Shown: piece after piece, positions 1 through 64,000 of the stretch | Layout of the letters: every line of letters starts with the position of its first letter | Position numbering within the stretch: the stretch's first letter is position 1 | Assembly (NCBI GenBank): GCA_937927515.1 | Contig: CALBDO010000002.1 | Location: 201,001 to 265,000, forward strand | DNA: 64,000 nucleotides | DNA from: Candidatus Kapaibacterium sp. | GTDB lineage: Bacteria > Bacteroidota > Ignavibacteria > Kapaibacteriales > UBA2268 | Reading direction: 5' to 3' | Made by a program: the position numbers and the translations under genes | The notes under the pieces: generated by a model | Database searches by the model: none | What the model saw: only the letters and a program-made list of their open reading frames with translations | Told to the model about the DNA's origin: nothing

Positions 1-82
1 AAGGCTTTGTAATTATAACTTCAATTTTACCTTTTCTACCAGATGAATGGTACTCAAGAGCTTCCTCACGTTGAATTTTCAT
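1..82 (-). CDS. maeB: NADP-dependent malic enzyme, N-terminal fragment
   Basis: Only the first 27 codons are inside the window; the gene runs off the left edge. The ATG is at 80-82 on the minus strand and the translation begins MKIQREEALEYHSSGRKGKI, then EVIITKP. This matches the conserved N-terminus of bacterial malic enzymes (the EYHssGrkGKIeV...TKP pattern just before the AYxPGVA motif). Malic enzyme decarboxylates malate to pyruvate and makes NAD(P)H. It is divergent from the gene at 220. Identification rests on a short stretch, so the family is likely but the cofactor type and any C-terminal phosphotransacetylase domain cannot be seen. Confidence 0.8.
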   Translation of the reverse strand, partial: MKIQREEALEYHSSGRKGKIEVIITKP

Positions 83-189
83 AAGAACCTCAAGTTATCA
101 AAAAATTAAAAAGACAAAATTAAGAATAATTTAACCAACATAAAGTAAAATAATGGTAGGAAAAGATTTATTTTTAGTTAATCTTTTAG

Positions 190-197
190 TAAATTTG
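190..197 (+). promoter_or_regulatory. Candidate -7 box (TAAATTTG)
   Basis: TAAATTTG is an exact match to the Bacteroidota -7 consensus TAnnTTTG and ends 22 bases before the ATG at 220. The same spacing recurs at other genes in this window. No clear -33 TTTG is seen about 20 bases upstream, so the call rests on the -7 box and its position only. Confidence 0.35.
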
Positions 198-219
198 CTT
201 TTTATTCAAAGGTATTGCA

Positions 220-984
220 ATGAAATCGACCTTCTCGATTTTATTAATATTTTTCTGTCTGACATTCTACATCTACCCGCAATCGGAAAAAATTAAGGAG
301 TATTTACGAATGATTGACGAAGGTAAAGTAACAGAGGTAAAGCTGGCACTACCCGACCTTCTTGCTGAATATCCGAACGACCCAGGTGTGCAATTTCTTC
401 ACGCATCAGTTTTAGAGGACGCAAATAAAGCGATAGAAATTTACGAAAAAATTATTCGCACCTATCCAAAGAGTGAATACGCCGACGAATGCTACTGGCG
501 TATTATACAATATTATGCACTAAAAGGTGAAATTGAACGAGCAGTTCGCGAGCTGGAAACTTACAAGAAAGAATTTCCAAATTCTTCGTACATTTCTCCA
601 GCATCCGATTTAGTTCGTATGGCAATAAATATCTCTAAATACAATCCATCGCGACTAACATCACCTAAAAAAGAGGAGCAAACAAAAGATGCCCTAAAAG
701 AATCTACCAAAGAGGCTCAAAAGCCTTTGCCAAAAATTGAGCAGGGCAAGAAAGACTCCTACGCACTTCAAGTAGGCTTATACTCCACAATTGAGGCAGC
801 AAAAGCCGAAGCTGAAAGATTCAAATCAATGAGGCTCCGCGCCGACATTTATACTAAAGTTGTTGACAACGTAACAATGTATGCCGTTGTTATTGGAGAT
901 TATCCAAGCCGTGAAAAGGCAGAGGCAGAGAAAGTCACCGTTCAAAATAAGTGCGGTTGCAATCCTATAATTATTCAGAAATGA
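220..984 (+). CDS. TPR-repeat protein with C-terminal SPOR domain
   Basis: The 254-residue product starts with a signal peptide (residues 1-20, hydrophobic core then YPQ). Residues about 24-140 are helical TPR-like repeats (for example KAIEIYEKIIRTYPKSEYAD), followed by a charged low-complexity linker at 145-178. Residues 180-254 form a SPOR domain (YALQVGLYSTIEAAKAEAER then YAVVIGDYPSREKAEAEK), a fold that binds denuded peptidoglycan at division sites. It is therefore probably a periplasmic peptidoglycan-associated protein. Its stop codon overlaps the start of the OmpA-family gene at 981 in an ATGA, which implies translational coupling and a joint envelope role. Domain calls are by eye. Confidence 0.8.
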   Translation: MKSTFSILLIFFCLTFYIYPQSEKIKEYLRMIDEGKVTEVKLALPDLLAEYPNDPGVQFLHASVLEDANKAIEIYEKIIRTYPKSEYADECYWRIIQYYALKGEIERAVRELETYKKEFPNSSYISPASDLVRMAINISKYNPSRLTSPKKEEQTKDALKESTKEAQKPLPKIEQGKKDSYALQVGLYSTIEAAKAEAERFKSMRLRADIYTKVVDNVTMYAVVIGDYPSREKAEAEKVTVQNKCGCNPIIIQK

Positions 985-3005
985 AAAAAATCTTTTTTAC
1001 TCTTTTTGTAATTCCATGTTTTCTTTTTTCACAAACAATCTTTCGTAAGCCAATCAGTGATTCCACATTCAATGATTGGATGGAATACATTCAAACATAT
1101 GCCCCAAGCGACAGCGCCTGGCAAGCATTCAAGCGGTTTCTAACTTACCATATCAATGCTAATAAAGCTCCTAAAGCCTATAAGATTTGGAAGGAACTTC
1201 TGGATAAATTTCCAGAGCAGAAAGATAAGGAAAAACAAATTCTAACAAGATATTTGCAAAACTTAAAAGAGTTTATCATCTATGGCAATCCCAAAGAAGA
1301 GGATTATGAAATACTTGAACAATTCATCGTTGATTTCGCTCCAGAGGAATATGCTTTTGTAGCATTACAGCGTAGAGCCGAAAACCTAATAAACTACCGC
1401 AAATGGGATTCTGCCTGCGCCGTGTTCAAAAAATTTCAACACTTATTTCCAAACAAAAAAAGACACATTGAAAAAATCATTGAAATTCTTCTTGCCCCAA
1501 GCGAGGGATTAGTGATTCGTAATCTCGGTCCGAACATTAATTCCTCTGCCGATGAGTGGGACCCATGTCCAACCCCCGACGGGAGGTATATATTTTTCTC
1601 AACTCGTGGTAGACCCGATAGTTACGGAAACTCTGACGTTTATTTTTCAAAGAACGAGAATGGAGTTTGGCAGAAAGCCCAGAATGCTGGTCCAAAAATA
1701 AATGCTAATAGAGATGAAACTATCGATAACATCGACCCCGATGGAAATGGAATGTGGCTTTCGGGAACCTTCGAAGGCACTTTTGGACAATTCGACATAT
1801 ATTACATCAAAAAAAATGAGTCGGGCTGGGAGCAATTGGAACATTTGCCATACCCTATTAATACACAATATGTAGACGAAGGGGCTTGCCTTTCCGCCGA
1901 TGGAAAAGTATTAATTTTTACATCCGATAGACCAGGCGGAATCGGAGAGTATCATCCCTATGGGTATTTATACCACGGAAGTATCATGGGAAATATGGAC
2001 TTATACGTGTGTTTTAAAACTGATTCTGGTTGGAGTACACCAATAAATTTAGGCTCGACAATAAACACACCCTATGCAGAGCGCTCACCATATCTACATC
2101 CCGATGGAAGAACACTTTATTTTAGTAGTGATGGTCATCCGGGTCTTGGCCGGCTTGATGTTTTTAAATCGGTTCGCCTACGCGAAGACTCTTGGACTGA
2201 ATGGAGCGAACCAGTTAACCTCGGGAAAGAGATAAATACAATTCTCGATGATTGGGGTTACAAGATTTCGCTACATGGCGATAGTGCATTCTTTGCAAGT
2301 CATTGGAGAACAGACGGATTTGGAGGATGGGATTTATACACCGTTGCTTTACCTAAGTTTGCAAAACCCCAAAAATTTGCTACCGTTCGAGGCAAGATAA
2401 TAGACCATACGGGTAAATTTCTTTCCTCAAAAATTAACATAGAGGACCTAACCGCTGGTAAAATTGTTGGCTCTCTCTCAAGCTCGCCCGAAGATGGTTC
2501 TTTTCTAATTGTTTTACCCCTTGGTAAAAATTACGGCTATTATACCGAAAAGAGCGGCTATTTTCCTATTTCGAATAACCTCGATTTGACAAACTTCGAG
2601 CGCGATACAAACATTTTCTTGGATTTAATAATGTATCCGATTGATTTTCTCGTGGAAAAGCAAAAAAAAGTGCGTTTAAACAATATTTTTTTCGATTTTG
2701 ATAAGTATGAACTGAAACCAGAATCTTTTCCAGAATTAAATCGCGTGGTAAAAATTTTAATTGAAAATCCCGATTTTCGCATCCACATCGAGGGACACAC
2801 CGATAGCATTGGCACAGATGAGTACAACTTGCAACTTTCTCGAAGGCGAGCAGAGGCGGTGCGAAACTATCTTGTGGCAAAAGGTATTGCAACGGATAGA
2901 ATTGCTATTTTTGGCTTTGGCTCGTCTATACCAATTGCTACTAATGAAACAGAGGAAGGAAGAGCACTAAACAGAAGAGTCGAAATTTGGTTCGTCCGAA
3001 GATGA
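981..3005 (+). CDS. PorE-like TPR/PD40/OmpA outer-membrane-associated protein
   Basis: I start the gene at ATG 981 (674 aa): it gives a clean signal peptide (MKKIFFTLFVIPCFLFSQ) and a 4-base overlap with the gene before. An upstream in-frame start at 951 lacks this. Order of domains: helical TPR-like region (about 25-175); PD40/WD40-like propeller (about 180-460, blades such as PDGRYIFFSTRG and ADGKVLIFTSDRPGG); a carboxypeptidase-regulatory-like beta-sandwich (about 470-545, from TVRGKIIDHTGK); and an OmpA C-terminal peptidoglycan-binding domain (about 560-674, FFDFDKYELKPES, EGHTDSIGTDEYN, LSRRRAEAVRNYL). TPR-propeller-CRD-OmpA is the architecture of PorE, a T9SS component linking the machinery to peptidoglycan. 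Assignment to T9SS is inference, because many Bacteroidota OmpA proteins share this layout. Its 3' end overlaps the convergent ABC gene by 39 bases. Confidence 0.8.
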   Translation: MKKIFFTLFVIPCFLFSQTIFRKPISDSTFNDWMEYIQTYAPSDSAWQAFKRFLTYHINANKAPKAYKIWKELLDKFPEQKDKEKQILTRYLQNLKEFIIYGNPKEEDYEILEQFIVDFAPEEYAFVALQRRAENLINYRKWDSACAVFKKFQHLFPNKKRHIEKIIEILLAPSEGLVIRNLGPNINSSADEWDPCPTPDGRYIFFSTRGRPDSYGNSDVYFSKNENGVWQKAQNAGPKINANRDETIDNIDPDGNGMWLSGTFEGTFGQFDIYYIKKNESGWEQLEHLPYPINTQYVDEGACLSADGKVLIFTSDRPGGIGEYHPYGYLYHGSIMGNMDLYVCFKTDSGWSTPINLGSTINTPYAERSPYLHPDGRTLYFSSDGHPGLGRLDVFKSVRLREDSWTEWSEPVNLGKEINTILDDWGYKISLHGDSAFFASHWRTDGFGGWDLYTVALPKFAKPQKFATVRGKIIDHTGKFLSSKINIEDLTAGKIVGSLSSSPEDGSFLIVLPLGKNYGYYTEKSGYFPISNNLDLTNFERDTNIFLDLIMYPIDFLVEKQKKVRLNNIFFDFDKYELKPESFPELNRVVKILIENPDFRIHIEGHTDSIGTDEYNLQLSRRRAEAVRNYLVAKGIATDRIAIFGFGSSIPIATNETEEGRALNRRVEIWFVRR

Positions 3006-3632
3006 TTTCTTCAAAATTACTTTTTTATTACACAATTCAATTTCCCTAACATCATTCGTTGCTATTACAACTACTCTATCTTCTGCTTGAAATCTTTTCA
3101 AATAGTCTACAACTTTCGTGATGCCACTTTCATCAAGATTGGTAAAAGGCTCGTCTAAGAAAAGCAGCAAAGGATTTTGGAGAAATGCAAGAACATATTT
3201 CATTCTTTGCTTCATACCCGAGGAGAACTCTCTTATTGTTTTATTCAAAGCCATTGTAAGGTCGAAATACTCAATCAACTCCATTGCAAGGGATTTGTCG
3301 AATCTGGCACCTTTGATTTTAAAGGTAATTTCCAAAAGTTCAAGTGGCCTAAATTCCTCGAAAAGAATAAGATAAGGCGCTACTAATGCTTGGATATACC
3401 TTCTTTTGCTCGCAGGCAAAATCGTTTCGTTTACTTTTAAATAAACTTTACCTTCCGTAGGGGTAATCACATTCGCAAGCAATTTCAAAAGCGTGGTTTT
3501 TCCACTTCCATTTGGTCCTAATATACCAAATACGTCATTATCGGAAATCTCAAAAGTTAGGTTACGAAAAACGTAATCTATACCATTGTAAGTTTTAGAT
3601 ACTTCGTTTGCAAATAATAATATCCTATTCAT
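2967..3632 (-). CDS. ABC transporter ATP-binding protein (CcmA-like), no adjacent permease
   Basis: A 221-residue ABC ATPase subunit. Walker A is GPNGSGKTT (39-47), the Q-loop Gln is about residue 81, the signature is FSSGMKQ (136-142), Walker B is LLLFLDEP (155-162) and the D-loop is NLDE. The switch (H-loop) position reads VVIATNDV, with Asn where His is usual. Short single-domain ATPases of this type include heme-exporter CcmA and gliding or ABC-2 exporters; length and sequence lean to CcmA, but no ccmB-like gene is next to it. Its last 39 bases overlap the 3' end of the convergent PorE-like gene. Specificity is unknown. Confidence 0.8.
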   Translation of the reverse strand: MNRILLFANEVSKTYNGIDYVFRNLTFEISDNDVFGILGPNGSGKTTLLKLLANVITPTEGKVYLKVNETILPASKRRYIQALVAPYLILFEEFRPLELLEITFKIKGARFDKSLAMELIEYFDLTMALNKTIREFSSGMKQRMKYVLAFLQNPLLLFLDEPFTNLDESGITKVVDYLKRFQAEDRVVVIATNDVREIELCNKKVILKKSSSDEPNFDSSV

Positions 3633-3639
3633 AATAATA

Positions 3640-3647
3640 CAAACTTA
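3640..3647 (-). promoter_or_regulatory. Candidate -7 box (TAAGTTTG) for the ABC ATPase gene
   Basis: On the minus strand TAAGTTTG matches TAnnTTTG and lies only 7 bases before the ATG at 3632, which would leave a very short leader. The match is exact but the spacing is unlike the 19-24 bases seen at other genes here. Confidence 0.25.
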
Positions 3648-3765
3648 TGAAACTAAACCAACTTTAAAATCCACCTTAAATACCCTCGATGTAACTTTTA
3701 GTTAAATTTTTGTGTTATTATAATTTAATTTCTTAATTTAGTAAGTTTATAAATAGGGTGAATTC

Positions 3766-6354
3766 ATGCGAAGAATTATTATCATCTTAGTTGCTTTTTT
3801 TATTATAACAGAATTTGCATATTCTATTGTAAACTTAGTATCCCCTATGAATAATTTCAGATGTCAGGATTATTCTGTCGAATTTATCTGGGAGCCATAT
3901 CCGGGTGGAGTACGCTCATACGCACTTCGTGTATCAAGATATCAAGACCTATCTAATCCAATTCTCGACACATCTAATTTAACAACTACTTCAGTAATTG
4001 TGAATCTTCCTGGTGCAAATGTACAATACTATTGGCAAGTCAAAGCAATAATCAACCCAAATCCATTAGTGATAGATAGTTCTGAAATATGGACATTTAC
4101 TACAATGCCATACCCACCATCTACTATAGAGCCACAAAGCAACTCAAATTGCCATCCATTAACTGTTCGCTTCCGTTGGTCACCAGTTAATGATGCCCGG
4201 AGTTATCGAGTACAAATTTCAAAAACTGAATGGTTTTTGAATATACTCAAAGACACCGTGGTTACTACCACCCAAGCAGATATTAAACTTCCAAATTGGG
4301 ATACAAAATATTATTGGAGAGTATCGGCAACCACGAATTATGGGTGTACTACTTACTACTCAATTGTAGATTCTTTTAAAACAAATAGAACACCACCGAC
4401 CCTTTTGGAACCAGCAGACTCAATTACCTCGATATGGGGTCCAATAAATTTCGCTTGGAATGTCCCCGCCATTGCAAATGTATATAATCTCCAAATTTCA
4501 ACACAATCAGACTTCTCTATAATTCTTTATGATGAAATTACCTCCAACCCATCTTTGGTTAAATTTATTAACTACTATAACACAAGGTTTTACTGGAGAG
4601 TGAAAGCTGTTTATAACGACTGCGAAACTGAATTTTCTAAAATCCGAACCTTCCTCACTGCATATGAGCCACCAACAAATCTCTATCCTCCGAACGACAC
4701 TTTTTGCGTTTCCAATCTCATAACTTTTAGTTGGGGTCGTGTGAACGGGGCAACTACTTATAGGCTACAAGTATCCCAATCAGATACATTTGATTTAAAT
4801 AGAATTGTCATCGATACCTTAGTTACATCAAGGCAATTTACACATTATTTCGACAAGAGCTTGCAATATTATACTTGGCGTGTACGTGCAGAAGACCCTG
4901 GAAACACTGGATTATGGTCCGATACATCTCGCTTCCAAACCACATTTGCACCACCCAAGCATATAAATCCATCCAACGGGCAAGAAACCTCCGTTACTGT
5001 AAAGCTTGCCTGGAAAAGAGATATTCCCTTTAGCACTTTCGAATTGCAAGTTTCCGATACGAACAATTTCAATCTTCTCCAACATAGAATATACGACTTA
5101 AGTGGTTTGACCACCGACACTTTTACCATTAAATTACCACATTTCAACAGAAAGTACTGGTGGAGATTAAGAGCCTCAGATGCTTATTGCAAATCTGATT
5201 GGTCTGCTCCAACGTATTTTCTAACAAAACTCCAGAAACCAAGTCTCATTTCGCCGCCGAACAATGCTAAAAAGCAACCTTTGAAAATAACTTTTGAATG
5301 GGATAAGCCCGAAGGCTGGGAAACTTTTGAAATTATTATCTCCAAAGATGTAGACTTTCGAAAGATTAAAACAGGTAGATACGGAATAGTCACAAACTCG
5401 GTTACTATTTCAGAATTTGAACCATCTACTCAATATTATTGGAAAGTCCGAGCAATAAACAAGGAGGATACAAGTCGCTGGTCTAATGTTTTCTCATTTA
5501 CTACTGGACCAAAATCTTTGGAGGTTCCAAATTTACTCTATCCATTAAATAACTCCGACAACCTACCGCTTACCTTTAGCTTTACGTGGAGTAATGTACC
5601 AAACTCGAAATACTATCAATTGCAAATTGCAAAAGATTTGCAATTTAACAACATTATCGAAGATATAGTTAATATACCAGACACCAGTTACTTAATTTCC
5701 AACCTGGAAGTGATGACAGAATACTTCTGGCGAGTTTTAGCATACAACGACTCTGCATCAAGTCCATGGTCAAACATCTGGCGATTCCGTACCCAGCCAC
5801 CCTTGCCCAGTGGGCCCGTCTATCTCTCTATACCACCAAATGAGTCCATGGGCACAAATGTCTCTCTAAGTCTAATTTGGAGTCCAGTCCAATATGCTGA
5901 ATTTTACCACTTGCAAGTAGCTACCGAAGAAGATTTCACCCAAGCTGGCATTGTGCTCGACGATAGCAATTTAATTCAGCCTCAAAAGTATCTCACATCT
6001 CTTCAATACGATACTAAATACTTCTGGCGTGTTAGAGCCTATAATTCCGCTGGGTCTACTCCTTGGTCGGACACTTGGTGGTTCAAAACAATGGTCTCTG
6101 TTGTTGAAGATGGAAACACACTCTTCTTGGTTTCATATAATCCGATAGAAAATTCTATTCAAATCTCTGCAAATAATGAACTAAACTTCGCTAAAATCCA
6201 AGTATTCGATACCTATGGAAGAGAAATTTTCGTCGGCTCGTTCGATAATAGACTTAATGCAATTTCTCTACCTTGTCATAAATTGTCTCATGGTTTGTAC
6301 ATGATTCTAATTAGCACGAAAGACAAATCTTACTTCTTTAAGTTTTTATTTTAG
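3766..6354 (+). CDS. Exported protein with eight fibronectin-III-like repeats, probable T9SS cargo
   Basis: 862 aa with a signal peptide (about 1-20). It contains eight tandem repeats of roughly 90-100 residues, each with a Pro-rich start (PPxNxxxxxPL), a FxW strand, a YxLQVSxxxxF strand, a YYWRVRA strand and a WSxxxxFxT end. This is the fibronectin-III-like module common in secreted Bacteroidota/Chlorobi proteins. The last 80 residues resemble a T9SS type-A sorting domain (NPIENSIQIS, VFDTYGREIF, LSHGLYMILIST), although the final strand (KSYFFKFLF) is atypical. No catalytic domain is visible, so it is probably a surface adhesin or structural protein. Repeat DNA is diverged. A terminator follows at 6375. 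Confidence 0.8.
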   Translation: MRRIIIILVAFFIITEFAYSIVNLVSPMNNFRCQDYSVEFIWEPYPGGVRSYALRVSRYQDLSNPILDTSNLTTTSVIVNLPGANVQYYWQVKAIINPNPLVIDSSEIWTFTTMPYPPSTIEPQSNSNCHPLTVRFRWSPVNDARSYRVQISKTEWFLNILKDTVVTTTQADIKLPNWDTKYYWRVSATTNYGCTTYYSIVDSFKTNRTPPTLLEPADSITSIWGPINFAWNVPAIANVYNLQISTQSDFSIILYDEITSNPSLVKFINYYNTRFYWRVKAVYNDCETEFSKIRTFLTAYEPPTNLYPPNDTFCVSNLITFSWGRVNGATTYRLQVSQSDTFDLNRIVIDTLVTSRQFTHYFDKSLQYYTWRVRAEDPGNTGLWSDTSRFQTTFAPPKHINPSNGQETSVTVKLAWKRDIPFSTFELQVSDTNNFNLLQHRIYDLSGLTTDTFTIKLPHFNRKYWWRLRASDAYCKSDWSAPTYFLTKLQKPSLISPPNNAKKQPLKITFEWDKPEGWETFEIIISKDVDFRKIKTGRYGIVTNSVTISEFEPSTQYYWKVRAINKEDTSRWSNVFSFTTGPKSLEVPNLLYPLNNSDNLPLTFSFTWSNVPNSKYYQLQIAKDLQFNNIIEDIVNIPDTSYLISNLEVMTEYFWRVLAYNDSASSPWSNIWRFRTQPPLPSGPVYLSIPPNESMGTNVSLSLIWSPVQYAEFYHLQVATEEDFTQAGIVLDDSNLIQPQKYLTSLQYDTKYFWRVRAYNSAGSTPWSDTWWFKTMVSVVEDGNTLFLVSYNPIENSIQISANNELNFAKIQVFDTYGREIFVGSFDNRLNAISLPCHKLSHGLYMILISTKDKSYFFKFLF

Positions 6355-6374
6355 TCAAATCCGTATTTAATTCG

Positions 6375-6410
6375 AAAGAGGGAATTATCAAATTCCCTCT
6401 TTTTTTATTT
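6375..6410 (+). terminator. Rho-independent terminator
   Basis: A perfect 12-bp stem (AAAGAGGGAATT, loop ATCA, then its complement) is followed directly by a run of T. It lies 20 bases after the stop of the repeat protein and before the next cargo gene. Confidence 0.9.
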
Positions 6411-6501
6411 TAAATATCAATTGTTTGCTATATTTTTATTAATTTGTTTTTTTATTTTATTAAATTTTCGTTAAGAAAAATTTGTTTAATTAGGAGGTAA
6501 A

Positions 6502-8472
6502 ATGCGAAGGATTACTTTTATTTTTTCAGTTTTTTTTCTAATACCAATATTTGCCCAATCCATCGATTTAAAAAAACTTAGTTACGAACCTGTTCAACAA
6601 GTTCCAACAACACTAAACCCAACAAATGTGCACGATGCTGGCAATTTCGACAACAAAACATATGGCGATGAACTCAACTTGTCTTTTAGAGTTTTAACCC
6701 AAGTTATAGCTGCTCAGTGGACATTGTTCAATATGATAACCCCTATTGCTTACGACCCAATAAGCAAAGCAATTGTAATTTCAATTGCGAATTATGGAGC
6801 CTCTGGCAACGACCTTGCTGGAACAATTACACTTTACATTAGCACAAATTTTGGACAAACTTGGTCAACAAAAGGTGTTTATTCGAAGGTTGGCGAAGTA
6901 CCTGTACTAGCTTCTGTAGCTATACTGAATTCAGAAAAGTCCCAAAATCTAAATTCTCTATCCTATGTTGTTTTCACTCCTTTTTATCGCAAAGACATAA
7001 GCGGAGAATATCGTGCCTCTGGTGGTTTGTATACAATCTCGACACCGAGCGGCAACGAAAACATAGATTTTTTATATCCTGGCAATCTTGCAGGCTATCG
7101 ATGGTGGGTAAGCAGAATGACTTCGCATGTTACAAGTGATGGTGCTTTTTCATATAATGTAGGTATGCTGTCCAGTTCTGAAACTTCTCAATATGGACAA
7201 TACGGTTTCTCTGCTTTTAGCTTAAGCGATTATGATTTTCTCTTCCAAGGATGCCCAACTTCTTGGGCATTATCTAAATTCAGAAACTCCGACCAGTTAA
7301 CTTCTACATACAATTCAAACATGTTGCTGGATGTAGACAACAAAGGCAATGTCTATGCCGGCGTGTTCAATTTTTTCCAACCAAATGTTGGCGACCGCGA
7401 CCGAGTCCCCGGCGTATCCAAATCAACCGACTACGGCGTGACCTGGGGTGAGTTTCAACCAATGCCTGTTTCTGTATTGACAGATTACTATGCCACTTGG
7501 GGTGGCGATAATGGATTCATCGTGCTCCCATACGAACCAAATGCCTTTGTTGTTACAGGCGAAGATGAATACAGTCTATTTACTCGCGTTGCCATCTTTA
7601 ACGGCAATAATTTAGTTGCAGCGCATATCATCGAAGGGAACTACAGTGGTGGTCTATGGACCATTAGCAAAGTTGCCGACTGGAGTGCTCTTGCTACTTT
7701 AATAATCTCCGATGTAAACAACGACCCCAACTTGGTAAAAGACTCTCTCTATCGCAGTTTTATGGGCATGGAACTGCAAGCCGCTAAAACCGAGGATGGA
7801 AAGTACATTGTTTTAAAGTGGCTAGACTATATCGATAAACCAATTGTAATAAATCCACCAGTCACTATCTCCGATGGTGCACAAGTGCTCGATACTCTAC
7901 CAACCAATGATGTATTTTTCTCATATCGCGACCGTACACAAGGCTACTGGATACCACCAATTAATGTAACCGACGATACAGTTTATAACAAAGTAACTTG
8001 GATACCAAGCATCGTCCCTTCGTTGGACAAAATACCTTTAATAATGGAACGAACTAGACCCATAACATCGCAAAACCCAAACAATCCGCGTCTGTCGTAT
8101 CCCAATTTCATCCAACAACTGATAATCGATGCTCCTCAAGATGTATTGTTTACCTCTGTCAGTTTAACTGGCTCTCCTGGTAATGTCGAGGAACAAATCC
8201 AAACAAACTTCTATCTCAAAGATGCTCAACCCAACCCAGCATTCGATAATTATATTGAAATCGGGTTTGTTCTGGACAAACCAATGGATATTAGCTTAGA
8301 GTTGTTCGATGCTCTCGGAAACAAGGTAAAAACCTTATACCATGGTTTTGCCAATTCGGGAATACACGCTGTTGTTTTAAATTCAAGTGAATTAACAAGC
8401 GGTACATATTACTACCGATTAATCACTGCAAATGGTACTTCGGTGACGAAGCAGTTAAATATAATTAAATAA
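6502..8472 (+). CDS. T9SS-sorted exported protein with Asp-box propeller-like region
   Basis: 656 aa. A strong Shine-Dalgarno site (AGGAGG, 6492-6497) sets the start at ATG 6502. The signal peptide (about 1-18) ends FAQS. The body shows Asp-box-like strands (ISTNFGQTWST, KSTDYGVTWGEF) typical of sialidase/BNR beta-propellers, but no catalytic set is recognised. The last about 85 residues are a convincing type-A T9SS sorting domain: QPNPAFDNYIEIGFVLD, LFDALGNKVKTLY, SGTYYYRLITANGT, ending KQLNIIK. It is bounded by terminators on both sides (6375 and 8493), so it is probably a monocistronic unit. Function beyond surface export is unknown. Confidence 0.85.
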   Translation: MRRITFIFSVFFLIPIFAQSIDLKKLSYEPVQQVPTTLNPTNVHDAGNFDNKTYGDELNLSFRVLTQVIAAQWTLFNMITPIAYDPISKAIVISIANYGASGNDLAGTITLYISTNFGQTWSTKGVYSKVGEVPVLASVAILNSEKSQNLNSLSYVVFTPFYRKDISGEYRASGGLYTISTPSGNENIDFLYPGNLAGYRWWVSRMTSHVTSDGAFSYNVGMLSSSETSQYGQYGFSAFSLSDYDFLFQGCPTSWALSKFRNSDQLTSTYNSNMLLDVDNKGNVYAGVFNFFQPNVGDRDRVPGVSKSTDYGVTWGEFQPMPVSVLTDYYATWGGDNGFIVLPYEPNAFVVTGEDEYSLFTRVAIFNGNNLVAAHIIEGNYSGGLWTISKVADWSALATLIISDVNNDPNLVKDSLYRSFMGMELQAAKTEDGKYIVLKWLDYIDKPIVINPPVTISDGAQVLDTLPTNDVFFSYRDRTQGYWIPPINVTDDTVYNKVTWIPSIVPSLDKIPLIMERTRPITSQNPNNPRLSYPNFIQQLIIDAPQDVLFTSVSLTGSPGNVEEQIQTNFYLKDAQPNPAFDNYIEIGFVLDKPMDISLELFDALGNKVKTLYHGFANSGIHAVVLNSSELTSGTYYYRLITANGTSVTKQLNIIK

Positions 8473-8492
8473 GCCTTGTTTTTGACCTTTAG

Positions 8493-8520
8493 AGGGGTGG
8501 AATTTCCACCCCTTTTTATT
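8493..8520 (+). terminator. Rho-independent terminator
   Basis: GC-rich inverted repeat AGGGGTGGA/TCCACCCCT with a minimal AT loop followed by TTTTTATTTT, 20 bases after the stop of the cargo protein gene. Confidence 0.9.
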
Positions 8521-8604
8521 TTGGTGGCAAAGTGGTTACTATAAATTTTATTTAAAAAAAATTCATAAATTGCTACGATTCTTATTTACATTAAAGGAAT
8601 AAAA

Positions 8605-10659
8605 ATGGAAAACTCAAAACTTGATTTTCACATTAAGCTCGTAATAAGTGGTGAACGGCAATTTGAAAATGTGTTTCAATCCCTAACAAGAATGATTTTA
8701 GGCGACCCTTCAAAAATTGCTAAAGTTATTGTAAACGGAAGGCCAACCTACGATTTCTTGGTTTTTCGCGAAGGGAAGAAGCATCTTGTAGGTATGTTTG
8801 ATGAAATCAACAGTCTTGTATCATTCATTAAAGATGCTGCCGAGGGTGGTTCATCGGCAGAGATGGCTTTTGTGCTTATTGGTGAGCCCGGAAATGGAAA
8901 GACATTTTTTGTTGATTATTTAATGCAACTTTATCGGAACTTTGTTTCGAAACCTGAAAATAGAAGATATACCTTCAAGTTTAAGAATATAGAACAATTA
9001 GGAAGATATGGAAAAATCAAAGAGATTGAGTCGCAGACTTTCGAAGACCCTATGATTCTGGCAATGAACCTTTACGAGGAAAAGGAGAGAAACATAGAAT
9101 ACTTACAGAAACTTGGTGCCTCGGATGAGCAAATAACAAAGTTTTACAAACTATACAGACCACTTGGTGCTTGTACTTATTATATCTGGAATCAAATACG
9201 GGAATATTGTGATGGAGATATCAACAAAATGCTAGACTTCGTTGAAATTATTCCAGTACCAGTCTCTGAATCACGTGGTACCTTGACTGGGAAATATGCT
9301 GCAAAGGACAAAATTACCTCTTCGGCTGTAGATTTAATCGGTGAGGAATCAATCACAAGGCTCTTGAATATTGCTGATACAGACAATCCCTATCGTTTCG
9401 ACTTGCGTCGCGGTGCACTGGCACGTGTTGCTGGTGGGGGCATCCATTTCGCAGATGAAATCTTCAAAAATAAAAAGGACCTCATCCAAGTCTACCTCGG
9501 AGTAATACAAAATAGAACAATTGAAATCGAAGGCTTTAAATGGCCTCTCGACACCCTAATCATTGCAACAAGCAACAATAATGAATTTGCAAGATTTTTG
9601 GAAGAAAAAGAACAGGCACCAATTGTCGATAGATGCAGAGTGTGCTATATGTCGCACAATACCAACTACAAATTGCAAATGGAATTAACAAGATATGCAA
9701 TTGGAAGTTGGGAAAAAACAACATTTGCCGGGGAAAAATTACACATCGACCCAAATTTGGTTTATACAGCTTCTGTTGCTGTGATTCTGACAAGGATGCC
9801 GCGTTCAGAGAAATTAACACCAGTCGAAATGATGAAGCTTGCTGCTGGCGAAGTGGCAGGAGAAAAATCGTTGAAGACCTTGAGCGAGGTTATAAACGAA
9901 CTAAATGCCGACCCAGACATAACAAAGCGCTTTGGTCAAAAGGGGCTTGGGCACCGCAATCTCGGTAGAGCAATTCAAATACTTTTGGAACGAACGGAAA
10001 CTCAGGAAGGGAAATGTATGTATGCAGGGGATATCTTCCCAGCCCTCGAAACTGTTATCCTTGATTACGTCCAAGACCCAAACGATAGAATCAAGTATTT
10101 CAACGACTTGAAGCTTGCAAAGCAACTATATCGGCAAAATGTTTTGACTTCGATTTTCAATGCATATATGGACGAACCAGATGCAATCGAGCGCGACGTG
10201 ATGAACTATGTTAATATGATTATTGGCATCGACGCAAAAAATCTTGGCACTGATAAAATATGGACTTACCGAGACCCACGAACCGGGAAACTCGAGTCCT
10301 TGAAAATAGACGATTCCTTCATTAATGCTGTCGAAGAAAGGATGGGATTGAAAACTCGCGAACAAAAGCAAAGCTTCAGAACGACTATTATTAAAATCTA
10401 TGGTCAGAGAATTGTAAAGGACCCGAATTACAACTTTATGGACAATGCAGAATTGGTGAAAGCAGTTACTGATGTCCGCTTGAAGTCCGACATCTCTGGG
10501 GCTGGTAGCCTTGTCGGTGCTCTTTCCAATAGAACCAATGAAGAAAACCAACGATTGTATAATCGTATGATAGACACAATGATAAACAAGCTTGGTTATT
10601 GCCGAACTTGTGCCGAGAAAACTATTGAATATTTTTGTACACAAGAAGATGCAGCTTGA
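8605..10659 (+). CDS. prkA: PrkA-family serine protein kinase with AAA+ domain
   Basis: 684 aa. The N-terminal half is the PrkA AAA+ region: Walker A GEPGNGKT (93-100), the SRGTLTGKYAAKDKI stretch, and a Walker B/sensor block FADEIFKNKKDLIQVYLGVI with IIATSNNNEFARFLE. The C-terminal part matches the PrkA kinase-like domain. In Bacillus and E. coli (PrkA/YeaG) this protein is a stress- or starvation-linked kinase or ATPase. It is usually encoded beside a DUF444 protein (YeaH) and SpoVR; neither is here. Four bases separate its stop from the start of the nucleotidyltransferase gene, so they are probably co-transcribed. Length is slightly above the usual ~640 aa. Family call is firm; the phosphorylation target is unknown. 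Confidence 0.88.
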   Translation: MENSKLDFHIKLVISGERQFENVFQSLTRMILGDPSKIAKVIVNGRPTYDFLVFREGKKHLVGMFDEINSLVSFIKDAAEGGSSAEMAFVLIGEPGNGKTFFVDYLMQLYRNFVSKPENRRYTFKFKNIEQLGRYGKIKEIESQTFEDPMILAMNLYEEKERNIEYLQKLGASDEQITKFYKLYRPLGACTYYIWNQIREYCDGDINKMLDFVEIIPVPVSESRGTLTGKYAAKDKITSSAVDLIGEESITRLLNIADTDNPYRFDLRRGALARVAGGGIHFADEIFKNKKDLIQVYLGVIQNRTIEIEGFKWPLDTLIIATSNNNEFARFLEEKEQAPIVDRCRVCYMSHNTNYKLQMELTRYAIGSWEKTTFAGEKLHIDPNLVYTASVAVILTRMPRSEKLTPVEMMKLAAGEVAGEKSLKTLSEVINELNADPDITKRFGQKGLGHRNLGRAIQILLERTETQEGKCMYAGDIFPALETVILDYVQDPNDRIKYFNDLKLAKQLYRQNVLTSIFNAYMDEPDAIERDVMNYVNMIIGIDAKNLGTDKIWTYRDPRTGKLESLKIDDSFINAVEERMGLKTREQKQSFRTTIIKIYGQRIVKDPNYNFMDNAELVKAVTDVRLKSDISGAGSLVGALSNRTNEENQRLYNRMIDTMINKLGYCRTCAEKTIEYFCTQEDAA

Positions 10660-10663
10660 TTTT

Positions 10664-12229
10664 ATGGAAAATAAACTTCAAGAATCGTCTGAACCAAAAA
10701 AGAGAAAAAGAATTAAAAAATTTGAAACTATTTATCGAGCCTCTCCAGAATTAAAAATTGAAATTTCAGAGAAAAATATTCTTAAGATAGCAGAACTTGC
10801 AGCGCAACACAATTTTGAAATCTATTTAGTTGGCGGATATGTTCGTGATTATTTCCTTAAACGCAAGAAGAAAGATGCCGACTTTACTATCGTCGGCGAT
10901 GCCATCGAGTTTGCCAAAATTGTTGCAGAACACTTTCATTCAAAAGTTGTTGCATATCCCCGTTTTTTCACAGCAATGGTACCCATTGGTACATCTGAAT
11001 TCGAATTCGTAGGTACACGAAAGGAAGTATATCTCTCCAAAAGCAGAAAGCCGATTGTCTCTGTTGGTACATTGGAGGACGACTTAAAGCGAAGAGATTT
11101 TACTATCAATGCTTTGGCTGTATCTTTAAACCAAGAAACTTTTGGTAAATTAATCGACTTGTTCGATGGATATCAAGACTTGCAAAACAGATTGATACGC
11201 ACACCGCTCGACCCTCGGGCTACATTCGACGACGACCCACTAAGAATGCTACGAGCAGTTAGATTCTCTTCACAACTGGATTTTCAAATCGAGGAGTCTA
11301 CATTAGAAGCCATTAAAGAAATGAAAAATCGTATCGAAATTGTTTCGCAAGAGCGTATAACCGATGAACTAATGAAGATTATCGACTCTCCCATTCCCTC
11401 AAAAGGATTTGCCCTACTATTCACAACTGGCTTGTTGGAAAAAATTTTCCCAGAATTGTACGCCCTCTTTGGTGTGGAAACAATTGATGAAAATGGTGTT
11501 CAGTACTCGCATAAAGATGTATTCTTCCATAGTTTAAAAGTTTTAGATAAAGTTGCAGAGAATACAGACAACACTTGGCTACGATTCACTGCCTTGATAC
11601 ACGACATTGGAAAAGCAAAAACCAAGCGATTTATTCCTGGGGTAGGCTGGTCTTATCACGGACACGAAGAAATTGGAGCACGAATGATACCGAACATCTT
11701 TCGCCGTTTGAAGCTACCGATGGATAAAATCGAATATGTCGAAAAACTTGTCCGCTTGCACCAACGGCCAATGGCTCTGGTCGACGATGGAGTAACAGAC
11801 TCTGCTATCCGTAGGCTTGCAGCCTACGCTGGCGATGCACTCGAGGATTTATTTTTGCTTTGTCGATGCGATATAACCACAAACAACCCAAATTTAAACA
11901 AAAAGTATTTGAACAATTACACAAAAGTTTGGAAAAAAGTTCTGAAAGTACAAGAAAAAGACAAGCTCCGTCAATTTCAATCACCAGTCCGAGGCGAAGA
12001 AATCATGGAAATTTTTGGCTTACAACCATCTCCGGAAGTTGGAGTTATTAAAATTGCCATCGAAGAAGCTATCCTCGATGGTTTAATTCCGAACGAGTAC
12101 GAACAAGCCAAAAAATTCGTATTGGAAAGAAAAGAAGCGTGGAAAAAACTTTTGCAGACTATAGATGTACGAGAGATAAAGAAAGACAAAGACCTAATAA
12201 AGAAACTTTTTGATTACTCCATTGGGTGA
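10664..12229 (+). CDS. cca: CCA-adding enzyme / poly(A) polymerase family tRNA nucleotidyltransferase with HD domain
   Basis: 521 aa from ATG 10664; an ATG at 10649 is an alternative, and starts further upstream would overlap prkA. The class-II nucleotidyltransferase head shows YLVGGYVRDYFL and the metal-binding DADFTI motif, then KRRDFTINALAVSL and DPRATFDDDPLRMLRAVRFS (tRNA and primer recognition). An HD phosphohydrolase-type domain follows with ALIHDIGKAKTKRF and the HGHEEIG histidines. This architecture is usual for bacterial CCA-adding or A-adding enzymes, which repair and mature tRNA 3' ends. Both tRNAs in the window lack an encoded CCA, so such an enzyme is needed. Which nucleotides it adds cannot be told by eye. 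Confidence 0.88.
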   Translation: MENKLQESSEPKKRKRIKKFETIYRASPELKIEISEKNILKIAELAAQHNFEIYLVGGYVRDYFLKRKKKDADFTIVGDAIEFAKIVAEHFHSKVVAYPRFFTAMVPIGTSEFEFVGTRKEVYLSKSRKPIVSVGTLEDDLKRRDFTINALAVSLNQETFGKLIDLFDGYQDLQNRLIRTPLDPRATFDDDPLRMLRAVRFSSQLDFQIEESTLEAIKEMKNRIEIVSQERITDELMKIIDSPIPSKGFALLFTTGLLEKIFPELYALFGVETIDENGVQYSHKDVFFHSLKVLDKVAENTDNTWLRFTALIHDIGKAKTKRFIPGVGWSYHGHEEIGARMIPNIFRRLKLPMDKIEYVEKLVRLHQRPMALVDDGVTDSAIRRLAAYAGDALEDLFLLCRCDITTNNPNLNKKYLNNYTKVWKKVLKVQEKDKLRQFQSPVRGEEIMEIFGLQPSPEVGVIKIAIEEAILDGLIPNEYEQAKKFVLERKEAWKKLLQTIDVREIKKDKDLIKKLFDYSIG

Positions 12230-12294
12230 CCAAGAGAATACTTTGTAGAAAAGCACCATCCTATTTTGCTATCGGTGTCTAACAACCATAAAAA

Positions 12295-12326
12295 TTTGCA
12301 CATTCGAAATATTTTTTGTAATTTTG
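12295..12326 (+). promoter_or_regulatory. Bacteroidota-type promoter for tRNA-Lys
   Basis: TTTG at 12295-12298 and TAATTTTG at 12319-12326, separated by 20 bases, match the -33/-7 consensus (TTTG, TAnnTTTG) of the Bacteroidota primary sigma factor. The tRNA begins 4 bases after the -7 box, implying essentially no 5' leader. Confidence 0.55.
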
Positions 12327-12329
12327 AGT

Positions 12330-12403
12330 GCTCCTTTAGCTCAGTTGGCCAGAGCAGCTGACTCTTAATCAGCGGGTCGGGGGTTCGAGTCCCCCAAGGA
12401 GCA
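12330..12403 (+). tRNA. tRNA-Lys (anticodon CTT)
   Basis: Complete cloverleaf. The acceptor stem GCTCCTT pairs with AAGGAGC and is followed by discriminator A. The D-stem is GCTC/GAGC, the anticodon stem is GCTGA/TCAGC around loop CTCTTAA (anticodon CTT, reads AAG), and the T-arm is GGGGG TTCGAGT CCCCC. The 3' CCA is not encoded. Confidence 0.95.
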
Positions 12404-12555
12404 CTTTTAAAATGATTTAAGCTTCTTTCTTAATAAAGTTTGTTTCTCAATATTTAGGTAGTAAATTTCCGATTTAGTTAGAACAACAAGGATAAAGAAT
12501 TTTAAACACATTAACAAAATTAAGTGTTATCCTAACCCCACTTTTAGAGGAAAAA

Positions 12556-13296
12556 ATGGTGAAGACATCTCCCTATGATGCTGATTTTTACAAAGCAAGA
12601 ATTGATTCATTAAAATCTGCATCCCAAATTGTTCCATTTATTGTTAATCTGGTGAAACCTAAAAGTGTAGTCGATGTTGGCTGTGGAACAGGGGAATTTT
12701 TATCCGTTTTCGAAGAGATGGGTATACGAGATTATCTCGGAATCGACGGAAGTTGGGTTCTTAATCAAAGGTTGAGAATACCCAAAGATAAATTTTTGCC
12801 AATGAATCTTGAGGAACCGCAAGAATTGTCTAAAACTTTTGACTTAGCTATATCATTAGAAGTCGCCGAGCATCTATCAGCTGATGCTTCTGAAAAATTT
12901 GTGAAATTTTTAGTATCTCTTTCGGACTATGTGTTATTTTCCGCAGCTATTCCATTCCAAGGTGGTGTGAACCATATCAATGAACAATGGCCCGAATATT
13001 GGTTTCGACTTTTTAAAAAATATAATTACGTACCAATTGATATTTTCCGAAAAGAGTTCTGGAATAACGAAGATGTGGCTTTCTGGTATGCTCAAAATAC
13101 GTTTCTTTATGTTCATAATAATTTGGTAGATTCTAACCCTCTATTCGTTAAGAATCTGGTAAGCGAGAACTATATCAATGTGGTCCATCCTAAATTACTC
13201 CAGAAGGTGGTAGAGGAGCGAGATAAACTCTACAATACAATCCCATCTTTTATTAGGAAAATTTATTCTTTCATAAAAAAAATCAAAAAAAATTAG
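12556..13296 (+). CDS. SAM-dependent class I methyltransferase
   Basis: 246 aa, preceded by AGAGGA a few bases before the ATG. Motif I VDVGCGTGEFL (about 40-50) and an acidic end of the second strand (LGIDG) identify a Rossmann-type S-adenosylmethionine methyltransferase. DLAISLEVAEHL is the post-motif-II segment common to Methyltransf_23/11 proteins. The C-terminus ends in a lysine-rich tail. Such stand-alone enzymes often sit in glycan or cell-surface clusters, and exported-protein and glycosyltransferase genes follow here, but substrate is unknown. It is convergent with the lectin-like gene; only one base separates the stop codons. Confidence 0.8.
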   Translation: MVKTSPYDADFYKARIDSLKSASQIVPFIVNLVKPKSVVDVGCGTGEFLSVFEEMGIRDYLGIDGSWVLNQRLRIPKDKFLPMNLEEPQELSKTFDLAISLEVAEHLSADASEKFVKFLVSLSDYVLFSAAIPFQGGVNHINEQWPEYWFRLFKKYNYVPIDIFRKEFWNNEDVAFWYAQNTFLYVHNNLVDSNPLFVKNLVSENYINVVHPKLLQKVVEERDKLYNTIPSFIRKIYSFIKKIKKN

Positions 13297-13297
13297 A

Positions 13298-15076
13298 TTA
13301 ATTATTAACAATTATAAGGAAAGGATGAATTTCAGAGGAGAATGGTAAATAGAAAACTAAGATATAAACCCCATTTCCTAGCCCCTGATTTTCTATATAG
13401 AGATATTGATATAAGTTTTTAACAATTAGTAAATTTGTATCTAATTCATTACCACTGAAACTATAAATTTTAAAGAACATTGTCTCATTATTCCTAAAAA
13501 ACTTTGGAAGTATCAACTTTTTATTTTCAATTATAATATGGCTTACAAAGTCACTTGGAGAAATTTCCTTTTCCGAACTTGAATATATTTTTCTTGAGAA
13601 AGGACAAAAAGACCACGCAAGAATGTCGTGATTTTCATATGAACTTCCAGTTGCCGAGGTAAATCCAATGAAAGCCCCTTCGCCATCTTCAAGACTTAAT
13701 TCCGAGGCAAGGTCGAATCCATTTACTACCAATTTGGGGTCGGTAAAATTTTCTACTGTATCCAACCACACACTCAAACTTTTGTTGAAATGGTCATATC
13801 GTATCATTGCATAGTAGACTGTACTATCGGTTTTTAAAGGGGGTATCTTCGTAGTTTGCCCACGAATGTAGGGTAAAATATGCTTTGATGAATTTGGATT
13901 AATCCCATTGGAAAGTACAGCAATATGATTATCATTAGGGTCATAGTAATTTTCGATTTGGGTAGAATCATTAGCATAGGTATCAAATTCGATAGCAACA
14001 GAATTAGGTATCCCATCGTAACCGATTCCACCACCGAGATTGCCAAGTGCAAAATTGGATGAATTTTGAATAACAAAAGCAATACCATCGGCACCCGGGA
14101 AATGTTCCTCTTTGTGGTTTGGATTACATCCTTCGGAGATACGAAAACGAAAAGTAGTTTCGAAACCAAAAGCAACCGGGACTAGATGCCCTGTCCAAAC
14201 TGCACCAACTTGATTTTTTGTAGCGAACGTGAGTCGAATAGCATTGTTGTAAATACCTGCATTATTTAGCAAACGAAATGATGGTATTGGTTGAAAGCTT
14301 GTATAAGAAAAGGACATAGGACCACACGAGAGACATTCGTTTCTGACCTCGTCATCGGTCAATGCTCTTTTGAAGATTTTAACTTCATCAATTGCACCAG
14401 TGAAACGAGCAGAAGTGCGCTCCTCCCCTTCGTAATTCCACCAGCTTCTACATAAAGCAAAATGCTCCATCGAGTATTGGACTTTTTTTATTATTGAACC
14501 AATTAGCACACCATTTATATATCCTTTTAAAACACTATCTTGAAACACCATAACATAACACACCCAATGCTTTCTAAATGCAAGCTCAAATGGTGCAATT
14601 AAAACATTAGTCCTGTGCCTATAACCATTTACTGCAAATTGAAGTAATAACTGAAAAACTCCATTAAATTGGTCATAATGATTCTGTATCCCTAGCCAAT
14701 ATCTTTCGAGATGACCGAAGAATAAATATGCATCACCATAGCTATAAGAAAAGTCTTCTTCGTACACCCACATTGAAATAGTAAACTCTTTCAATTCATG
14801 CAAGTCAATAGGAGGCAACAATATATGGTCGCCTATGTTGGCAGGGTTATCGTCTGCTCGCATATAGTAGCCTTTGCCTTGAAAATGGAGGGCATTGCCA
14901 ACAACTCCCGGCACAATAGTGGGATTGTTCATCTTTACGCCATCGTAGCCGTTCCCAGTTACATCGCGAGCAGTGCCGTCGTCGAAACTCCAATGTGCAA
15001 GCAAATCATCTGCTGATGACAATTTAAGTGTCGATATGCAAAGTAAAAGGAATATCGATGTAAATACTTTTGTCAT
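13298..15076 (-). CDS. Exported protein with LamG-like and L-type lectin-like domains
   Basis: 592 aa from ATG 15076 (a GTG at 15097 is in frame but gives a poorer signal peptide). After the signal peptide, residues about 22-245 form a LamG/jelly-roll domain (LLAHWSFDDGTARDVTGNGY, EFTISMWVYEED, AIDEVKIFKRALTDDEV), a common glycan- or protein-binding sandwich. Residues about 265-485 look like a legume-lectin-type beta-sandwich (GADGIAFVIQNSS, NSVAIEFDTY, ILAWSFCPF). The last about 75 residues could be a degenerate T9SS sorting domain (FKIYSFSGNEL, LGNGVYILVFYLP). It is probably a surface protein binding polysaccharide. No hydrolase motif is seen. A -7 box lies 22 bases upstream of the chosen ATG. 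Confidence 0.75.
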   Translation of the reverse strand: MTKVFTSIFLLLCISTLKLSSADDLLAHWSFDDGTARDVTGNGYDGVKMNNPTIVPGVVGNALHFQGKGYYMRADDNPANIGDHILLPPIDLHELKEFTISMWVYEEDFSYSYGDAYLFFGHLERYWLGIQNHYDQFNGVFQLLLQFAVNGYRHRTNVLIAPFELAFRKHWVCYVMVFQDSVLKGYINGVLIGSIIKKVQYSMEHFALCRSWWNYEGEERTSARFTGAIDEVKIFKRALTDDEVRNECLSCGPMSFSYTSFQPIPSFRLLNNAGIYNNAIRLTFATKNQVGAVWTGHLVPVAFGFETTFRFRISEGCNPNHKEEHFPGADGIAFVIQNSSNFALGNLGGGIGYDGIPNSVAIEFDTYANDSTQIENYYDPNDNHIAVLSNGINPNSSKHILPYIRGQTTKIPPLKTDSTVYYAMIRYDHFNKSLSVWLDTVENFTDPKLVVNGFDLASELSLEDGEGAFIGFTSATGSSYENHDILAWSFCPFSRKIYSSSEKEISPSDFVSHIIIENKKLILPKFFRNNETMFFKIYSFSGNELDTNLLIVKNLYQYLYIENQGLGNGVYILVFYLPFSSEIHPFLIIVNN

Positions 15077-15098
15077 ATTACTTTTCCGATATTTCACA

Positions 15099-15106
15099 CA
15101 AAACTA
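15099..15106 (-). promoter_or_regulatory. Candidate -7 box (TAGTTTTG) for the LamG/lectin gene
   Basis: TAGTTTTG on the minus strand fits TAnnTTTG and ends 22 bases before ATG 15076, the same spacing as at several other genes here. It supports 15076 rather than 15097 as the start. Confidence 0.4.
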
Positions 15107-15357
15107 CAAACTTTTTTCACGTATAAAATTGTTTCTACCTCTTATGACTAAATTAGAGAAAAACAAGTATCGTTTTATATAGATACAAAAAAAGTTATTA
15201 AGTAGGAAACAACCTTAGTTTTGCTTCAACTTTAAGTGGAGTTAAGGTTTAAATGAATTATAATACATTTATTGCTTTGAGTGGACTTTCAATGCCGTGT
15301 TTTTAGATGCGCTCAAAGGGAAATTATTTATCTCATATTAAAATCATAACACTTAAA

Positions 15358-16719
15358 TTATTTAAATTCTGCCTTTGTGATGGAGCCAGTTTTTAGATCG
15401 ATTGTAAATTCATAATCATCTGGGGGTAAATCTTTGAGCATACCCTCGAGAATTGGAAATAAATGAGTAATACTTGGAGTATTGTCAATGATTTCTTTAA
15501 TATTTTCCAAGTTAATTTGCGTGCCGTCATTAAAAAACTGATTTTCATTGCCGTGCAAGTACCCCAAATAAGTCTCTACAATAAAGTTTGCTACTTTGGA
15601 CACATTGGCTTTGGGTAAGCCTACTTGTTTCAATAAATTTTCAATCATGCTTGATAAATTGTTCGTTAGGTGCTTTTTTGCATAAGTTTGAAAGTCGAGT
15701 CCGTTGAAGTTAAAGTTTACTTCAGTGATTTTTTCGGAACGAACCTCGGCAATTCCATTTCTTCTAATGTTTACTCTACGAATTACACAGGGCCAAGTAA
15801 CTATAGAACTTGTCATTACATCGATAATCATTCCCTTTTCTGTCGCCAGCAGGCGTGCGTCGTGGGCATGGTTGTGTCCAGTAAATACCATATTCAATCC
15901 AAACTCTGCAAAAGTAGCACAAAGTTCTTCCCAATTATGCACGAGGTAATCTGGAAACAACAGACTCTGCCCGATAAAATGTTCGACAAGATTATGATGC
16001 ATCATTGCAAGCATGAACTTACCTTTGCCACGACCTTCGGCTAATTTTTCCTTCAACCACTGTAGTGTTTCGATGCTAAACCTACCACCAGTGATGGCTT
16101 CTGGGCTACCATCGTTTTCCCTCCACCTACAAGCATCGAGGCAAAAGAGCCAGACCCCAGGTACTGGCTCGACAATGTAACTTAAGGAGCCGTTTGGGTC
16201 GCTCGATATTGCTTCGCTATATCCAAATTCGGCATAAATATTTTTGAATTCCTCGGCTGTTACGGTTGGAACCCGAAGGGTTTTGCTTTCGCTGTAGGAC
16301 AAAGATTGTGGGTTGTTTATATCGTGGTTGCCTGGAATAACGTAAACCTTTTTGCCATGACTTTCCAAAAGCCGAAGATATTTTGCCATCAGCAAATGAT
16401 TTTGCAATTCACCATCTTTGGTTAAATCCCCTGGGACCAAAACAATTTGCGAATAATCCTTTGATATCATATTGACAACTGCCCGAAGTATCGCTTCGCT
16501 TTCAACAAGCATCTTTCGGTCGGAAAGTAAATACTTGGCAAAATCTTCTCCAGAAGTTCCAAGAGTCGTGTCGTATAGGTGTGGGTCGGAGAAAATAGAA
16601 ATAGATAAAAGCAACTCATTCCCAGTCGATTCGAATGATTTGGCAACTCGAAAGCTTAGAATTGAAATTATCACTAAAAGCAAATAGATTTTGATTTGTT
16701 TGGAAAAATAGGGTAACAT
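15358..16719 (-). CDS. Exported calcineurin-like metallophosphoesterase
   Basis: 453 aa with an N-terminal hydrophobic signal (about residues 8-27). All dinuclear-metal motifs of the metallophosphoesterase fold are present in order: SDPHL (DxH), VPGDLTKDGE (GDxxxxG-like), IPGNHDIN (GNHD/E), MMHHNLVEHF (H) and FTGHNHAHD (GHxH). Together these bind two metal ions and cleave phosphate esters or diesters. The closest known relatives by motif are CpdA-like phosphodiesterases and exported phosphoesterases, but the substrate is not deducible. The C-terminal 110 residues are a helical extension of unknown role. It is flanked by long AT-rich intergenic stretches and is probably monocistronic. Confidence 0.85.
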   Translation of the reverse strand: MLPYFSKQIKIYLLLVIISILSFRVAKSFESTGNELLLSISIFSDPHLYDTTLGTSGEDFAKYLLSDRKMLVESEAILRAVVNMISKDYSQIVLVPGDLTKDGELQNHLLMAKYLRLLESHGKKVYVIPGNHDINNPQSLSYSESKTLRVPTVTAEEFKNIYAEFGYSEAISSDPNGSLSYIVEPVPGVWLFCLDACRWRENDGSPEAITGGRFSIETLQWLKEKLAEGRGKGKFMLAMMHHNLVEHFIGQSLLFPDYLVHNWEELCATFAEFGLNMVFTGHNHAHDARLLATEKGMIIDVMTSSIVTWPCVIRRVNIRRNGIAEVRSEKITEVNFNFNGLDFQTYAKKHLTNNLSSMIENLLKQVGLPKANVSKVANFIVETYLGYLHGNENQFFNDGTQINLENIKEIIDNTPSITHLFPILEGMLKDLPPDDYEFTIDLKTGSITKAEFK

Positions 16720-17003
16720 AAACTTTTAATGAGTTGTTGAACAAGTAATTACAAAATTGGAATGTGGAAATTAGGATTTCATTTGGGCTATATAAATTTT
16801 TTATTAAACGCTAAATCAATTTTTAACCTATTCTTTGTAAATAATTCTTTAATGAAATCATTTGTGTTTTAGCGAAGGACAATATTTCTTAAAAATTTAA
16901 TCATCTTTCAGAACAAAATTCTGAATATTAATTAAAAAAAAACTTCAAGCAAAAAATTTCTTAACAACCTATCGCAAATTTTGTATTTATTATTTGGGTG
17001 ATT

Positions 17004-18179
17004 ATGAATATTGCAATATTTGCTGGAGCATTGAATGAGCATCAAGATGGGGTAACAAGAGTCCTCCATCGTCACATCCGATATTATAAAAGAATGGGAT
17101 ATCGAATGCACTTTTTTACACCGTCTTACAACGAAGGGAATAAGCTCGAAAATGTTACAAAAATAGGCTCTATCCCCTTTCCTTTATATTCAGATTATAA
17201 GCTATCTTTGCCGTTAAGGAGGAAGATAACACGAGCAATGGAGAAATTATCGCCAGATTTGGTTTTCATTCATAGCCCCTGCACACTGGGTTTAACTGCG
17301 ACTAAAGCCGCAGAGGAATTAAATATCCCAGTTGTTGCAGAGTACCATACGCACTTTCCTACTTATCTATCTTATTATAAAATCTCATTCTTGGAGCGAT
17401 TTGTATGGCAATACATGAGATATTTATACTCCAAGTGTGAGCTTGTTTTTGTCCCATCTAAATCTGTTGAAAAGAACTTAAATGAAAATGGCATATTAAA
17501 TACTGTGTTTATCCCTCATGGTGTTGATAATGATGTTTTTAATCCAAATTTTTTCAACGCTGAGTTTAAAAGTAAGCTTGGCGTAGAAGGCAAGAAAATA
17601 GTACTTTTCGTTGGAAGGATAGTTAAAGAGAAAAACATAGATGTACTTGTTCAAGCAGTGGAGCTACTAGCAAAGCGAGAGGATTTTGTTTTGGTCGTTG
17701 CTGGTGGTGGACCATATTTAAAGTATTACCAAGCAAAGACGAGGAATGCCATATTTCTGGGTCATTTAAATACAAAAGAGCTTGCACAAGTTTACGCTTC
17801 GAGCGACATTTTCGTCTTCCCTTCGGTAACAGAAACATTCGGAAACGTCATTTTAGAAGCGATGGCAAGCGGGCTACCACCTATCGTTGCCAATTCTTTT
17901 GGAGCATCTGAACTTATAAGCAATTTTGAAAATGGTATTTTAGCTACTCCCAACTCTGCAGAGGACCTGGCTCGAGCCATCGAACTTCTGCTTGATGATG
18001 ATACACTCCGAAGAAAAATTGCTCAAAACGCTTACGAATTTGCTCTGAGCTACTCTTGGGAAAACATACTTAATATTTATAACAACTATTTGTTAAATTC
18101 ACAAAAGAAAGCAACGCTAAATTTGGTAAATACTCCCATCGAGCAAAATTCAGTTGCAGTAAAAGAGCATTCATATTGA
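17004..18179 (+). CDS. Glycosyltransferase family 4 (GT-B fold)
   Basis: 391 aa from ATG 17004 (a GTG six bases earlier is in frame). The N-terminal Rossmann half carries IAIFAGALNEHQDGVTRVLH; a canonical GT4 acceptor region YHTHFPTYLSYY follows. The C-terminal nucleotide-sugar half has FVGRIVKEKNIDVLVQA and the EX7E donor motif VTETFGNVILEAMASGLPPI. The closest recognisable relatives are GDP-mannose-dependent alpha-mannosyltransferases (MgtA/PimB-like) that glycosylate lipids or polysaccharides at the cytoplasmic membrane. Donor and acceptor are inferred only. No partner genes are adjacent. Confidence 0.85.
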   Translation: MNIAIFAGALNEHQDGVTRVLHRHIRYYKRMGYRMHFFTPSYNEGNKLENVTKIGSIPFPLYSDYKLSLPLRRKITRAMEKLSPDLVFIHSPCTLGLTATKAAEELNIPVVAEYHTHFPTYLSYYKISFLERFVWQYMRYLYSKCELVFVPSKSVEKNLNENGILNTVFIPHGVDNDVFNPNFFNAEFKSKLGVEGKKIVLFVGRIVKEKNIDVLVQAVELLAKREDFVLVVAGGGPYLKYYQAKTRNAIFLGHLNTKELAQVYASSDIFVFPSVTETFGNVILEAMASGLPPIVANSFGASELISNFENGILATPNSAEDLARAIELLLDDDTLRRKIAQNAYEFALSYSWENILNIYNNYLLNSQKKATLNLVNTPIEQNSVAVKEHSY

Positions 18180-18547
18180 AGAGCGTCACTTCCTCATTAG
18201 TTTTAAAATTTGCCGAGAATAAATCCTTACAGGTGTTCTTATAAAAGCTAAACAAACAAATTCTCTCTAAAAGAGCAATAAATGTTAAAAATTTCACCCA
18301 CCTGATTGATTTACATTTATATTTGTTATGAACATTTAAATCAATAACTTCTTCTCGAGATTGTACCCCTATCTTAATTAATTTTAATAAAATTTTAACA
18401 AGAAAATCCATCAGCTATCTTTTATAGAATAATCCTTTGAAGATATAAGGCTTAAAGTTCAAAAGCAAATAGAGTTTATTTGAGGAATAAACAAGAATTA
18501 AAATTTGATTAATTTGCATATTTTTAGATTATACAAGTCGTTACAAA
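18180..18547. other. 368-base AT-rich intergenic region with one inverted repeat
   Basis: I see no supported gene here. A minus-strand reading frame that extends in from the glycosyltransferase gene has no family features. The only structure noted is the inverted repeat at 18305-18345. The region presumably contains the pheT promoter and leader. Confidence 0.6.
18305..18345. repeat. 9-bp perfect inverted repeat upstream of pheT
   Basis: ATTGATTTA (18305-18313) and TAAATCAAT (18337-18345) are exact inverted copies separated by 23 bases, about 200 bases before pheT. It could be an operator or a leader hairpin. In AT-rich DNA a chance origin is possible. Confidence 0.35.
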
Positions 18548-20965
18548 ATGAAAATATCTTTTAATTTGCTAAAGGAGTTTGTCCACCTCGCTCAAAGTCC
18601 AAAGGAAATAGCATATATACTAACATCGATAGGTTTCGAAGTAGAAGAATACATTGATTTTAATGAGAAATACAAACATTTTGTTGTTGGTGTAGTTACT
18701 TCATGTGAAAAAATTAGCGAGAAATTATCGTTTTGTAAAGTATCCGATGGTAAAAGCATCTACGAGATTGTATGTGGAGCTCCAAATGTAAATGTCGGAC
18801 ACAAGGTAGTGCTTGCTCTACCCGGAGCCATTATACCAAAAAACAATATGCTTATACAGCCTACGACAATTCGCGGGTACACTTCAAACGGTATGATATG
18901 TAGCGAAGAAGAGCTTGAAATTGGGGATTGTGGCACGGAAATACTTGTTCTGGATAATGATGCACCAATTGGAAAACCTTTTGCAGACTACTATGAGCTA
19001 AATGATGTAGTCTATGAAATTGGTATTACCCCTAATCGAGGAGATTGCCTTAGCCATCTTGGAATAGCTCGAGAACTCTCTGCCTATTTAGACCAACCGC
19101 TAAATCTTCCAGCTATAGATTTTGAAGAGGACAAATCACTTAATATCGATGATTTTGTTTCTGTTGAAGTCCACGACATAGAGAAATGTCCAAGATACAC
19201 AGCAAGATTAATTTTCGATGTAAATTTAACCAAGTCTCCAACTTGGCTTAAATCGAGGTTGATAAAGCTTGGACTGCGTTCGATAAACGCAATTGTCGAC
19301 GTTACAAATTATGTAATGTTGGAACTTGGTCAACCACTACATGCTTTCGATTTCGACAAGCTGTCGAAAAGCATGATAATTGTTAAAACTGCCTCTGATG
19401 GTGAGAAATTTGTTACGCTCGATGACAAGGAAAGAGAACTAGACAGCAGTATTTTAATGATTTGCGATGGAGATAAGCCTGTTGCTATTGGTGGGGTAAT
19501 GGGTGGCGCAAATAGCGAGATTGGCCCTGGGACTAAAAATGTGCTTTTAGAGTCTGCTTTTTTCAATCCAATATCTATACGAAGAACTACAAAGAAATTA
19601 GGCTTGTCAAGTGAGTCTTCGTATCGCTTCGAGCGTGGTGTTGACTATGGAAATACCTTATTTGCTTTGCACCGAGCAGCACAATTGATAACCTCGCTTT
19701 GCAATGGCAAGCTTGCTTCGGGCTGGATAGATGTATATCCAAAACCTTTTCCAAAAAAGCAAATAGGTTTCCGCTTCGACCGAGCCAGAAAAGTTATTGG
19801 AGCCGACATTAGCAATGAAACTATGCGAAAAATTCTTCACAGCTTACATTTCAAGCCATTAAAACAAAACTTGGAACAAGTTATTTTCGAAGTGCCATCT
19901 TTTCGCTTCGACGTTGAGCAAGAAATTGATTTAATCGAGGAGGTAACCAGGTTCTACGGTTACGACAATATATCCGAGGATACAAGTTATAATATTTCAT
20001 ACAGTGGCGAAAATAAGAAAAACCAATTAGAGCTACCAAAACTAAGAGCAAAAATCAAAGACTATTTCGTATCTCGTGGCTTTACAGAAATTCTAACACC
20101 AAATCTGTACAGCCCACAAAAAACCAAGTTGTTCTATAATGGTGATTTTATCGAAATAACCAATCCTCTCGGCGAGGAATTCTCGATAGTACGACCAAGC
20201 ATAATACCTTCCTTGCTGGAGGTAGTCAAATTCAACATAAACATTGGCAAAAAAGACTTAAAATTATTTGAAATAGGCAAGCAATTCATAAAAGACAAAA
20301 ACGGCTGGAGATTTATAGAGGGAATCAACGAACAAGAGATACTTGGAATAGCACTATCCGGGCTTAGTTATCCATTTCAATGGGGTATGAACAACAGAAA
20401 ATTTGATTTCTACGATGCAAAAGGTATCGTCGACCACTTCTTTCACTCTTTTGGTATAAATTACGAGGAAGATTTGACTAAATTAGAAGAGGTAGAGATA
20501 TTCGGGAACGAGTATGCTCGAATCTTTATTTCCGAAGAATTCGTAGGAGCCTATGGTGCAGTTTCTGAAAAGGTGAAGAAATTTTTTGATATTGAGGAAG
20601 ATATATACTTAATAATCATTAATCTGGAAAAAATATACTCGCAAGAGCAAAAACTGTCTAAATATCAAAAAATATCGCAATTTCCCGTTGTTCGGCGAGA
20701 TTTGGCATTCATTGTTGATGATACAGTAGAAGCAGAAACCCTTTACAACATTATTAAATCAAGTGCTGGGGAGTATTTGCGAGATATTGTCCTGTTTGAT
20801 GTTTTCAAAGGTAAAAACATCGGCGAGGGGAAAAAGAATCTTGCTTTTGCATTGTATTTCAACTCGCACGAAAGGACCTTGACAGATGAGGAAGTACAAT
20901 TATGGCTCGATAACATCGTGGCAAGTGTAAAAGCAAAAGCTGGAGGAGAACTGAGAGCTTTCTGA
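18548..20965 (+). CDS. pheT: Phenylalanine-tRNA ligase beta subunit
   Basis: 805 aa, the usual length for bacterial PheT. The N-terminal part includes the EMAP-like tRNA-binding domain (residues about 40-150, VVGVVTSCEKISEKLSFCKV, IVCGAPNVNVG). The B3/B4 core has ITPNRGDCLSHLGIARE and INAIVDVTNYVMLELGQPLH; the B5 region has VEQEIDLIEEVTRFYGYDNI. The C-terminus has the anticodon-binding B8 fold (FPVVRRDLAFIVDD to LTDEEV). With PheS it charges tRNA-Phe. pheS is not in the window, so the subunit genes are split. It heads a compact run with the coiled-coil gene 27 bases downstream. Confidence 0.95.
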   Translation: MKISFNLLKEFVHLAQSPKEIAYILTSIGFEVEEYIDFNEKYKHFVVGVVTSCEKISEKLSFCKVSDGKSIYEIVCGAPNVNVGHKVVLALPGAIIPKNNMLIQPTTIRGYTSNGMICSEEELEIGDCGTEILVLDNDAPIGKPFADYYELNDVVYEIGITPNRGDCLSHLGIARELSAYLDQPLNLPAIDFEEDKSLNIDDFVSVEVHDIEKCPRYTARLIFDVNLTKSPTWLKSRLIKLGLRSINAIVDVTNYVMLELGQPLHAFDFDKLSKSMIIVKTASDGEKFVTLDDKERELDSSILMICDGDKPVAIGGVMGGANSEIGPGTKNVLLESAFFNPISIRRTTKKLGLSSESSYRFERGVDYGNTLFALHRAAQLITSLCNGKLASGWIDVYPKPFPKKQIGFRFDRARKVIGADISNETMRKILHSLHFKPLKQNLEQVIFEVPSFRFDVEQEIDLIEEVTRFYGYDNISEDTSYNISYSGENKKNQLELPKLRAKIKDYFVSRGFTEILTPNLYSPQKTKLFYNGDFIEITNPLGEEFSIVRPSIIPSLLEVVKFNINIGKKDLKLFEIGKQFIKDKNGWRFIEGINEQEILGIALSGLSYPFQWGMNNRKFDFYDAKGIVDHFFHSFGINYEEDLTKLEEVEIFGNEYARIFISEEFVGAYGAVSEKVKKFFDIEEDIYLIIINLEKIYSQEQKLSKYQKISQFPVVRRDLAFIVDDTVEAETLYNIIKSSAGEYLRDIVLFDVFKGKNIGEGKKNLAFALYFNSHERTLTDEEVQLWLDNIVASVKAKAGGELRAF

Positions 20966-20992
20966 AAGGTATAACTTATAAATAATATCAAA

Positions 20993-22804
20993 ATGGACAA
21001 AATCGATTTTGAAGAACAAAAGATGCAACCAAGCCAGAGCCTGCAAGTTGTAATCGACAACCTTTGGACTGCAATCAAAGGATTTGTCGACAAGTATCAA
21101 AAACAAGTACAATTGAACAACACATTAAAAGAAGAAAAGAGTCTGCTTTTAGAGGAAATATCCTCTTTGAAAGAACGAGTGAATACACTTGAAGAGCGTT
21201 TAAAAGAGCAACAAGAACAATTTTCCAAAGAAACATTAGAAGAATACGAGGAAAGGATAGCCCAGCTCGAAGATGAAAATCGCGAACTCCAATTATATTA
21301 CGAGGAATACAAAAAGCAGAAGGAATTTCTCGAGGGTAGTCTTTTTGGAACAACCGACTACGAAGACAAAATTAAAGACCTGGAAACACAGCTTCGGCTT
21401 GCCCAAGAAGACATTGTTCAAAAGAATAACTCTATTAATCAATTAAACAAGCAAATATTAAATCAGAAGGAACAAATAGAAGAACTGACAAATCAAATCC
21501 TTGCTTTAAAAGAGAAAGAAGAAAAGCTTTATGATGCCGAAGCAAAGATAAATGAGCTGCACAACCAGAATAAAGAAATACAAGACTTGCTGGAACAATA
21601 CCAAGAAGATTTGCAGAGATTGCAAAATCAGCTTTTGGAACTAAAAGAAATTAATTCCAAGCTTCAGATTGCATTGCAGGAGCAAGCAGAACTCGAAAAG
21701 AATCTCGAACAAGTCGTGCTTGAAAAATTAGAAAAGGAAAGGGAATTGGAAAGAGTCTCCACAAAGTTAAAAAATTTGGAGAAAGATTTATCCCTGCAAT
21801 TGCAAAAAGAAAACTCTATACTGCAATCCCTAAGGAGTATATTCTCGGGCGAGGTTGTAAGCCGTTGTAATTTAGAGTTTTCTGGAACAACATTATCCGA
21901 TTTTGCACGATTTTCACAACAAATACCAAACAAACTATCCGAATTGTTTGAAATTATCGATAAGCTAAGTTCAGAAAACGAAACGATAATCTATGAATTG
22001 AACAATTTTAAAAGTAGCAAAGAAAGTAAAATCCAACAACTTGAGGAAGAAATTGTATTCCACAAGAACCGTATTGCTGGATTGGAAATGGAATTAACCG
22101 CAAAAGAAAAAGAATTGTTTAACCTAAGAAAAGACTTTGAACAATTGCAAAGTCTAAGCGAAACATTAAATGAGGACTATAATCAGCTCAAGTCGGAAAA
22201 AGAATTAACAGAAAGAGAGCTTTTAGAAATGAGACACGAAAGCAAAGTGTGGCGCAACCGAGTTGAGGAATTGGTTGGTCAGATTGAAATAGAACGTAAA
22301 ACAATCGAGGAGCTAAATATCCAAATAGAGAATTTGAATTCTGAGTTAATTAATTTAAAACGAGCCAAGAATGAATTTGATGAAAAATATTCAGATTTAC
22401 ACAAGGAAATCGAAAGAAAAGAAGAATTGTTGCGTGAACTTACCCAATACAAGAACGAATTTTACAAATTGCAAGGCGAAACTAATTCACTAAAACAAAT
22501 AAACAAAGAACTCAAAGAACTGAACAAAGAATTAAACAACGAGAAAATAGAACTTCAAAAGAAAATATTCGCACTCAATCGAGAGAAGAATGAAATACAA
22601 GATAATCTAATGAGAGCGATACGAGATAAAGAAAAAATCGAAATTTTATATAATGATAAAATCTTAGACTATAAAAACTTAAACGAGGAATTGACGAAAA
22701 TTAAAATAAGTCTCCAAGAAAAAGAGAAAACAAAGTCTATTCTTATTGAACAAATAACAGATTTAATTGCTCAAATCGACAATTTAATTGAAATTGAAAG
22801 TTGA
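20993..22804 (+). CDS. 603-residue coiled-coil protein of unknown function
   Basis: Apart from a short N-terminal segment (about 1-35, with LQVVIDNLWTAIKGFVDKY) and a break around residues 275-325 (FSGEVVSRCNLEFSGTTLSD), nearly the whole protein shows heptad patterning rich in Glu, Lys, Gln and Leu. This predicts a long rod of coiled coil. No signal peptide or membrane segment is seen, so it is probably cytoplasmic. It lies between pheT and alr and overlaps neither stably: its TGA at 22802 is 1 base before the alr ATG. In many Bacteroidota, small division-linked coiled-coil genes (ZapA/ZapB-like) follow pheT, so a cell-division or scaffold role is a plausible but untested guess. Coiled-coil similarity is unreliable for naming. 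Confidence 0.8.
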   Translation: MDKIDFEEQKMQPSQSLQVVIDNLWTAIKGFVDKYQKQVQLNNTLKEEKSLLLEEISSLKERVNTLEERLKEQQEQFSKETLEEYEERIAQLEDENRELQLYYEEYKKQKEFLEGSLFGTTDYEDKIKDLETQLRLAQEDIVQKNNSINQLNKQILNQKEQIEELTNQILALKEKEEKLYDAEAKINELHNQNKEIQDLLEQYQEDLQRLQNQLLELKEINSKLQIALQEQAELEKNLEQVVLEKLEKERELERVSTKLKNLEKDLSLQLQKENSILQSLRSIFSGEVVSRCNLEFSGTTLSDFARFSQQIPNKLSELFEIIDKLSSENETIIYELNNFKSSKESKIQQLEEEIVFHKNRIAGLEMELTAKEKELFNLRKDFEQLQSLSETLNEDYNQLKSEKELTERELLEMRHESKVWRNRVEELVGQIEIERKTIEELNIQIENLNSELINLKRAKNEFDEKYSDLHKEIERKEELLRELTQYKNEFYKLQGETNSLKQINKELKELNKELNNEKIELQKKIFALNREKNEIQDNLMRAIRDKEKIEILYNDKILDYKNLNEELTKIKISLQEKEKTKSILIEQITDLIAQIDNLIEIES

Positions 22805-22805
22805 T

Positions 22806-23924
22806 ATGCGAACCACTGTTGCAAAAATATATATAGATAATCTTTATAACAATTTTCAAAACATAAAGAAAATTGTAGGCAGTAGGAAAATCATTGGTGT
22901 AGTAAAAGCAAATGCTTATGGTCATGGATTAATCGAGATAGGCCGTTATTTACAAGAATTTGGCGTAGATTATCTTGCAGTTGCATTTGTCACCGAAGGG
23001 ATAGCCTTGCGAGAAGCTGGAATAAAAATCCCAATACTTGTCCTTGTGCCAGAAAATGATGTCTCTGTGGAAGCCTCTGTCGACTTCGACTTGGATTATG
23101 CAGTCGAGAGTTTTGAAGTTGTGAAAGCAATTTCCTCTTATGCGAAGCAAAAAGGAAAAATTGCAAAAATTCATATTTACATCGACACTGGTATGGGCAG
23201 AGATGGTATATTAGCAGAGAAGAGCATCGAGCTTGCTCAGAAATGCTTCAATCTTCCAAATATAAACCCAATTGGTATAATGTCGCATTTCGCATCGTCT
23301 GAATCAGACAGAGAGTACACTATCAAACAATTACAAAGGTTTCTGAATTTGGTTCACGAGCTAAAAGCAAATGCTTTTGAGTTTGAAATGCACCATATTG
23401 CAAATACTGGTGCACTATTTTCTGCTCCTGAATCATATCTGGATACTGTCCGACCTGGGCTTGCCTTGTATGGTTACGTTCATAATCAAACCTCAACGCT
23501 TTTAGAGTTCAAGCCAGTTATGGAAATTTGTTCAAAGGTCATATCATTACGTAGATTAAAGCCTGGAGAAAGTGTTGGCTATGGCAGGAGATTTATCGCA
23601 CCCAAAGAAACAACAATTGCAACTGTACCTATTGGCTATGGAGATGGCTTACTTAAAACTTCGGAGGAAGCGCTATACTGCCTTGTAGGGGGAAAGAGGA
23701 AAAAAGTAGTAGGTGGAATTTGTATGGACGAGATAATGGTCGATGTTGGAGATGATGATATTAAATTAGGCGACGAAGTTGTTATACTCGGAAGTCAAGG
23801 AGAGGAAAAAATAACCGGCAAAGACTTAGCAAGTTATTCAAAAACAATAGTTTACGAAGTAATGACATCGTTTTCAAATCGTATACCCAAAATATATATT
23901 GAAAATGGAGTCCAAACAGACTAA
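22806..23924 (+). CDS. alr: Alanine racemase
   Basis: 372 aa from ATG 22806 (a TTG at 22788 would overlap the gene before). The PLP-binding lysine is K34 in VVKANAYGHG; the second catalytic base is Tyr258 in ESVGYGRRF. Also present are HIYIDTGMGRDG, PIGIMSHFASSE, RPGLALYGY and GGICMDEIMVDVG, so both the TIM barrel and C-terminal beta domain are complete. It interconverts L- and D-alanine for peptidoglycan. It is closely packed with the coiled-coil gene and overlaps the methyltransferase gene by 20 bases, implying one transcript. Confidence 0.95.
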   Translation: MRTTVAKIYIDNLYNNFQNIKKIVGSRKIIGVVKANAYGHGLIEIGRYLQEFGVDYLAVAFVTEGIALREAGIKIPILVLVPENDVSVEASVDFDLDYAVESFEVVKAISSYAKQKGKIAKIHIYIDTGMGRDGILAEKSIELAQKCFNLPNINPIGIMSHFASSESDREYTIKQLQRFLNLVHELKANAFEFEMHHIANTGALFSAPESYLDTVRPGLALYGYVHNQTSTLLEFKPVMEICSKVISLRRLKPGESVGYGRRFIAPKETTIATVPIGYGDGLLKTSEEALYCLVGGKRKKVVGGICMDEIMVDVGDDDIKLGDEVVILGSQGEEKITGKDLASYSKTIVYEVMTSFSNRIPKIYIENGVQTD

Positions 23925-24780
23925 CTCTAACAGCCCCGAAAAAAAGGAAAAAAGATTTGGTACTTTATATATTGTCTCCACACCAATTGGAAACGACGAT
24001 GATATAACAGTCCGAGCCTTGAAAGTATTGAAATCTGTGGACATCGTGGTTTGCGAGGAACCTAAAGTTGGAGCAAGGACACTTCATAAGTATAATCTTT
24101 CGCAGAAAATGGAATTACTGAATGAACAAAACGAATTAATTAAAACTCCACAGCTCGTTGAATTACTTGAAAAGGGGAAGAATCTTGCATTAGTATGCGA
24201 TGGTGGTACCCCTGTTTTTGCCGACCCAGGGCTTCTCCTTGTACAGACATGCCTAAAGAAAGAAATTCCAATTAAAGTAATCCCCGGTGTCTCAAGCCTA
24301 ATGACTGCCATCGTTCGAAGCGGCTTTCCCATAGACCAATTTTTATTTGCTGGATTTCTAAGTCGTAAGAAAGAAGAGAGAATACTACAACTTCGTCGAC
24401 TGAGTCAAGAAAAACGCACAGTTGTACTTTTGGAAACACCATACAGACTTGTCCCTCTTTTAGAAGCAGCATCGCAAATTATGCCCGAGCGGAGAGCATA
24501 CATAGGGTGCAATCTCACAATGCCGTTCGAAACACATCACTATGGCACTTTCAAAGAACTTTACAACACTTTTAAAAATACAAAATTCAAAGGTGAATTT
24601 GTCGTTTGTTTCGATGGCTCGCCCACAAGGAGTATACACAACGAGCTCCTATCTGCGACACATACGGATAAACCACCCCAAAGAAAAGACAAAACTAAAC
24701 CATATGGAAAAGGTAAATCAATTTACCAAAAAAGTACCCGCAAAAATGAAAAGAAAAGCAAACAGAAAAAAAGTATCTGA
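23905..24780 (+). CDS. rsmI: RsmI-like 16S rRNA 2'-O-methyltransferase (SIROHEME/TP methylase fold)
   Basis: 291 aa from ATG 23905, overlapping alr by 20 bases. The N-terminus GTLYIVSTPIGNDDDITVRA and the stretch LALVCDGGTPVFADPGLLLV with IPGVSSLMTAI are the conserved core of the tetrapyrrole-methylase-type RsmI family, which methylates C1402 of 16S rRNA. The usual acidic-Thr-Arg segment of RsmI after the first helix (AEDTR type) is replaced by CEEPKVGARTL. The C-terminus is a long Lys-rich tail (from about residue 250) in place of the compact RsmI C-domain, perhaps for RNA binding. The rRNA target is inferred from family. Confidence 0.75.
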   Translation: MESKQTNSNSPEKKEKRFGTLYIVSTPIGNDDDITVRALKVLKSVDIVVCEEPKVGARTLHKYNLSQKMELLNEQNELIKTPQLVELLEKGKNLALVCDGGTPVFADPGLLLVQTCLKKEIPIKVIPGVSSLMTAIVRSGFPIDQFLFAGFLSRKKEERILQLRRLSQEKRTVVLLETPYRLVPLLEAASQIMPERRAYIGCNLTMPFETHHYGTFKELYNTFKNTKFKGEFVVCFDGSPTRSIHNELLSATHTDKPPQRKDKTKPYGKGKSIYQKSTRKNEKKSKQKKSI

Positions 24781-24879
24781 CCTATTCTACCTTACTAATT
24801 TTTGGTACAATTTATGAATGCATCTATTTTTTTATGTTGAACTTATTTGTTTTGGTTAAAAATAAACACAAATTTTAAT

Positions 24880-27795
24880 ATGGTCTATTACATAACGAAA
24901 CGAATATTTTTTTGGTTAACATTAGCCACAATTGTTTACGCAGGTATTGCCCAGCAATATCCAACAAGTCCTTCGGTTTGGCTTTTCCCAGATGGCAATC
25001 CCCAAGCAACCCGCCACCAACCCATACCATCTTCTGAACAAGAGATAAAGAAGTTCATTGTCAAATGGCGCAACAACTCTATTGCTGGCAATATCCAAAT
25101 ACTTGTGGGTAATATTATTCCAGACACAAGCAAAATCGACGAGACCTTTCCATACGCACCGAATGAGATTATTGCTGCAATTGGCGGGAAATTAGTCGTA
25201 ATCGACGGCAAAGGATTTACACACAAAACAAACACACGTGGTATACAATATGTCAAAAATGTTTCTTTCCTTTTCGACACATTATCTACAACTTTCTACC
25301 CGAGTCCAACATCGACAGTTGTCGTTGGCTTGGAAACGATAGAATTCGAAAACACAAAAGATACGTTGATTTACACCTACATTGCTGGCTACGATAAGAA
25401 ATCCGACACAATTGCATTGCTAAAAAGATTGGTGCTCGATATGCGTGATTATAAGCCGAACGTATTTGGCTCGATGAAACCCTTCTTCGCTCGACGATTT
25501 GGTAACGACTTCCTCGTTTATGTGGCAACGAACATTTTCAAGCCTCGAGTTCCCGAGACCAATCCTACTAAACCCCCATTCTATCGTGGTATCTCTCTTT
25601 TCCCTTCCAATTATGTTTTGTATACCTTCCCAATGCCAGACATAACCGATAATTTTTATTTTCGCGTGACTTTAGGACCAGAAATTAGCTCCTCCCAGCC
25701 CTCTTTATTTCAAGAAGGTGGCAATTTTTACGCACTTCTACCAAATCAATCATCACCTAATCTCGATGTAAATATCCCATGTATCATCTCTTTGGATAAA
25801 ACAAATCCACAAAAATCGTATCTCCTTGCCTATACTTTTACAAGTAATCAAATACGACAAAAGTTTCAACCAATGGAATTAAATTCAATATTGGACGACA
25901 AAGGCAAGAGACCTCGCATCCGACCAGTTTTTGTCACTTTAAATAATTCCACTACAAGGGATTCTTTGTACATCATTGTGGCAGAAGAGTATTTTGGTAC
26001 CGACTCTTCATTCGGACAGTCTCGATTGCATTTGTTCGATGGAGATGGGAATGCAATAACTTTGCCATACGATATTTATACCCCTTCTTTTATTGGTAAA
26101 GCTAATCATATTTGGTCTATCTCTGTCGGTAACCTCGATGGAATTTCTACAAACTCTTTTAATCCATATTATCCAAACAATCCTGGTAAAGAAATTATTG
26201 CAACATATAGTTCCAAGAATGGAAATGTTGCAGGAAATAAATTACTCGTTTTTCGATATAACTCGGGTAACCCTGTCCCAAAGCCAAATCCACCGGGTAC
26301 ATTCCTATATCCATTCGATACAATTTGCACTGCAAGTATAAGTGGTTGGGTATCTGCAGTCAACGATTTAGATGGAACATCGGATAAAAAGGAAGAAATC
26401 GTGCTTGTCGACGGCTCTCGGCTTCTTGTATTGCAAATGCGAAATTATGATTCTTTTGAATTCAAAATGGGAAGACCATTCGATACTTTATTGGTGAAAG
26501 AATTTCCAAACGAAACGATAATGGATGCAATAGTTGCGGATTTAGAAGGTGATGGGAAAAATGATATTATAGTCTTAACAAATAATGCGACTTACCTTTT
26601 AGGAAGCCCGCTACCAAAATTGATTGAAGTTGTTGAACCAACATACGACGAAAGTATTGTAAAGGAATATTGTTACGGTGATACATTGAAAATCACCCTA
26701 AAATCAAAAACCAAAAGTGAATATTCCGTTAACATAAGATTTTTGCCCGGCAATGATGGTTCATATGATTATAAAAATTCGATTGTTCTTTCGAGCAATT
26801 TGCGAATTGATAAAGAAATTTCTATAGTAAAGATTCCAGTAACAAGAGAAATTATCGGAAAATCTGGCATATTATACTTTGAGAACACAGCCGATACAAC
26901 ACAAGTCTTCGACTCATCGGGAGTTTTTCAGTTCAATCCTCCAATTTTTGCATTCGATACAGCGTCGTTGAATCAAATCGACTCGTATAAAAGCGCAACA
27001 ATACAATTCTATTCCACCTGCATTGATACAGTAACTCTCCAGTACTTGGATGAAACAAACAAGTGGAAGGATGTTCTACAAATAATTAATCCTCGGACGA
27101 GCGAAAACCGTACCATTGTATTTCCTTGTCCTAAAAATTTGAATTATCTTGAAAAGGTTGTCAAATGGGATTATCCAATACGTGTTATTTATTCAAAACT
27201 TGATTACAAACAGCAAACAGAAATTTTCTTTAAATCTATCAGCCCGGAACCATTTTCCATCGTGGTCGATTCTACCCAATCAGTATGTTGTACAAAGTAT
27301 TTCAAATGGAATATTAATTGTGACACTGTTTTGGTTTTAATTTCATTCGATATTGGGGAGAAATTCGTTAAAATTGCAGAAGTACCAGCCAAGGATATGC
27401 AATATATTTTTGAACCACGAAGAAACTTTCCAGATTTTATTCACTATCGCTTTGCTTGCCAAAAGGAATGTTACCTTTCAGACACTATTCTTTATACGCG
27501 TAAGCCAAGTATCATAAACACAGTCATACCTAATCCTTTTAATCCCTTTTTAGAACAAGCGGAGATTAGTTTCATTCTACAAGGAGATGCCACAGTAACA
27601 ATAAAAATAATCGACGAAGCAAACAGATTAGTAAAAAAACTGTTAGAATCAAGTCTTCGCAGCAGGGATACATACTATTGCGTATATTGGGACGGAAGGA
27701 CAGAAGATAGCAAAATAGCTGCTCCAGGACTTTACTACATATTAATTGAAACAGCCGACGGGATAAAAGAAATTTTTCCTATATTTGTAAAGTAA
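24880..27795 (+). CDS. Large T9SS-sorted exported protein with FG-GAP-like segments
   Basis: 971 aa from ATG 24880 (an upstream in-frame start at 24847 precedes the hydrophobic signal by too much). The signal peptide covers about residues 1-26 (MVYYITKRIFFWLTL, cleavage near GIAQQ). Scattered repeats such as AVNDLDGTSDKKEEIVLVDG and IVADLEGDGKNDIIVLTNN resemble FG-GAP/VCBS propeller repeats. The last about 95 residues are a sorting domain of the FlgD-Ig/T9SS type A class: NTVIPNPFNPFLEQAEIS, DEANRLVKKLL, APGLYYILIETADG. It is followed after about 20 bases by a response regulator. Function is unknown. Confidence 0.78.
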   Translation: MVYYITKRIFFWLTLATIVYAGIAQQYPTSPSVWLFPDGNPQATRHQPIPSSEQEIKKFIVKWRNNSIAGNIQILVGNIIPDTSKIDETFPYAPNEIIAAIGGKLVVIDGKGFTHKTNTRGIQYVKNVSFLFDTLSTTFYPSPTSTVVVGLETIEFENTKDTLIYTYIAGYDKKSDTIALLKRLVLDMRDYKPNVFGSMKPFFARRFGNDFLVYVATNIFKPRVPETNPTKPPFYRGISLFPSNYVLYTFPMPDITDNFYFRVTLGPEISSSQPSLFQEGGNFYALLPNQSSPNLDVNIPCIISLDKTNPQKSYLLAYTFTSNQIRQKFQPMELNSILDDKGKRPRIRPVFVTLNNSTTRDSLYIIVAEEYFGTDSSFGQSRLHLFDGDGNAITLPYDIYTPSFIGKANHIWSISVGNLDGISTNSFNPYYPNNPGKEIIATYSSKNGNVAGNKLLVFRYNSGNPVPKPNPPGTFLYPFDTICTASISGWVSAVNDLDGTSDKKEEIVLVDGSRLLVLQMRNYDSFEFKMGRPFDTLLVKEFPNETIMDAIVADLEGDGKNDIIVLTNNATYLLGSPLPKLIEVVEPTYDESIVKEYCYGDTLKITLKSKTKSEYSVNIRFLPGNDGSYDYKNSIVLSSNLRIDKEISIVKIPVTREIIGKSGILYFENTADTTQVFDSSGVFQFNPPIFAFDTASLNQIDSYKSATIQFYSTCIDTVTLQYLDETNKWKDVLQIINPRTSENRTIVFPCPKNLNYLEKVVKWDYPIRVIYSKLDYKQQTEIFFKSISPEPFSIVVDSTQSVCCTKYFKWNINCDTVLVLISFDIGEKFVKIAEVPAKDMQYIFEPRRNFPDFIHYRFACQKECYLSDTILYTRKPSIINTVIPNPFNPFLEQAEISFILQGDATVTIKIIDEANRLVKKLLESSLRSRDTYYCVYWDGRTEDSKIAAPGLYYILIETADGIKEIFPIFVK

Positions 27796-27815
27796 AAAAC
27801 AAATTGAGTAGAGCT

Positions 27816-28520
27816 ATGCGAATTCTTGTTGTCGAAGACGAGAAGAAACTGGCAAATTTCATTAAGCACGGGCTCGAGGAAGAAAGATACATAGTAGAAG
27901 TAGCAAACGATGGCAACAAGGGCCTCGAATTGGCTATGAATAATCATTACGATGCAATACTACTCGATGTTATGTTGCCCGGTAAAGATGGTTTTACTAT
28001 TCTTCGGGAGTTGCGAAATGCTGGAATCTCTGTTCCTATAATGATGTTAACCGCACGTGGTGCAACGGAAGACCGAGTTATGGGCTTGGACTTAGGTGCC
28101 GACGACTACTTGCCAAAGCCGTTTAGTTTCGAAGAACTTGCAGCAAGATTGCGCTCGATTCTTCGGAGGACAAGCCCAGAAAAATCAACAAAACTGCAAT
28201 GTGGAGATTTAATTCTCGACACTGTTACCCATTTCGCTTATCGCGCAGGTAAAGAAATTGAATTAACCACAAAGGAATATGCTCTTTTAGAATACTTAAT
28301 GCGCAACAAAAATAGAATTGTTAGTAGAAGTAGCATCCTACAACACGTGTGGAAACATTCCTTCGACCCAGAATCCAACATAATCGATGTCTATATAAAA
28401 AGGCTTCGAGAAAAAATCGAAACCGACCCAAACTCTCCACAATTAATTCAAAGTATACGAGGTGTCGGTTATAGAATTAAAGAAGTTGAAGTAAACAGCT
28501 CGGACAATGAACGACAATGA
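27816..28520 (+). CDS. OmpR-family response regulator without adjacent histidine kinase
   Basis: 234 aa from ATG 27816. The receiver domain (1-115) shows the acidic pocket VVEDEKKL, the phospho-acceptor Asp in ILLDVMLPGKDG, Thr in MMLTARG and Lys in YLPKPFS. The C-terminal winged helix (about 130-230) has ELTTKEYALLEYLMRN, the recognition helix region SNIIDVYIKRLREKI and IRGVGYRI. It resembles the CusR/CopR subgroup. No kinase gene is next to it; the downstream gene overlaps by 14 bases and is MazG-like. Its target genes are unknown. Confidence 0.92.
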   Translation: MRILVVEDEKKLANFIKHGLEEERYIVEVANDGNKGLELAMNNHYDAILLDVMLPGKDGFTILRELRNAGISVPIMMLTARGATEDRVMGLDLGADDYLPKPFSFEELAARLRSILRRTSPEKSTKLQCGDLILDTVTHFAYRAGKEIELTTKEYALLEYLMRNKNRIVSRSSILQHVWKHSFDPESNIIDVYIKRLREKIETDPNSPQLIQSIRGVGYRIKEVEVNSSDNERQ

Positions 28521-28860
28521 TGTGTTTAATGAGCTTTTGGAAAAAGTTCAGAGCAATCTCCCTGAAATTCAGAACTTGTTCAACAAGTACCAAAGTTATT
28601 TTTTCCCACCCCGGAAAGCCGAATTTTTCTGCCTCGAACTAAATGGCGAAGCTGGAGAATTGGCTAATGCCGAAAAGAAAATCTGGAAGGGCAAATCTGT
28701 CCCAATAGAAAAGCTCGAAGAAGAGGCAGCCGACGTATTTATTGCTCTTATGAACTATGTCAATGCCAGAAATATAAATATTGCTACTGCTTTAAAATTG
28801 AAACTACAAATAATCGAGGATATAAGACGCTCGCTGAATCAAATTGGCGAGGACTATTGA
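28507..28860 (+). CDS. MazG-like nucleotide pyrophosphohydrolase
   Basis: 117 aa. The all-alpha NTP-PPase signature is visible: ELNGEAGELANAEKKIW (ExxE) and EEEAADVFIALMNYV (ExxD), the metal-binding pair that hydrolyses nucleoside triphosphates to monophosphates and pyrophosphate. Single-domain, shorter than E. coli MazG (about 260 aa), so closer to the MazG-like/dCTPase class used for nucleotide sanitation. It overlaps the regulator gene by 14 bases. Substrate is unknown. Confidence 0.82.
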   Translation: MNDNDVFNELLEKVQSNLPEIQNLFNKYQSYFFPPRKAEFFCLELNGEAGELANAEKKIWKGKSVPIEKLEEEAADVFIALMNYVNARNINIATALKLKLQIIEDIRRSLNQIGEDY

Positions 28861-28882
28861 CATTTCTTACAAGCTCTAAAAG

Positions 28883-29800
28883 CTAAAATTTTAAAAGCAA
28901 AATTACCACTAACAAAATTGCTGGAAAAACAAACATTATGCTGTCCAACCGGTCGAGAAAACCTCCGTGGCCAGGTAAAATTGCTGAACTGTCTTTAACG
29001 TTGAACTCTCGCTTGATTTTCGACTCTGCCAAATCCCCAATTTGGCCAACGACACCGATAATCGTTGCAAACAGAAATTGATATGCCCCCGGTAGATTTA
29101 ATCGAAAAATCCAGTTCAATAGAGAAAAGCTCAAGACAGAACCGATATAACCGGCAATAGCCCCTTCCCATGTTTTATTAGGACTGGTCCTGGGTGCAAG
29201 CTTATGCCTTCCAAAGGCAACCCCAAAGAAATATGCAAAGCTGTCGCATAACCAAATCGTACCCAATATTACTATAAAAAATTTGGCTGCCCAATTGTCA
29301 TCAAGTGGATTTTGCAATAAAAATACCTTGGGCAAAGAGCGAGATTCTACAAAATTGATTAGCGTAGATTCGAATAGTGGCAGAAATCTAATAGCTAGTA
29401 AAGTAGAAAACACAAAAGATATCCAAAGTGCACCAAAAACTGTAAAAGACACTCTAAGAGTAGTGGCAGAGTTCCTATTCCATACTTGAACAAATAGGTA
29501 CATTGATGGAAGTAAGCACACAACAAGTATTAAAACCAAAAAAATATCGAATTTATTTAAGGATAATTCATTTTGAATGAGAAGGTAGAATAAAGTTTGA
29601 ATCAAAGTAGAAAAAAACAACCCAGTGAAAATGCTTGGACTTATGCCTTTCTTTTCTGCAAGCTGGTAAAATTCCCAAAGTGTGAGATTTGCTAAAAGTA
29701 GTACAACCAGGAAAAAAACAACTCCACCAAGAAACACGACTGCAATAGTCAAAGGTATACCAATTATAGCAACAAGAATTCTTTTTTTTAACTCACTCAT
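28883..29800 (-). CDS. cdsA: Phosphatidate cytidylyltransferase
   Basis: 305 aa, multi-spanning membrane protein (about 8 hydrophobic segments). The C-terminal CDP-alcohol synthase signature region has SPNKTWEGAIAGYIGSVLS and the family motif KDSSAILPGHGGFLDRLDS. It makes CDP-diacylglycerol from phosphatidic acid and CTP, the branch point of phospholipid synthesis. It follows the chaperone gene at 29831 by 30 bases on the same strand, so a surA-type/surA-type/cdsA operon is likely. Confidence 0.95.
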   Translation of the reverse strand: MSELKKRILVAIIGIPLTIAVVFLGGVVFFLVVLLLANLTLWEFYQLAEKKGISPSIFTGLFFSTLIQTLFYLLIQNELSLNKFDIFLVLILVVCLLPSMYLFVQVWNRNSATTLRVSFTVFGALWISFVFSTLLAIRFLPLFESTLINFVESRSLPKVFLLQNPLDDNWAAKFFIVILGTIWLCDSFAYFFGVAFGRHKLAPRTSPNKTWEGAIAGYIGSVLSFSLLNWIFRLNLPGAYQFLFATIIGVVGQIGDLAESKIKREFNVKDSSAILPGHGGFLDRLDSIMFVFPAILLVVILLLKF

Positions 29801-29830
29801 AAAAAGGGATTTAGCAATTGTTTGAAAAAA

Positions 29831-31114
29831 CTATTTGATTTTCTCCCAATATATTGTTCTTCGAAGTTCATTTACCCATTCGAGGTAAAGTTTGTTTTGT
29901 TTATAGGCAGTGCAAATCTGCTCGAGTTCACGATAATCAGTTTGCGGGGATGGTCGGTGCGGAGGTATGGTTCTTTTTTTCAGTATTATGTGGTAAGACT
30001 CGACTGGATGGGTTTTATAAAGCACGGGCAAGCTAACTTGACCATCATCCAAAGAATCGATTATAGAACGAATGTTCTCTGGTAGGTCTGTAGTAGGGAA
30101 ACGACCAAGAAAGCCACCGGCGCTCCGAGTTTCAACCTCATCAGAGTATTTCTTGGCAAGTTCTTCGAAAGATACACCTTGATAAAACAGATTACGCAAA
30201 GAGTCTAAAAAATCCTTCGTTCTTTGTATTTCAAATTCCGAAGGTGTAATTTTGAAGAGAATATGCCGAACAAGAATAGAGTCCTTTGATTTGGCAAGAA
30301 CTTGCGCAATATGAAAACCCAGAGGTGTTTCAATCGGGGGTGAAATTTCGCGCAATTGTAAATTAAACACGACTTGTTCAAACTCTGGGAAGAATTTACC
30401 CCGAGGCACCCATCCAAGTTCACCATCGGCGTCTTTGGTGGAATAATCCTCACTGTAAAGTTTGACATACTTGGCAAAATTGCCAGTTAAAATAATAGAA
30501 TCGCGAACGTTTCGTGCAAGTTCAAGTTTTCTTCTTCGGATATCCTCCGAGGGCACAAAACTTCGCACTATATGATACAATTCAACCTGTTCTGGAATAG
30601 TTGGCAGAGAATCTTGATATTTTTCAAAGAAATCCAATATCTCTCTTTCGCTTACCTTTACTCCACCAAATTTTTTTTCTTTAATTTTTTCTACAAGTAG
30701 AAATTTCTTTATTTCATCTCGAAATTCAGCTTTCAGCCGTGCAATAGACATTCCATAAATGTCTTCTATTCTTTTCTCCGAGCCATAATATTGAACAAGC
30801 GCCTTCAATCGAAACTCCCACTGCTGGTCTATCTCTTCATCCGATACTGTTATCGAGTCTTCCTTCGCTTTTACCAACACCAACTTTTCATTAATTAATT
30901 GTTCCAATATTTTATCTTGCAAAACTGGGTCGTTTGGATTTAAACTTGGCTCTTGCTGAGCTAGCACTTGGGCTTGTGCAAGCACATCTGAGAAAAGTAT
31001 CATTTCATCGCCAACAATGGCGACGATTTTGTCGAGAGGTTGACCTTCGAACTGAGATGTTGCTGATGGGGTTAAAATTAAATAAAAAGCAAAAATTGCA
31101 AATAATAATATCAT
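29831..31114 (-). CDS. SurA-like periplasmic peptidyl-prolyl isomerase/chaperone
   Basis: 427 aa with a signal peptide (about 1-20). The N-terminal SurA-type helical region starts PLDKIVAIVGDEMILFSDVL, and two parvulin (PpiC/rotamase) domains follow at about 170-275 (ELYHIVRSF, DADGELGWVPRGKFFPEF) and 280-385 (RHILFKITPSEFE, RSAGGFLGRFPTTDLP). This is the SurA layout used to deliver outer-membrane proteins to the BAM complex. It lies 4 bases downstream of a second, longer PPIase gene; the pair appears to be a chaperone operon. Confidence 0.88.
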   Translation of the reverse strand: MILLFAIFAFYLILTPSATSQFEGQPLDKIVAIVGDEMILFSDVLAQAQVLAQQEPSLNPNDPVLQDKILEQLINEKLVLVKAKEDSITVSDEEIDQQWEFRLKALVQYYGSEKRIEDIYGMSIARLKAEFRDEIKKFLLVEKIKEKKFGGVKVSEREILDFFEKYQDSLPTIPEQVELYHIVRSFVPSEDIRRRKLELARNVRDSIILTGNFAKYVKLYSEDYSTKDADGELGWVPRGKFFPEFEQVVFNLQLREISPPIETPLGFHIAQVLAKSKDSILVRHILFKITPSEFEIQRTKDFLDSLRNLFYQGVSFEELAKKYSDEVETRSAGGFLGRFPTTDLPENIRSIIDSLDDGQVSLPVLYKTHPVESYHIILKKRTIPPHRPSPQTDYRELEQICTAYKQNKLYLEWVNELRRTIYWEKIK

Positions 31115-31118
31115 TTAG

Positions 31119-33194
31119 CTACGATTTCTGTTTTTTCAAATTGTTGACAACCGACATAAGCTTTTGTTCAAAAATCTTAACGGGAATTCGTTTCTTCGCA
31201 CTCTCCAGCCAATTTTCAAGTAACTTTTTCTGCATAATTTCCTGGACTTCGGTAGCGAAATCGGGAATTGCCTCCTCGAAAGTTTTCTCACGCTCTGGTT
31301 CATAAGAATTAACACGTACTATGGAATAGCCGTTGTCGTAACTAAATGGCCCTAGTATACTGCCGGCAGTGGCACCCAATTCTTGTAATTTCTTTGCCAT
31401 GTTATCATTTTTAGTGGTAATCTTTCCCCAGTAGCCTTTCTTTTCTCTTAAATTCGCTCTTTGTGTGTACTGAGAAGCAAGCTCTTCGAAATTCGAGCCA
31501 TCCTTCGCCAATTGCAAATATATCTGATTGGCAAGAGAATCGCTTAGAACATAAATTTCATTAATGTCGTAGGCAGGATATGTCTTGTACTTGCTTCTGT
31601 TTTTTTCCCAATATTGCCGAGCAAGCACTGTGTCGAACTTCAACTTTTCCCAAACCTCCATCGCCTCTACTTTGAACAATAAAATCCCATCTCGAAATTC
31701 TTTGACAATTGCAGCAAATTCTTGAATCTCATTTTCAAGATTTTCTGTTGCCTTGTCGATGATAACTGGATAAATAATTTTCTTTATCGCATTAGTCAAA
31801 CCAGTGTGATTCAATGGTGTGGTGCGAAATTCTATTTTGGTTTTCAACGTGTTTACAAACTCACCAACGGTGTACAACTTATTAAGAACACCGAACATCA
31901 CATCCTTGTTGAGCTCCGAAGGAATGTTTTTAAACCAAGCAGTATCGAGTGTTGTTTTGGTGGTATCAACAAATGAGAGTAGTTTTCTCAGTACCCCGTC
32001 ATTGATAAAGAATCCATACTTAATTTGCAGTTTTTCAATAAGTTCCTTTTTATCGGAATCAAAATACAAGCGCTTGTAAGTCCTTTTCAAATCTTCTTTG
32101 TCTTCTTCCTTGCTAAAGTAACCCGTTGAATCTCTGCGTATGATGTGATAACCAAACTCTGTTTTGACTGGCTTAGAAATTTCGCCATCTTTAAGAGAAA
32201 ATAAAACTTCTTCGAAAGTAGAATTAAAGAATTTCCCCGAGGGTTCGAGACCCGAGGAGCGAGAATACCAGCCTCCGAAATCCCCACCACGCATCGAAGA
32301 TGTTGGGTCGTCGGAGTTCTCCTCGGCTAAAATTTCAAATTTTGCGCCGTTTTTCAACAAAAAGTACAAACTGTCGGCTTTAATGAATGCAGAGGCAGAG
32401 TCTCGGTCGGGTGTTATTGCCACAAGAATATGTCGTCCTTTGACTTTAACTCTCGGCTCAAGTTGGTTCAACTTTATGATAAAATATCCAAACTTTGTTG
32501 ATATTGGATAGGGATAGAACTCGCCAGGTTTCAGCGAGAAAACTGCATCTTCGATTTGCCTTTGTACCTTACCTCCTGTCAAATAATTTAGCACCAAGCC
32601 ACCTCGCTCGGCAGTTTCTCGGTCTTGGGAGGAGTCTTTCGCCAATTTTGCAAAATCTGCACCGTTTTTAAGCATCTCGATTAAATTTAGAGCTCTTTTG
32701 TATGTTATCGAAGTATCGGGATTATCAGCGGGGAATTGAAGGAAAATGTAGGAAATTTTGGCATCCCATTGACGATATTTCAACATTTTTTCAATATTAG
32801 GGGTAGTTAGTTCTTTTTCAAAAAAATATGTTTCGGCAAGCAATCTACGATTGGTTTTTATTTCCTCCACTATAGAGGAGTCTCTGTCCAAACCTCGAAA
32901 TATAGCATCGTTTACTTTCAAACGATATCGAACATACAAATTAACAAAATCCATTAGGCTATCTTTCGGCAATTGGTGTAGGTAAGCATTCTTCTTTGAA
33001 AGATTCTTCAAATAAGCTTTCTCTACCTCGTTGTAAGTTATTTTCTCGTTTCCGACTTGTGCAATTACGGTTTCTTTGACATCCGTATTGGGCTTCGTAC
33101 CAACTTTTTTAGGTTTCTGCTGGCTATATGAAAGGAAAAACGAAAGACTAAAAATTGTTGCTATCCAAGCAATATAACCAAAAGCCGATTTCAT
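31119..33194 (-). CDS. Large PpiC-type peptidyl-prolyl isomerase, exported
   Basis: 691 aa from ATG 33194 (in-frame starts at 33206 and 33212 are alternatives; the -7 box 23 bases upstream fits 33194). A signal segment (about 1-25, GYIAWIATIFSLSFFLSY) precedes a charged linker. The mid part carries two consecutive parvulin domains (about 150-265 AKISYIFLQFPADN, ERGGLVLNYLTGGKVQRQ; and 270-380 KGRHILVAITPDRDS, MRGGDFGGWYSRSSG) and a third, incomplete-looking one near residues 560-660 (EIYVLSDSLANQ, REKKGYWGKI). Length well above SurA suggests a PpiD-like or specialised outer-membrane chaperone. Its stop is 4 bases before the SurA-like gene. Confidence 0.82.
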   Translation of the reverse strand: MKSAFGYIAWIATIFSLSFFLSYSQQKPKKVGTKPNTDVKETVIAQVGNEKITYNEVEKAYLKNLSKKNAYLHQLPKDSLMDFVNLYVRYRLKVNDAIFRGLDRDSSIVEEIKTNRRLLAETYFFEKELTTPNIEKMLKYRQWDAKISYIFLQFPADNPDTSITYKRALNLIEMLKNGADFAKLAKDSSQDRETAERGGLVLNYLTGGKVQRQIEDAVFSLKPGEFYPYPISTKFGYFIIKLNQLEPRVKVKGRHILVAITPDRDSASAFIKADSLYFLLKNGAKFEILAEENSDDPTSSMRGGDFGGWYSRSSGLEPSGKFFNSTFEEVLFSLKDGEISKPVKTEFGYHIIRRDSTGYFSKEEDKEDLKRTYKRLYFDSDKKELIEKLQIKYGFFINDGVLRKLLSFVDTTKTTLDTAWFKNIPSELNKDVMFGVLNKLYTVGEFVNTLKTKIEFRTTPLNHTGLTNAIKKIIYPVIIDKATENLENEIQEFAAIVKEFRDGILLFKVEAMEVWEKLKFDTVLARQYWEKNRSKYKTYPAYDINEIYVLSDSLANQIYLQLAKDGSNFEELASQYTQRANLREKKGYWGKITTKNDNMAKKLQELGATAGSILGPFSYDNGYSIVRVNSYEPEREKTFEEAIPDFATEVQEIMQKKLLENWLESAKKRIPVKIFEQKLMSVVNNLKKQKS

Positions 33195-33217
33195 AAATAT
33201 CACCATAAACAAAAAAA

Positions 33218-33225
33218 CAAAATTA
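33218..33225 (-). promoter_or_regulatory. Candidate -7 box (TAATTTTG) for the PPIase operon
   Basis: TAATTTTG on the minus strand ends 23 bases before ATG 33194. It sits 21 bases from the plus-strand box at 33247, so the two promoters would overlap back to back. Confidence 0.4.
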
Positions 33226-33246
33226 AAAAAATTTAGGCAATCTTAT

Positions 33247-33254
33247 TAGATTTG
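33247..33254 (+). promoter_or_regulatory. Candidate -7 box (TAGATTTG) for the small Cys-motif gene
   Basis: TAGATTTG matches TAnnTTTG and ends 24 bases before ATG 33279. It faces away from the minus-strand box at 33218. Confidence 0.35.
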
Positions 33255-33278
33255 TAATTCAATACTTACAAATATTTG

Positions 33279-33698
33279 ATGAATTTATTCAACAAAATTT
33301 TGGATTTGTTCCTTTTTAGGATAGGGGTCGAGGAGCAGGACGACGGTAGGGTTGTGCCAATAATTACCACTGGTTCAATCGTTTGGGGAATCTTGCTTAG
33401 GACTGCGGTAATCATTATGTTAAGTTTTTTATTAATGAGCATAGTCGAAAATCGAAGGTACTGGTGGGTTACGTTGCTATTTCTGTGGTTGCTAGCTGCT
33501 TATCCAGGCTGGAAACAATTTCAGTTTTACAAAAAGCATTTAGCGGAAGTTACAGAATCAACGCTATGCGGTAAATGCGTGCACTTCGACGAGACCAGCC
33601 AATTATGTAAACTTTATGACGAACACATTTCCGAGAATTACATCCCATGTGGCGGGGTCGATTGGGAGCCAAAGCCCTTTGAAAAAGATGAAGAATAA
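33279..33698 (+). CDS. Small membrane protein with C-terminal four-cysteine motif
   Basis: 139 aa from ATG 33279 (a TTG three bases earlier is in frame). Residues about 28-80 hold two hydrophobic helices (WGILLRTAVIIMLSFLLMSI and WWVTLLFLWLLAAYPG). The C-terminal tail has CGKC, then Cys after 9 residues, then Cys after 13 (CX2C-X9-C-X13-C), a pattern suited to binding zinc or an iron-sulfur cluster. Ends acidic (KDEE). I do not recognise a family. It sits between the PPIase operon (divergent) and def. Confidence 0.65.
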   Translation: MNLFNKILDLFLFRIGVEEQDDGRVVPIITTGSIVWGILLRTAVIIMLSFLLMSIVENRRYWWVTLLFLWLLAAYPGWKQFQFYKKHLAEVTESTLCGKCVHFDETSQLCKLYDEHISENYIPCGGVDWEPKPFEKDEE

Positions 33699-33752
33699 AT
33701 TTTCAAATAATAAATTTTAAGTTTCGTTAGTATTTTTTTTGAGCTTTTTAAA

Positions 33753-34340
33753 ATGATACTTCCGATTTACAATGCATTTCATCCAATTTTGAAAACAAAA
33801 ACAAAACAAGTGCAAAATATCGATGAGGAAATACTTTCGCTTGTCGACAACATGTTCGAAACTATGCACTTTGCCGAGGGGATTGGCTTAGCTGCCAACC
33901 AAGTAGGAGCCTCTTTGTCGCTTTTGATTGTTGGCGACATTTTCGACGAGAACGAAAAGTTGCTACACCCAAAAAAAGCATACATTAACCCGGAAATTCT
34001 CTCCTTCGGCGAGGAAGTCGACGAGTTCAACGAGGGATGTTTATCTGTCCCCGAACTTCGTGAAGTTGTCGTGCGACCCACCGAAATTCAACTTCGATAC
34101 TACGACATAAATGGAAAAGAACATAATGAAACAGCCAATGGCCTTTTGGCAAGAGTACTTCAGCACGAGATAGACCATCTCAATGGTATTCTTTTCTTCG
34201 AGAGAATCTCGCCTATTCGTAGGACTTTGATACAGAACAAGTTGAAAAAAATCAAAAAAGGACTTATTGTACCCGACTATCCTATGGTTTTACCCGACGG
34301 TACCCTAACTAAAGTTCATTCAAGCGAAATCAAAGTTTAG
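33753..34340 (+). CDS. def: Peptide deformylase
   Basis: 195 aa. The three deformylase motifs are present: GIGLAANQVG (GxGLAAxQ), EGCLSVP (Cys metal ligand) and QHEIDHLNGILFF (HExxH). It removes the formyl group from the initiator Met of nascent proteins. Length is typical of type I enzymes plus a short C-terminal extension (VLPDGTLTKVHSSEIKV). No methionyl-tRNA formyltransferase gene is adjacent. Confidence 0.95.
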   Translation: MILPIYNAFHPILKTKTKQVQNIDEEILSLVDNMFETMHFAEGIGLAANQVGASLSLLIVGDIFDENEKLLHPKKAYINPEILSFGEEVDEFNEGCLSVPELREVVVRPTEIQLRYYDINGKEHNETANGLLARVLQHEIDHLNGILFFERISPIRRTLIQNKLKKIKKGLIVPDYPMVLPDGTLTKVHSSEIKV

Positions 34341-34442
34341 AAAAAATTCTGTTCGGCTATTTTTTAACTTGTTTAATTTCATATAATTAAAATTTACCAT
34401 TTCTTAACAAATTATTTCTAATATTGTATTTTTTAATTATTT

Positions 34443-35156
34443 ATGGAAAACACAAAAAATATTCAAAGTAGTGGCGAACAAATAATTGCTATAGTCGAGG
34501 ACGAAAGTGATATTCTCGAACTCGTATCGTTGCATCTAAAAAAGCATAATTTTAAAGTACGAGAATTCCTCGATATATCATCATTCTATCGTTATTTAAA
34601 TTCTGAGCTACCCGATTTGGTGATATTAGACCTTATGCTACCAGATGCAGATGGACTTGAAGTATGCAAATACTTAAAAAACAATGAAAATTATCAACAC
34701 ATTCCAATCATCATTCTAACTGCTCGTGCCGACGAAACAGAAAAAATCCTTGGTTTAGAGCTTGGCGCAGACGATTACGTAACCAAGCCATTCTCCCCAC
34801 GCGAACTCGTTGCAAGAGTAAAAGCAGTCCTAAGAAGAGAAAAGAAAGAGGAAATCCCTAATGTAATTATTTTTGGCAAGATTCTGAAAATCGATTTACC
34901 AAAGTTCGAGGTATACGTCAACGATGTCAAAGTCGACCTTACACCCAGTGAATTTAAAATTCTAACACTTTTGCTTAAAAGAAAAGGATGGGTCTTCTCG
35001 CGGGAAAATATTTTGGACGAACTTGGCTCGAGCGACAAAGGCGTATTGGACCGAACAGTCGACGTTCATATTAAGAATCTTCGCGAGAAGCTCGGACCAG
35101 CGGGAGCATTTATCAAAAACGTCCGAGGGGTGGGATATAAAATCTCTGAAGACTAA
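34443..35156 (+). CDS. PhoB-like OmpR-family response regulator
   Basis: 237 aa. Receiver domain: acidic pocket VEDESDI, phospho-Asp in LVILDLMLPDADG, IILTARADE and DYVTKPFSPREL. The winged-helix domain has DLTPSEFKILTLLL, DRTVDVHIKNLREKL and VRGVGYKISED. Two bases separate it from the sensor kinase gene, so they form a two-component pair. It is PhoB-like by sequence; the phosphate link is not proven since no pst/pho genes are nearby. Confidence 0.9.
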   Translation: MENTKNIQSSGEQIIAIVEDESDILELVSLHLKKHNFKVREFLDISSFYRYLNSELPDLVILDLMLPDADGLEVCKYLKNNENYQHIPIIILTARADETEKILGLELGADDYVTKPFSPRELVARVKAVLRREKKEEIPNVIIFGKILKIDLPKFEVYVNDVKVDLTPSEFKILTLLLKRKGWVFSRENILDELGSSDKGVLDRTVDVHIKNLREKLGPAGAFIKNVRGVGYKISED

Positions 35157-35158
35157 TA

Positions 35159-36889
35159 ATGAAAAGATTTTCCTCGGTAGTCTTTGCGTCTATCATTGTT
35201 ATCGTTTTTGTCTTTGCCATTGTTTTTATTTATCAAACATTAGTTACATTCAAAGATTTCTTCATTGACTTCCAAATAAAGGAACTCTCAAGATTTAATA
35301 ATGTTGTTGAAAATGAATTAATATCACTTATCGAGACCACTGGTTTCAACAAATTTGCTATTTCAAGGGTATCGCAACATTTAGACTCATTGATAAATTT
35401 ACGAATTACAATAATAGATTCAACAGGCAAAGTACTTGTTGATACCAGAAAAAGCGAGGATAAACTAGATAATCATCTAAACAGGCAAGAAATTCAAGAG
35501 GCACTAGCCAAAGGCGAAGGATTTTCACATCGATTTAGTACAACATTAAAAGCCGAATATGTTTATTATGCAAAGAAAATCCATCTCTCCGATGGAACAA
35601 CTTTTTTTCTGAGGGTTAGCGTACCAAAAGAAAATTTGAATGTCTTTTTCATTAAACTTCAAAATCAAATACTTCTGATATTTGTGTCTTTATTTGCATC
35701 GATAGTCTTTCTTTCCTATATTCTTTCGCGTACACTGACCAAACCTATCATAGAATTGATTGAAGCATCGAAAAAAGTGGCAGAGGGCAATTTCGATGTT
35801 CATCTCGACGAGCGGGGCGAATCGGAGATATCTTTCCTTAAACGAAACTTCAACGAAATGGTAATCGAAATGAAAAAAAATCTGGACCAAGTGGTCCAAC
35901 AAAGAAACTTTATGAATAATCTAATAAATTCACTGGACCAAGCCGTAGCTATCATTGATTTCGATTTCAACATCATATTTGCTAACAAAAATTACAAAAG
36001 CATTGTCTTGCAAAATGAAAACATCTCCAGAATTCTCGACCTTGCTAATCAGGATGCAATTCTTAAACAAATTAATGATGCTATACTCAAGAGGAAATAT
36101 ACTACAATTGAATTAGAGACCAACGAAAAGACCTATCTTGCTACTGTCAAACCACTTGAAGACATAGAACAAATCATCCACCTACTCTACGATATTTCGC
36201 CGTTGAAAAAAGTGGAGCATATCAAACGGGACCTTGTTGCAAACGTCTCTCACGAGTTGCGAACTCCACTTACTGCTTTGAAAGGCTACATAGAAACACT
36301 CGAAGAGGAAGTACCCTGCGAGCAATTTCGCTATCTCGAGACAATTAAGAAAAATACAGAGCGAATAATTCGCATTGTCGACGATTTACTCAGTTTGGTC
36401 TCGCTCGAGGATACATCCGTCAAATTAGATGTTACAGATGTCGACCTTTGTAAACTTGTTAATCAAATTATTCCAACTTTTAAACAAAAACTCGAGCAGA
36501 AACAGCTTGGCATAGAGGTTATCTGCGAAGATGATTTTCCCATTATCAAAGCCGATGGCTTCCGCTTGGAGCAAGTTTTCATTAATCTAATTGACAATGC
36601 AATTAAATACTCCGAAAAAGGCACAATCAAAATCCAACTACAACGAAATGATGAGGAGTCGGTAAAAATTGTTGTCAGCGACGAGGGTATTGGTATTCCG
36701 AAAGAACACCAAGACAGAATCTTCGAGCGTTTCTACACTGTCAATAAATCCCACTCACGCAAATATGGAGGAACTGGCTTGGGTTTGTCCATCGTCAAGC
36801 ATATTATTTTACTTCACGACGGAAATATACAAGTCGAAAGCGATGTCGGCAAAGGAACCAAGTTTATAATCTACCTACCGACGAATTAA
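35159..36889 (+). CDS. PhoR-like membrane sensor histidine kinase
   Basis: 576 aa. TM1 covers about 8-30, a short extracytoplasmic region follows (about 31-165), and TM2 is about 170-190 (LLIFVSLFASIVFLSYIL). Then HAMP (about 190-245), a PAS-like region (about 255-340, QAVAIIDFDFNIIFANK), HisKA with the phospho-His in NVSHELRTPLTALKGYIETL, and HATPase_c with N (NLIDNAIKYS), G1 (VSDEGIGIP), F (IFERFYTV) and G2 (GGTGLGLSIVKHI) boxes. It is encoded 2 bases after its regulator. Signal unknown. Confidence 0.9.
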   Translation: MKRFSSVVFASIIVIVFVFAIVFIYQTLVTFKDFFIDFQIKELSRFNNVVENELISLIETTGFNKFAISRVSQHLDSLINLRITIIDSTGKVLVDTRKSEDKLDNHLNRQEIQEALAKGEGFSHRFSTTLKAEYVYYAKKIHLSDGTTFFLRVSVPKENLNVFFIKLQNQILLIFVSLFASIVFLSYILSRTLTKPIIELIEASKKVAEGNFDVHLDERGESEISFLKRNFNEMVIEMKKNLDQVVQQRNFMNNLINSLDQAVAIIDFDFNIIFANKNYKSIVLQNENISRILDLANQDAILKQINDAILKRKYTTIELETNEKTYLATVKPLEDIEQIIHLLYDISPLKKVEHIKRDLVANVSHELRTPLTALKGYIETLEEEVPCEQFRYLETIKKNTERIIRIVDDLLSLVSLEDTSVKLDVTDVDLCKLVNQIIPTFKQKLEQKQLGIEVICEDDFPIIKADGFRLEQVFINLIDNAIKYSEKGTIKIQLQRNDEESVKIVVSDEGIGIPKEHQDRIFERFYTVNKSHSRKYGGTGLGLSIVKHIILLHDGNIQVESDVGKGTKFIIYLPTN

Positions 36890-36903
36890 TCGACTGCGTG
36901 TAT

Positions 36904-36911
36904 TAAATTTG
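36904..36911 (+). promoter_or_regulatory. Candidate -7 box (TAAATTTG) before the flippase gene
   Basis: Exact TAnnTTTG match ending 19 bases before the TTG start at 36931 and just after the kinase stop at 36889. No -33 element is clear. Confidence 0.3.
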
Positions 36912-36930
36912 CATTTTTTACGCAAGCTAA

Positions 36931-38238
36931 TTGAAACTTAGCGAAAACCTCGACAAAGTTGCTTGGTCATTATTAGACAAAGGATTGTACGTCCTCTACG
37001 GATTTGTTGTTATTTTGCAAATACGAAAAATCGAGCCAGCTGAACTTGGCCTTTATGGTATTCTAATTGCTTTACATACTTGGATTTTCGTCGTTGCCGA
37101 TTCACTATTCCTACAATCAATCATTCAATTTGGTTTCGATGCCAAAACCGAAAGACGCGCAAACTCTTTTTCTTTGATATTTCTTACTCTTTTTGTTGTT
37201 TCATTCACATTTGCTTTTTCGTTTTTGGCAAATTTTTGGATAGAATTCTTCAACGAATCTGGTTTGGTGAAGGTTGCTATATTTCTTCCTTGGCTTTCAA
37301 TACTCACAATCCCACGCATCTATTGTTTGAAATTTGCATACAAGCATTCCAATATGTTCAAAGTCTTTATTGTCGACGCAGCTTTTTTCATTACTATGTC
37401 CTTCCTAACTATTTTTTTATTTTTTACCCAGCCTACCTTTACTTTTTACACCTTGATAAAAATCTATCTCACAGGCACAGTGTTAAGTTCTTTTGTTGCA
37501 ATTATCATTTTGAGGAAACAAATTAGATTAGGCTTCCTTGGAGATTTAAGAATCAAAGACTATTTTAAATTCGGCTTGCCGATGATGTTCCTTTCTTTAT
37601 TTCAAAGCATACCAAGGCAACTCGATGTACTCTTTCTTCAATATTTTTTCCAAAGCAAGACTGTAGGAATTTATTATTCCGCCAAGACACTTTTCCGCCT
37701 GTTCGAAGAAGCTTTGAATGCTGGTTATAGCTTGGTATATCCTACTGCAGTGCGATTAATTGCAAAAAATCGCAAAGACGAACTCGAAAGCTTAATAATT
37801 AAATCGACTTCTTTTACATTTCTGGGTTTGATTTCTCTCTTTATACTCCTCGAATTTGGTGGTTCCTCATTTTTCATTAGATTTTTTCTTCCAAATAAAT
37901 ATCTACTTTCGGTCGATTTCTTTAATGTAATGTTGGTATCTACTTTGTTTATGCCCCTACAACTTTATGCTTCGATTATGATTGCAGAGAAGAAGTTAAG
38001 ATTGGTGGTAATTTATTTCTTCTTGGCTACATTGTTCTCTGTTTTGGTCTTTGTTGGAATTGGTGTAATTAAACTTGCCACTCTAATGCCTTTGGGCTTA
38101 GTTGCCTACTATTTTATTATCGGGACTTTAGTTTATTTTCAATTAAGGAAAGAACACAATTACAAGCTTATTTATTTGTTTCAAAGTATAAAGGATATTC
38201 TAAGTTTTGTTCAGTACAAATTCAAAAGTAAAGATTAA
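36931..38238 (+). CDS. Wzx/MATE-type polysaccharide flippase, probable TTG start
   Basis: 435 aa with about 12 membrane segments and the MurJ/Wzx-like N-terminus (DKVAWSLLDKGLYVLYGFVV, RKIEPAELGLYGILIALHT). Such proteins flip undecaprenyl-linked oligosaccharides across the inner membrane. There is no ATG near the 5' end: an in-frame TAA ends at 36930 and TTG 36931 follows directly, so the start is TTG or an unrecognised internal codon. A -7 box lies 19 bases before it. It is convergent with rseP. Substrate unknown. Confidence 0.8.
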   Translation: MKLSENLDKVAWSLLDKGLYVLYGFVVILQIRKIEPAELGLYGILIALHTWIFVVADSLFLQSIIQFGFDAKTERRANSFSLIFLTLFVVSFTFAFSFLANFWIEFFNESGLVKVAIFLPWLSILTIPRIYCLKFAYKHSNMFKVFIVDAAFFITMSFLTIFLFFTQPTFTFYTLIKIYLTGTVLSSFVAIIILRKQIRLGFLGDLRIKDYFKFGLPMMFLSLFQSIPRQLDVLFLQYFFQSKTVGIYYSAKTLFRLFEEALNAGYSLVYPTAVRLIAKNRKDELESLIIKSTSFTFLGLISLFILLEFGGSSFFIRFFLPNKYLLSVDFFNVMLVSTLFMPLQLYASIMIAEKKLRLVVIYFFLATLFSVLVFVGIGVIKLATLMPLGLVAYYFIIGTLVYFQLRKEHNYKLIYLFQSIKDILSFVQYKFKSKD

Positions 38239-38304
38239 ATTTATAAATCCTCTTTACGCAATAAATTATGACGAAATTTTACGATTTCGATGTACGATGA
38301 TTTT

Positions 38305-39684
38305 CTACTTAATTAATCGCGAGACATCATTGAAAATGACAAAAATCATCAAAATCACAAGCAAACCTATTCCGATATTTTGAATAATCAACTTTGCTTT
38401 TATAGGTAATTCTTTTCGGGTAATTCCTTCGATTAAGATAATTAACAAGTGCCCACCATCGAGTGCGGGTAGTGGTAGAATATTTATAATAGCAAGAGTT
38501 ATCGATAGAAGTGCAATAAAATTCAGAAAATAAACTATTCCCAAACTTGCCTGTTGCGAAGCACTCTTTGCAATCATTATAGGACCACCAATTGATTCAC
38601 GTGCAGAGATATTTCCTTTAAAAATCTGCGCAACAGAGGAAAAGAACAAAGATGATGCACGAATAGTCTCTTTTAAACCATTGCCGACAGCTTCGAAAAC
38701 ATTGTATTGTACTGTATCTTTAATGCCAGCAAAATGAAAACCCGGGTAGAAACCCAACTTGCCATCAGCAGTTGGTATCACAGTGTCGGAGAGAATCTGG
38801 TTTCCTCGCTTCCAACGCAAAAGTATAGGCTTCGATTTGTTTAATGAAAGCAGGTAGGTCAGCTCGTCGAAAGCATTGATTTCTTCTTCATTAATTGCAA
38901 GCAAAGTGTCGCCAGATTTTAAACCAATTTTACCAGCTGGGGCAAGAGTCTCGACATCCCGCACGTACACAAAAAATTTTTCGGGTGAAAGACCTAAGTT
39001 TACATCTCCTTTCGCTATGTTCTTGACAATTTTGTCTCCGTCCAGCAATAATTGCAAAGTGTCCTCCCCGCGCAGAATAGTTAAAATTTTAGCCCCTCCA
39101 AATTTCTCTAAGGATAGCCTCTGGATAATATCGTTCCAACTATCAACTGGTTTATTGTTTATTGCAAGAATAACATCTCCGATGCGCAAGCCAATGGATT
39201 CCGCAAGCGAATTCTTTTGAACGTAGCCAACTTTGGTAGTTTTCCAAAGCACTTTCCCTTCGGAAAGTGAAATAATTGAGAACAACAAAATTGCAAGGAT
39301 GATGTTCATTATCACCCCTGCAGAGATAACAAAAAGCTTGGCAAGTGTCCCTTTGCTGCGAAATTCATATTCTTTCGGGGGAGCATTGATAAAGGATTTA
39401 TCAAGGCTTTCATCTATCATTCCAGCAATTTTGACGTACCCACCAATTGGTAGGATACAAATTCTATAATCGCAGTATCCATTTGATTCAAAATCATCTG
39501 GGAGTTTTCCAAAGGAAAAGCCAAGGACTTTATTGAAACCCAAAAGTCGTGGACCCATTCCAATGGAAAATACGTCGACGCGAATTCCAGCAAGCCGTGC
39601 TGCTATGAAATGCCCAAGTTCGTGAAATAGGACAAGAACTCCAATTACAATGATGAAATACAAAATGTTTGTTAAAAATTCCAT
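38305..39684 (-). CDS. rseP: Site-2 intramembrane metalloprotease RseP
   Basis: 459 aa. The zinc motif HELGH (about residue 21, VLFHELGHFIAARLAG) lies in the first transmembrane helix; two PDZ-like domains follow (about 145-215, SIGLRIGDVILAINNKPVD; and 230-300, PAGKIGLKSGDTLLAINEEE). The third metal ligand motif is in LPLPALDGGHLLIILIE. It cleaves membrane-embedded anti-sigma factors in envelope stress. It follows dxr at a gap of 3 bases, the common dxr-rseP order. Confidence 0.95.
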   Translation of the reverse strand: MEFLTNILYFIIVIGVLVLFHELGHFIAARLAGIRVDVFSIGMGPRLLGFNKVLGFSFGKLPDDFESNGYCDYRICILPIGGYVKIAGMIDESLDKSFINAPPKEYEFRSKGTLAKLFVISAGVIMNIILAILLFSIISLSEGKVLWKTTKVGYVQKNSLAESIGLRIGDVILAINNKPVDSWNDIIQRLSLEKFGGAKILTILRGEDTLQLLLDGDKIVKNIAKGDVNLGLSPEKFFVYVRDVETLAPAGKIGLKSGDTLLAINEEEINAFDELTYLLSLNKSKPILLRWKRGNQILSDTVIPTADGKLGFYPGFHFAGIKDTVQYNVFEAVGNGLKETIRASSLFFSSVAQIFKGNISARESIGGPIMIAKSASQQASLGIVYFLNFIALLSITLAIINILPLPALDGGHLLIILIEGITRKELPIKAKLIIQNIGIGLLVILMIFVIFNDVSRLIK

Positions 39685-39687
39685 AAA

Positions 39688-40860
39688 TCAGTTCAATTTA
39701 TCAATAAAATTTTGGGTTATTTTTCTTGTAATTTTATCTATTTCAATGATTTCATCAAACGAAGGATTTACATTGTGCTCGACCTTTTCCAAGGCATAAC
39801 TAATACACTTTGGTATTTTGGCGAAAGAAATTTTTCCTTCAAGGAAATTCGATACAGCGGTCTCGTTTGCAGCATTCAGTATTGCAGTAGCATTTCCACC
39901 TAATTTCAATGCATCGTATGCCATACGCAGGCAAGGGAATTTTTCCGTATTCGGCTCGTAGAAGTTTAAAGTAGTTATACTCAATAAGTCCAATCGAGGA
40001 AAGTCGTACCGCAGGCGATTTGGGTAATTCAAAGCAAAAGAAATTGGGATACGCATATCCTGCGGTCCCAGCTGTGCCTTTATAGAGCCATCGACAAATT
40101 GCACCAAAGAATGGACAACACTTTCTGGATGAATAACCACTTGAATTTGTTCTGGATTTAAATCGAATAGCCAATGAGCTTCGATAACTTCGAATCCCTT
40201 GTTCATCAATGTTGCAGAGTCGATTGATATTTTTTTACCCATAGACCAACGAGGATGAGCCAATGCTTCGCTTACCTTTACAGATTCTAAGCTACCCGGA
40301 CTGGAATTGAGAAATGGTCCTCCAGAAGCTGTAAGAATAATTTTTTCTACCCTGGTTATTTCCTCGCCAAGAAGGCACTGAATAATAGCATTGTGTTCGC
40401 TATCGATTGCAATAATCTTTGCACTTTTCTTCTTTGCCAATTCAGATATATATTTCCCAGCCGCCACCAAAGTCTCTTTGTTTGCCAAAGCTACATTCTT
40501 TCCGGACTCGAGAGCAGAAATAGTAGGAACAACTCCCGAAAATCCGACTAACGCAGACACGACCAAATCCACCTCTTCTGCGGATGCAACATAGGCAAGG
40601 CCTTCCTCCCCGTAATATGTTTCAATTTGAAAATTGTATTTACTTTTAAAATCTAAGTAACTACCATAATCGGTAATTACAACACCTTTAGGATTGAACT
40701 TTGCAATTTGCTCGGCAAGCAAGTCTATGTTTTTATTTGTCGTTAAATACAAAACATTGAAAAGCCCATCACTTTTCTCTACGACTTGCAAAGTTTGAAC
40801 TCCAATAGAACCAGTCGAGCCCAGAATAGTTAAATTTTTAATTTTGGGAAAGCTCGTCAT
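39688..40860 (-). CDS. dxr: 1-deoxy-D-xylulose 5-phosphate reductoisomerase
   Basis: 390 aa, typical length. NADPH-binding motif ILGSTGSIGVQTLQ is at the N-terminus, the metal site region is KIIAIDSEHNAI, and SMGKKISIDSATLMNKGFE and HPESVVHSLVQF mark the catalytic domain; NAANETAV lies near the C-terminus. It converts DXP to MEP, the committed step of non-mevalonate isoprenoid synthesis. It overlaps the 3' end of rng by 23 bases; with rseP 3 bases downstream this is one operon rng-dxr-rseP. Confidence 0.97.
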   Translation of the reverse strand: MTSFPKIKNLTILGSTGSIGVQTLQVVEKSDGLFNVLYLTTNKNIDLLAEQIAKFNPKGVVITDYGSYLDFKSKYNFQIETYYGEEGLAYVASAEEVDLVVSALVGFSGVVPTISALESGKNVALANKETLVAAGKYISELAKKKSAKIIAIDSEHNAIIQCLLGEEITRVEKIILTASGGPFLNSSPGSLESVKVSEALAHPRWSMGKKISIDSATLMNKGFEVIEAHWLFDLNPEQIQVVIHPESVVHSLVQFVDGSIKAQLGPQDMRIPISFALNYPNRLRYDFPRLDLLSITTLNFYEPNTEKFPCLRMAYDALKLGGNATAILNAANETAVSNFLEGKISFAKIPKCISYALEKVEHNVNPSFDEIIEIDKITRKITQNFIDKLN

Positions 40861-42517
40861 AACTTACAGCCAAAAATTCCTTTGTAATATCCTTGTCTTG
40901 TTTTATTGATTCAAACTTAAATTGGTCGAGCGACAAACTTTCGTCGACAACAAGCTTAATTCGTACGAAATATTTAAGCATAAGCTTTGTTAGTTTCGAG
41001 ATGCTTCCATCAGTCAAATATTCGGCGATATGTGGATGCACATAAAGTCGGAGCCGAAATTCTTTTGTCTTTGATTTGAAATTCTTCAACCATCTTTCAA
41101 TTTTAGTCAAGACTTCTGCTTTTGTAGGAACTCTTCCAAGCCCTTTGCAAACTGGGCAAACTTCTGTCACCTTTTCAGAGATGTTCAAATTTATTCTTTG
41201 TCTTGTAATTTGCATAAGAGAGAGTTCGGTCAGCGGAAACACCACAGCTTTTGCTCTATCCTTTTTCATTGCTCGTCGCATAGCAAAGTAGATTTTTTTC
41301 CTATGAATTGGGTCGTGCATATCGATAAAGTCGATGATAATAATTCCAGCCAAGTCGCGCAAGCGGATTTGACGAGCAATTTCGTTTACAGCTTCCATAT
41401 TTGTTTTAAAAGCATTTATTTCCTGGGTTGCCTCGCTTACAAGTTTTCCAGAGTTTACATCAATAATGAACATTGCCTCGGTCTGGTCGATAATTATCGA
41501 ACCACCGCTCGGAAGAGGAACCTTCCTTTGTTTGGTCAACTCGATATCCTTTTCAATCTGGTAATAATCGAAAAGTGGTGTTTTGCCCTTGTATAGCTCG
41601 ACACGATTGATGAACTCTGGAGAATAATCCTCGAGGTATTCCACAATTTCCTTGTACATTTTCTTTGTATCGACAACGACTTTATCGATGTCGTCTCGGA
41701 AAAGGTCTCGGATGATACTTGTGGTCAGTTCCATATCTTTGTATAGTAGCATTGGCTCACGTGCATTAGTCATTTTTTTCTGAATTTTTTCCCAAGTCTC
41801 TTTTAGCTTCGACCAATCGGTTTCGAGCTCTTCGATTTCCTTGCCAATGGCTGCGGTTCTAATAATACATCCAAATTCTTTCTTGGTTACATCAGCAGCG
41901 ATGCTCCTTAGGCGTTTCCTTTCTTGAGGAGAATGAATTTTTCTCGAGACACCAATAATTTTGAAATCGGGAACAAGCACGAGATATCGGCCCGGTATAG
42001 TAATTCTTGTTGTAACTTTTACCCCTTTATTTGCAAAAGCTTCGCGTACCACTTGCACGGCTATTAATTGATTTTCTTTTATGTCGAGTTTCAAGCTTTG
42101 TTGATTTTCTACAAAATTGTAGTTACTTTGTTTATCAGGCGTGCGTTTACCTTTTGATTTTCCATTTTTCTTACCATCTAAATTTTCTATTAAAGAGTCA
42201 ATTTCATCTATTATTTTACTTTGAACATCAGTGATTTGGTTCAAATTCTCGTTTTTTTCATTTTCTTCCTCCCAAATAATCTGTCTGAACCTTTCATCAA
42301 CGTCGGAGAAATGCAAAAATGCATTCTGTTTCAATCCGATGTCGACAAATGCTGCGTTCAAGCTCGGTAGAATTCGTGTTATCTTACCAAGATAAATATT
42401 ACCAACATTCTTTTCCTTGTCTGGCGTTTCGACAAAATACTCAGCCAATTTGCCATCTTCGGTTATGGCTATTCTATTCTCATTTATAGCTGAGCTAATA
42501 AGAATAACTTTTTTCAT
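40838..42517 (-). CDS. rng: Ribonuclease G/E family protein with an unusual insertion in the S1 region
   Basis: 559 aa. The N-terminal S1-like fold starts GNIYLGKITRILPSLNAAFV, interrupted at about residues 73-145 by a Lys/Asn/Asp-rich low-complexity stretch, then resumes with LIAVQVVREAFANKGVKVTT. Catalytic Asp residues are in FIIDVNSG and IIIDFIDM. The zinc-link CPVCKGLGR (CxxCxG) is present. RNase G/E cuts single-stranded AU-rich RNA and processes rRNA and mRNA. It lacks the long C-terminal scaffold of E. coli RNase E. It is divergent from the propeller gene at 42686. Confidence 0.92.
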   Translation of the reverse strand: MKKVILISSAINENRIAITEDGKLAEYFVETPDKEKNVGNIYLGKITRILPSLNAAFVDIGLKQNAFLHFSDVDERFRQIIWEEENEKNENLNQITDVQSKIIDEIDSLIENLDGKKNGKSKGKRTPDKQSNYNFVENQQSLKLDIKENQLIAVQVVREAFANKGVKVTTRITIPGRYLVLVPDFKIIGVSRKIHSPQERKRLRSIAADVTKKEFGCIIRTAAIGKEIEELETDWSKLKETWEKIQKKMTNAREPMLLYKDMELTTSIIRDLFRDDIDKVVVDTKKMYKEIVEYLEDYSPEFINRVELYKGKTPLFDYYQIEKDIELTKQRKVPLPSGGSIIIDQTEAMFIIDVNSGKLVSEATQEINAFKTNMEAVNEIARQIRLRDLAGIIIIDFIDMHDPIHRKKIYFAMRRAMKKDRAKAVVFPLTELSLMQITRQRINLNISEKVTEVCPVCKGLGRVPTKAEVLTKIERWLKNFKSKTKEFRLRLYVHPHIAEYLTDGSISKLTKLMLKYFVRIKLVVDESLSLDQFKFESIKQDKDITKEFLAVSYDELSQN

Positions 42518-42685
42518 TATAAATCGACCATAAAATCTAAAAATTTACCGACACTATAGTATTGACGAAACATTCTTATTAAAATTTCTAATTTTTTGAT
42601 TTTGTTAAACTAAAATACATAAACCGACACAAAGCATAGAATTTAGAAAATTTTATTAAATTAATTGGAATTAATTGGTAGAAAA

Positions 42686-45600
42686 ATGAAATACTTGTTT
42701 TATTTGTTTCTGCTTGTCTTGGCACTATTAGAAACCAAAGCATACGAGGAATACGACAACCCTTTAAGAAGAGCACTGGAGTTCACAAGACCGCGTGCCT
42801 ATCCTTTCGATAATGTGCCCGACTATGCGCGCCAGAATGCTTTCAAGCAAATGGAGGAGCTTTCCAACAAATTTCTTCCTTTCGTTTCTCTTGCAGAACA
42901 GCCCAAATGGAAACCAATTGGCCCGTTCGATATTGGCGGGAGAATTAAATCGATTGTGTTTCATCCGAGAAAAAACGGTTGGGTCTATGCCGCAGCCGCA
43001 GCAGGTGGGATTTGGTTCTCCACTGATTACGGAAACATATGGGAACCTATATTCGACTTTGAGAATGGAATAGCCTTTGGTGCTCTGGCAATTGATGCCA
43101 ACAATCCAAATGTGCTTTATGCAGGTACTGGAGAATCTGTTATCGGTGGTGGAACAATTTACCTTGGCAATGGGCTTTACAAATCTACTGATGAAGGAAG
43201 AAATTGGAAATTGATTGGGCTCTCGGAAGTTGGTGCTTTCTCGAAAATCTATGTTCATCCCAGAAATTCAAACATTGTTGTTGCCGGGGCAACGATACGA
43301 AAGCCAGGATTTTACCTCTCCACCGACGGTGGTCTATCTTGGAATAGACTTTTAGACAAAAATATAACCGATTTATCAATCAACCCACACAACGAAGCAG
43401 AGTATTTCGTTGCCGTTAATGGTGATGGCGTATACTTTACTTCCGATTTAGGAAAAACCTGGCTAAAACGTAGCAATGGTTTCGAAGCGGGAGCGGGCAG
43501 AATTTCTGTTCAATTTGCTCCCTCCAACCCGAATATTGTGTATGCCCTTTTGGATGTAAGTTCACAGGGATTAATCTATCGGTCCGAAGATAAGGGCTCG
43601 ACCTGGACGCTTGTTTACCGCGGTTCAACAGATTTCTTCCGCAATCAAGGGTTTTACAATCAGTTTATCGAAGTACATCCTACAGACCCCAAAATCGTAC
43701 TTGCCGGCGGTATCGATATCTACCGGTCGAGCGACGGGAAGAATTTCACCAACGTCACAAATGGGTACTCGGGCGGAAGAGTACATGTCGACCAACATTG
43801 TGCAGCATTCTCTCCCATAAACCCAAATATCGTTATGATTGGAAATGATGGTGGGGTGTATCTTTCCACCGACGCTGGCATAAATTGGCAAGCCAAAAAT
43901 AATAACCTGCAAGTCACTCAATTTTATGGTTTCGACATAGACCATACGAAACCCAATATGAATTTTGGAGGCACCCAAGATAATGGCACCCTTGGCACCA
44001 ACTCGGATGAAGATTGGTACTTCGTTGCTGGTGGCGATGGCTTTCGAACTGTTGTCGACCATACAAATCCTTACATAATCTACGGGCAATCGACACCTGG
44101 TGGCATCATCAAACCATTCAAAATAAATTTGCAAACTGGCCAATTTTCATATATAGACAAAGGCATCGACTTCAACGTTGGAGTTTGGGACCCACCGTTG
44201 ATTATGGACCCATATTATAATTATATTCTCTATTATGGTCGAGATAAACTTTATGCTACTTACTCCGGTGGCTCAAGTTGGGAGACACTTCCTACACCAA
44301 AGGTCAATGGCCGATACACCGCAATCGGTATCTCCCCTGTAAATTCGGAAGTAATAATGGCTGGAACAAGTGGCGGGGACGTAATCGTCACAAAAGATGC
44401 TGGCGAGACCTGGAAAATTGTTTCCAACAATGGTTTAGTAAATCGCTGGGTAACTGATATCGAATTTTCCAATCAAAACCCTGCGACTGCTTTCGTTAGC
44501 TTCTCGGGTTTTTACACACCGCATATTTTCAAGACTACTGATTATGGCGAATCTTGGGTCGACATTAGCAAATCTCTCCCCGATATTCCTATTAATGCCA
44601 TAGCAATACATCCTTTCAACGATGATATTATCTTCGTTGGGACAGACATTGGAGTATTCGCAACATACGATGGTGGGGCTAATTGGTTTCCATTTGGTAA
44701 TGGGTTGCCTCGAAGCCCTGTCACAGATTTAAAGTTCTCGAAATACCAATTGACTTCTGCAACTATCCCTTTGCGGGCTGCAACACACGGTCGCGGTATA
44801 TGGGAGGCAACTATTCCATTAGAGGTTATAAATAACTACGAAATCACTTCCCCTGCTGGTGGAGAAATTTTTGTAAGCACCACTAATCAAGTCATTTCCT
44901 GGTATGGTTTCGTTCCTCCAGTTAAAATTGAATACTCCCCAAACGATGGTATCGACTGGTATACTATTGCAGAGAATGTAGCGAGCTCTCCAATGCTGTG
45001 GAAAATCCCTAACATTTCTACTGGCTTCGCAAGAGTGAGAATCACTTCGCAAAGTAATCCAAATCAAACGAAAATTTCAAATACATTCACAATATCATTG
45101 GTAGATAAAGGTTCTATTTTAACACAAACAAGCGTAAATGTAATTCCTTATGGAATTGCTTTTGATGGGAGAAACGGACTCTGGGTTACAAGTTTCAGTT
45201 CAAACCAGTTACTTAAACTTGATGCACGAACTCTCACAAGGATTAAAAACATCAAGCTTCCGGGCGACAGTCTCTTCACAGACATTGCATACGACCGTGA
45301 AAGAGACATCATATATATTCATAGAATGAATAGCACAAGTGGTAATGGAGGGTATGTTTTGGTGGTGGATACAAATGGCAACTTGATTCGTCAATTTGTC
45401 AGCCCCGCAAATGTTTATCCCATTGGCATAGAAGTTTTCGATGGAAAATTGTTGCTCGGCGACAGGGACAAGAAAGACCAATATGGCAAACAAGTACTTA
45501 TGATTGTCGACCCAAATACTGGAGCCGTGGAAGCAACCTATCAAAATCCTTATTCAAAAACTTATGGTCCGAGAGGCTTGGCATACGACCGGCAAAATTT

Positions 45601-46132
45601 CGTTTATCAGATAGGGACACACTTTCCAAACGCTGGGGCACTTACAGAAGCGGTAATAAGTAGAATTTCTAAACACGACCTGAGCAAAGAAGTCGAAAGA
45701 ATTAATCTTCAATCTCCAACAGGTATTATTAATGCTCGGGGGATTGAATTCGACCCGCAAGACAAAAACTTTTGGGTAACGGATTACTCCGGTAATATTT
45801 ACAAAATAGCTGGTTTCGATTTAATTCTTTCGGCAGAAAGTATATATGAGAGACATTTTGAGCCTAATTCCAAAAATGTAGAAATTTATCCAGTCCCAAC
45901 TAAAGACTACCTATTTATGAAAATCCCGTCCAACTTGTTTACAAATCTATTAACTATCGAAATTTACGACCAAATTGGTTCATTGATTTTACAACGTGAA
46001 GTAAACAAAAGTGGAAGTTATTCCTCAACTATAAGAATAAACACTAATGATTTGTGCTCTGGTATATATTTTGCAGTTTTTAGATTTTCCGATGGCAAGA
46101 GTTTAGTTGAAAAATTTTTCGTGGTGAAGTAG
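42686..46132 (+). CDS. 1,148-residue Asp-box beta-propeller protein with T9SS sorting domain
   Basis: Start ATG 42686 (an in-frame TTG at 42665 is less likely). Signal peptide about 1-20. Residues about 50-720 carry about a dozen Asp-box (S/TxDxGxxW) repeats such as WFSTDYGNIWEP, YKSTDEGRNWKL and FKTTDYGESWVD, the sortilin/BNR type propeller, with GGTQDNGTLGT and THGRGIWEA at the hubs. A shorter Ig-like module (about 725-815) and a second propeller of NHL type (about 820-1040) follow. The C-terminus is a T9SS type-A sorting domain (EIYPVPTKDYLFMKIPS, SGIYFAVFRFSDGK, EKFFVVK). It is 3 bases before the MotB-like gene. No glycosidase site is visible. Confidence 0.87.
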   Translation: MKYLFYLFLLVLALLETKAYEEYDNPLRRALEFTRPRAYPFDNVPDYARQNAFKQMEELSNKFLPFVSLAEQPKWKPIGPFDIGGRIKSIVFHPRKNGWVYAAAAAGGIWFSTDYGNIWEPIFDFENGIAFGALAIDANNPNVLYAGTGESVIGGGTIYLGNGLYKSTDEGRNWKLIGLSEVGAFSKIYVHPRNSNIVVAGATIRKPGFYLSTDGGLSWNRLLDKNITDLSINPHNEAEYFVAVNGDGVYFTSDLGKTWLKRSNGFEAGAGRISVQFAPSNPNIVYALLDVSSQGLIYRSEDKGSTWTLVYRGSTDFFRNQGFYNQFIEVHPTDPKIVLAGGIDIYRSSDGKNFTNVTNGYSGGRVHVDQHCAAFSPINPNIVMIGNDGGVYLSTDAGINWQAKNNNLQVTQFYGFDIDHTKPNMNFGGTQDNGTLGTNSDEDWYFVAGGDGFRTVVDHTNPYIIYGQSTPGGIIKPFKINLQTGQFSYIDKGIDFNVGVWDPPLIMDPYYNYILYYGRDKLYATYSGGSSWETLPTPKVNGRYTAIGISPVNSEVIMAGTSGGDVIVTKDAGETWKIVSNNGLVNRWVTDIEFSNQNPATAFVSFSGFYTPHIFKTTDYGESWVDISKSLPDIPINAIAIHPFNDDIIFVGTDIGVFATYDGGANWFPFGNGLPRSPVTDLKFSKYQLTSATIPLRAATHGRGIWEATIPLEVINNYEITSPAGGEIFVSTTNQVISWYGFVPPVKIEYSPNDGIDWYTIAENVASSPMLWKIPNISTGFARVRITSQSNPNQTKISNTFTISLVDKGSILTQTSVNVIPYGIAFDGRNGLWVTSFSSNQLLKLDARTLTRIKNIKLPGDSLFTDIAYDRERDIIYIHRMNSTSGNGGYVLVVDTNGNLIRQFVSPANVYPIGIEVFDGKLLLGDRDKKDQYGKQVLMIVDPNTGAVEATYQNPYSKTYGPRGLAYDRQNFVYQIGTHFPNAGALTEAVISRISKHDLSKEVERINLQSPTGIINARGIEFDPQDKNFWVTDYSGNIYKIAGFDLILSAESIYERHFEPNSKNVEIYPVPTKDYLFMKIPSNLFTNLLTIEIYDQIGSLILQREVNKSGSYSSTIRINTNDLCSGIYFAVFRFSDGKSLVEKFFVVK

Positions 46133-46135
46133 AAG

Positions 46136-46921
46136 ATGTTCTTAAAAAAATTGCAAAAGAAAGAAGAAGAGACTGGGCGAACAAGTGCGGATAGATACTT
46201 AATCACCTATGCAGATTTAATAACTTTGCTGTTAGGTTTATTCGTTATTCTGTATGTAACAGCGCGTGTCGACGAGGAAAGATACAAGGAATTTGCAAAA
46301 GCATTTTCCGAGTTTTTCAAATCCAAAGATGGCAAAGAGATATCCGGAGAAGGATTAAGTCCTTTTTTAGGTGTAAAAAAAGGCATACCCGAACCAGTTT
46401 TGCCATACGCAGACCGGCGCAATTTGAAAGAAATTCAATCAGACATTGTTAAAAATTTAGAAAACTACCTGCAAAGGGGAGAAATTGCAATCGAGGCAAA
46501 GGGGGCTAGCCTCGTGATTACATTGCCGGAGAAGCTTTTATTTAAATCTGGCAAAGCCGAGATTGAACCAGAGGGAGAAGAAGTTATCTCTCGGCTTGCA
46601 ATAGCTCTTTTTGGACTTGCACGAGACCAAGAGGTCGCAATAGATGGACATACCGACAGCGACCCAATCCGAAGTTTCCGTTACCCCTCGAATTGGCACC
46701 TCTCAGTTGCCAGAGCTGTAAATGTTGCTTTTCTTTTAATTAGCAAAGGAGTACCAGAACATTCCATTGTTGTACGCGGTTTTGCCGACCAAAGACCTAT
46801 TGCTGATAATGCAACCCCAGAGGGCAAAGCCAAAAATCGTCGCGTAGAAATTACAATCTCGGAGCAAAAACCCAATGTTCCAAACACAAAAGGTTACGAG
46901 GCAAATGAAAAAGGTCGTTAA
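46136..46921 (+). CDS. MotB-like OmpA-domain protein
   Basis: 261 aa. A short cytoplasmic tail precedes one transmembrane helix containing YAD at residues 25-27 (YLITYADLITLLLGLFVILY). The Asp at 27 matches the proton-carrying residue of MotB. After a linker, the C-terminal OmpA-like peptidoglycan domain has VAIDGHTDSDPIR and WHLSVARAVNVAFLL with NRRVEI. In flagellated bacteria MotB pairs with MotA; no motA or flagellar gene is nearby. Overlaps of 3 and 17 bases or less join it to the propeller and OMP genes. It could instead be a stator-like part of gliding, secretion or envelope transport. Confidence 0.75.
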   Translation: MFLKKLQKKEEETGRTSADRYLITYADLITLLLGLFVILYVTARVDEERYKEFAKAFSEFFKSKDGKEISGEGLSPFLGVKKGIPEPVLPYADRRNLKEIQSDIVKNLENYLQRGEIAIEAKGASLVITLPEKLLFKSGKAEIEPEGEEVISRLAIALFGLARDQEVAIDGHTDSDPIRSFRYPSNWHLSVARAVNVAFLLISKGVPEHSIVVRGFADQRPIADNATPEGKAKNRRVEITISEQKPNVPNTKGYEANEKGR

Positions 46922-47669
46922 AATTGTTGCTCTTTTTGCAGCATTAGGAATTTCTTGCAATCATTACATTGCTTTCGCTCAATTCATACCAGAACCAATT
47001 TATATTTTTGAACTACCCACTGCAGGCGTGCTTCGCAAGGGGGAATTTTCAGTCGAATCGAACTTTTTCAAATTTGGTGGACTACGCCTCGCATTCAATC
47101 TCGCCCCTTTTAAAAATTTTATCTTCGGAGCTTCTTTTGGCGGTACCTACTTAATCGGAGTATCCAAAATACAATTTCAAAAATACCCCGGCATCCTCCT
47201 AAAGTATCGCCTCATCGACGAAGAAATGAGCTTTCCCGCTATCGCTTTAGGAGTATCAACTCAAGGCTTCGGTCCGTTCTATGGTAATGAAAATCGATTC
47301 GAAACATTCTCCCCTGGTGTGTTTCTCGTTGGAAGCAAAGCTTTTAAAAACTATCTTGGTACGTTCGACCTACATCTCGGATTCAACTATTCCTTCGAAC
47401 CAAAGCCTCGAGATAGGACAATTAGCTTCTACGTTGGACTTTGCCAAACAGCATTGAATTTTATTCGATTAAATTTGGAATATAATGCAAATTTGGACGA
47501 AGGGACAAACATTATGTTGAAAAACAAAGGTTTGTTGAATTTTTCAATTGATTTCTTTTTGAGATATAATATCAAATTTGGGATTAGTTTAAAAGACTTA
47601 CTTGGAAATTTAAAAAACACTACTTCCCCCGAGAGAAACCTATTTTTTCAGTACACTGGTAATTTTTAA
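46905..47669 (+). CDS. Predicted outer-membrane beta-barrel protein
   Basis: 254 aa from ATG 46905; an upstream in-frame ATG (46875) would remove the signal peptide from the N-terminus. The signal peptide MKKVVKIVALFAALGISC ends near AFAQ. The mature part has alternating strands (FAPTAGVL-like ELPTAGVLRKGEFSVES, FPAIALGVSTQGFGPFY, LGTFDLHLGFNYSF, NFIRLNLEYN) typical of small porin- or YjbH-like barrels. No family is recognised. It overlaps the MotB-like gene by 17 bases, so the three genes 42686-47669 probably form one transcript and may act together. Confidence 0.7.
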   Translation: MKKVVKIVALFAALGISCNHYIAFAQFIPEPIYIFELPTAGVLRKGEFSVESNFFKFGGLRLAFNLAPFKNFIFGASFGGTYLIGVSKIQFQKYPGILLKYRLIDEEMSFPAIALGVSTQGFGPFYGNENRFETFSPGVFLVGSKAFKNYLGTFDLHLGFNYSFEPKPRDRTISFYVGLCQTALNFIRLNLEYNANLDEGTNIMLKNKGLLNFSIDFFLRYNIKFGISLKDLLGNLKNTTSPERNLFFQYTGNF

Positions 47670-47773
47670 AATTCATAATTTTATTTTTCAGAAAGTTTAC
47701 AAACTTTAAACAAATCGATGAAATAATTACAACACTCCATCGTTAGGAATTTTCATTCAGCTTACGAGTAAAG

Positions 47774-50047
47774 ATGGAAAAGAAAAGATTATTAGTTGTC
47801 GAATCGCCGGCAAAAGCTAAAACAATTGATAAGTACCTTGGCGAGGACTTCGTCGTGCAAGCATCCGTGGGGCATATAAAAGATTTAAAAACACACACAC
47901 TCAGTGTCGACATAAAGAATGGATTTCAACCCATATACCAAGTACTCTCTGGCAAAAAGGAGATAATCAACAAATTAAAATCTGCTGCAAAGCAGTGCAA
48001 GGAAATCTATATTGCAACGGACCCGGACCGCGAAGGTGAGGCTATTGCCTGGCATATTGCCGAGGAAATTCGTAAAGAAAACTCAAATATCAAGCGAGTA
48101 CTTTTCAATGAAATAACTCCAAAAGGAATTAAAGAGGGGTTGACCAATCCACGCGAACTCGACGAAAATCTTTATTATTCTCAGCAAGCACGTAGAGTGC
48201 TCGATAGATTGATTGGCTACAAGGTCTCTCCATTTGTTTCGAATGCTTTGGTAAAGAAATCCGAAAAAGCATTGTCTGCTGGTAGGGTTCAATCTGTCGC
48301 ACTGCGTTTGATTTGCGAAAGAGAATTGGAAATCGAAAATTTCGAACCATTTACCTATTGGAACATATTAGCCAATTTTGCCGCCGGCAAAAATTTGATA
48401 CCTGCAAGATTGGTCGAATTCGATGGAAAAGTCATAAAAAATCCCGAAGGTTCGAAAAAGCCCTTACTGCACGAATCTGAGAATGAATATCAAAAAAGAT
48501 TAAGCAAATTTCTTTTCATTGAGAACGAAGCCCAAGCAAATGAACTAATTGCAAGAATCAAACAGGTAGATGAGTTCAAAGTTGCCAAGGTCAGCAAGAA
48601 AAGAATAAAAAAGTCTCCAAAACCACCATTTATTACCTCAACGCTCCAACAAGAAGCTGCGCGCAAATTGGGATTTTCGAACAAACTTACGATGCAACTC
48701 GCTCAACGCCTATATGAAGGTGTTCCTTTGGGCACCGAGGGGAGCGTTGGCTTGATAACCTATATGCGTACAGACTCGGTTCGAATCAGCGATGATGCAA
48801 TTAACTCCGCAAGAGATTATATTTTGAAAAAATTTGGGGAGACGTACCTACCCGAGAAAGCAAACATATTTAAAAGCAAAAGCTTAAATGTCCAAGATGC
48901 CCACGAAGCAATTCGACCTACTGATATCAACCGCACACCCGAGTCATTAAAGAATCTTTTAGACAAAAATTTGTACAAATTATACGAATTAATTTACAAT
49001 AGGTTTGTTGCATCGCAGATGAAACCAGCTGAATACGACCAAACTCTTGTCGAAATAAAAGGAGGAGAGTTTCTCTTTCGCACTTCGGGAAGTGTTTTGG
49101 TTTTCGACGGATATTTATCGATTTATCAAGAGGAGGAAAGTGAAAAATCCGAGGAAAACAATAACGAGGAGAGGACTAAATTACCTGCTCTCGAGGAGAA
49201 TCAAAGCTTAAAATTGAAAAAGATTGAAGCAAAGGAATCGCAAACCACAGCACCGGCTCGGTACAATCAGGCGAGCTTAATCAAAGAACTCGAAGAGAAA
49301 GGTATCGGTCGGCCAAGCACTTACGCAACAATTGTCTCTACTCTTTTAGAGAGAAAGTACGTCGTTTTGAAGAATAAATCCTTCCAGCCTACGGAATTAG
49401 GTCGTGAAGTATACCAAATATTGATTAAACATTTCTCCGACTTTTTTAATGTACAGTTTACTGCCCAAATGGAAGAGGAACTTGATACCATTGCAGAGGG
49501 AAGCAAAAAGTATTCAGAAGTTGTTAGCAAATATTACGAACCGCTTGAAGAACTTTTGGCAAAAGCTAAATTAGAGGAAAATCACAACGGTGTAACCTGC
49601 GAGGTTTGTGGTGCTCCGATGGTCGTGCGTGTGAGTAAATACGGCAGATTTCTTGGCTGTACAAACTACCCTAAATGCAAAAACACCAAACCGCTGTACG
49701 AAGTGGTTGAAAAAGAAGAGCCCAAAATTGCAGAGGGGGTTTTCTGCGATTTGTGTGGCAAACCAATGGTAATAAGGAAAAGTAAGAGGGGCGAATTTTA
49801 CGGTTGCATCGATTACCCAAATTGCAAAGGAACCAAACCCATTAAAAAAGATAGAGCTAAAACTCAATTCAAACCAATTCCAGTTAAAGACGAGAAATGT
49901 CCAAAATGTGGAAAAGAAATGGTTCTTCGGCTTGGTTCAAATGGTTACTTTTTATCTTGCTCTGCCTATCCCAAGTGTAAAGGCTCGAAAAAAATCACCA
50001 AACAAGAAGCACAGAAATACTTCGCAAGCGAAGAGCAAACTAAATAA
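47774..50047 (+). CDS. topA: DNA topoisomerase I
   Basis: 757 aa. TOPRIM domain with LLVVESPAKAKTIDKYLG and YIATDPDREGEAIAWH; the catalytic tyrosine lies in SVGLITYMRTDSVRIS; KGIGRPSTYATIVSTL marks the C-terminal part of the core. Three zinc-ribbon modules follow: CEVCGAPMVVR, CDLCGKPMVIR and CPKCGKEMVLR, each with a second pair of Cys (CTNYPKC, CIDYPNC, CSAYPKC). It relaxes negative supercoils. It is convergent with the dsr operon; only 20 bases separate the stop codons and no hairpin terminator is visible between them. Confidence 0.97.
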   Translation: MEKKRLLVVESPAKAKTIDKYLGEDFVVQASVGHIKDLKTHTLSVDIKNGFQPIYQVLSGKKEIINKLKSAAKQCKEIYIATDPDREGEAIAWHIAEEIRKENSNIKRVLFNEITPKGIKEGLTNPRELDENLYYSQQARRVLDRLIGYKVSPFVSNALVKKSEKALSAGRVQSVALRLICERELEIENFEPFTYWNILANFAAGKNLIPARLVEFDGKVIKNPEGSKKPLLHESENEYQKRLSKFLFIENEAQANELIARIKQVDEFKVAKVSKKRIKKSPKPPFITSTLQQEAARKLGFSNKLTMQLAQRLYEGVPLGTEGSVGLITYMRTDSVRISDDAINSARDYILKKFGETYLPEKANIFKSKSLNVQDAHEAIRPTDINRTPESLKNLLDKNLYKLYELIYNRFVASQMKPAEYDQTLVEIKGGEFLFRTSGSVLVFDGYLSIYQEEESEKSEENNNEERTKLPALEENQSLKLKKIEAKESQTTAPARYNQASLIKELEEKGIGRPSTYATIVSTLLERKYVVLKNKSFQPTELGREVYQILIKHFSDFFNVQFTAQMEEELDTIAEGSKKYSEVVSKYYEPLEELLAKAKLEENHNGVTCEVCGAPMVVRVSKYGRFLGCTNYPKCKNTKPLYEVVEKEEPKIAEGVFCDLCGKPMVIRKSKRGEFYGCIDYPNCKGTKPIKKDRAKTQFKPIPVKDEKCPKCGKEMVLRLGSNGYFLSCSAYPKCKGSKKITKQEAQKYFASEEQTK

Positions 50048-50067
50048 CTCTACTTTGTTGTTTTTAC

Positions 50068-50835
50068 CTAAACCAAATAATAGACTTCTGGGCTTGTACC
50101 AAGCTCTGGCTTACGACGGATAGAAAATCTATTGGCTAGCACTTTTCGCACCTCGGAGCTTGGGTCGTCTAAATCTCCAAAAATTAGTGCATTTGATGGA
50201 CAAGCCTCGACGCAAGCAGGCATCTGGCTACGCGAAAGTCTCTCTGCGCAGAAAGTGCATTTCTCCACAACACCTCGGGTCCTTGTTGGAAATTGTGGAT
50301 TAAACTCTTTTAAGAAAGGACGTGGGTCGCGCCAGTTGAAACTACGCGAACCATAGGGGCAAGCTGCAACACAATATCGACAACCAATACAGCGATGCCA
50401 ATCCATCATAACTATCCCATCTTCTCGCTTCCAGGTGGCTTTCGTGGGGCAGACATTTGTACAAGGTGGATTATCGCAATGGTTACACAATAATAAAACC
50501 AGCTGGTGCTTCATCCCTTTTGGTAGATAAGGATTCTCCTGTGTTACAAATGCATTGTGAAAGTAATCCTTCCAAATCCATTTAATTTCATCTTTAGGAT
50601 TGTCAAACTGAGGAACATTGTGATAAGAATGGCAAGCAACAATACATTTATTGCAATTCGGTGATTGCTCGCACTTTTCTAAATCTATAGCCATTGCCCA
50701 GCGTTTGGCTTTCAATCCACTGGAAGGTTCATCATTTCGCTCAGATTGTGAAATCAAATCCGACGTAAATTTCGTTGCAAGAGCAATACCACCGCCAAAG
50801 CTTACAATTTTTATGAAATTCCTTCTATCTATCAT
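50068..50835 (-). CDS. dsrO: DsrO-like periplasmic ferredoxin with Tat signal
   Basis: 255 aa. The N-terminus DRRNFIKIV is a twin-arginine signal, so the folded protein is exported. Sixteen cysteines fall in four groups (55/61/64/68, 117/120/125/129, 149/152/155/159, 193/196/208/212), four [4Fe-4S] clusters as in DsrO and related NrfC/HybA proteins. It would pass electrons in the periplasm between DsrJ and the membrane partner. It follows dsrJ with a 4-base ATGA overlap; a strong Shine-Dalgarno (AGGAGG, 6 bases before ATG at 50842-50847) sets the start. It is last in the operon: no DsrP (NrfD-like) gene follows. Confidence 0.9.
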   Translation of the reverse strand: MIDRRNFIKIVSFGGGIALATKFTSDLISQSERNDEPSSGLKAKRWAMAIDLEKCEQSPNCNKCIVACHSYHNVPQFDNPKDEIKWIWKDYFHNAFVTQENPYLPKGMKHQLVLLLCNHCDNPPCTNVCPTKATWKREDGIVMMDWHRCIGCRYCVAACPYGSRSFNWRDPRPFLKEFNPQFPTRTRGVVEKCTFCAERLSRSQMPACVEACPSNALIFGDLDDPSSEVRKVLANRFSIRRKPELGTSPEVYYLV

Positions 50836-51242
50836 CTGCTACCTCCTTTTGGTTCAATGTGACAATCCCAGCAATATGGTTTTACATCCAAATAATTATG
50901 ACATTGGTCGCAGAAATTTTTCTTATTGCTGTGACATTTCAAACAAGTAAGCGTCAAGCTCATTTCCAATTTATTGCCATTATGAGTTAAGATATTACCA
51001 TTACGAACAACATATCTCACATTCATTCTTACAACACTGTCGCGCCAGCGATTCAATAAATCCATATGAAAATGGTTCATATAATCTTTTGCTTCTACAC
51101 ATTCTTTTGCATCTTCGGGATAGACAAGCTTGGGTTTTACTTTGCTTTCAGCGGAAGTCAAATTCAACCAAATAGGCAAGGTGAAAAAACCAGTAAAGAT
51201 AATTAAACCAATTGTAATCTTCCAACCATCGTAAAGTTTCAT
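50832..51242 (-). CDS. dsrJ: DsrJ-like triheme cytochrome c
   Basis: 136 aa. An N-terminal membrane anchor/signal (residues 8-26, ITIGLIIFTGFFTLPIWL) is followed by three CxxCH heme sites: CLKCH (100-104), CDQCH (111-115) and CWDCH (124-128). The segment ECVEAKDYMNHFHMDLLNRW places Cys48 where the unusual distal Cys ligand of DsrJ heme is found; His/Met candidates lie just after. DsrJ is the periplasmic cytochrome of the DsrMKJOP complex. Start and stop overlap neighbours by ATGA on both sides, with GGAGGAG about 7 bases before the ATG. Confidence 0.9.
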   Translation of the reverse strand: MKLYDGWKITIGLIIFTGFFTLPIWLNLTSAESKVKPKLVYPEDAKECVEAKDYMNHFHMDLLNRWRDSVVRMNVRYVVRNGNILTHNGNKLEMSLTLTCLKCHSNKKNFCDQCHNYLDVKPYCWDCHIEPKGGSR

Positions 51243-52852
51243 AATTTCTCCTCCACATTATTCAAAGGATTCAAACGAAGGTCCACTTCGCGTGGCTTCT
51301 CCCCAGTCATAACGAGGGCATTGCCAACCATTTCGTGTACTCCACCAACTTCGAGACCTGGGACCCAAAATTCAAACAAAGGCGGAAGGTTTGCCTTGTC
51401 TATTGCGCAAATGCATAAACAAATGTTAACACCATATTTATCGCGAACAAATTTAGCGGCGTTTGCACGTGGAAATCCACCACGCATACGCATTTCAAAG
51501 TTCTCGTCTGTACCAATTCCAGAGCCACTTCCACAACAGAATGTCTGCTCTCGAATTGTGTTGTCGGGCATTTCGGTGAATTTACGCATAACATTTTTGA
51601 TTATGTAACGGGGTTCCTCGAGTAGTCCCATCCCGCGCGAAGGGTTGCATGAGTCGTGGAAAGTAGCATGCCAATGGTCATTTCGGCTTGGGTCGAGTTT
51701 GATTTTGTTGTGGTAAATCAAATCTGCTGTAAATTCACAGATGTGAACCATCTTGGTCGACTTTGCGTTTTCAAATACGGTGCCAGTAATTGGCGAGCGG
51801 GGAACTTCGAGGAAATCTGCCGGACCGTTCATTGTATCCATGTACTGATGAATTACACGCCACATATGCCCACATTCCCCGCCGAGAATCCACTTTACGC
51901 CAAGCCTCTTTGCTTCTGCATATATCTTGTTGTTCAATCTTTTCATCAACTCGTGAGAAACAAAGGAGCCAAAGTTGCCACCCTCGGAAGCATAAGTGCT
52001 GAAAGTATAGTCCAGACCAATTTCATGAAAGAGCATCATATACCCCATAAGTGTGTAGTAATGAGGCGTTGCAAAATAATCTGCTGATGGAGTAACAAAA
52101 AGAATTTCAGCACCTTTTTTATTTATGGGAACATCTATATGAATTCCTGTAATTTCTTCGATATCTGCAGCAGCCATTTCCAAGCTATCTTTCATACCGT
52201 GGGGTTGAACTCCAAGGTGATTGCCAGTGCGGTAAGAGTTTTTCACCGGCGTCATAATCCAATCGATATTCACACCAATTAAATTCATTAGCTCGCGAGT
52301 TAGAAAAGTAATTTCGGCAGTGTCGATGCCATAAGGGCAGAAAACCGAACACCTACGGCATTGTGTACACTGATAAAAATAGTAGAACCATTCCTTGAGG
52401 ACATCGAAAGTAAGTTCGCGAGCACCTACCATTCGTCCCATTAGTTTACCAGCGGTAGTAAATTCCCTTCTATACACAGAGCGTAGAAGCTCTGCACGAA
52501 GAACTGGCATATTCTTTGGGTCGCCAGAGCCAAGAAAGAAATGACATTTATCTGCACAAGCTCCACATCGCACACAGATATCCATGAAAATTTTCAACGA
52601 ACGGTATTTTTCCAATCGCTCTCGAAGCCCTTCGAGAATAATTTCCTGCCAATTCTCTGGTAATTTCCAATCGGGGTCCGTCACTTGCCATTTTCGCGGG
52701 TTCGGCTGGTCGAGATATATCAAAGCCTCTTCACTCCCAGCATAATTGAATGTACCTTTACGAAAGTCTACGGGAACATCCATCCAATTTCGATACTTAG
52801 GCTTAAGGTTGAATGTTTTAATCAATTCTTCAGGTTTAATTTTGCTCGACAT
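51239..52852 (-). CDS. dsrK: DsrK, HdrD-like iron-sulfur catalytic subunit
   Basis: 537 aa. Two [4Fe-4S] ferredoxin motifs at CVRCGACADKC (C93/96/99/103) and CTQCRRCSVFC (C162/165/168/172). The C-terminal half holds CCG-type motifs of heterodisulfide reductase: GECGHMWR (C327), HDSCNPSRGMG (C402) and CCGSGSGIG (C439-440), plus a Cys cluster near 478-482. In sulfate reducers DsrK takes electrons from the membrane and reduces the DsrC trisulfide in the cytoplasm. A Shine-Dalgarno (AGGAGG) is 6 bases before the ATG, overlapping the end of dsrM. Length fits DsrK (about 530-560 aa). Confidence 0.95.
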   Translation of the reverse strand: MSSKIKPEELIKTFNLKPKYRNWMDVPVDFRKGTFNYAGSEEALIYLDQPNPRKWQVTDPDWKLPENWQEIILEGLRERLEKYRSLKIFMDICVRCGACADKCHFFLGSGDPKNMPVLRAELLRSVYRREFTTAGKLMGRMVGARELTFDVLKEWFYYFYQCTQCRRCSVFCPYGIDTAEITFLTRELMNLIGVNIDWIMTPVKNSYRTGNHLGVQPHGMKDSLEMAAADIEEITGIHIDVPINKKGAEILFVTPSADYFATPHYYTLMGYMMLFHEIGLDYTFSTYASEGGNFGSFVSHELMKRLNNKIYAEAKRLGVKWILGGECGHMWRVIHQYMDTMNGPADFLEVPRSPITGTVFENAKSTKMVHICEFTADLIYHNKIKLDPSRNDHWHATFHDSCNPSRGMGLLEEPRYIIKNVMRKFTEMPDNTIREQTFCCGSGSGIGTDENFEMRMRGGFPRANAAKFVRDKYGVNICLCICAIDKANLPPLFEFWVPGLEVGGVHEMVGNALVMTGEKPREVDLRLNPLNNVEEKL

Positions 52853-52853
52853 A

Positions 52854-53855
52854 TCAATCCTCCTTTTCTACTGGAATACCTGCTGCAATCATTTTGTCGC
52901 GGAACTCTTCTTCGTACTCCTCGTATGTATGAACAGGCACATCATAATTCCATGGATTGATGTGCCTCTTCATTCTATTGTTGTTTGCCAAATTTCTCGT
53001 CGGCGAAAGAAACACTCCCCCAAGATGCACTAATTTGCTCAACGGGAAATAAATAAGCAAAGTGCAAACAAAAAAGAAATGAATAGCAAACAACGGACTG
53101 AGCTTATTTATTAATTCTTGGCTGACAGCTTGAAACGAGAGAACAGACACAGTGAATTCCTTTACTGCAACGAGGTCTGTCTTGAAAAAGTAACGAAGCA
53201 AAACGCCCGTCGTAGCAATACCCAAGATAAGAAGCAAGGGAAAGTAATCCGATGGAAGCGAGATAATGCGAACTTTGCTATTGAAAATTCTTCGCAAGAA
53301 AAGAAAAGTTAATCCAGATAGGATAAGTACATCTGTAATATAGATTATTGGCAATCCTACTTGAAAGAAGCCATCTATATTCTGAAGGAAGCCGACGAAA
53401 CTTGGAATCGGCTCGGTGAAAAATCGAAAATGCCTGAGAAAAATAATCAAAAAAGACCAATGAAAAGCAAGGCTAAAGAACCAAAGCCATTTGTCTACCG
53501 AGTAGACAAGGCGGTCGTCTTTGAACTCTGCTCGTGTATTGCGGAAAAGCGAGCGAAAGAATAAAATTTCGAGCAACATTCTACCAAGTGTTCCCAAAGC
53601 AGAGCTTGGGTTATCAAGCTTGTTTTGGCGTATCCAAGGTAAAGACTTCTCCTGCCCACAAGTTGTTGTTATTCGGAAAGGAACTGGGGACCGTCCCCAT
53701 CTTAAAATCCTAATGATTAGACCTATGACAAATACTGCCAAAGCAACATATGGCACGTATGCCATAAAAAATACTTTCAGAAAGGGGACAATCCCAGCTA
53801 TCCAACCTACAGCAAGCACAAGCAAAAATGAAATTAAAGAAATCCCTAATCCCAT
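52854..53855 (-). CDS. dsrM: DsrM, membrane cytochrome b subunit (NarI-like)
   Basis: 333 aa from ATG 53855, which has AAGGTG 7 bases ahead; GTG 53864 is an alternative. Six membrane segments are predicted, including WLWFFSLAFHWSFLIIFL, IIYITDVLILSGLTFLFL and LFAIHFFFVCTLLIYFPL, with His residues in helices as heme b ligands (for example HWSF, AIHF). The cytoplasmic C-terminal signature HLGGVFLSPTRNLANNN followed by RHINPWNYD is the DsrM hallmark. It oxidises menaquinol and passes electrons to DsrK; its ATG lies 12 bases after the RsbRD-N stop and its own stop is 1 base before dsrK. Confidence 0.95.
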   Translation of the reverse strand: MGLGISLISFLLVLAVGWIAGIVPFLKVFFMAYVPYVALAVFVIGLIIRILRWGRSPVPFRITTTCGQEKSLPWIRQNKLDNPSSALGTLGRMLLEILFFRSLFRNTRAEFKDDRLVYSVDKWLWFFSLAFHWSFLIIFLRHFRFFTEPIPSFVGFLQNIDGFFQVGLPIIYITDVLILSGLTFLFLRRIFNSKVRIISLPSDYFPLLLILGIATTGVLLRYFFKTDLVAVKEFTVSVLSFQAVSQELINKLSPLFAIHFFFVCTLLIYFPLSKLVHLGGVFLSPTRNLANNNRMKRHINPWNYDVPVHTYEEYEEEFRDKMIAAGIPVEKED

Positions 53856-53867
53856 AACCAACACCTT

Positions 53868-54392
53868 CTATTTATTCTCATTGTTATCGTCTTTCAAAGA
53901 AGAGTACCTTTGGTTTAGTCTTTCAAGTATTTTCCCATATTGATTCCTAAGCTCGTTTTTTTGTATCTCGGCAATAAGCTGTTGTATTTCTATGAACTTA
54001 CTTAAACTTTTTGCAAGTAATTTGTGATAATAAGGAATTGAATTTAAAATCTGTTCATTGTTCCCAAAGAATTTACTCTCTTCGATGTATCTAGTCCAAA
54101 GATACTCGAAAAAATTAACCGTTTGCCATGGGTCGGTACACTGCGAAGTGCGAATTTTTAAAATCATTGCTAAAGCATCATCGAACTCCTTTGATTCAAT
54201 ACTGCCATTGCTTATATTTTCAAGCAATTTATGAAGGTTCTGATTTAGATTGTATCCAACGGGATTTGTAAATGCATCTTCTTTCTTCATAAAATAATTC
54301 CTCGATGGCTCTGGGTAGCTCTCAACAATCCATTTAAACCAATCCTCTGCCAAATTGCTCTCGCAAGATTTTATGTACTCAATAAAATTCAT
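53868..54392 (-). CDS. Stand-alone RsbRD N-terminal domain protein, first gene of dsr operon
   Basis: 174 aa with no membrane segment. The core (about 1-110) matches the RsbRD_N sensor fold: LAEDWFKWIVESYPEPSRN, DAFTNPVGYNLNQNLHKLLE and ALAMILKIRTSQC, DPWQTVNFFEYLW. In many DsrMKJOP-bearing sulfur bacteria a protein of this domain precedes dsrM, so its place here is conserved. RsbRD_N occurs as the input part of stressosome proteins; its role with DsrM is unknown. The C-terminal 60 residues (about 110-174) are a helical, charged extension (LNQRYSSLKDDNNENK). Confidence 0.85.
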   Translation of the reverse strand: MNFIEYIKSCESNLAEDWFKWIVESYPEPSRNYFMKKEDAFTNPVGYNLNQNLHKLLENISNGSIESKEFDDALAMILKIRTSQCTDPWQTVNFFEYLWTRYIEESKFFGNNEQILNSIPYYHKLLAKSLSKFIEIQQLIAEIQKNELRNQYGKILERLNQRYSSLKDDNNENK

Positions 54393-54408
54393 ATAATATT
54401 TTCAATTA

Positions 54409-54436
54409 GGTATATCTAATTTAACATCATAGTCAA
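54409..54436 (-). promoter_or_regulatory. Possible sigma-70-type promoter of the dsr operon
   Basis: On the minus strand TTGACT (54436-54431) is followed after 16 bases by TATACC (54414-54409), then the ATG 16 bases further on. There is no TAnnTTTG box at the expected position, unlike several other genes here. A 5/6 and 4/6 match can arise by chance. Confidence 0.25.
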
Positions 54437-54594
54437 ATTGAAACTTTTAGCAAAGATGGTTTTGTATTTTTTTTGTTGATAATCTAATTAAAATCAATAG
54501 AATACCAAGTCGACGAAGTAACTGCTTGAGAGGCTAGGCGATAGTGAAATTGGGTTGGGAAATTTAAACTATAAAAAAAACATTAGAGGTGGGC

Positions 54595-55938
54595 TTAGAT
54601 TGTCCTCCAATCGACACGCTCGAGATATTTAGTGTCGATATTTCCAGCCAAGAAGTCCGGGTTGCTCATCATTTTAAGATGAAAGGGAATCGTCGATGAA
54701 ACACCTTCAATTACAAATTCTTCGAGTGCTCTTTTCATCTTGGAGATTGCTTCCTCTCGTGTCTTTCCCCAAGTGATTAACTTAGCAAGCAGGGAATCGT
54801 AGTAGGAAGGTACAACATATTCCTGATAAATATGAGAGTCGACGCGCACTCCATGTCCACCGGGAAAATGCAAGCTTGTGATTTTACCGGGGGTCGGGCG
54901 GAAGTCATTATTTGGGTCTTCGGCTATTATTCGGCACTCTATTGCGTGAAATTTAGGGTTTTCCATGGATAAACTTAATTTCTCGCCTGCAGCTATTCGT
55001 ATCTGTTCTTTTATCAAATCGATGCACAAGGATTCCTCTGTAACTGGATGCTCGACCTGAATTCTTGTGTTCATTTCCATAAAGTAAAAATTTAACTCAT
55101 CATCTACGAGAAACTCAATAGTTCCTGGTCCAATGTAATCGACAGCTTTTGCACCTTTGATAGCTGCCTCGCCCATCTTGTTTCGCAATTCTGGTGTAAC
55201 AATCGGCGACGGTGCCTCTTCGATTAATTTCTGGTGTCGGCGTTGAAGAGAACACTCGCGCTCGTTCAAATGTATAATATTTCCGTATTTGTCGCCAAGT
55301 ACTTGGACCTCTATGTGCCGGGATTTGCCAACAAGTTTTTCGATGTATACATCGGTGCTACCGAAAAAACTACCAGCCTCGGCTTTGGCAACGCTAAAAG
55401 ATTTGACAAGTTCATCTTTGTCGCGAACGACACGCATGCCGCGTCCACCACCACCAGCAGACGCTTTGATAATGATTGGATAGCCGATATCTTCGGCTAT
55501 CGCAAGTGCATCCTCGAGTGATTGCACCACACCATTACTTCCGGGAATGACCGGAACACCGGCTTTCTGCATTGTTTCCTTTGCAACAGATTTATTACCC
55601 ATACGGGAGATAGATTCCGGTTTGGGCCCAATGAAAACAAAACCCGAGGCTTCGCAAATTTCAGCGAAAGTGGCATTTTCTGCCAGAAAACCGTAGCCAG
55701 GATGTATAGCATCTACATTAGTTACCTGTGCAGCAGAAATTATTGCAGGGATATATAAATAACTTCTTGAAGGAGATGGTGGACCGATACAGACAGCCTC
55801 GTCGGCAAATTTTACAGGTAGAGAATACCTGTCTGCTTCGGAATAAACAACTACGGTCTTAACACCTAATTCTTTGCAAGCACGAATAATCCGAAGAGCA
55901 ATTTCACCACGATTGGCAATTAATATTTTTTTAAACAT
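54595..55938 (-). CDS. accC: Acetyl-CoA carboxylase, biotin carboxylase subunit
   Basis: 447 aa, standard length. N-terminal Rossmann domain [23 protein letters not shown]-grasp with the glycine-rich [14 protein letters not shown]; catalytic block [31 protein letters not shown]. It carboxylates biotin on AccB with bicarbonate and ATP. It follows accB with a 9-base gap, third in the efp-accB-accC operon. The carboxyltransferase subunits accA/D are not in the window. Confidence 0.97.
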
Positions 55939-55947
55939 AAAATTGCC

Positions 55948-56439
55948 TTAATCCGGCTTGATTAACATCAATGTTTGGTTGTATTCAACCGGTTTGCCGT
56001 TTTCGACGAGTATTTCAACAATGGTGCCAGCGACATCACTTTCAATCTCATTCATAACTTTCATTGCCTCGACGATGCAAAGCGTTTGTCCGGGGTTCAC
56101 GTGTGTTCCCACTTCTACAAATGGTTCTGCTTCGGGCGACGGGGCACGGTAGAAAGTGCCGACTATAGGTGAGTTTATTTTATGTAATGTCACCGATGGA
56201 GTTTCTGTTGCAATTTCTTCTTTTCTGTTCAGCTCCTTTTTATCTAAAGCTGGTTCTTGTATTAAAGTAGTAGGTTTCGTTCCCTCGACTTGAAAACTCG
56301 ATACTAATGGAATGTTTTCCTGTGGGAAACTTATCTTGCGAGCCAGCGAAATTTTCAACCCGTCTTCTTCTATAGTTAATTCTGTTAAAGAACTTTGGTC
56401 GAAGATTTTGAGTATTTTTCTAAGGTAATTTAAATCCAT
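55948..56439 (-). CDS. accB: Acetyl-CoA carboxylase, biotin carboxyl carrier protein
   Basis: 163 aa. The C-terminal biotinyl domain carries the biotinylation motif [12 protein letters not shown], with the thumb segment [20 protein letters not shown]; the N-terminal part is the usual flexible Pro/Ala/Glu-rich linker plus a short helical head. It carries carboxybiotin between AccC and the carboxyltransferase. It is between efp (13-base gap) and accC. Confidence 0.96.
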
Positions 56440-56452
56440 ATCTATTCCAAAT

Positions 56453-57025
56453 TTATGATTCTTTTATGCGTTCGACGTATTCTCCAGTACGAGTATCGAC
56501 CCGCACCAAATCACCCTCGTTAATGAATATTGGAACTTGGATTGTAACACCGCTTTCTAACACAGCAGGCTTTAGAACATTTGTGGCAGTATCTCCGCGT
56601 ACCCCGGGTTCGGTCTGCACAACTCGAAGATTTACGTGTGGTGGGAGCTCGACACCAATAGGTTGGCCATCGACGAAAGCCAACTGCACTTCCATATTTT
56701 CAGTAAGATAATCTACAGCTTTGCCAACCAGTTCCATATCAAGGGGGATTTGCTCAAATGTTTCAGTATCCATAAAGAAAAAGTTATTCCCATCACGATA
56801 TAGATATTGAAAATCTTTGCGTTCGACGTGGACAAATTCAATCGATTCGCCCGAACGAAAACGATACTCACTCAATCGTCCCGTTTTCATATTCCTCATC
56901 TTTACTTGATAAAAAGCACGTAAGTTTCCGGGCGTCCTATGCTCAGATTCAAGAACAATGTGCAATTCACCGTTGAAATTGATTACTGCCCCGGGTCTTA
57001 AATCCGATGTTGTACCCATTCCCAT
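56453..57025 (-). CDS. efp: Elongation factor P with Asn at the modified loop position
   Basis: 190 aa; GTG/ATG choice is not an issue but ATG 57019 is an alternative. All three OB-like domains are present ([66 protein letters not shown]). In the domain I loop, the sequence is [10 protein letters not shown]: the usual Lys34 (or Arg32) that is post-translationally modified is Asn34. EF-P helps ribosomes through polyproline. Such non-Lys/Arg loops exist in some lineages. First protein gene of an efp-accB-accC operon, downstream of tRNA-Cys. Confidence 0.95.
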
Positions 57026-57062
57026 TATTACACCTACGAATATCTAGTACATACATAAAAAG

Positions 57063-57133
57063 AGGTGCCAGCCGGATTCGAACCGACGTAGGAGGTTTTG
57101 CAGACCTCTGCCTAACCACTCGGCCATGGCACC
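57063..57133 (-). tRNA. tRNA-Cys (anticodon GCA)
   Basis: Complete cloverleaf. The acceptor stem GGTGCCA pairs with TGGCACC, and discriminator T (U73) is a Cys identity element. The anticodon loop is CTGCAAA with anticodon GCA. The CCA is not encoded. It lies 37 bases upstream of efp on the same strand, so the tRNA may be co-transcribed with efp. Confidence 0.95.
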
Positions 57134-57143
57134 AACTGTATTA

Positions 57144-57151
57144 CAAAATTA
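57144..57151 (-). promoter_or_regulatory. Candidate -7 box (TAATTTTG) for tRNA-Cys/efp
   Basis: On the minus strand TAATTTTG matches TAnnTTTG and ends 10 bases before the tRNA-Cys 5' end, a suitable distance for a tRNA leader. Confidence 0.45.
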
Positions 57152-57294
57152 ACAAAAAAATGATAGATACCAAAACAAATTACTTGAATTTCCATCTTAA
57201 TCTATTAGTATTAAACTAGTTGGAATTCTGATGGCGCACATTGATTACGAAACATAAAATCTTTTTCAATAGAAAACCGTGGCAATTTTATTTA

Positions 57295-57302
57295 TAAATT
57301 TG
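57295..57302 (+). promoter_or_regulatory. Candidate -7 box (TAAATTTG) for dut
   Basis: TAAATTTG ends 23 bases before the dut ATG at 57326, the spacing seen at several genes of this window. No clear -33 element is seen. Confidence 0.4.
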
Positions 57303-57325
57303 TTTTTTAGTAAGTTCAAGCGAGA

Positions 57326-57769
57326 ATGAAAGTTCAAATTACGAGAATCACTCATAAATTCAACGACTTGCCACTACCAGAATACAAATCGATTGGTTCA
57401 GCAGGGATGGACATTTGCGCAGCAATCGAGGACGAAATTACACTGCCTCCCGGCGGGATTGTGCTTGTTCCTACTAATTTAGCAATTGCGCTACCCCAAG
57501 GGTATGAATGCCAAGTGCGTACAAGAAGTGGTTTAGCTATAAACCACGGTATTTTCGCATTAAACTCACCAGGGACAATTGATAGCGACTATCGTGGAGA
57601 AATAAAAATCATCCTTGCAAACTTTAGCCAAAAGCCTTTTACCATACGTCGAGGCGACCGTATTGCTCAGTTAGTTGTAGCTAAATACGAAAGAATTCAA
57701 TGGGATGAAACTGATAAGCTTCCAGAAACTACTCGGGGTGCCGGTGGTTTTGGAAGCACTGGTTTATAG
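57326..57769 (+). CDS. dut: dUTP diphosphatase
   Basis: 147 aa. The trimeric dUTPase motifs are in order: AGMDICAA (1), RTRSGLAI (2), [13 protein letters not shown] (3), [10 protein letters not shown] (4) and the C-terminal arm [10 protein letters not shown] (5). It hydrolyses dUTP to dUMP, preventing uracil incorporation. The next gene starts 18 bases downstream. Confidence 0.97.
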
Positions 57770-57787
57770 AATAAAAAGGAGGTGAAA

Positions 57788-59332
57788 ATGAATCCACGTA
57801 AGCCCATTTTAAGCGAGGATTGGCTTTCTCTATGGTTGGGACTTTTTATTTTTCTACTCTCGCTCGGAGTTATTTTCAATCTTGACTTACTTGGCTGGGG
57901 TATTAAAACCTCCACCTGGGTAAATCTTTCCGATGCTTTCTCGACTGTTTCAAAAAATTACGTTGGTCTATCGCCAATCGTTTCAATTGTACTTACATAT
58001 TTGTTCCTTTTAATCGTGGTCGGTTTTGGGAATTGGCTACTTGGTGGAAATCCAGTAAAGTTTTTCTATGCTTTTACAATAATTTTCATCATCAGCTTCG
58101 CTTGTTGGGTCTTGGGCAACCAAGCAAATATTGCCGCAACGACGCCTTCGGAATTTCAAAAATTTGGTATAACCTGGTCGCTGAAATTGACTGGCGAGGC
58201 AGGATTTATCATTGCTCTTGTTGTCGGCTTGCTCGTAAGCAACTTATTCCCAAAATTTGCAGAAAGTTTAAAACCAGCTGTAACCCCAGAGCTTTACGTT
58301 AAAACAGCAATTGTTATCATGGGCGCCGGCGTAGGTATCAAAGCTATTGAGAATGCATCCCTTGCATTTTCGATTGTATTTCTCGGGTTGTGTTCCATTT
58401 TAGCAGCATACCTAATATTTTGGTCTGTTGTTTATTACATTGCCAGAAAGTATTTTAAGTTCAGTCGAGAATGGGCAGCCCCGCTTGCTTCTGGAATTTC
58501 AATCTGTGGTGTTAGTGCTGCAATTGCCACTGGTGCAGCAATTCGTTCCCGACCAGTAGTTCCTATCATGGTATCGTCCTTGGTAGTGATTTTTGCCGTT
58601 GTAGAGTTATTAATTTTACCATTCCTTGCTCAACAATTTTTATGGAACGACCCACTTGTAGCTGGGGCTTGGATGGGTCTGGCTGTAAAAACCGACGGCG
58701 CTGCTACGGCAAGCGGTGCAGTAGCCGATGCCCTAATCCTGGCAAAAGCAGCAGAAAATGGGGTCCTTTATCAAAAAGATTGGGTCTTGAACACTGCAAC
58801 CAATGTTAAAGTTTTTATCGACGTGTTTATTGGAATCTGGGCTTTTGTCCTTGCTTATATCTGGACGAAGCATTTCGAAACAGACGACAAACGCAACGGT
58901 AAAGTACCAGCCCGACAAATCTGGGAGCGTTTCCCGAAATTCGTTATTGGTTACATTCTAACATTTTTAATCTTTCTCGTCATCGGCTTATCCAGCCCAG
59001 AATTTGTTAAGAAAACAATTGTAGAAACAAAAAAAGTTGAACAAATCGATTCCAGTGGCAATGTGCAACAGGTAGCTATTCAAGAAACTAAAAAAGTCCC
59101 CGGCGTTGGTGTTCAATCCACAAACCAGGCAAATGTATTCAGAACTCTATTCTTTGTTTTAACTTTCTTCACAATTGGTGTGGTATCAAACTTCCGCAAA
59201 CTTTGGGAAGAAGGGATTGGTAAACTCGCCGCTATATATATTATTGCGCTTTTTGGTTTCATCATTTGGATAGCATTGTTTATCTCTTGGCTATTTTTCC
59301 ACAATGTTCTACCACCAACTATATCTGGTTAA
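57788..59332 (+). CDS. YeiH-family membrane transporter (putative sulfate exporter)
   Basis: 514 aa from ATG 57788 (GTG 57782 is in the Shine-Dalgarno; AAGGAGGTGA at 57776-57785 is near perfect). About 11-12 membrane segments. Two inverted halves carry family motifs: KTAIVIMGAGVGIKAIE and SGISICGVSAAIATGAA, then AGAWMGLAVKTDGAATASGA. This matches the YeiH/PF03601 family, annotated as putative sulfate exporters on indirect evidence. It is longer than E. coli YeiH (about 350 aa): the C-terminal region has an inserted hydrophilic stretch (about 400-445, VETKKVEQIDSSGNVQ) between helices. It lies between dut and a 50-residue membrane protein. Confidence 0.75.
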   Translation: MNPRKPILSEDWLSLWLGLFIFLLSLGVIFNLDLLGWGIKTSTWVNLSDAFSTVSKNYVGLSPIVSIVLTYLFLLIVVGFGNWLLGGNPVKFFYAFTIIFIISFACWVLGNQANIAATTPSEFQKFGITWSLKLTGEAGFIIALVVGLLVSNLFPKFAESLKPAVTPELYVKTAIVIMGAGVGIKAIENASLAFSIVFLGLCSILAAYLIFWSVVYYIARKYFKFSREWAAPLASGISICGVSAAIATGAAIRSRPVVPIMVSSLVVIFAVVELLILPFLAQQFLWNDPLVAGAWMGLAVKTDGAATASGAVADALILAKAAENGVLYQKDWVLNTATNVKVFIDVFIGIWAFVLAYIWTKHFETDDKRNGKVPARQIWERFPKFVIGYILTFLIFLVIGLSSPEFVKKTIVETKKVEQIDSSGNVQQVAIQETKKVPGVGVQSTNQANVFRTLFFVLTFFTIGVVSNFRKLWEEGIGKLAAIYIIALFGFIIWIALFISWLFFHNVLPPTISG

Positions 59333-59346
59333 TCAAAGGGTGAAAA

Positions 59347-59499
59347 ATGGAAGAGAATACAAAACTTTCAGAAGAAATCAAGAAAATCGAATACGAACCA
59401 CTACTTCCGATTGAGAAGAAACTTATAACTTGGAGCATAATAAGTGGTATTGCTCTTATTGTAATTTTATACCTTGTCAGTAGATTAGTAATAAATTAA
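59347..59499 (+). CDS. 50-residue single-pass membrane protein
   Basis: A short reading frame 14 bases after the YeiH-family stop, read from ATG 59347 to TAA 59499. It begins MEENTKLSEEIKKIEYEPLL, a charged cytoplasmic head, and continues PIEKKLITWS into one hydrophobic helix IISGIALIVILYLVSRLVIN at the end. The composition (amphipathic or charged head, one helix) and its tight spacing suggest a small accessory subunit of the transporter. No family is recognised. It has no strong ribosome-binding site beyond GGTG. Confidence 0.55.
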   Translation: MEENTKLSEEIKKIEYEPLLPIEKKLITWSIISGIALIVILYLVSRLVIN

Positions 59500-59575
59500 G
59501 CTAAGAGTAAGTTAAATCATTAAAGCTACGAAAAAATTTGGAGAAAACAACGAAGTGTCCGTAAATGCAACATAA

Positions 59576-59599
59576 GGAGTGTCCTATGATGGACACTCC
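59576..59599. other. Perfect hairpin of unknown role
   Basis: GGAGTGTCC (59576-59584), loop TATGAT, and GGACACTCC (59591-59599) form a perfect 9-bp stem. A third copy of AGTGTCC lies at 59554-59560. It sits between convergent genes (the 50-residue protein and the aldehyde dehydrogenase) but is not followed by a T-run on either strand, so it could be a weak bidirectional terminator or RNA-stability element. Confidence 0.5.
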
Positions 59600-59644
59600 C
59601 TTGTCGATGGGTGTATAAAAAATATAGTATGAGCTTGATACATC

Positions 59645-61126
59645 TCAATAGTTATCAATCTGGGCTCTTTGCAATCGATTCGAGTAATCTATGTAAACAG
59701 TTTTCCATTCTGTGAATATATCGAATACAGTCCAACCACCTTCTCGATGTCCATTGCCCGTACCTTTTACACCGCCGAATGGCATATGAGCCTCTGCTCC
59801 GATTGTCGGAGCATTGATATATGTTATTCCCGCTTCTATATCCCGAATTGCAATGAAAGCATCATTGATATTCGTAGTGTAAATTGAAGAAGATAGCCCG
59901 TAATCCACAGCATTGGCAAGCTCGATTGCATGCTCGAGGGACTCGGCTTTAATAACAGATAGAATTGGGCCAAAGATTTCTTCTTTGAAAAGTCTCATCT
60001 CTGATGTTACATCGATGAAAATAGTAGGCTCGAAGAAATAACCTTTGGCTAAATCACCATCGGTTGCTCTTTTGCCACCGCAGACAAGTTTAGCACCTTC
60101 CTCCAATCCAATTTTAACATATTCTTCGCAGGTAAGCAATTGCTGTTCGTGTATCACTGGTCCAACATCTACGTTGGGATTTAAACCATCTCCGAGCCTT
60201 AACTTCTTTGTCCTATCAACAAGTAATTCTATAAACTTTTCGTAAATATCCTTGTGAAGAATTAATCTCGAAGTGGCTGTGCACCGCTGTCCAGTAGTTC
60301 CGAAAGCACCCCAAATTACGCCATCGAGGGCAAGCTCCATATTTGCATCGGGCATAACAATAAGAGGATTCTTCCCTCCCATTTCCAAAGAAATACGCTT
60401 ATTCAAACGACCGCAAATCTCCCCAAGTTTTTTCCCAACCTCTGTGGAACCAGTAAAGCCAATTACCTTTACATCGGGATGCTCCACCAACATATTTCCC
60501 ATATAGCCTTTTCCAAGTACGACATTGAATACTCCCGGAGGCAAGCCAGCTTCTTCGAGCACTTCTGCAAAAACAACGCCGCTATGTGGCACATCCTTCG
60601 ATGGTTTAAAAACAACAGTATTTCCGGCGGCAATTGCAGGTAAAATTTTCCAAGAAGGTACTGCAATAGGAAAATTAAAGGCAGTAATAACACCAACAAC
60701 ACCGATGGGTACTCTGAACGAGAGATTGGCTTTGTTTGGTAGCTCGCTTGGAGTATTGTACCCAAACAACCTACGAGTCTCCGAAGCAGCATAGTAAGCA
60801 GTATCGATGGCTTCCTGAATGTCGCCACGAGTTTCGAAAACAGGTTTTCCCATCTCTCGGGTCATAATTCTTGCAATTTCTTCCTTTCTGCGAGCAAAAA
60901 TATCCCCTGCACGCTTGATTATCTCGCCACGCTTTGGGGCAGGAACAAGCCTCCATTTCTTGAAAGCCTCTTTGGCAGCCTGTACTGCATCGTCGACATC
61001 TTCCTTGCCTGATTCTGGAAACTCACCAATAATATCCTCTGTATTTGCTGGATTAATGTTTAAAAAATACTTACCGCTCTTGGGTTCGACCCACTCACCA
61101 CGTATGAAATTTTTAAATCGCTGCAT
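59645..61126 (-). CDS. NAD(P)-dependent aldehyde dehydrogenase
   Basis: 493 aa from ATG 61126, chosen because GGAGG (61131-61135) lies just ahead; the frame stays open to 61168 with no better start. The ALDH core is complete: FNFPIAVPSWKILPAIAAGN, cofactor-binding GFTGSTEVGKKL, catalytic Glu in LEMGGKNPLIV, catalytic Cys in GTTGQRCTATSR, and PFGGVKGTGNGHREGG. The substrate is not deducible; relatives include semialdehyde dehydrogenases. It follows radC by 51 bases on the same strand. Confidence 0.93.
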   Translation of the reverse strand: MQRFKNFIRGEWVEPKSGKYFLNINPANTEDIIGEFPESGKEDVDDAVQAAKEAFKKWRLVPAPKRGEIIKRAGDIFARRKEEIARIMTREMGKPVFETRGDIQEAIDTAYYAASETRRLFGYNTPSELPNKANLSFRVPIGVVGVITAFNFPIAVPSWKILPAIAAGNTVVFKPSKDVPHSGVVFAEVLEEAGLPPGVFNVVLGKGYMGNMLVEHPDVKVIGFTGSTEVGKKLGEICGRLNKRISLEMGGKNPLIVMPDANMELALDGVIWGAFGTTGQRCTATSRLILHKDIYEKFIELLVDRTKKLRLGDGLNPNVDVGPVIHEQQLLTCEEYVKIGLEEGAKLVCGGKRATDGDLAKGYFFEPTIFIDVTSEMRLFKEEIFGPILSVIKAESLEHAIELANAVDYGLSSSIYTTNINDAFIAIRDIEAGITYINAPTIGAEAHMPFGGVKGTGNGHREGGWTVFDIFTEWKTVYIDYSNRLQRAQIDNY

Positions 61127-61177
61127 ACTACCTCCACATTTGTTTTCAAAAAATACAAAATAAAACAAATATTTTGA

Positions 61178-61912
61178 TTATGCACCTATGTAGCCCAACC
61201 GAGCAAGACTTGTAAATCTATCCTCGGCAATTATTAAATGGTCGAGTATTGGAATATCTATCAATTTTCCAGCATCGACAAGCTTTCGTGTCATTTCCAA
61301 ATCTTCGTGCGATGGAGTACAATTCCCCGATGGATGGTTGTGAACGAGAATAATAGAAGCGGCAGTTTCCGTAATAGCAAAACGAAAAACTTCGCGCGGG
61401 TGTACGAGGCTAGCGTTCAATGTCCCCTCGGTTATTAATTTAATTCTTGTTATTCTATTCGAGGAATTTAACAGAACGACATAAAATCTCTCTTGACGTA
61501 CTCCACGGAGCATTGGAATGAAAAATTTGGCTACATCTTCTGGAGCTCGAAGTATTGGATTATCCTCGAACCCCGATGCCTGAATTCTTCGAGAAATTTC
61601 GAAAGCAGCCGAGAGGGTTATCGCCTTTGCAAGCCCAATGCCCTTAACACTGCGGATTTCACTTATGTCGCGCGAAGCTAATTCGCGCAAGCTTTGGAAA
61701 CGGTCGAGCAACATTTTAGCAAGGTCGACTGCAGAGAGATTCTTTGTTCCAGTCGAGATTAATATCGCCAGAAGTTCCGAGTCGGAAAGCGAATCGGCAC
61801 CGCGTTTCATCAATCGTTCGCGAGGTCTTTCGTCTGCCCGCCACTCTTTAATCGGTTTGTATGCACTAACTCGATTGTGTGAATATTCTGAATTATGCTT
61901 GACCTCTTCCAC
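61178..61912 (-). CDS. radC: RadC-like JAB/MPN domain protein (GTG start)
   Basis: 244 aa. An N-terminal helix-hairpin-helix part (IKEWRADERPRERLMKRGAD, SVKGIGLAKAITLSAAFEI) is followed by the JAB/MPN metalloprotease-like domain with VHNHPSGNCTPSHED (HxHPSGxxxxSxxD). Despite the name it has no proven repair role. The RadC-conserved N-terminus requires starting at GTG 61912 (no ATG upstream); it overlaps the end of the sugar-transferase gene by 20 bases. Confidence 0.9.
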   Translation of the reverse strand: MEEVKHNSEYSHNRVSAYKPIKEWRADERPRERLMKRGADSLSDSELLAILISTGTKNLSAVDLAKMLLDRFQSLRELASRDISEIRSVKGIGLAKAITLSAAFEISRRIQASGFEDNPILRAPEDVAKFFIPMLRGVRQERFYVVLLNSSNRITRIKLITEGTLNASLVHPREVFRFAITETAASIILVHNHPSGNCTPSHEDLEMTRKLVDAGKLIDIPILDHLIIAEDRFTSLARLGYIGA

Positions 61913-63302
61913 GCAAAACCAAATAAATTGTTCTCAAAAGGATTTCTATGTCGAGTTTCAAAGACATATTCTCGATGTAATAGAAGTCGTCTTTGAGACG
62001 ATTTCTCAAATGTTCAACATTTGTTTCAAACAAAGGTGACTTCACTTGATTCCAACCAGTCATACCAGGCCGAACCACCAGCCGACGCTTGAATAAGGGT
62101 ACCATCCTGCTGTAATTTTCCAGAAAAACGGGGCGCTCTGGCCGAGGTCCAACCAAACTCATCTCGCCTTTGAGGACATTCCAAAATTGCGGAACTTCGT
62201 CGATGTGCGTTTTCCTTAAAAAATATCCAACACGAGTGACACGAGGGTCGTTTAAAACTGTTGTTCGGGGTCCAGTTTTTTCTGCATCCGTATACATCGA
62301 ACGAAATTTGTAGCAAATAAAAATCTTGCCATTTTTCCCCACGCGCTCTTGCTTGTACAATATTGGACCTTTGGAGTCGATTTTAATCAAAATTGCAACC
62401 AAAATCCAAAGTGGTAATCCAAGAATTAACACAAAAGAACTCACCAAGATATCAATCGCTCGCTTCAAAAAAGCTTCCCATGGTCTCAACAATTGTGTGC
62501 TAATTTCAATCAATGGTATTGAATAAAGTGGGAATGTTTTGACCAGACCAGTCAACACATCATACAAATCTGGTACAATTTTGACAATGATTTGTCTATC
62601 GGCACATTTATTAGCAATATCCAAAATCATCTCGTGGTCTGGTTTGTCTATTGCGATAAATAATTCTGACGGGCGTATTTTGTCGAGCACTGCCTCCAAT
62701 TTATCCAAAGGGTAGATGGGAACGTTTGGTGTTTGCGATTCGACTTTGTCATTCAAAAGTACAATAGCTTTAACATCATATCCCCACTCTCGTTGTGTTT
62801 GTACCTTTTTGAAAAGTTCGAAAGCCTCGGCTTGGGTGCCAAAAATTACAACCGGAATTTGAATTAATTTCTTCTGCCGAAGATATTTTTGCAATCTTCT
62901 TGCAATAAATCTCCCAAGAAGAACAAAGAAAGTTATGTCTATGAAATAGATTAGAAAAAGTAGCCTTGGCCGAGAAGAACTGTCCAAAAAGACAAAGAAA
63001 AACAATAGAAAGTTGAAGAAAAACGAGGTTTTTATCACAGCCAAGAATTCATCGAAAGGGGAGCGGACGAACCAGTTGCGATACAAACCTGCAAAGAAGA
63101 AAGCTATCAACCAGTAGGCAAGAATTATCAAGCCCGTAAAAAATGCATCGGTGAATGATGGATGTAGGTCCGATTCGAACAGACCAGACTCGAATCGTAT
63201 GTAATAGTGAATTATGTAGCTTACCAAAATAGCGAGGATATCGAAAGCCAGTTCAAAAAAAGTTGGTGAGTTTTGTTTTAACTTTTCTTTTAATTTTACC
63301 AT
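61893..63302 (-). CDS. Polyprenyl glycosylphosphotransferase (WcaJ/WbaP type)
   Basis: 469 aa. Five membrane segments: four N-terminal TMs (residues about 15-125), a CoA-binding/Rossmann-like cytoplasmic region (about 145-260, [17 protein letters not shown]), a fifth TM (about 285-310), then the PglC-like bacterial sugar transferase domain: [51 protein letters not shown] and [11 protein letters not shown]. It transfers a sugar phosphate from a nucleotide sugar to undecaprenyl phosphate, starting exopolysaccharide or glycan assembly. It is 1 base after the GT2 gene. Confidence 0.92.
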
Positions 63303-63303
63303 A

Positions 63304-64000
63304 TCAATTTTCTAAGCGTTCGAGTGTCCAACTTGAATTTTGTTTACCAGTGAACGCACGGAAGATGCCAGCAATAGTTCCAGCAAAAGAAAACAATACA
63401 TACAAAGGCATAGTGAATTTCCTTCGTCCCCATTTCAAATCCAGGAGACTTAATAGTGTAAGAAGTAAAAAAACTGCAATTATTGAAAAACCCAACAACT
63501 TAATCCAAGAGAATTCTGTAAAAAGAAGTAAAAAAATTGCAAGCAAAAAGAACAAAGGACTGAACCATCGAAGCAATTTGTGCGAAATCACCATGAAAGC
63601 AAACCAAGGATTAAGAAAGATTCGACGAGCAGCGAGGATTGCAGAAATGCCACCAGCAGAGAACCGCATTTTTCGGTGATATTCCTTCCAGACTTCGTCT
63701 CGCTGGCGAATATCTGTTGCAAGAACATCACTGGCATAGACCATTCTTTTGCCTTTCGAAACAACTTCCAAAAGGATAAAAAAATCATCACACACTTTGT
63801 CGTTTGGTATCTTGGGAATTAATTCCTTTCGAACTGCATAGCACGGGCCCATACTATTAACGGTGGCGAAAATATCACTCTCCCATTTCCTGATTTTGCT
63901 AAAGAAGCCGTGAAATTGACTGTCCTGGATTGTGTACTGGGATACTTTTTTATGAGCTAATTCTACGTTTGCTAATACTCCACCAATCGTTTCATCCGAA
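63304..64000 (-). CDS. Glycosyltransferase family 2, C-terminal fragment (cut by window edge)
   Basis: Open to the right edge, so at least 232 codons; the ATG at 63850-63852 is internal, since the frame stays open with family features upstream of it (SDETIGGVLANVELAHKK, then a WESDIFATVNSMGPCYAVRK junction). The visible part has the GT2 C-terminal block: KVCDDFFILLEVVSKGKR (the acidic D/E-D) and LATDIRQRDEVWKEYHRKMR (the QxxRW-like motif), followed by about three C-terminal membrane helices. It resembles processive polysaccharide-synthesis glycosyltransferases. The N-terminal donor site is outside the window. Confidence 0.85.
   Translation of the reverse strand, partial: SDETIGGVLANVELAHKKVSQYTIQDSQFHGFFSKIRKWESDIFATVNSMGPCYAVRKELIPKIPNDKVCDDFFILLEVVSKGKRMVYASDVLATDIRQRDEVWKEYHRKMRFSAGGISAILAARRIFLNPWFAFMVISHKLLRWFSPLFFLLAIFLLLFTEFSWIKLLGFSIIAVFLLLTLLSLLDLKWGRRKFTMPLYVLFSFAGTIAGIFRAFTGKQNSSWTLERLEN

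Follow-up and report, generated by a model that had tools for sequence, protein, structure and literature searches.

The dsrTMKJO unit of a Kapabacteria genome and its distant, conserved dsrP: a probable DsrMKJOP complex with one subunit joining in trans

In Dsr systems the DsrC trisulfide that originates from DsrAB is reduced to sulfide and reduced DsrC. The reductive-type DsrTMKJOP operons of sulfate and sulfite reducers have all subunits and the usual T-M-K-J-O order in common with the genome we report here, a metagenome-assembled genome (MAG) of Candidatus Kapaibacterium sp.; they differ from it in that dsrP stands right behind dsrO (70 of the 72 named loci in which this is decidable), whereas here it lies 144 kb away. 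This linkage is a usual, not a defining, trait of the DsrMKJOP complex. Closer relatives share the present arrangement: Thiel et al. (2019; PMC6338057) described Ca. Thermonerobacter thiotrophicus with dsrT upstream of dsrMKJO and dsrP elsewhere, and found that 20 DSR genes of its bin MS-B_bin-24, dsrP among them, peak at night. MS-B_bin-24 (Mushroom Spring, RCNO01000021.1) belongs to the same genus as our genome and has the same dsrT-M-K-J-O unit with dsrP elsewhere, as well as the same gene order sat-aprBA-hyp-hyp-qmoC-dsrAB-D-N-hyp-L-C-M2-K2; it is, however, another species (identity 93% for dsrK, 89% for dsrP and 44% for dsrT), and the genes flanking its dsr unit are different. The nearest relative by path in the DsrMKJOP tree is Ca. 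Kapaibacterium sp. Ch6 (CP058732.1, titled a complete genome): in its single contig dsrP is 138 kb from dsrO on the same strand and, unlike in our genome, neither topA nor accC adjoins the dsr unit. The lineage and the arrangement are thus essentially known already (PMC6338057). To this we add family-wide counts of dsrP linkage, the conservation of dsrP, an operon history and a fold prediction for DsrT. A first-pass annotation of the same DNA had correctly placed it as Bacteroidota/Chlorobiota-like (the genome is of the Kapabacteria, with named congeners); its remark that Dsr genes are rare in the FCB group outside green sulfur bacteria and a few uncultured lineages is fair, though in view of the published case the locus is not novel.

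The window, i.e. the whole stretch of 64,000 nucleotides that was analyzed, carries dsrT, dsrM, dsrK, dsrJ and dsrO as a single minus-strand unit at 50068-54392 in the ORF list, the genes being separated by 1 to 3 nt or overlapping by 4 nt. The first gene, dsrT (53868..54392; 174 aa), codes for a protein predicted to consist of a lone RsbRD_N domain (Pfam PF14361; RsbR-type non-haem globin fold); it lies within the span covered by the first-pass annotation, though it was not named there. The other four genes had been named, and each product scores above its NCBIfam equivalog cut-off. DsrM (52854..53864; 336 aa; NF038037, 484.6 bits against 300), the NarI-like di-haem b membrane subunit, also matches PF02665 and has the C-terminal SPTRN tail. 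DsrK (51239..52852; 537 aa; NF045796, 733.7 bits against 400), the cytoplasmic HdrD-like subunit acting on DsrC, has two ferredoxin-type CxxCxxCxxxC sites and a single CCG tripeptide at 439, so that the plural "CCG motifs" had been slightly generous. DsrJ (50832..51242; 136 aa; NF038038, 145.4 bits against 100), the periplasmic tri-haem cytochrome c, has three CxxCH motifs at 100, 111 and 124, and its candidate cysteine ligand, Cys48, is invariant in the 14 aligned family members. DsrO (50068..50835; 255 aa; NF045797, 312.4 bits against 200) is ferredoxin-like, with 16 cysteines and an RR motif in a Tat-like N-terminus. DsrM and DsrK are hence of the specific Dsr types and not generic NarI or HdrD proteins; searches by sequence matched no solved structure to DsrJ or DsrK. 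As had been noted, the unit ends at dsrO, without dsrP, 20 nt from the convergent topA.

The source is a MAG in 41 contigs and not an isolate, and the other genomes of the genus have neither topA nor accC adjoining the dsr unit, both of which might point to an assembly artefact or a chimera. Among eight genomes searched, however, both topA and accC find their best match in the same genus, and the G+C content is even (0.375-0.434 across 40-64 kb of the window); dsrP is apart from dsrO in three other congeners, including the single-contig CP058732.1, as well as in two members of a second genus; and the same arrangement has been published (PMC6338057). An artefact is therefore scarcely credible, and the contig gives no sign of being chimeric.

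A profile search of the whole genome recovered DsrP (NF045798, 465.6 bits, cut-off 350) at G000:C2:105926-107095, on the same contig and outside the window. The gene is solitary, 144 kb from the dsrTMKJO unit, with an upstream region of its own and neighbors unlike those of that unit; read by eye, it adjoins an ABC transporter and has no catalytic partner gene alongside. Against the residue list compiled for D. vulgaris DsrP (PMC8076601), 18 of 20 positions are kept, 17 at a constant offset and one shifted one residue earlier, and the remaining two carry K in place of R and T in place of S. Within the genus the dN of dsrP is 0.065-0.090, lower than that of dsrM, dsrJ and dsrO; we used dN alone, and no dN/dS, because dS is saturated or undefined in most pairs. 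The detached dsrP thus remains conserved at the sequence level. Compared with solved structures by sequence, DsrP gives just weak matches to NrfD/ActC-type chains. Four further NrfD-family genes of the genome were rejected as DsrP, with best scores of 98.6, 67.6 and 46.1 bits or none against the cut-off of 350; on visual inspection, each has molybdopterin- or FeS-type genes of its own alongside.

These observations bear on the first-pass annotation, which had left open whether dsrP lies elsewhere or the complex is a four-subunit variant: the former holds, and the latter was dropped once DsrP had been located in the same genome. A true DsrMKJO complex, with the distant NrfD gene serving another enzyme, would fit a unit that lacks dsrP and a dsrP that stands solitary by an ABC transporter. 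Yet the distant gene is the DsrP equivalog, retains the DsrP residues, is conserved inside the genus and has no adjoining catalytic partner that it might serve; moreover, the dsrP of a congener shares the night expression of the DSR genes (PMC6338057), and DsrP co-occurs with dsrMKJ throughout the family. This makes a four-subunit complex extremely unlikely. The co-occurrence is seen in the counts above cut-off among 54 family genomes (DsrM 13, DsrP 13, DsrJ 14, DsrA 14), the sets disagreeing in three genomes only: G008, which has no DsrP and a cut contig; G009 (76% complete), with DsrM cut by a contig end and no DsrA; and G018, with DsrA alone.

The detachment is not confined to our genome. 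Of the 14 family genomes with DsrJ, six have a detached dsrP, seven a linked one and one is undecided; the six comprise our genome and three congeners (genus g1) together with two genomes of another genus (g5). On the tree the loss of the O-P linkage in g1 and g5 needs one change, at a fork joining the two genera that is itself unsupported. The neighbor genes across relatives suggest an ancestral operon, dsrTMKJOP-(CoA-disulfide-reductase/rhodanese)-hemA, that was broken stepwise. In 47 of the 64 named loci with room for it, the reductase gene is not behind dsrP, and the longer ancestral operon therefore rests on the nearest lineages. For dsrP together with hemA, the literature matches listed (8 of 22) were all unrelated medical and insect papers.

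Beyond the membrane complex the genome encodes dsrABCLN, sat, aprAB and qmoABC, so that the absence of dsrAB, which the first-pass annotation had set as a refuting condition, does not apply. The products of sat, aprA, aprB, qmoC, dsrB and dsrA are all above their family cut-offs. QmoB and QmoA are assigned from their kinship to HdrA and their adjacency, the former being a QmoB-like gene with PF02662 and the latter an adjoining QmoA-like gene, and neither reached an equivalog cut-off; DsrL is named by place and its NAD(P)-binding family; and DsrC retains both C-terminal cysteines. An 84-aa ORF directly after dsrB, placed as in congeners, is a dsrD candidate by place alone: it has no match in Pfam, NCBIfam or PHROG, and PDB sequences match it at E 0.15 at best. 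With the reductive set of sat, aprAB, qmoABC, dsrAB and dsrC present and dsrEFH absent, we infer that the system runs in the reductive direction. A system working in reverse, as sulfur oxidation, would be compatible with a five-subunit complex having dsrP in trans, and DsrL is encoded and similar Dsr complexes also serve sulfur oxidizers; it is nonetheless very unlikely, since the genome (98% complete) has no DsrE-family match (PF02635) at E 0.001, in a search whose control was positive in 8 of 14 genomes, since DsrK does not group in the tree with family f26, taken for Chlorobiaceae, and since Thiel et al. favor reduction on the grounds of gene content, expression at night and the phylogeny of DsrAB (PMC6338057).

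We therefore consider it very probable that dsrTMKJO encodes part of a normal DsrMKJOP complex of the reductive type in a sulfate reducer of the Kapabacteria, with DsrP most likely joining in trans; the gene set, the conservation and the dsrP position are observed, and the assembly, electron path and direction inferred. By comparison with the known complex, the membrane would hold DsrM, with haem b, and the NrfD-like DsrP, with a quinone site and an ion path, while DsrJ and DsrO would lie on its outer and DsrK on its inner side; electrons from menaquinol would reach DsrK, which would reduce the DsrAB-made DsrC trisulfide. DsrP from its lone gene 144 kb off would join DsrMKJO in trans, the split having arisen most simply by breakage of the older operon. 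Given its own upstream region and different neighbors, separate control of dsrP is possible. The 202 nt between accC and dsrT (54393..54594, minus strand) are likely the leader or promoter of dsrTMKJO; upstream of dsrT a block with ATACAAAA is kept, possibly by chance, in all four dsr-bearing genomes of g1. No match to the CRP/HcpR and FNR consensus forms tried was found upstream of dsrT, dsrP or sat. Only a short TACAAAA, possibly a chance match, is common to these three regions.

DsrT, whose function is given as unknown in the literature (PMC11406059), is a small protein whose gene adjoins dsrM and is distributed together with DsrMKJOP: dsrT is present in 12 of the 14 family loci, the other two being cut, and 58 of the 75 named loci holding dsrO have it upstream of dsrK (of the remaining 17, ten end before dsrK and seven have room, with dsrT not seen). 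PF14361 is matched by the DsrT of the window (38.7 bits, cut-off 24.3) and by all 24 aligned DsrT proteins. In its AlphaFold model (pLDDT 90.7) Foldseek gave no match at E <0.001, and a second-look aligner placed the RsbR N-domain (2bnl) first among the re-aligned PDB chains, at Z 11.2; for helical bundles, values below about 13 may carry little weight. The RsbR-type reading is drawn from this match and Pfam together, since Foldseek alone gives none: we predict that DsrT consists of a single RsbR-type domain of globin fold, and this offers a testable lead on its role. It is very doubtful, if conceivable, that separate control of dsrP allows the complex to be built with or without the NrfD-like, possibly ion-translocating DsrP, the sensor domain DsrT being the switch; as the mat alternates between oxic and anoxic states, menaquinol could then be oxidized without coupling to charge movement.

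The overall significance is modest. The locus is a warning that one operon alone cannot justify calling a "four-subunit variant". For the family, six genomes in two genera indicate that a respiratory five-subunit complex tolerates the separation of one subunit gene, whereas most relatives keep the operon; this is a naturally occurring test of whether DsrMKJO requires DsrP alongside it.

The dsr unit lies on the minus strand at 50068-54392, in a source genome (G000) of 2.39 Mb in 41 contigs with a completeness given as 98%, whose contig C2 contains the window at 201001-265000. It is formed by five nearly contiguous ORFs: dsrT (53868-54392), named by its place and a match to Pfam PF14361; DsrM (52854-53864), with the SPTRN sequence; DsrK (51239-52852), with two ferredoxin-type CxxCxxCxxxC sites and one CCG; DsrJ (50832-51242), with three CxxCH sites and Cys48; and DsrO (50068-50835), with 16 Cys and an RR motif close to the N-terminus, whose gene ends 20 nt from topA. 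DsrM, DsrK, DsrJ and DsrO each pass the curated NCBIfam cut-offs, which bears out the dsrMKJO unit of the first-pass annotation; its span holds as that of a five-gene unit in which dsrT had been left unnamed, and its two ferredoxin sites in DsrK stand, its plural CCG motifs reducing to one. At 3.4 kb from the unit, a 516 aa YeiH/UPF0324-type membrane protein (57782-59332, plus strand) matches PF03601 and falls below the cut-off of TIGR00698, a putative sulfate export transporter.

The missing dsrP had been put down either to a four-subunit complex or to a gene elsewhere in the genome, and it is the latter that was found. A family search of the genome recovers five NrfD-family genes, one of which, on the same contig and strand at a distance of 144 kb from dsrO (contig C2, 105926-107095; 389 aa), is a DsrP equivalog with 465.6 bits against a cut-off of 350. 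The four others score 98.6 bits or less as DsrP or have no DsrP listing. Among 20 D. vulgaris DsrP residues listed in PMC8076601, 17 are matched once the numbering is shifted by a constant +4 and an eighteenth at +3, while in the last two K replaces R and T replaces S; other offsets between -10 and +10 match at most two. The gene is solitary, with an acyltransferase-type gene on one side and a divergent pair, ABC-transporter-type by eye, on the other. Within the genus (g1) its dN is 0.065-0.090, compared with 0.035-0.064 for dsrK, 0.121-0.164 for dsrM, 0.092-0.171 for dsrJ and 0.103-0.156 for dsrO; the value for dsrP indicates that the detached gene is not decaying.

Close relatives are already on record: Ca. 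Kapaibacterium sp. Ch6 (CP058732.1; G036) and MS-B_bin-24 (RCNO01000021.1; G037) share the genus of the window's genome. In 2019 Thiel et al. (PMC6338057) described the latter as Ca. Thermonerobacter thiotrophicus, with dsrT upstream of dsrMKJO and dsrP at another place. PMC10591310 credits the group, under the family name UBA2268 (Kapabacteria), with both DsrD and DsrL-2. The detached dsrP is thereby explained and already known; the dsr observation is real and was correctly seen, and is in essence not new.

The remaining pathway genes sought genome-wide (dsrAB, dsrC, dsrL, aprAB, qmoABC and sat) were all located, qmoA and qmoB as qmoA-like and qmoB-like genes. The latter two lie on contig C6, with the following cluster on the opposite strand: sat-aprB-aprA-hyp-hyp-qmoC-dsrA-dsrB-(84-aa ORF)-dsrN-hyp-dsrL-dsrC-dsrM2-dsrK2. 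The labels dsrN, dsrL, dsrM2 and dsrK2 follow Thiel et al. by place and relation; DsrK2 reaches 304 bits against a DsrK cut-off of 400, and DsrM2 31 against a DsrM cut-off of 300. The 84-aa ORF matched nothing in family searches, its dsrD label being positional only. No DsrE-family gene was found in G000, by a search whose control is positive in eight of 14 genomes. Farther along C6 are, by eye, a psrABC-like set (psrC being of the NrfD family), two sulfur-transport-type genes and a rhodanese-type gene; Thiel et al. (PMC6338057) place such transporter and sulfurtransferase genes close to the Nakabusa DSR operon. The genome also has two psr/nrf-like molybdopterin oxidoreductase-FeS-NrfD sets (L011:4847-9490, L009:9532-13239) and, on C6 and C32, two sets resembling alternative complex III, called by eye except for the NrfD subunits.

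Across 54 family genomes, DsrM and DsrP each pass the cut-off in 13, and DsrJ and DsrA in 14. Among the 14 with DsrJ, dsrP follows straight after dsrO in seven (G003, G009, G034, G050-G053) and lies away from it in six (G000, G036, G037 and G038 of g1; G004 and G005 of genus g5); in G008 the contig stops within dsrO and no DsrP above the cut-off occurs elsewhere. The separation is 138 kb in G036, and in the other four detached genomes besides G000 dsrP is on a separate contig. In the window topA comes next, and the sequence of the five other detached loci extends 6.1 to 9.5 kb past dsrO and contains no dsrP. A second sample consists of named DsrK loci, the 80 best among 568 candidate relatives; this choice is biased towards close kin, and the sample overlaps the family set. 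In it, dsrP is directly behind dsrO in 70 (including L120, with a weak dsrP of 26% identity) and not so in two, both of g1 (L080, L081); three stop at or inside dsrO and five are without dsrO.

The family member G018 has only a short, divergent DsrM/DsrK (L072:12251-14505) along with dsrAB, apr, qmoC, dsrL, dsrC and M2K2, and a search of its genome gave no DsrJ match and no DsrP above the cut-off; judged on DsrJ and DsrP, this looks like an MK-only system in an otherwise MKJOP family. The g1 genome G039 (98% complete) yielded no DsrA, DsrM or DsrJ match and no DsrP above the cut-off; in this congener the pathway seems to have been lost or to be lacking. In G003 a dsrA match (C15:37259-38428) carries one in-frame TAA.

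In g5, 4 nt downstream of dsrP comes the gene for a 555-aa protein resembling CoA-disulfide reductases, with a rhodanese domain at its C-terminus, and hemA lies behind it. This protein, presumably persulfide reductase-like, scores under the cut-offs for CoA-disulfide reductase. Its gene (32 to 50% identity) is immediately 3' of dsrP in 17 of the 64 named loci with room for it, 11 of them labelled Ignavibacteria/Melioribacteraceae, Bacteroidetes or Zixibacteria, and is absent there in 47; hemA comes next in 10 of the 17. Among the other Kapabacteria searched, a full-length reductase with adjacent hemA occurs away from dsrP in all seven of G000, G036, G037, G038, G003, G050 and G051. G034 has a reductase fragment only, away from dsrP; G009 has the reductase-hemA pair on its dsr contig, 5.7 kb past dsrP; and G039 gives no more than a weak 29% match. 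Most simply, an ancestral dsrTMKJOP-reductase-hemA operon would have broken in steps: g5 would have lost the link between dsrO and dsrP, g4 and g27 that between dsrP and the reductase, and g1 both. We did not find this history in the open-access papers searched. In G037 (L077 5793-13137), dsrP and its ABC neighbour adjoin relatives of the three genes preceding topA in the window (42665-47669), a hint of rearrangement linking the places of the dsr unit and dsrP.

On a tree built with DsrMKJOP from 29 genomes (14 of the family, 15 hand-picked from the 80 named loci), the family is a single clade (100/100), the window groups with Ch6, G038 and MS-B_bin-24, and dsrP detachment, with G008 left out, is one change, the fork joining g1 and g5 being without support. 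In a quick-method DsrK tree of 64 rows (15 family, 37 named, taking every second from L086, and 12 of 29 f26 loci), 14 of the 15 family proteins adjoin Melioribacteraceae- and Bacteroidetes-labelled DsrK, apart from family f26, which we take to be Chlorobiaceae; the fifteenth, from G018, has a very long branch. Of 395 genomes drawn evenly from the phylum, only eight of them from the window's family, 61 have DsrK above the cut-off: G000 and 60 f26 members.

The PF14361 match is present in all 24 DsrT scanned. The dN of dsrT within g1 (0.39-0.59) is far above that of M, K, J, O and P (0.035-0.171). Its predicted structure is helical throughout (pLDDT 90.7); Foldseek gave no match below E 0.001, and structural re-alignment places the RsbR N-domain on top (2bnl, Z 11.2, rmsd 3.3 over 124 residues). 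Sensor domains related to it and globin-coupled sensors come next, with Z values of 9.7 or less. W18, Y26, F41, N43, P44, R81 and Q84 are invariant in 24 aligned DsrT; no His is, which makes haem binding doubtful. We found no paper mentioning both DsrT and RsbRD in the literature searched; a possible role of DsrT in regulating dsrMKJOP is proposed on grounds of homology in PMC10504309. Short blocks 5' of dsrT (54393-54552) and of dsrP (L010, upstream of 9096) are kept in all four dsr-bearing g1 genomes and have TACAAAA in common. From their upstream sequence, dsrT and dsrP may possibly be under common control.

As set out in PMC8076601, DsrM and DsrP are membrane subunits, DsrJ and DsrO face the outside, and DsrK acts on DsrC from the inside, with quinone cycling between DsrMK and DsrJOP as a proposal. 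By analogy, DsrMKJOP would probably assemble in G000 too and work in the reductive direction: the window's organism would have the same complex with DsrP supplied in trans, and no contrary sign is seen in the sequence.
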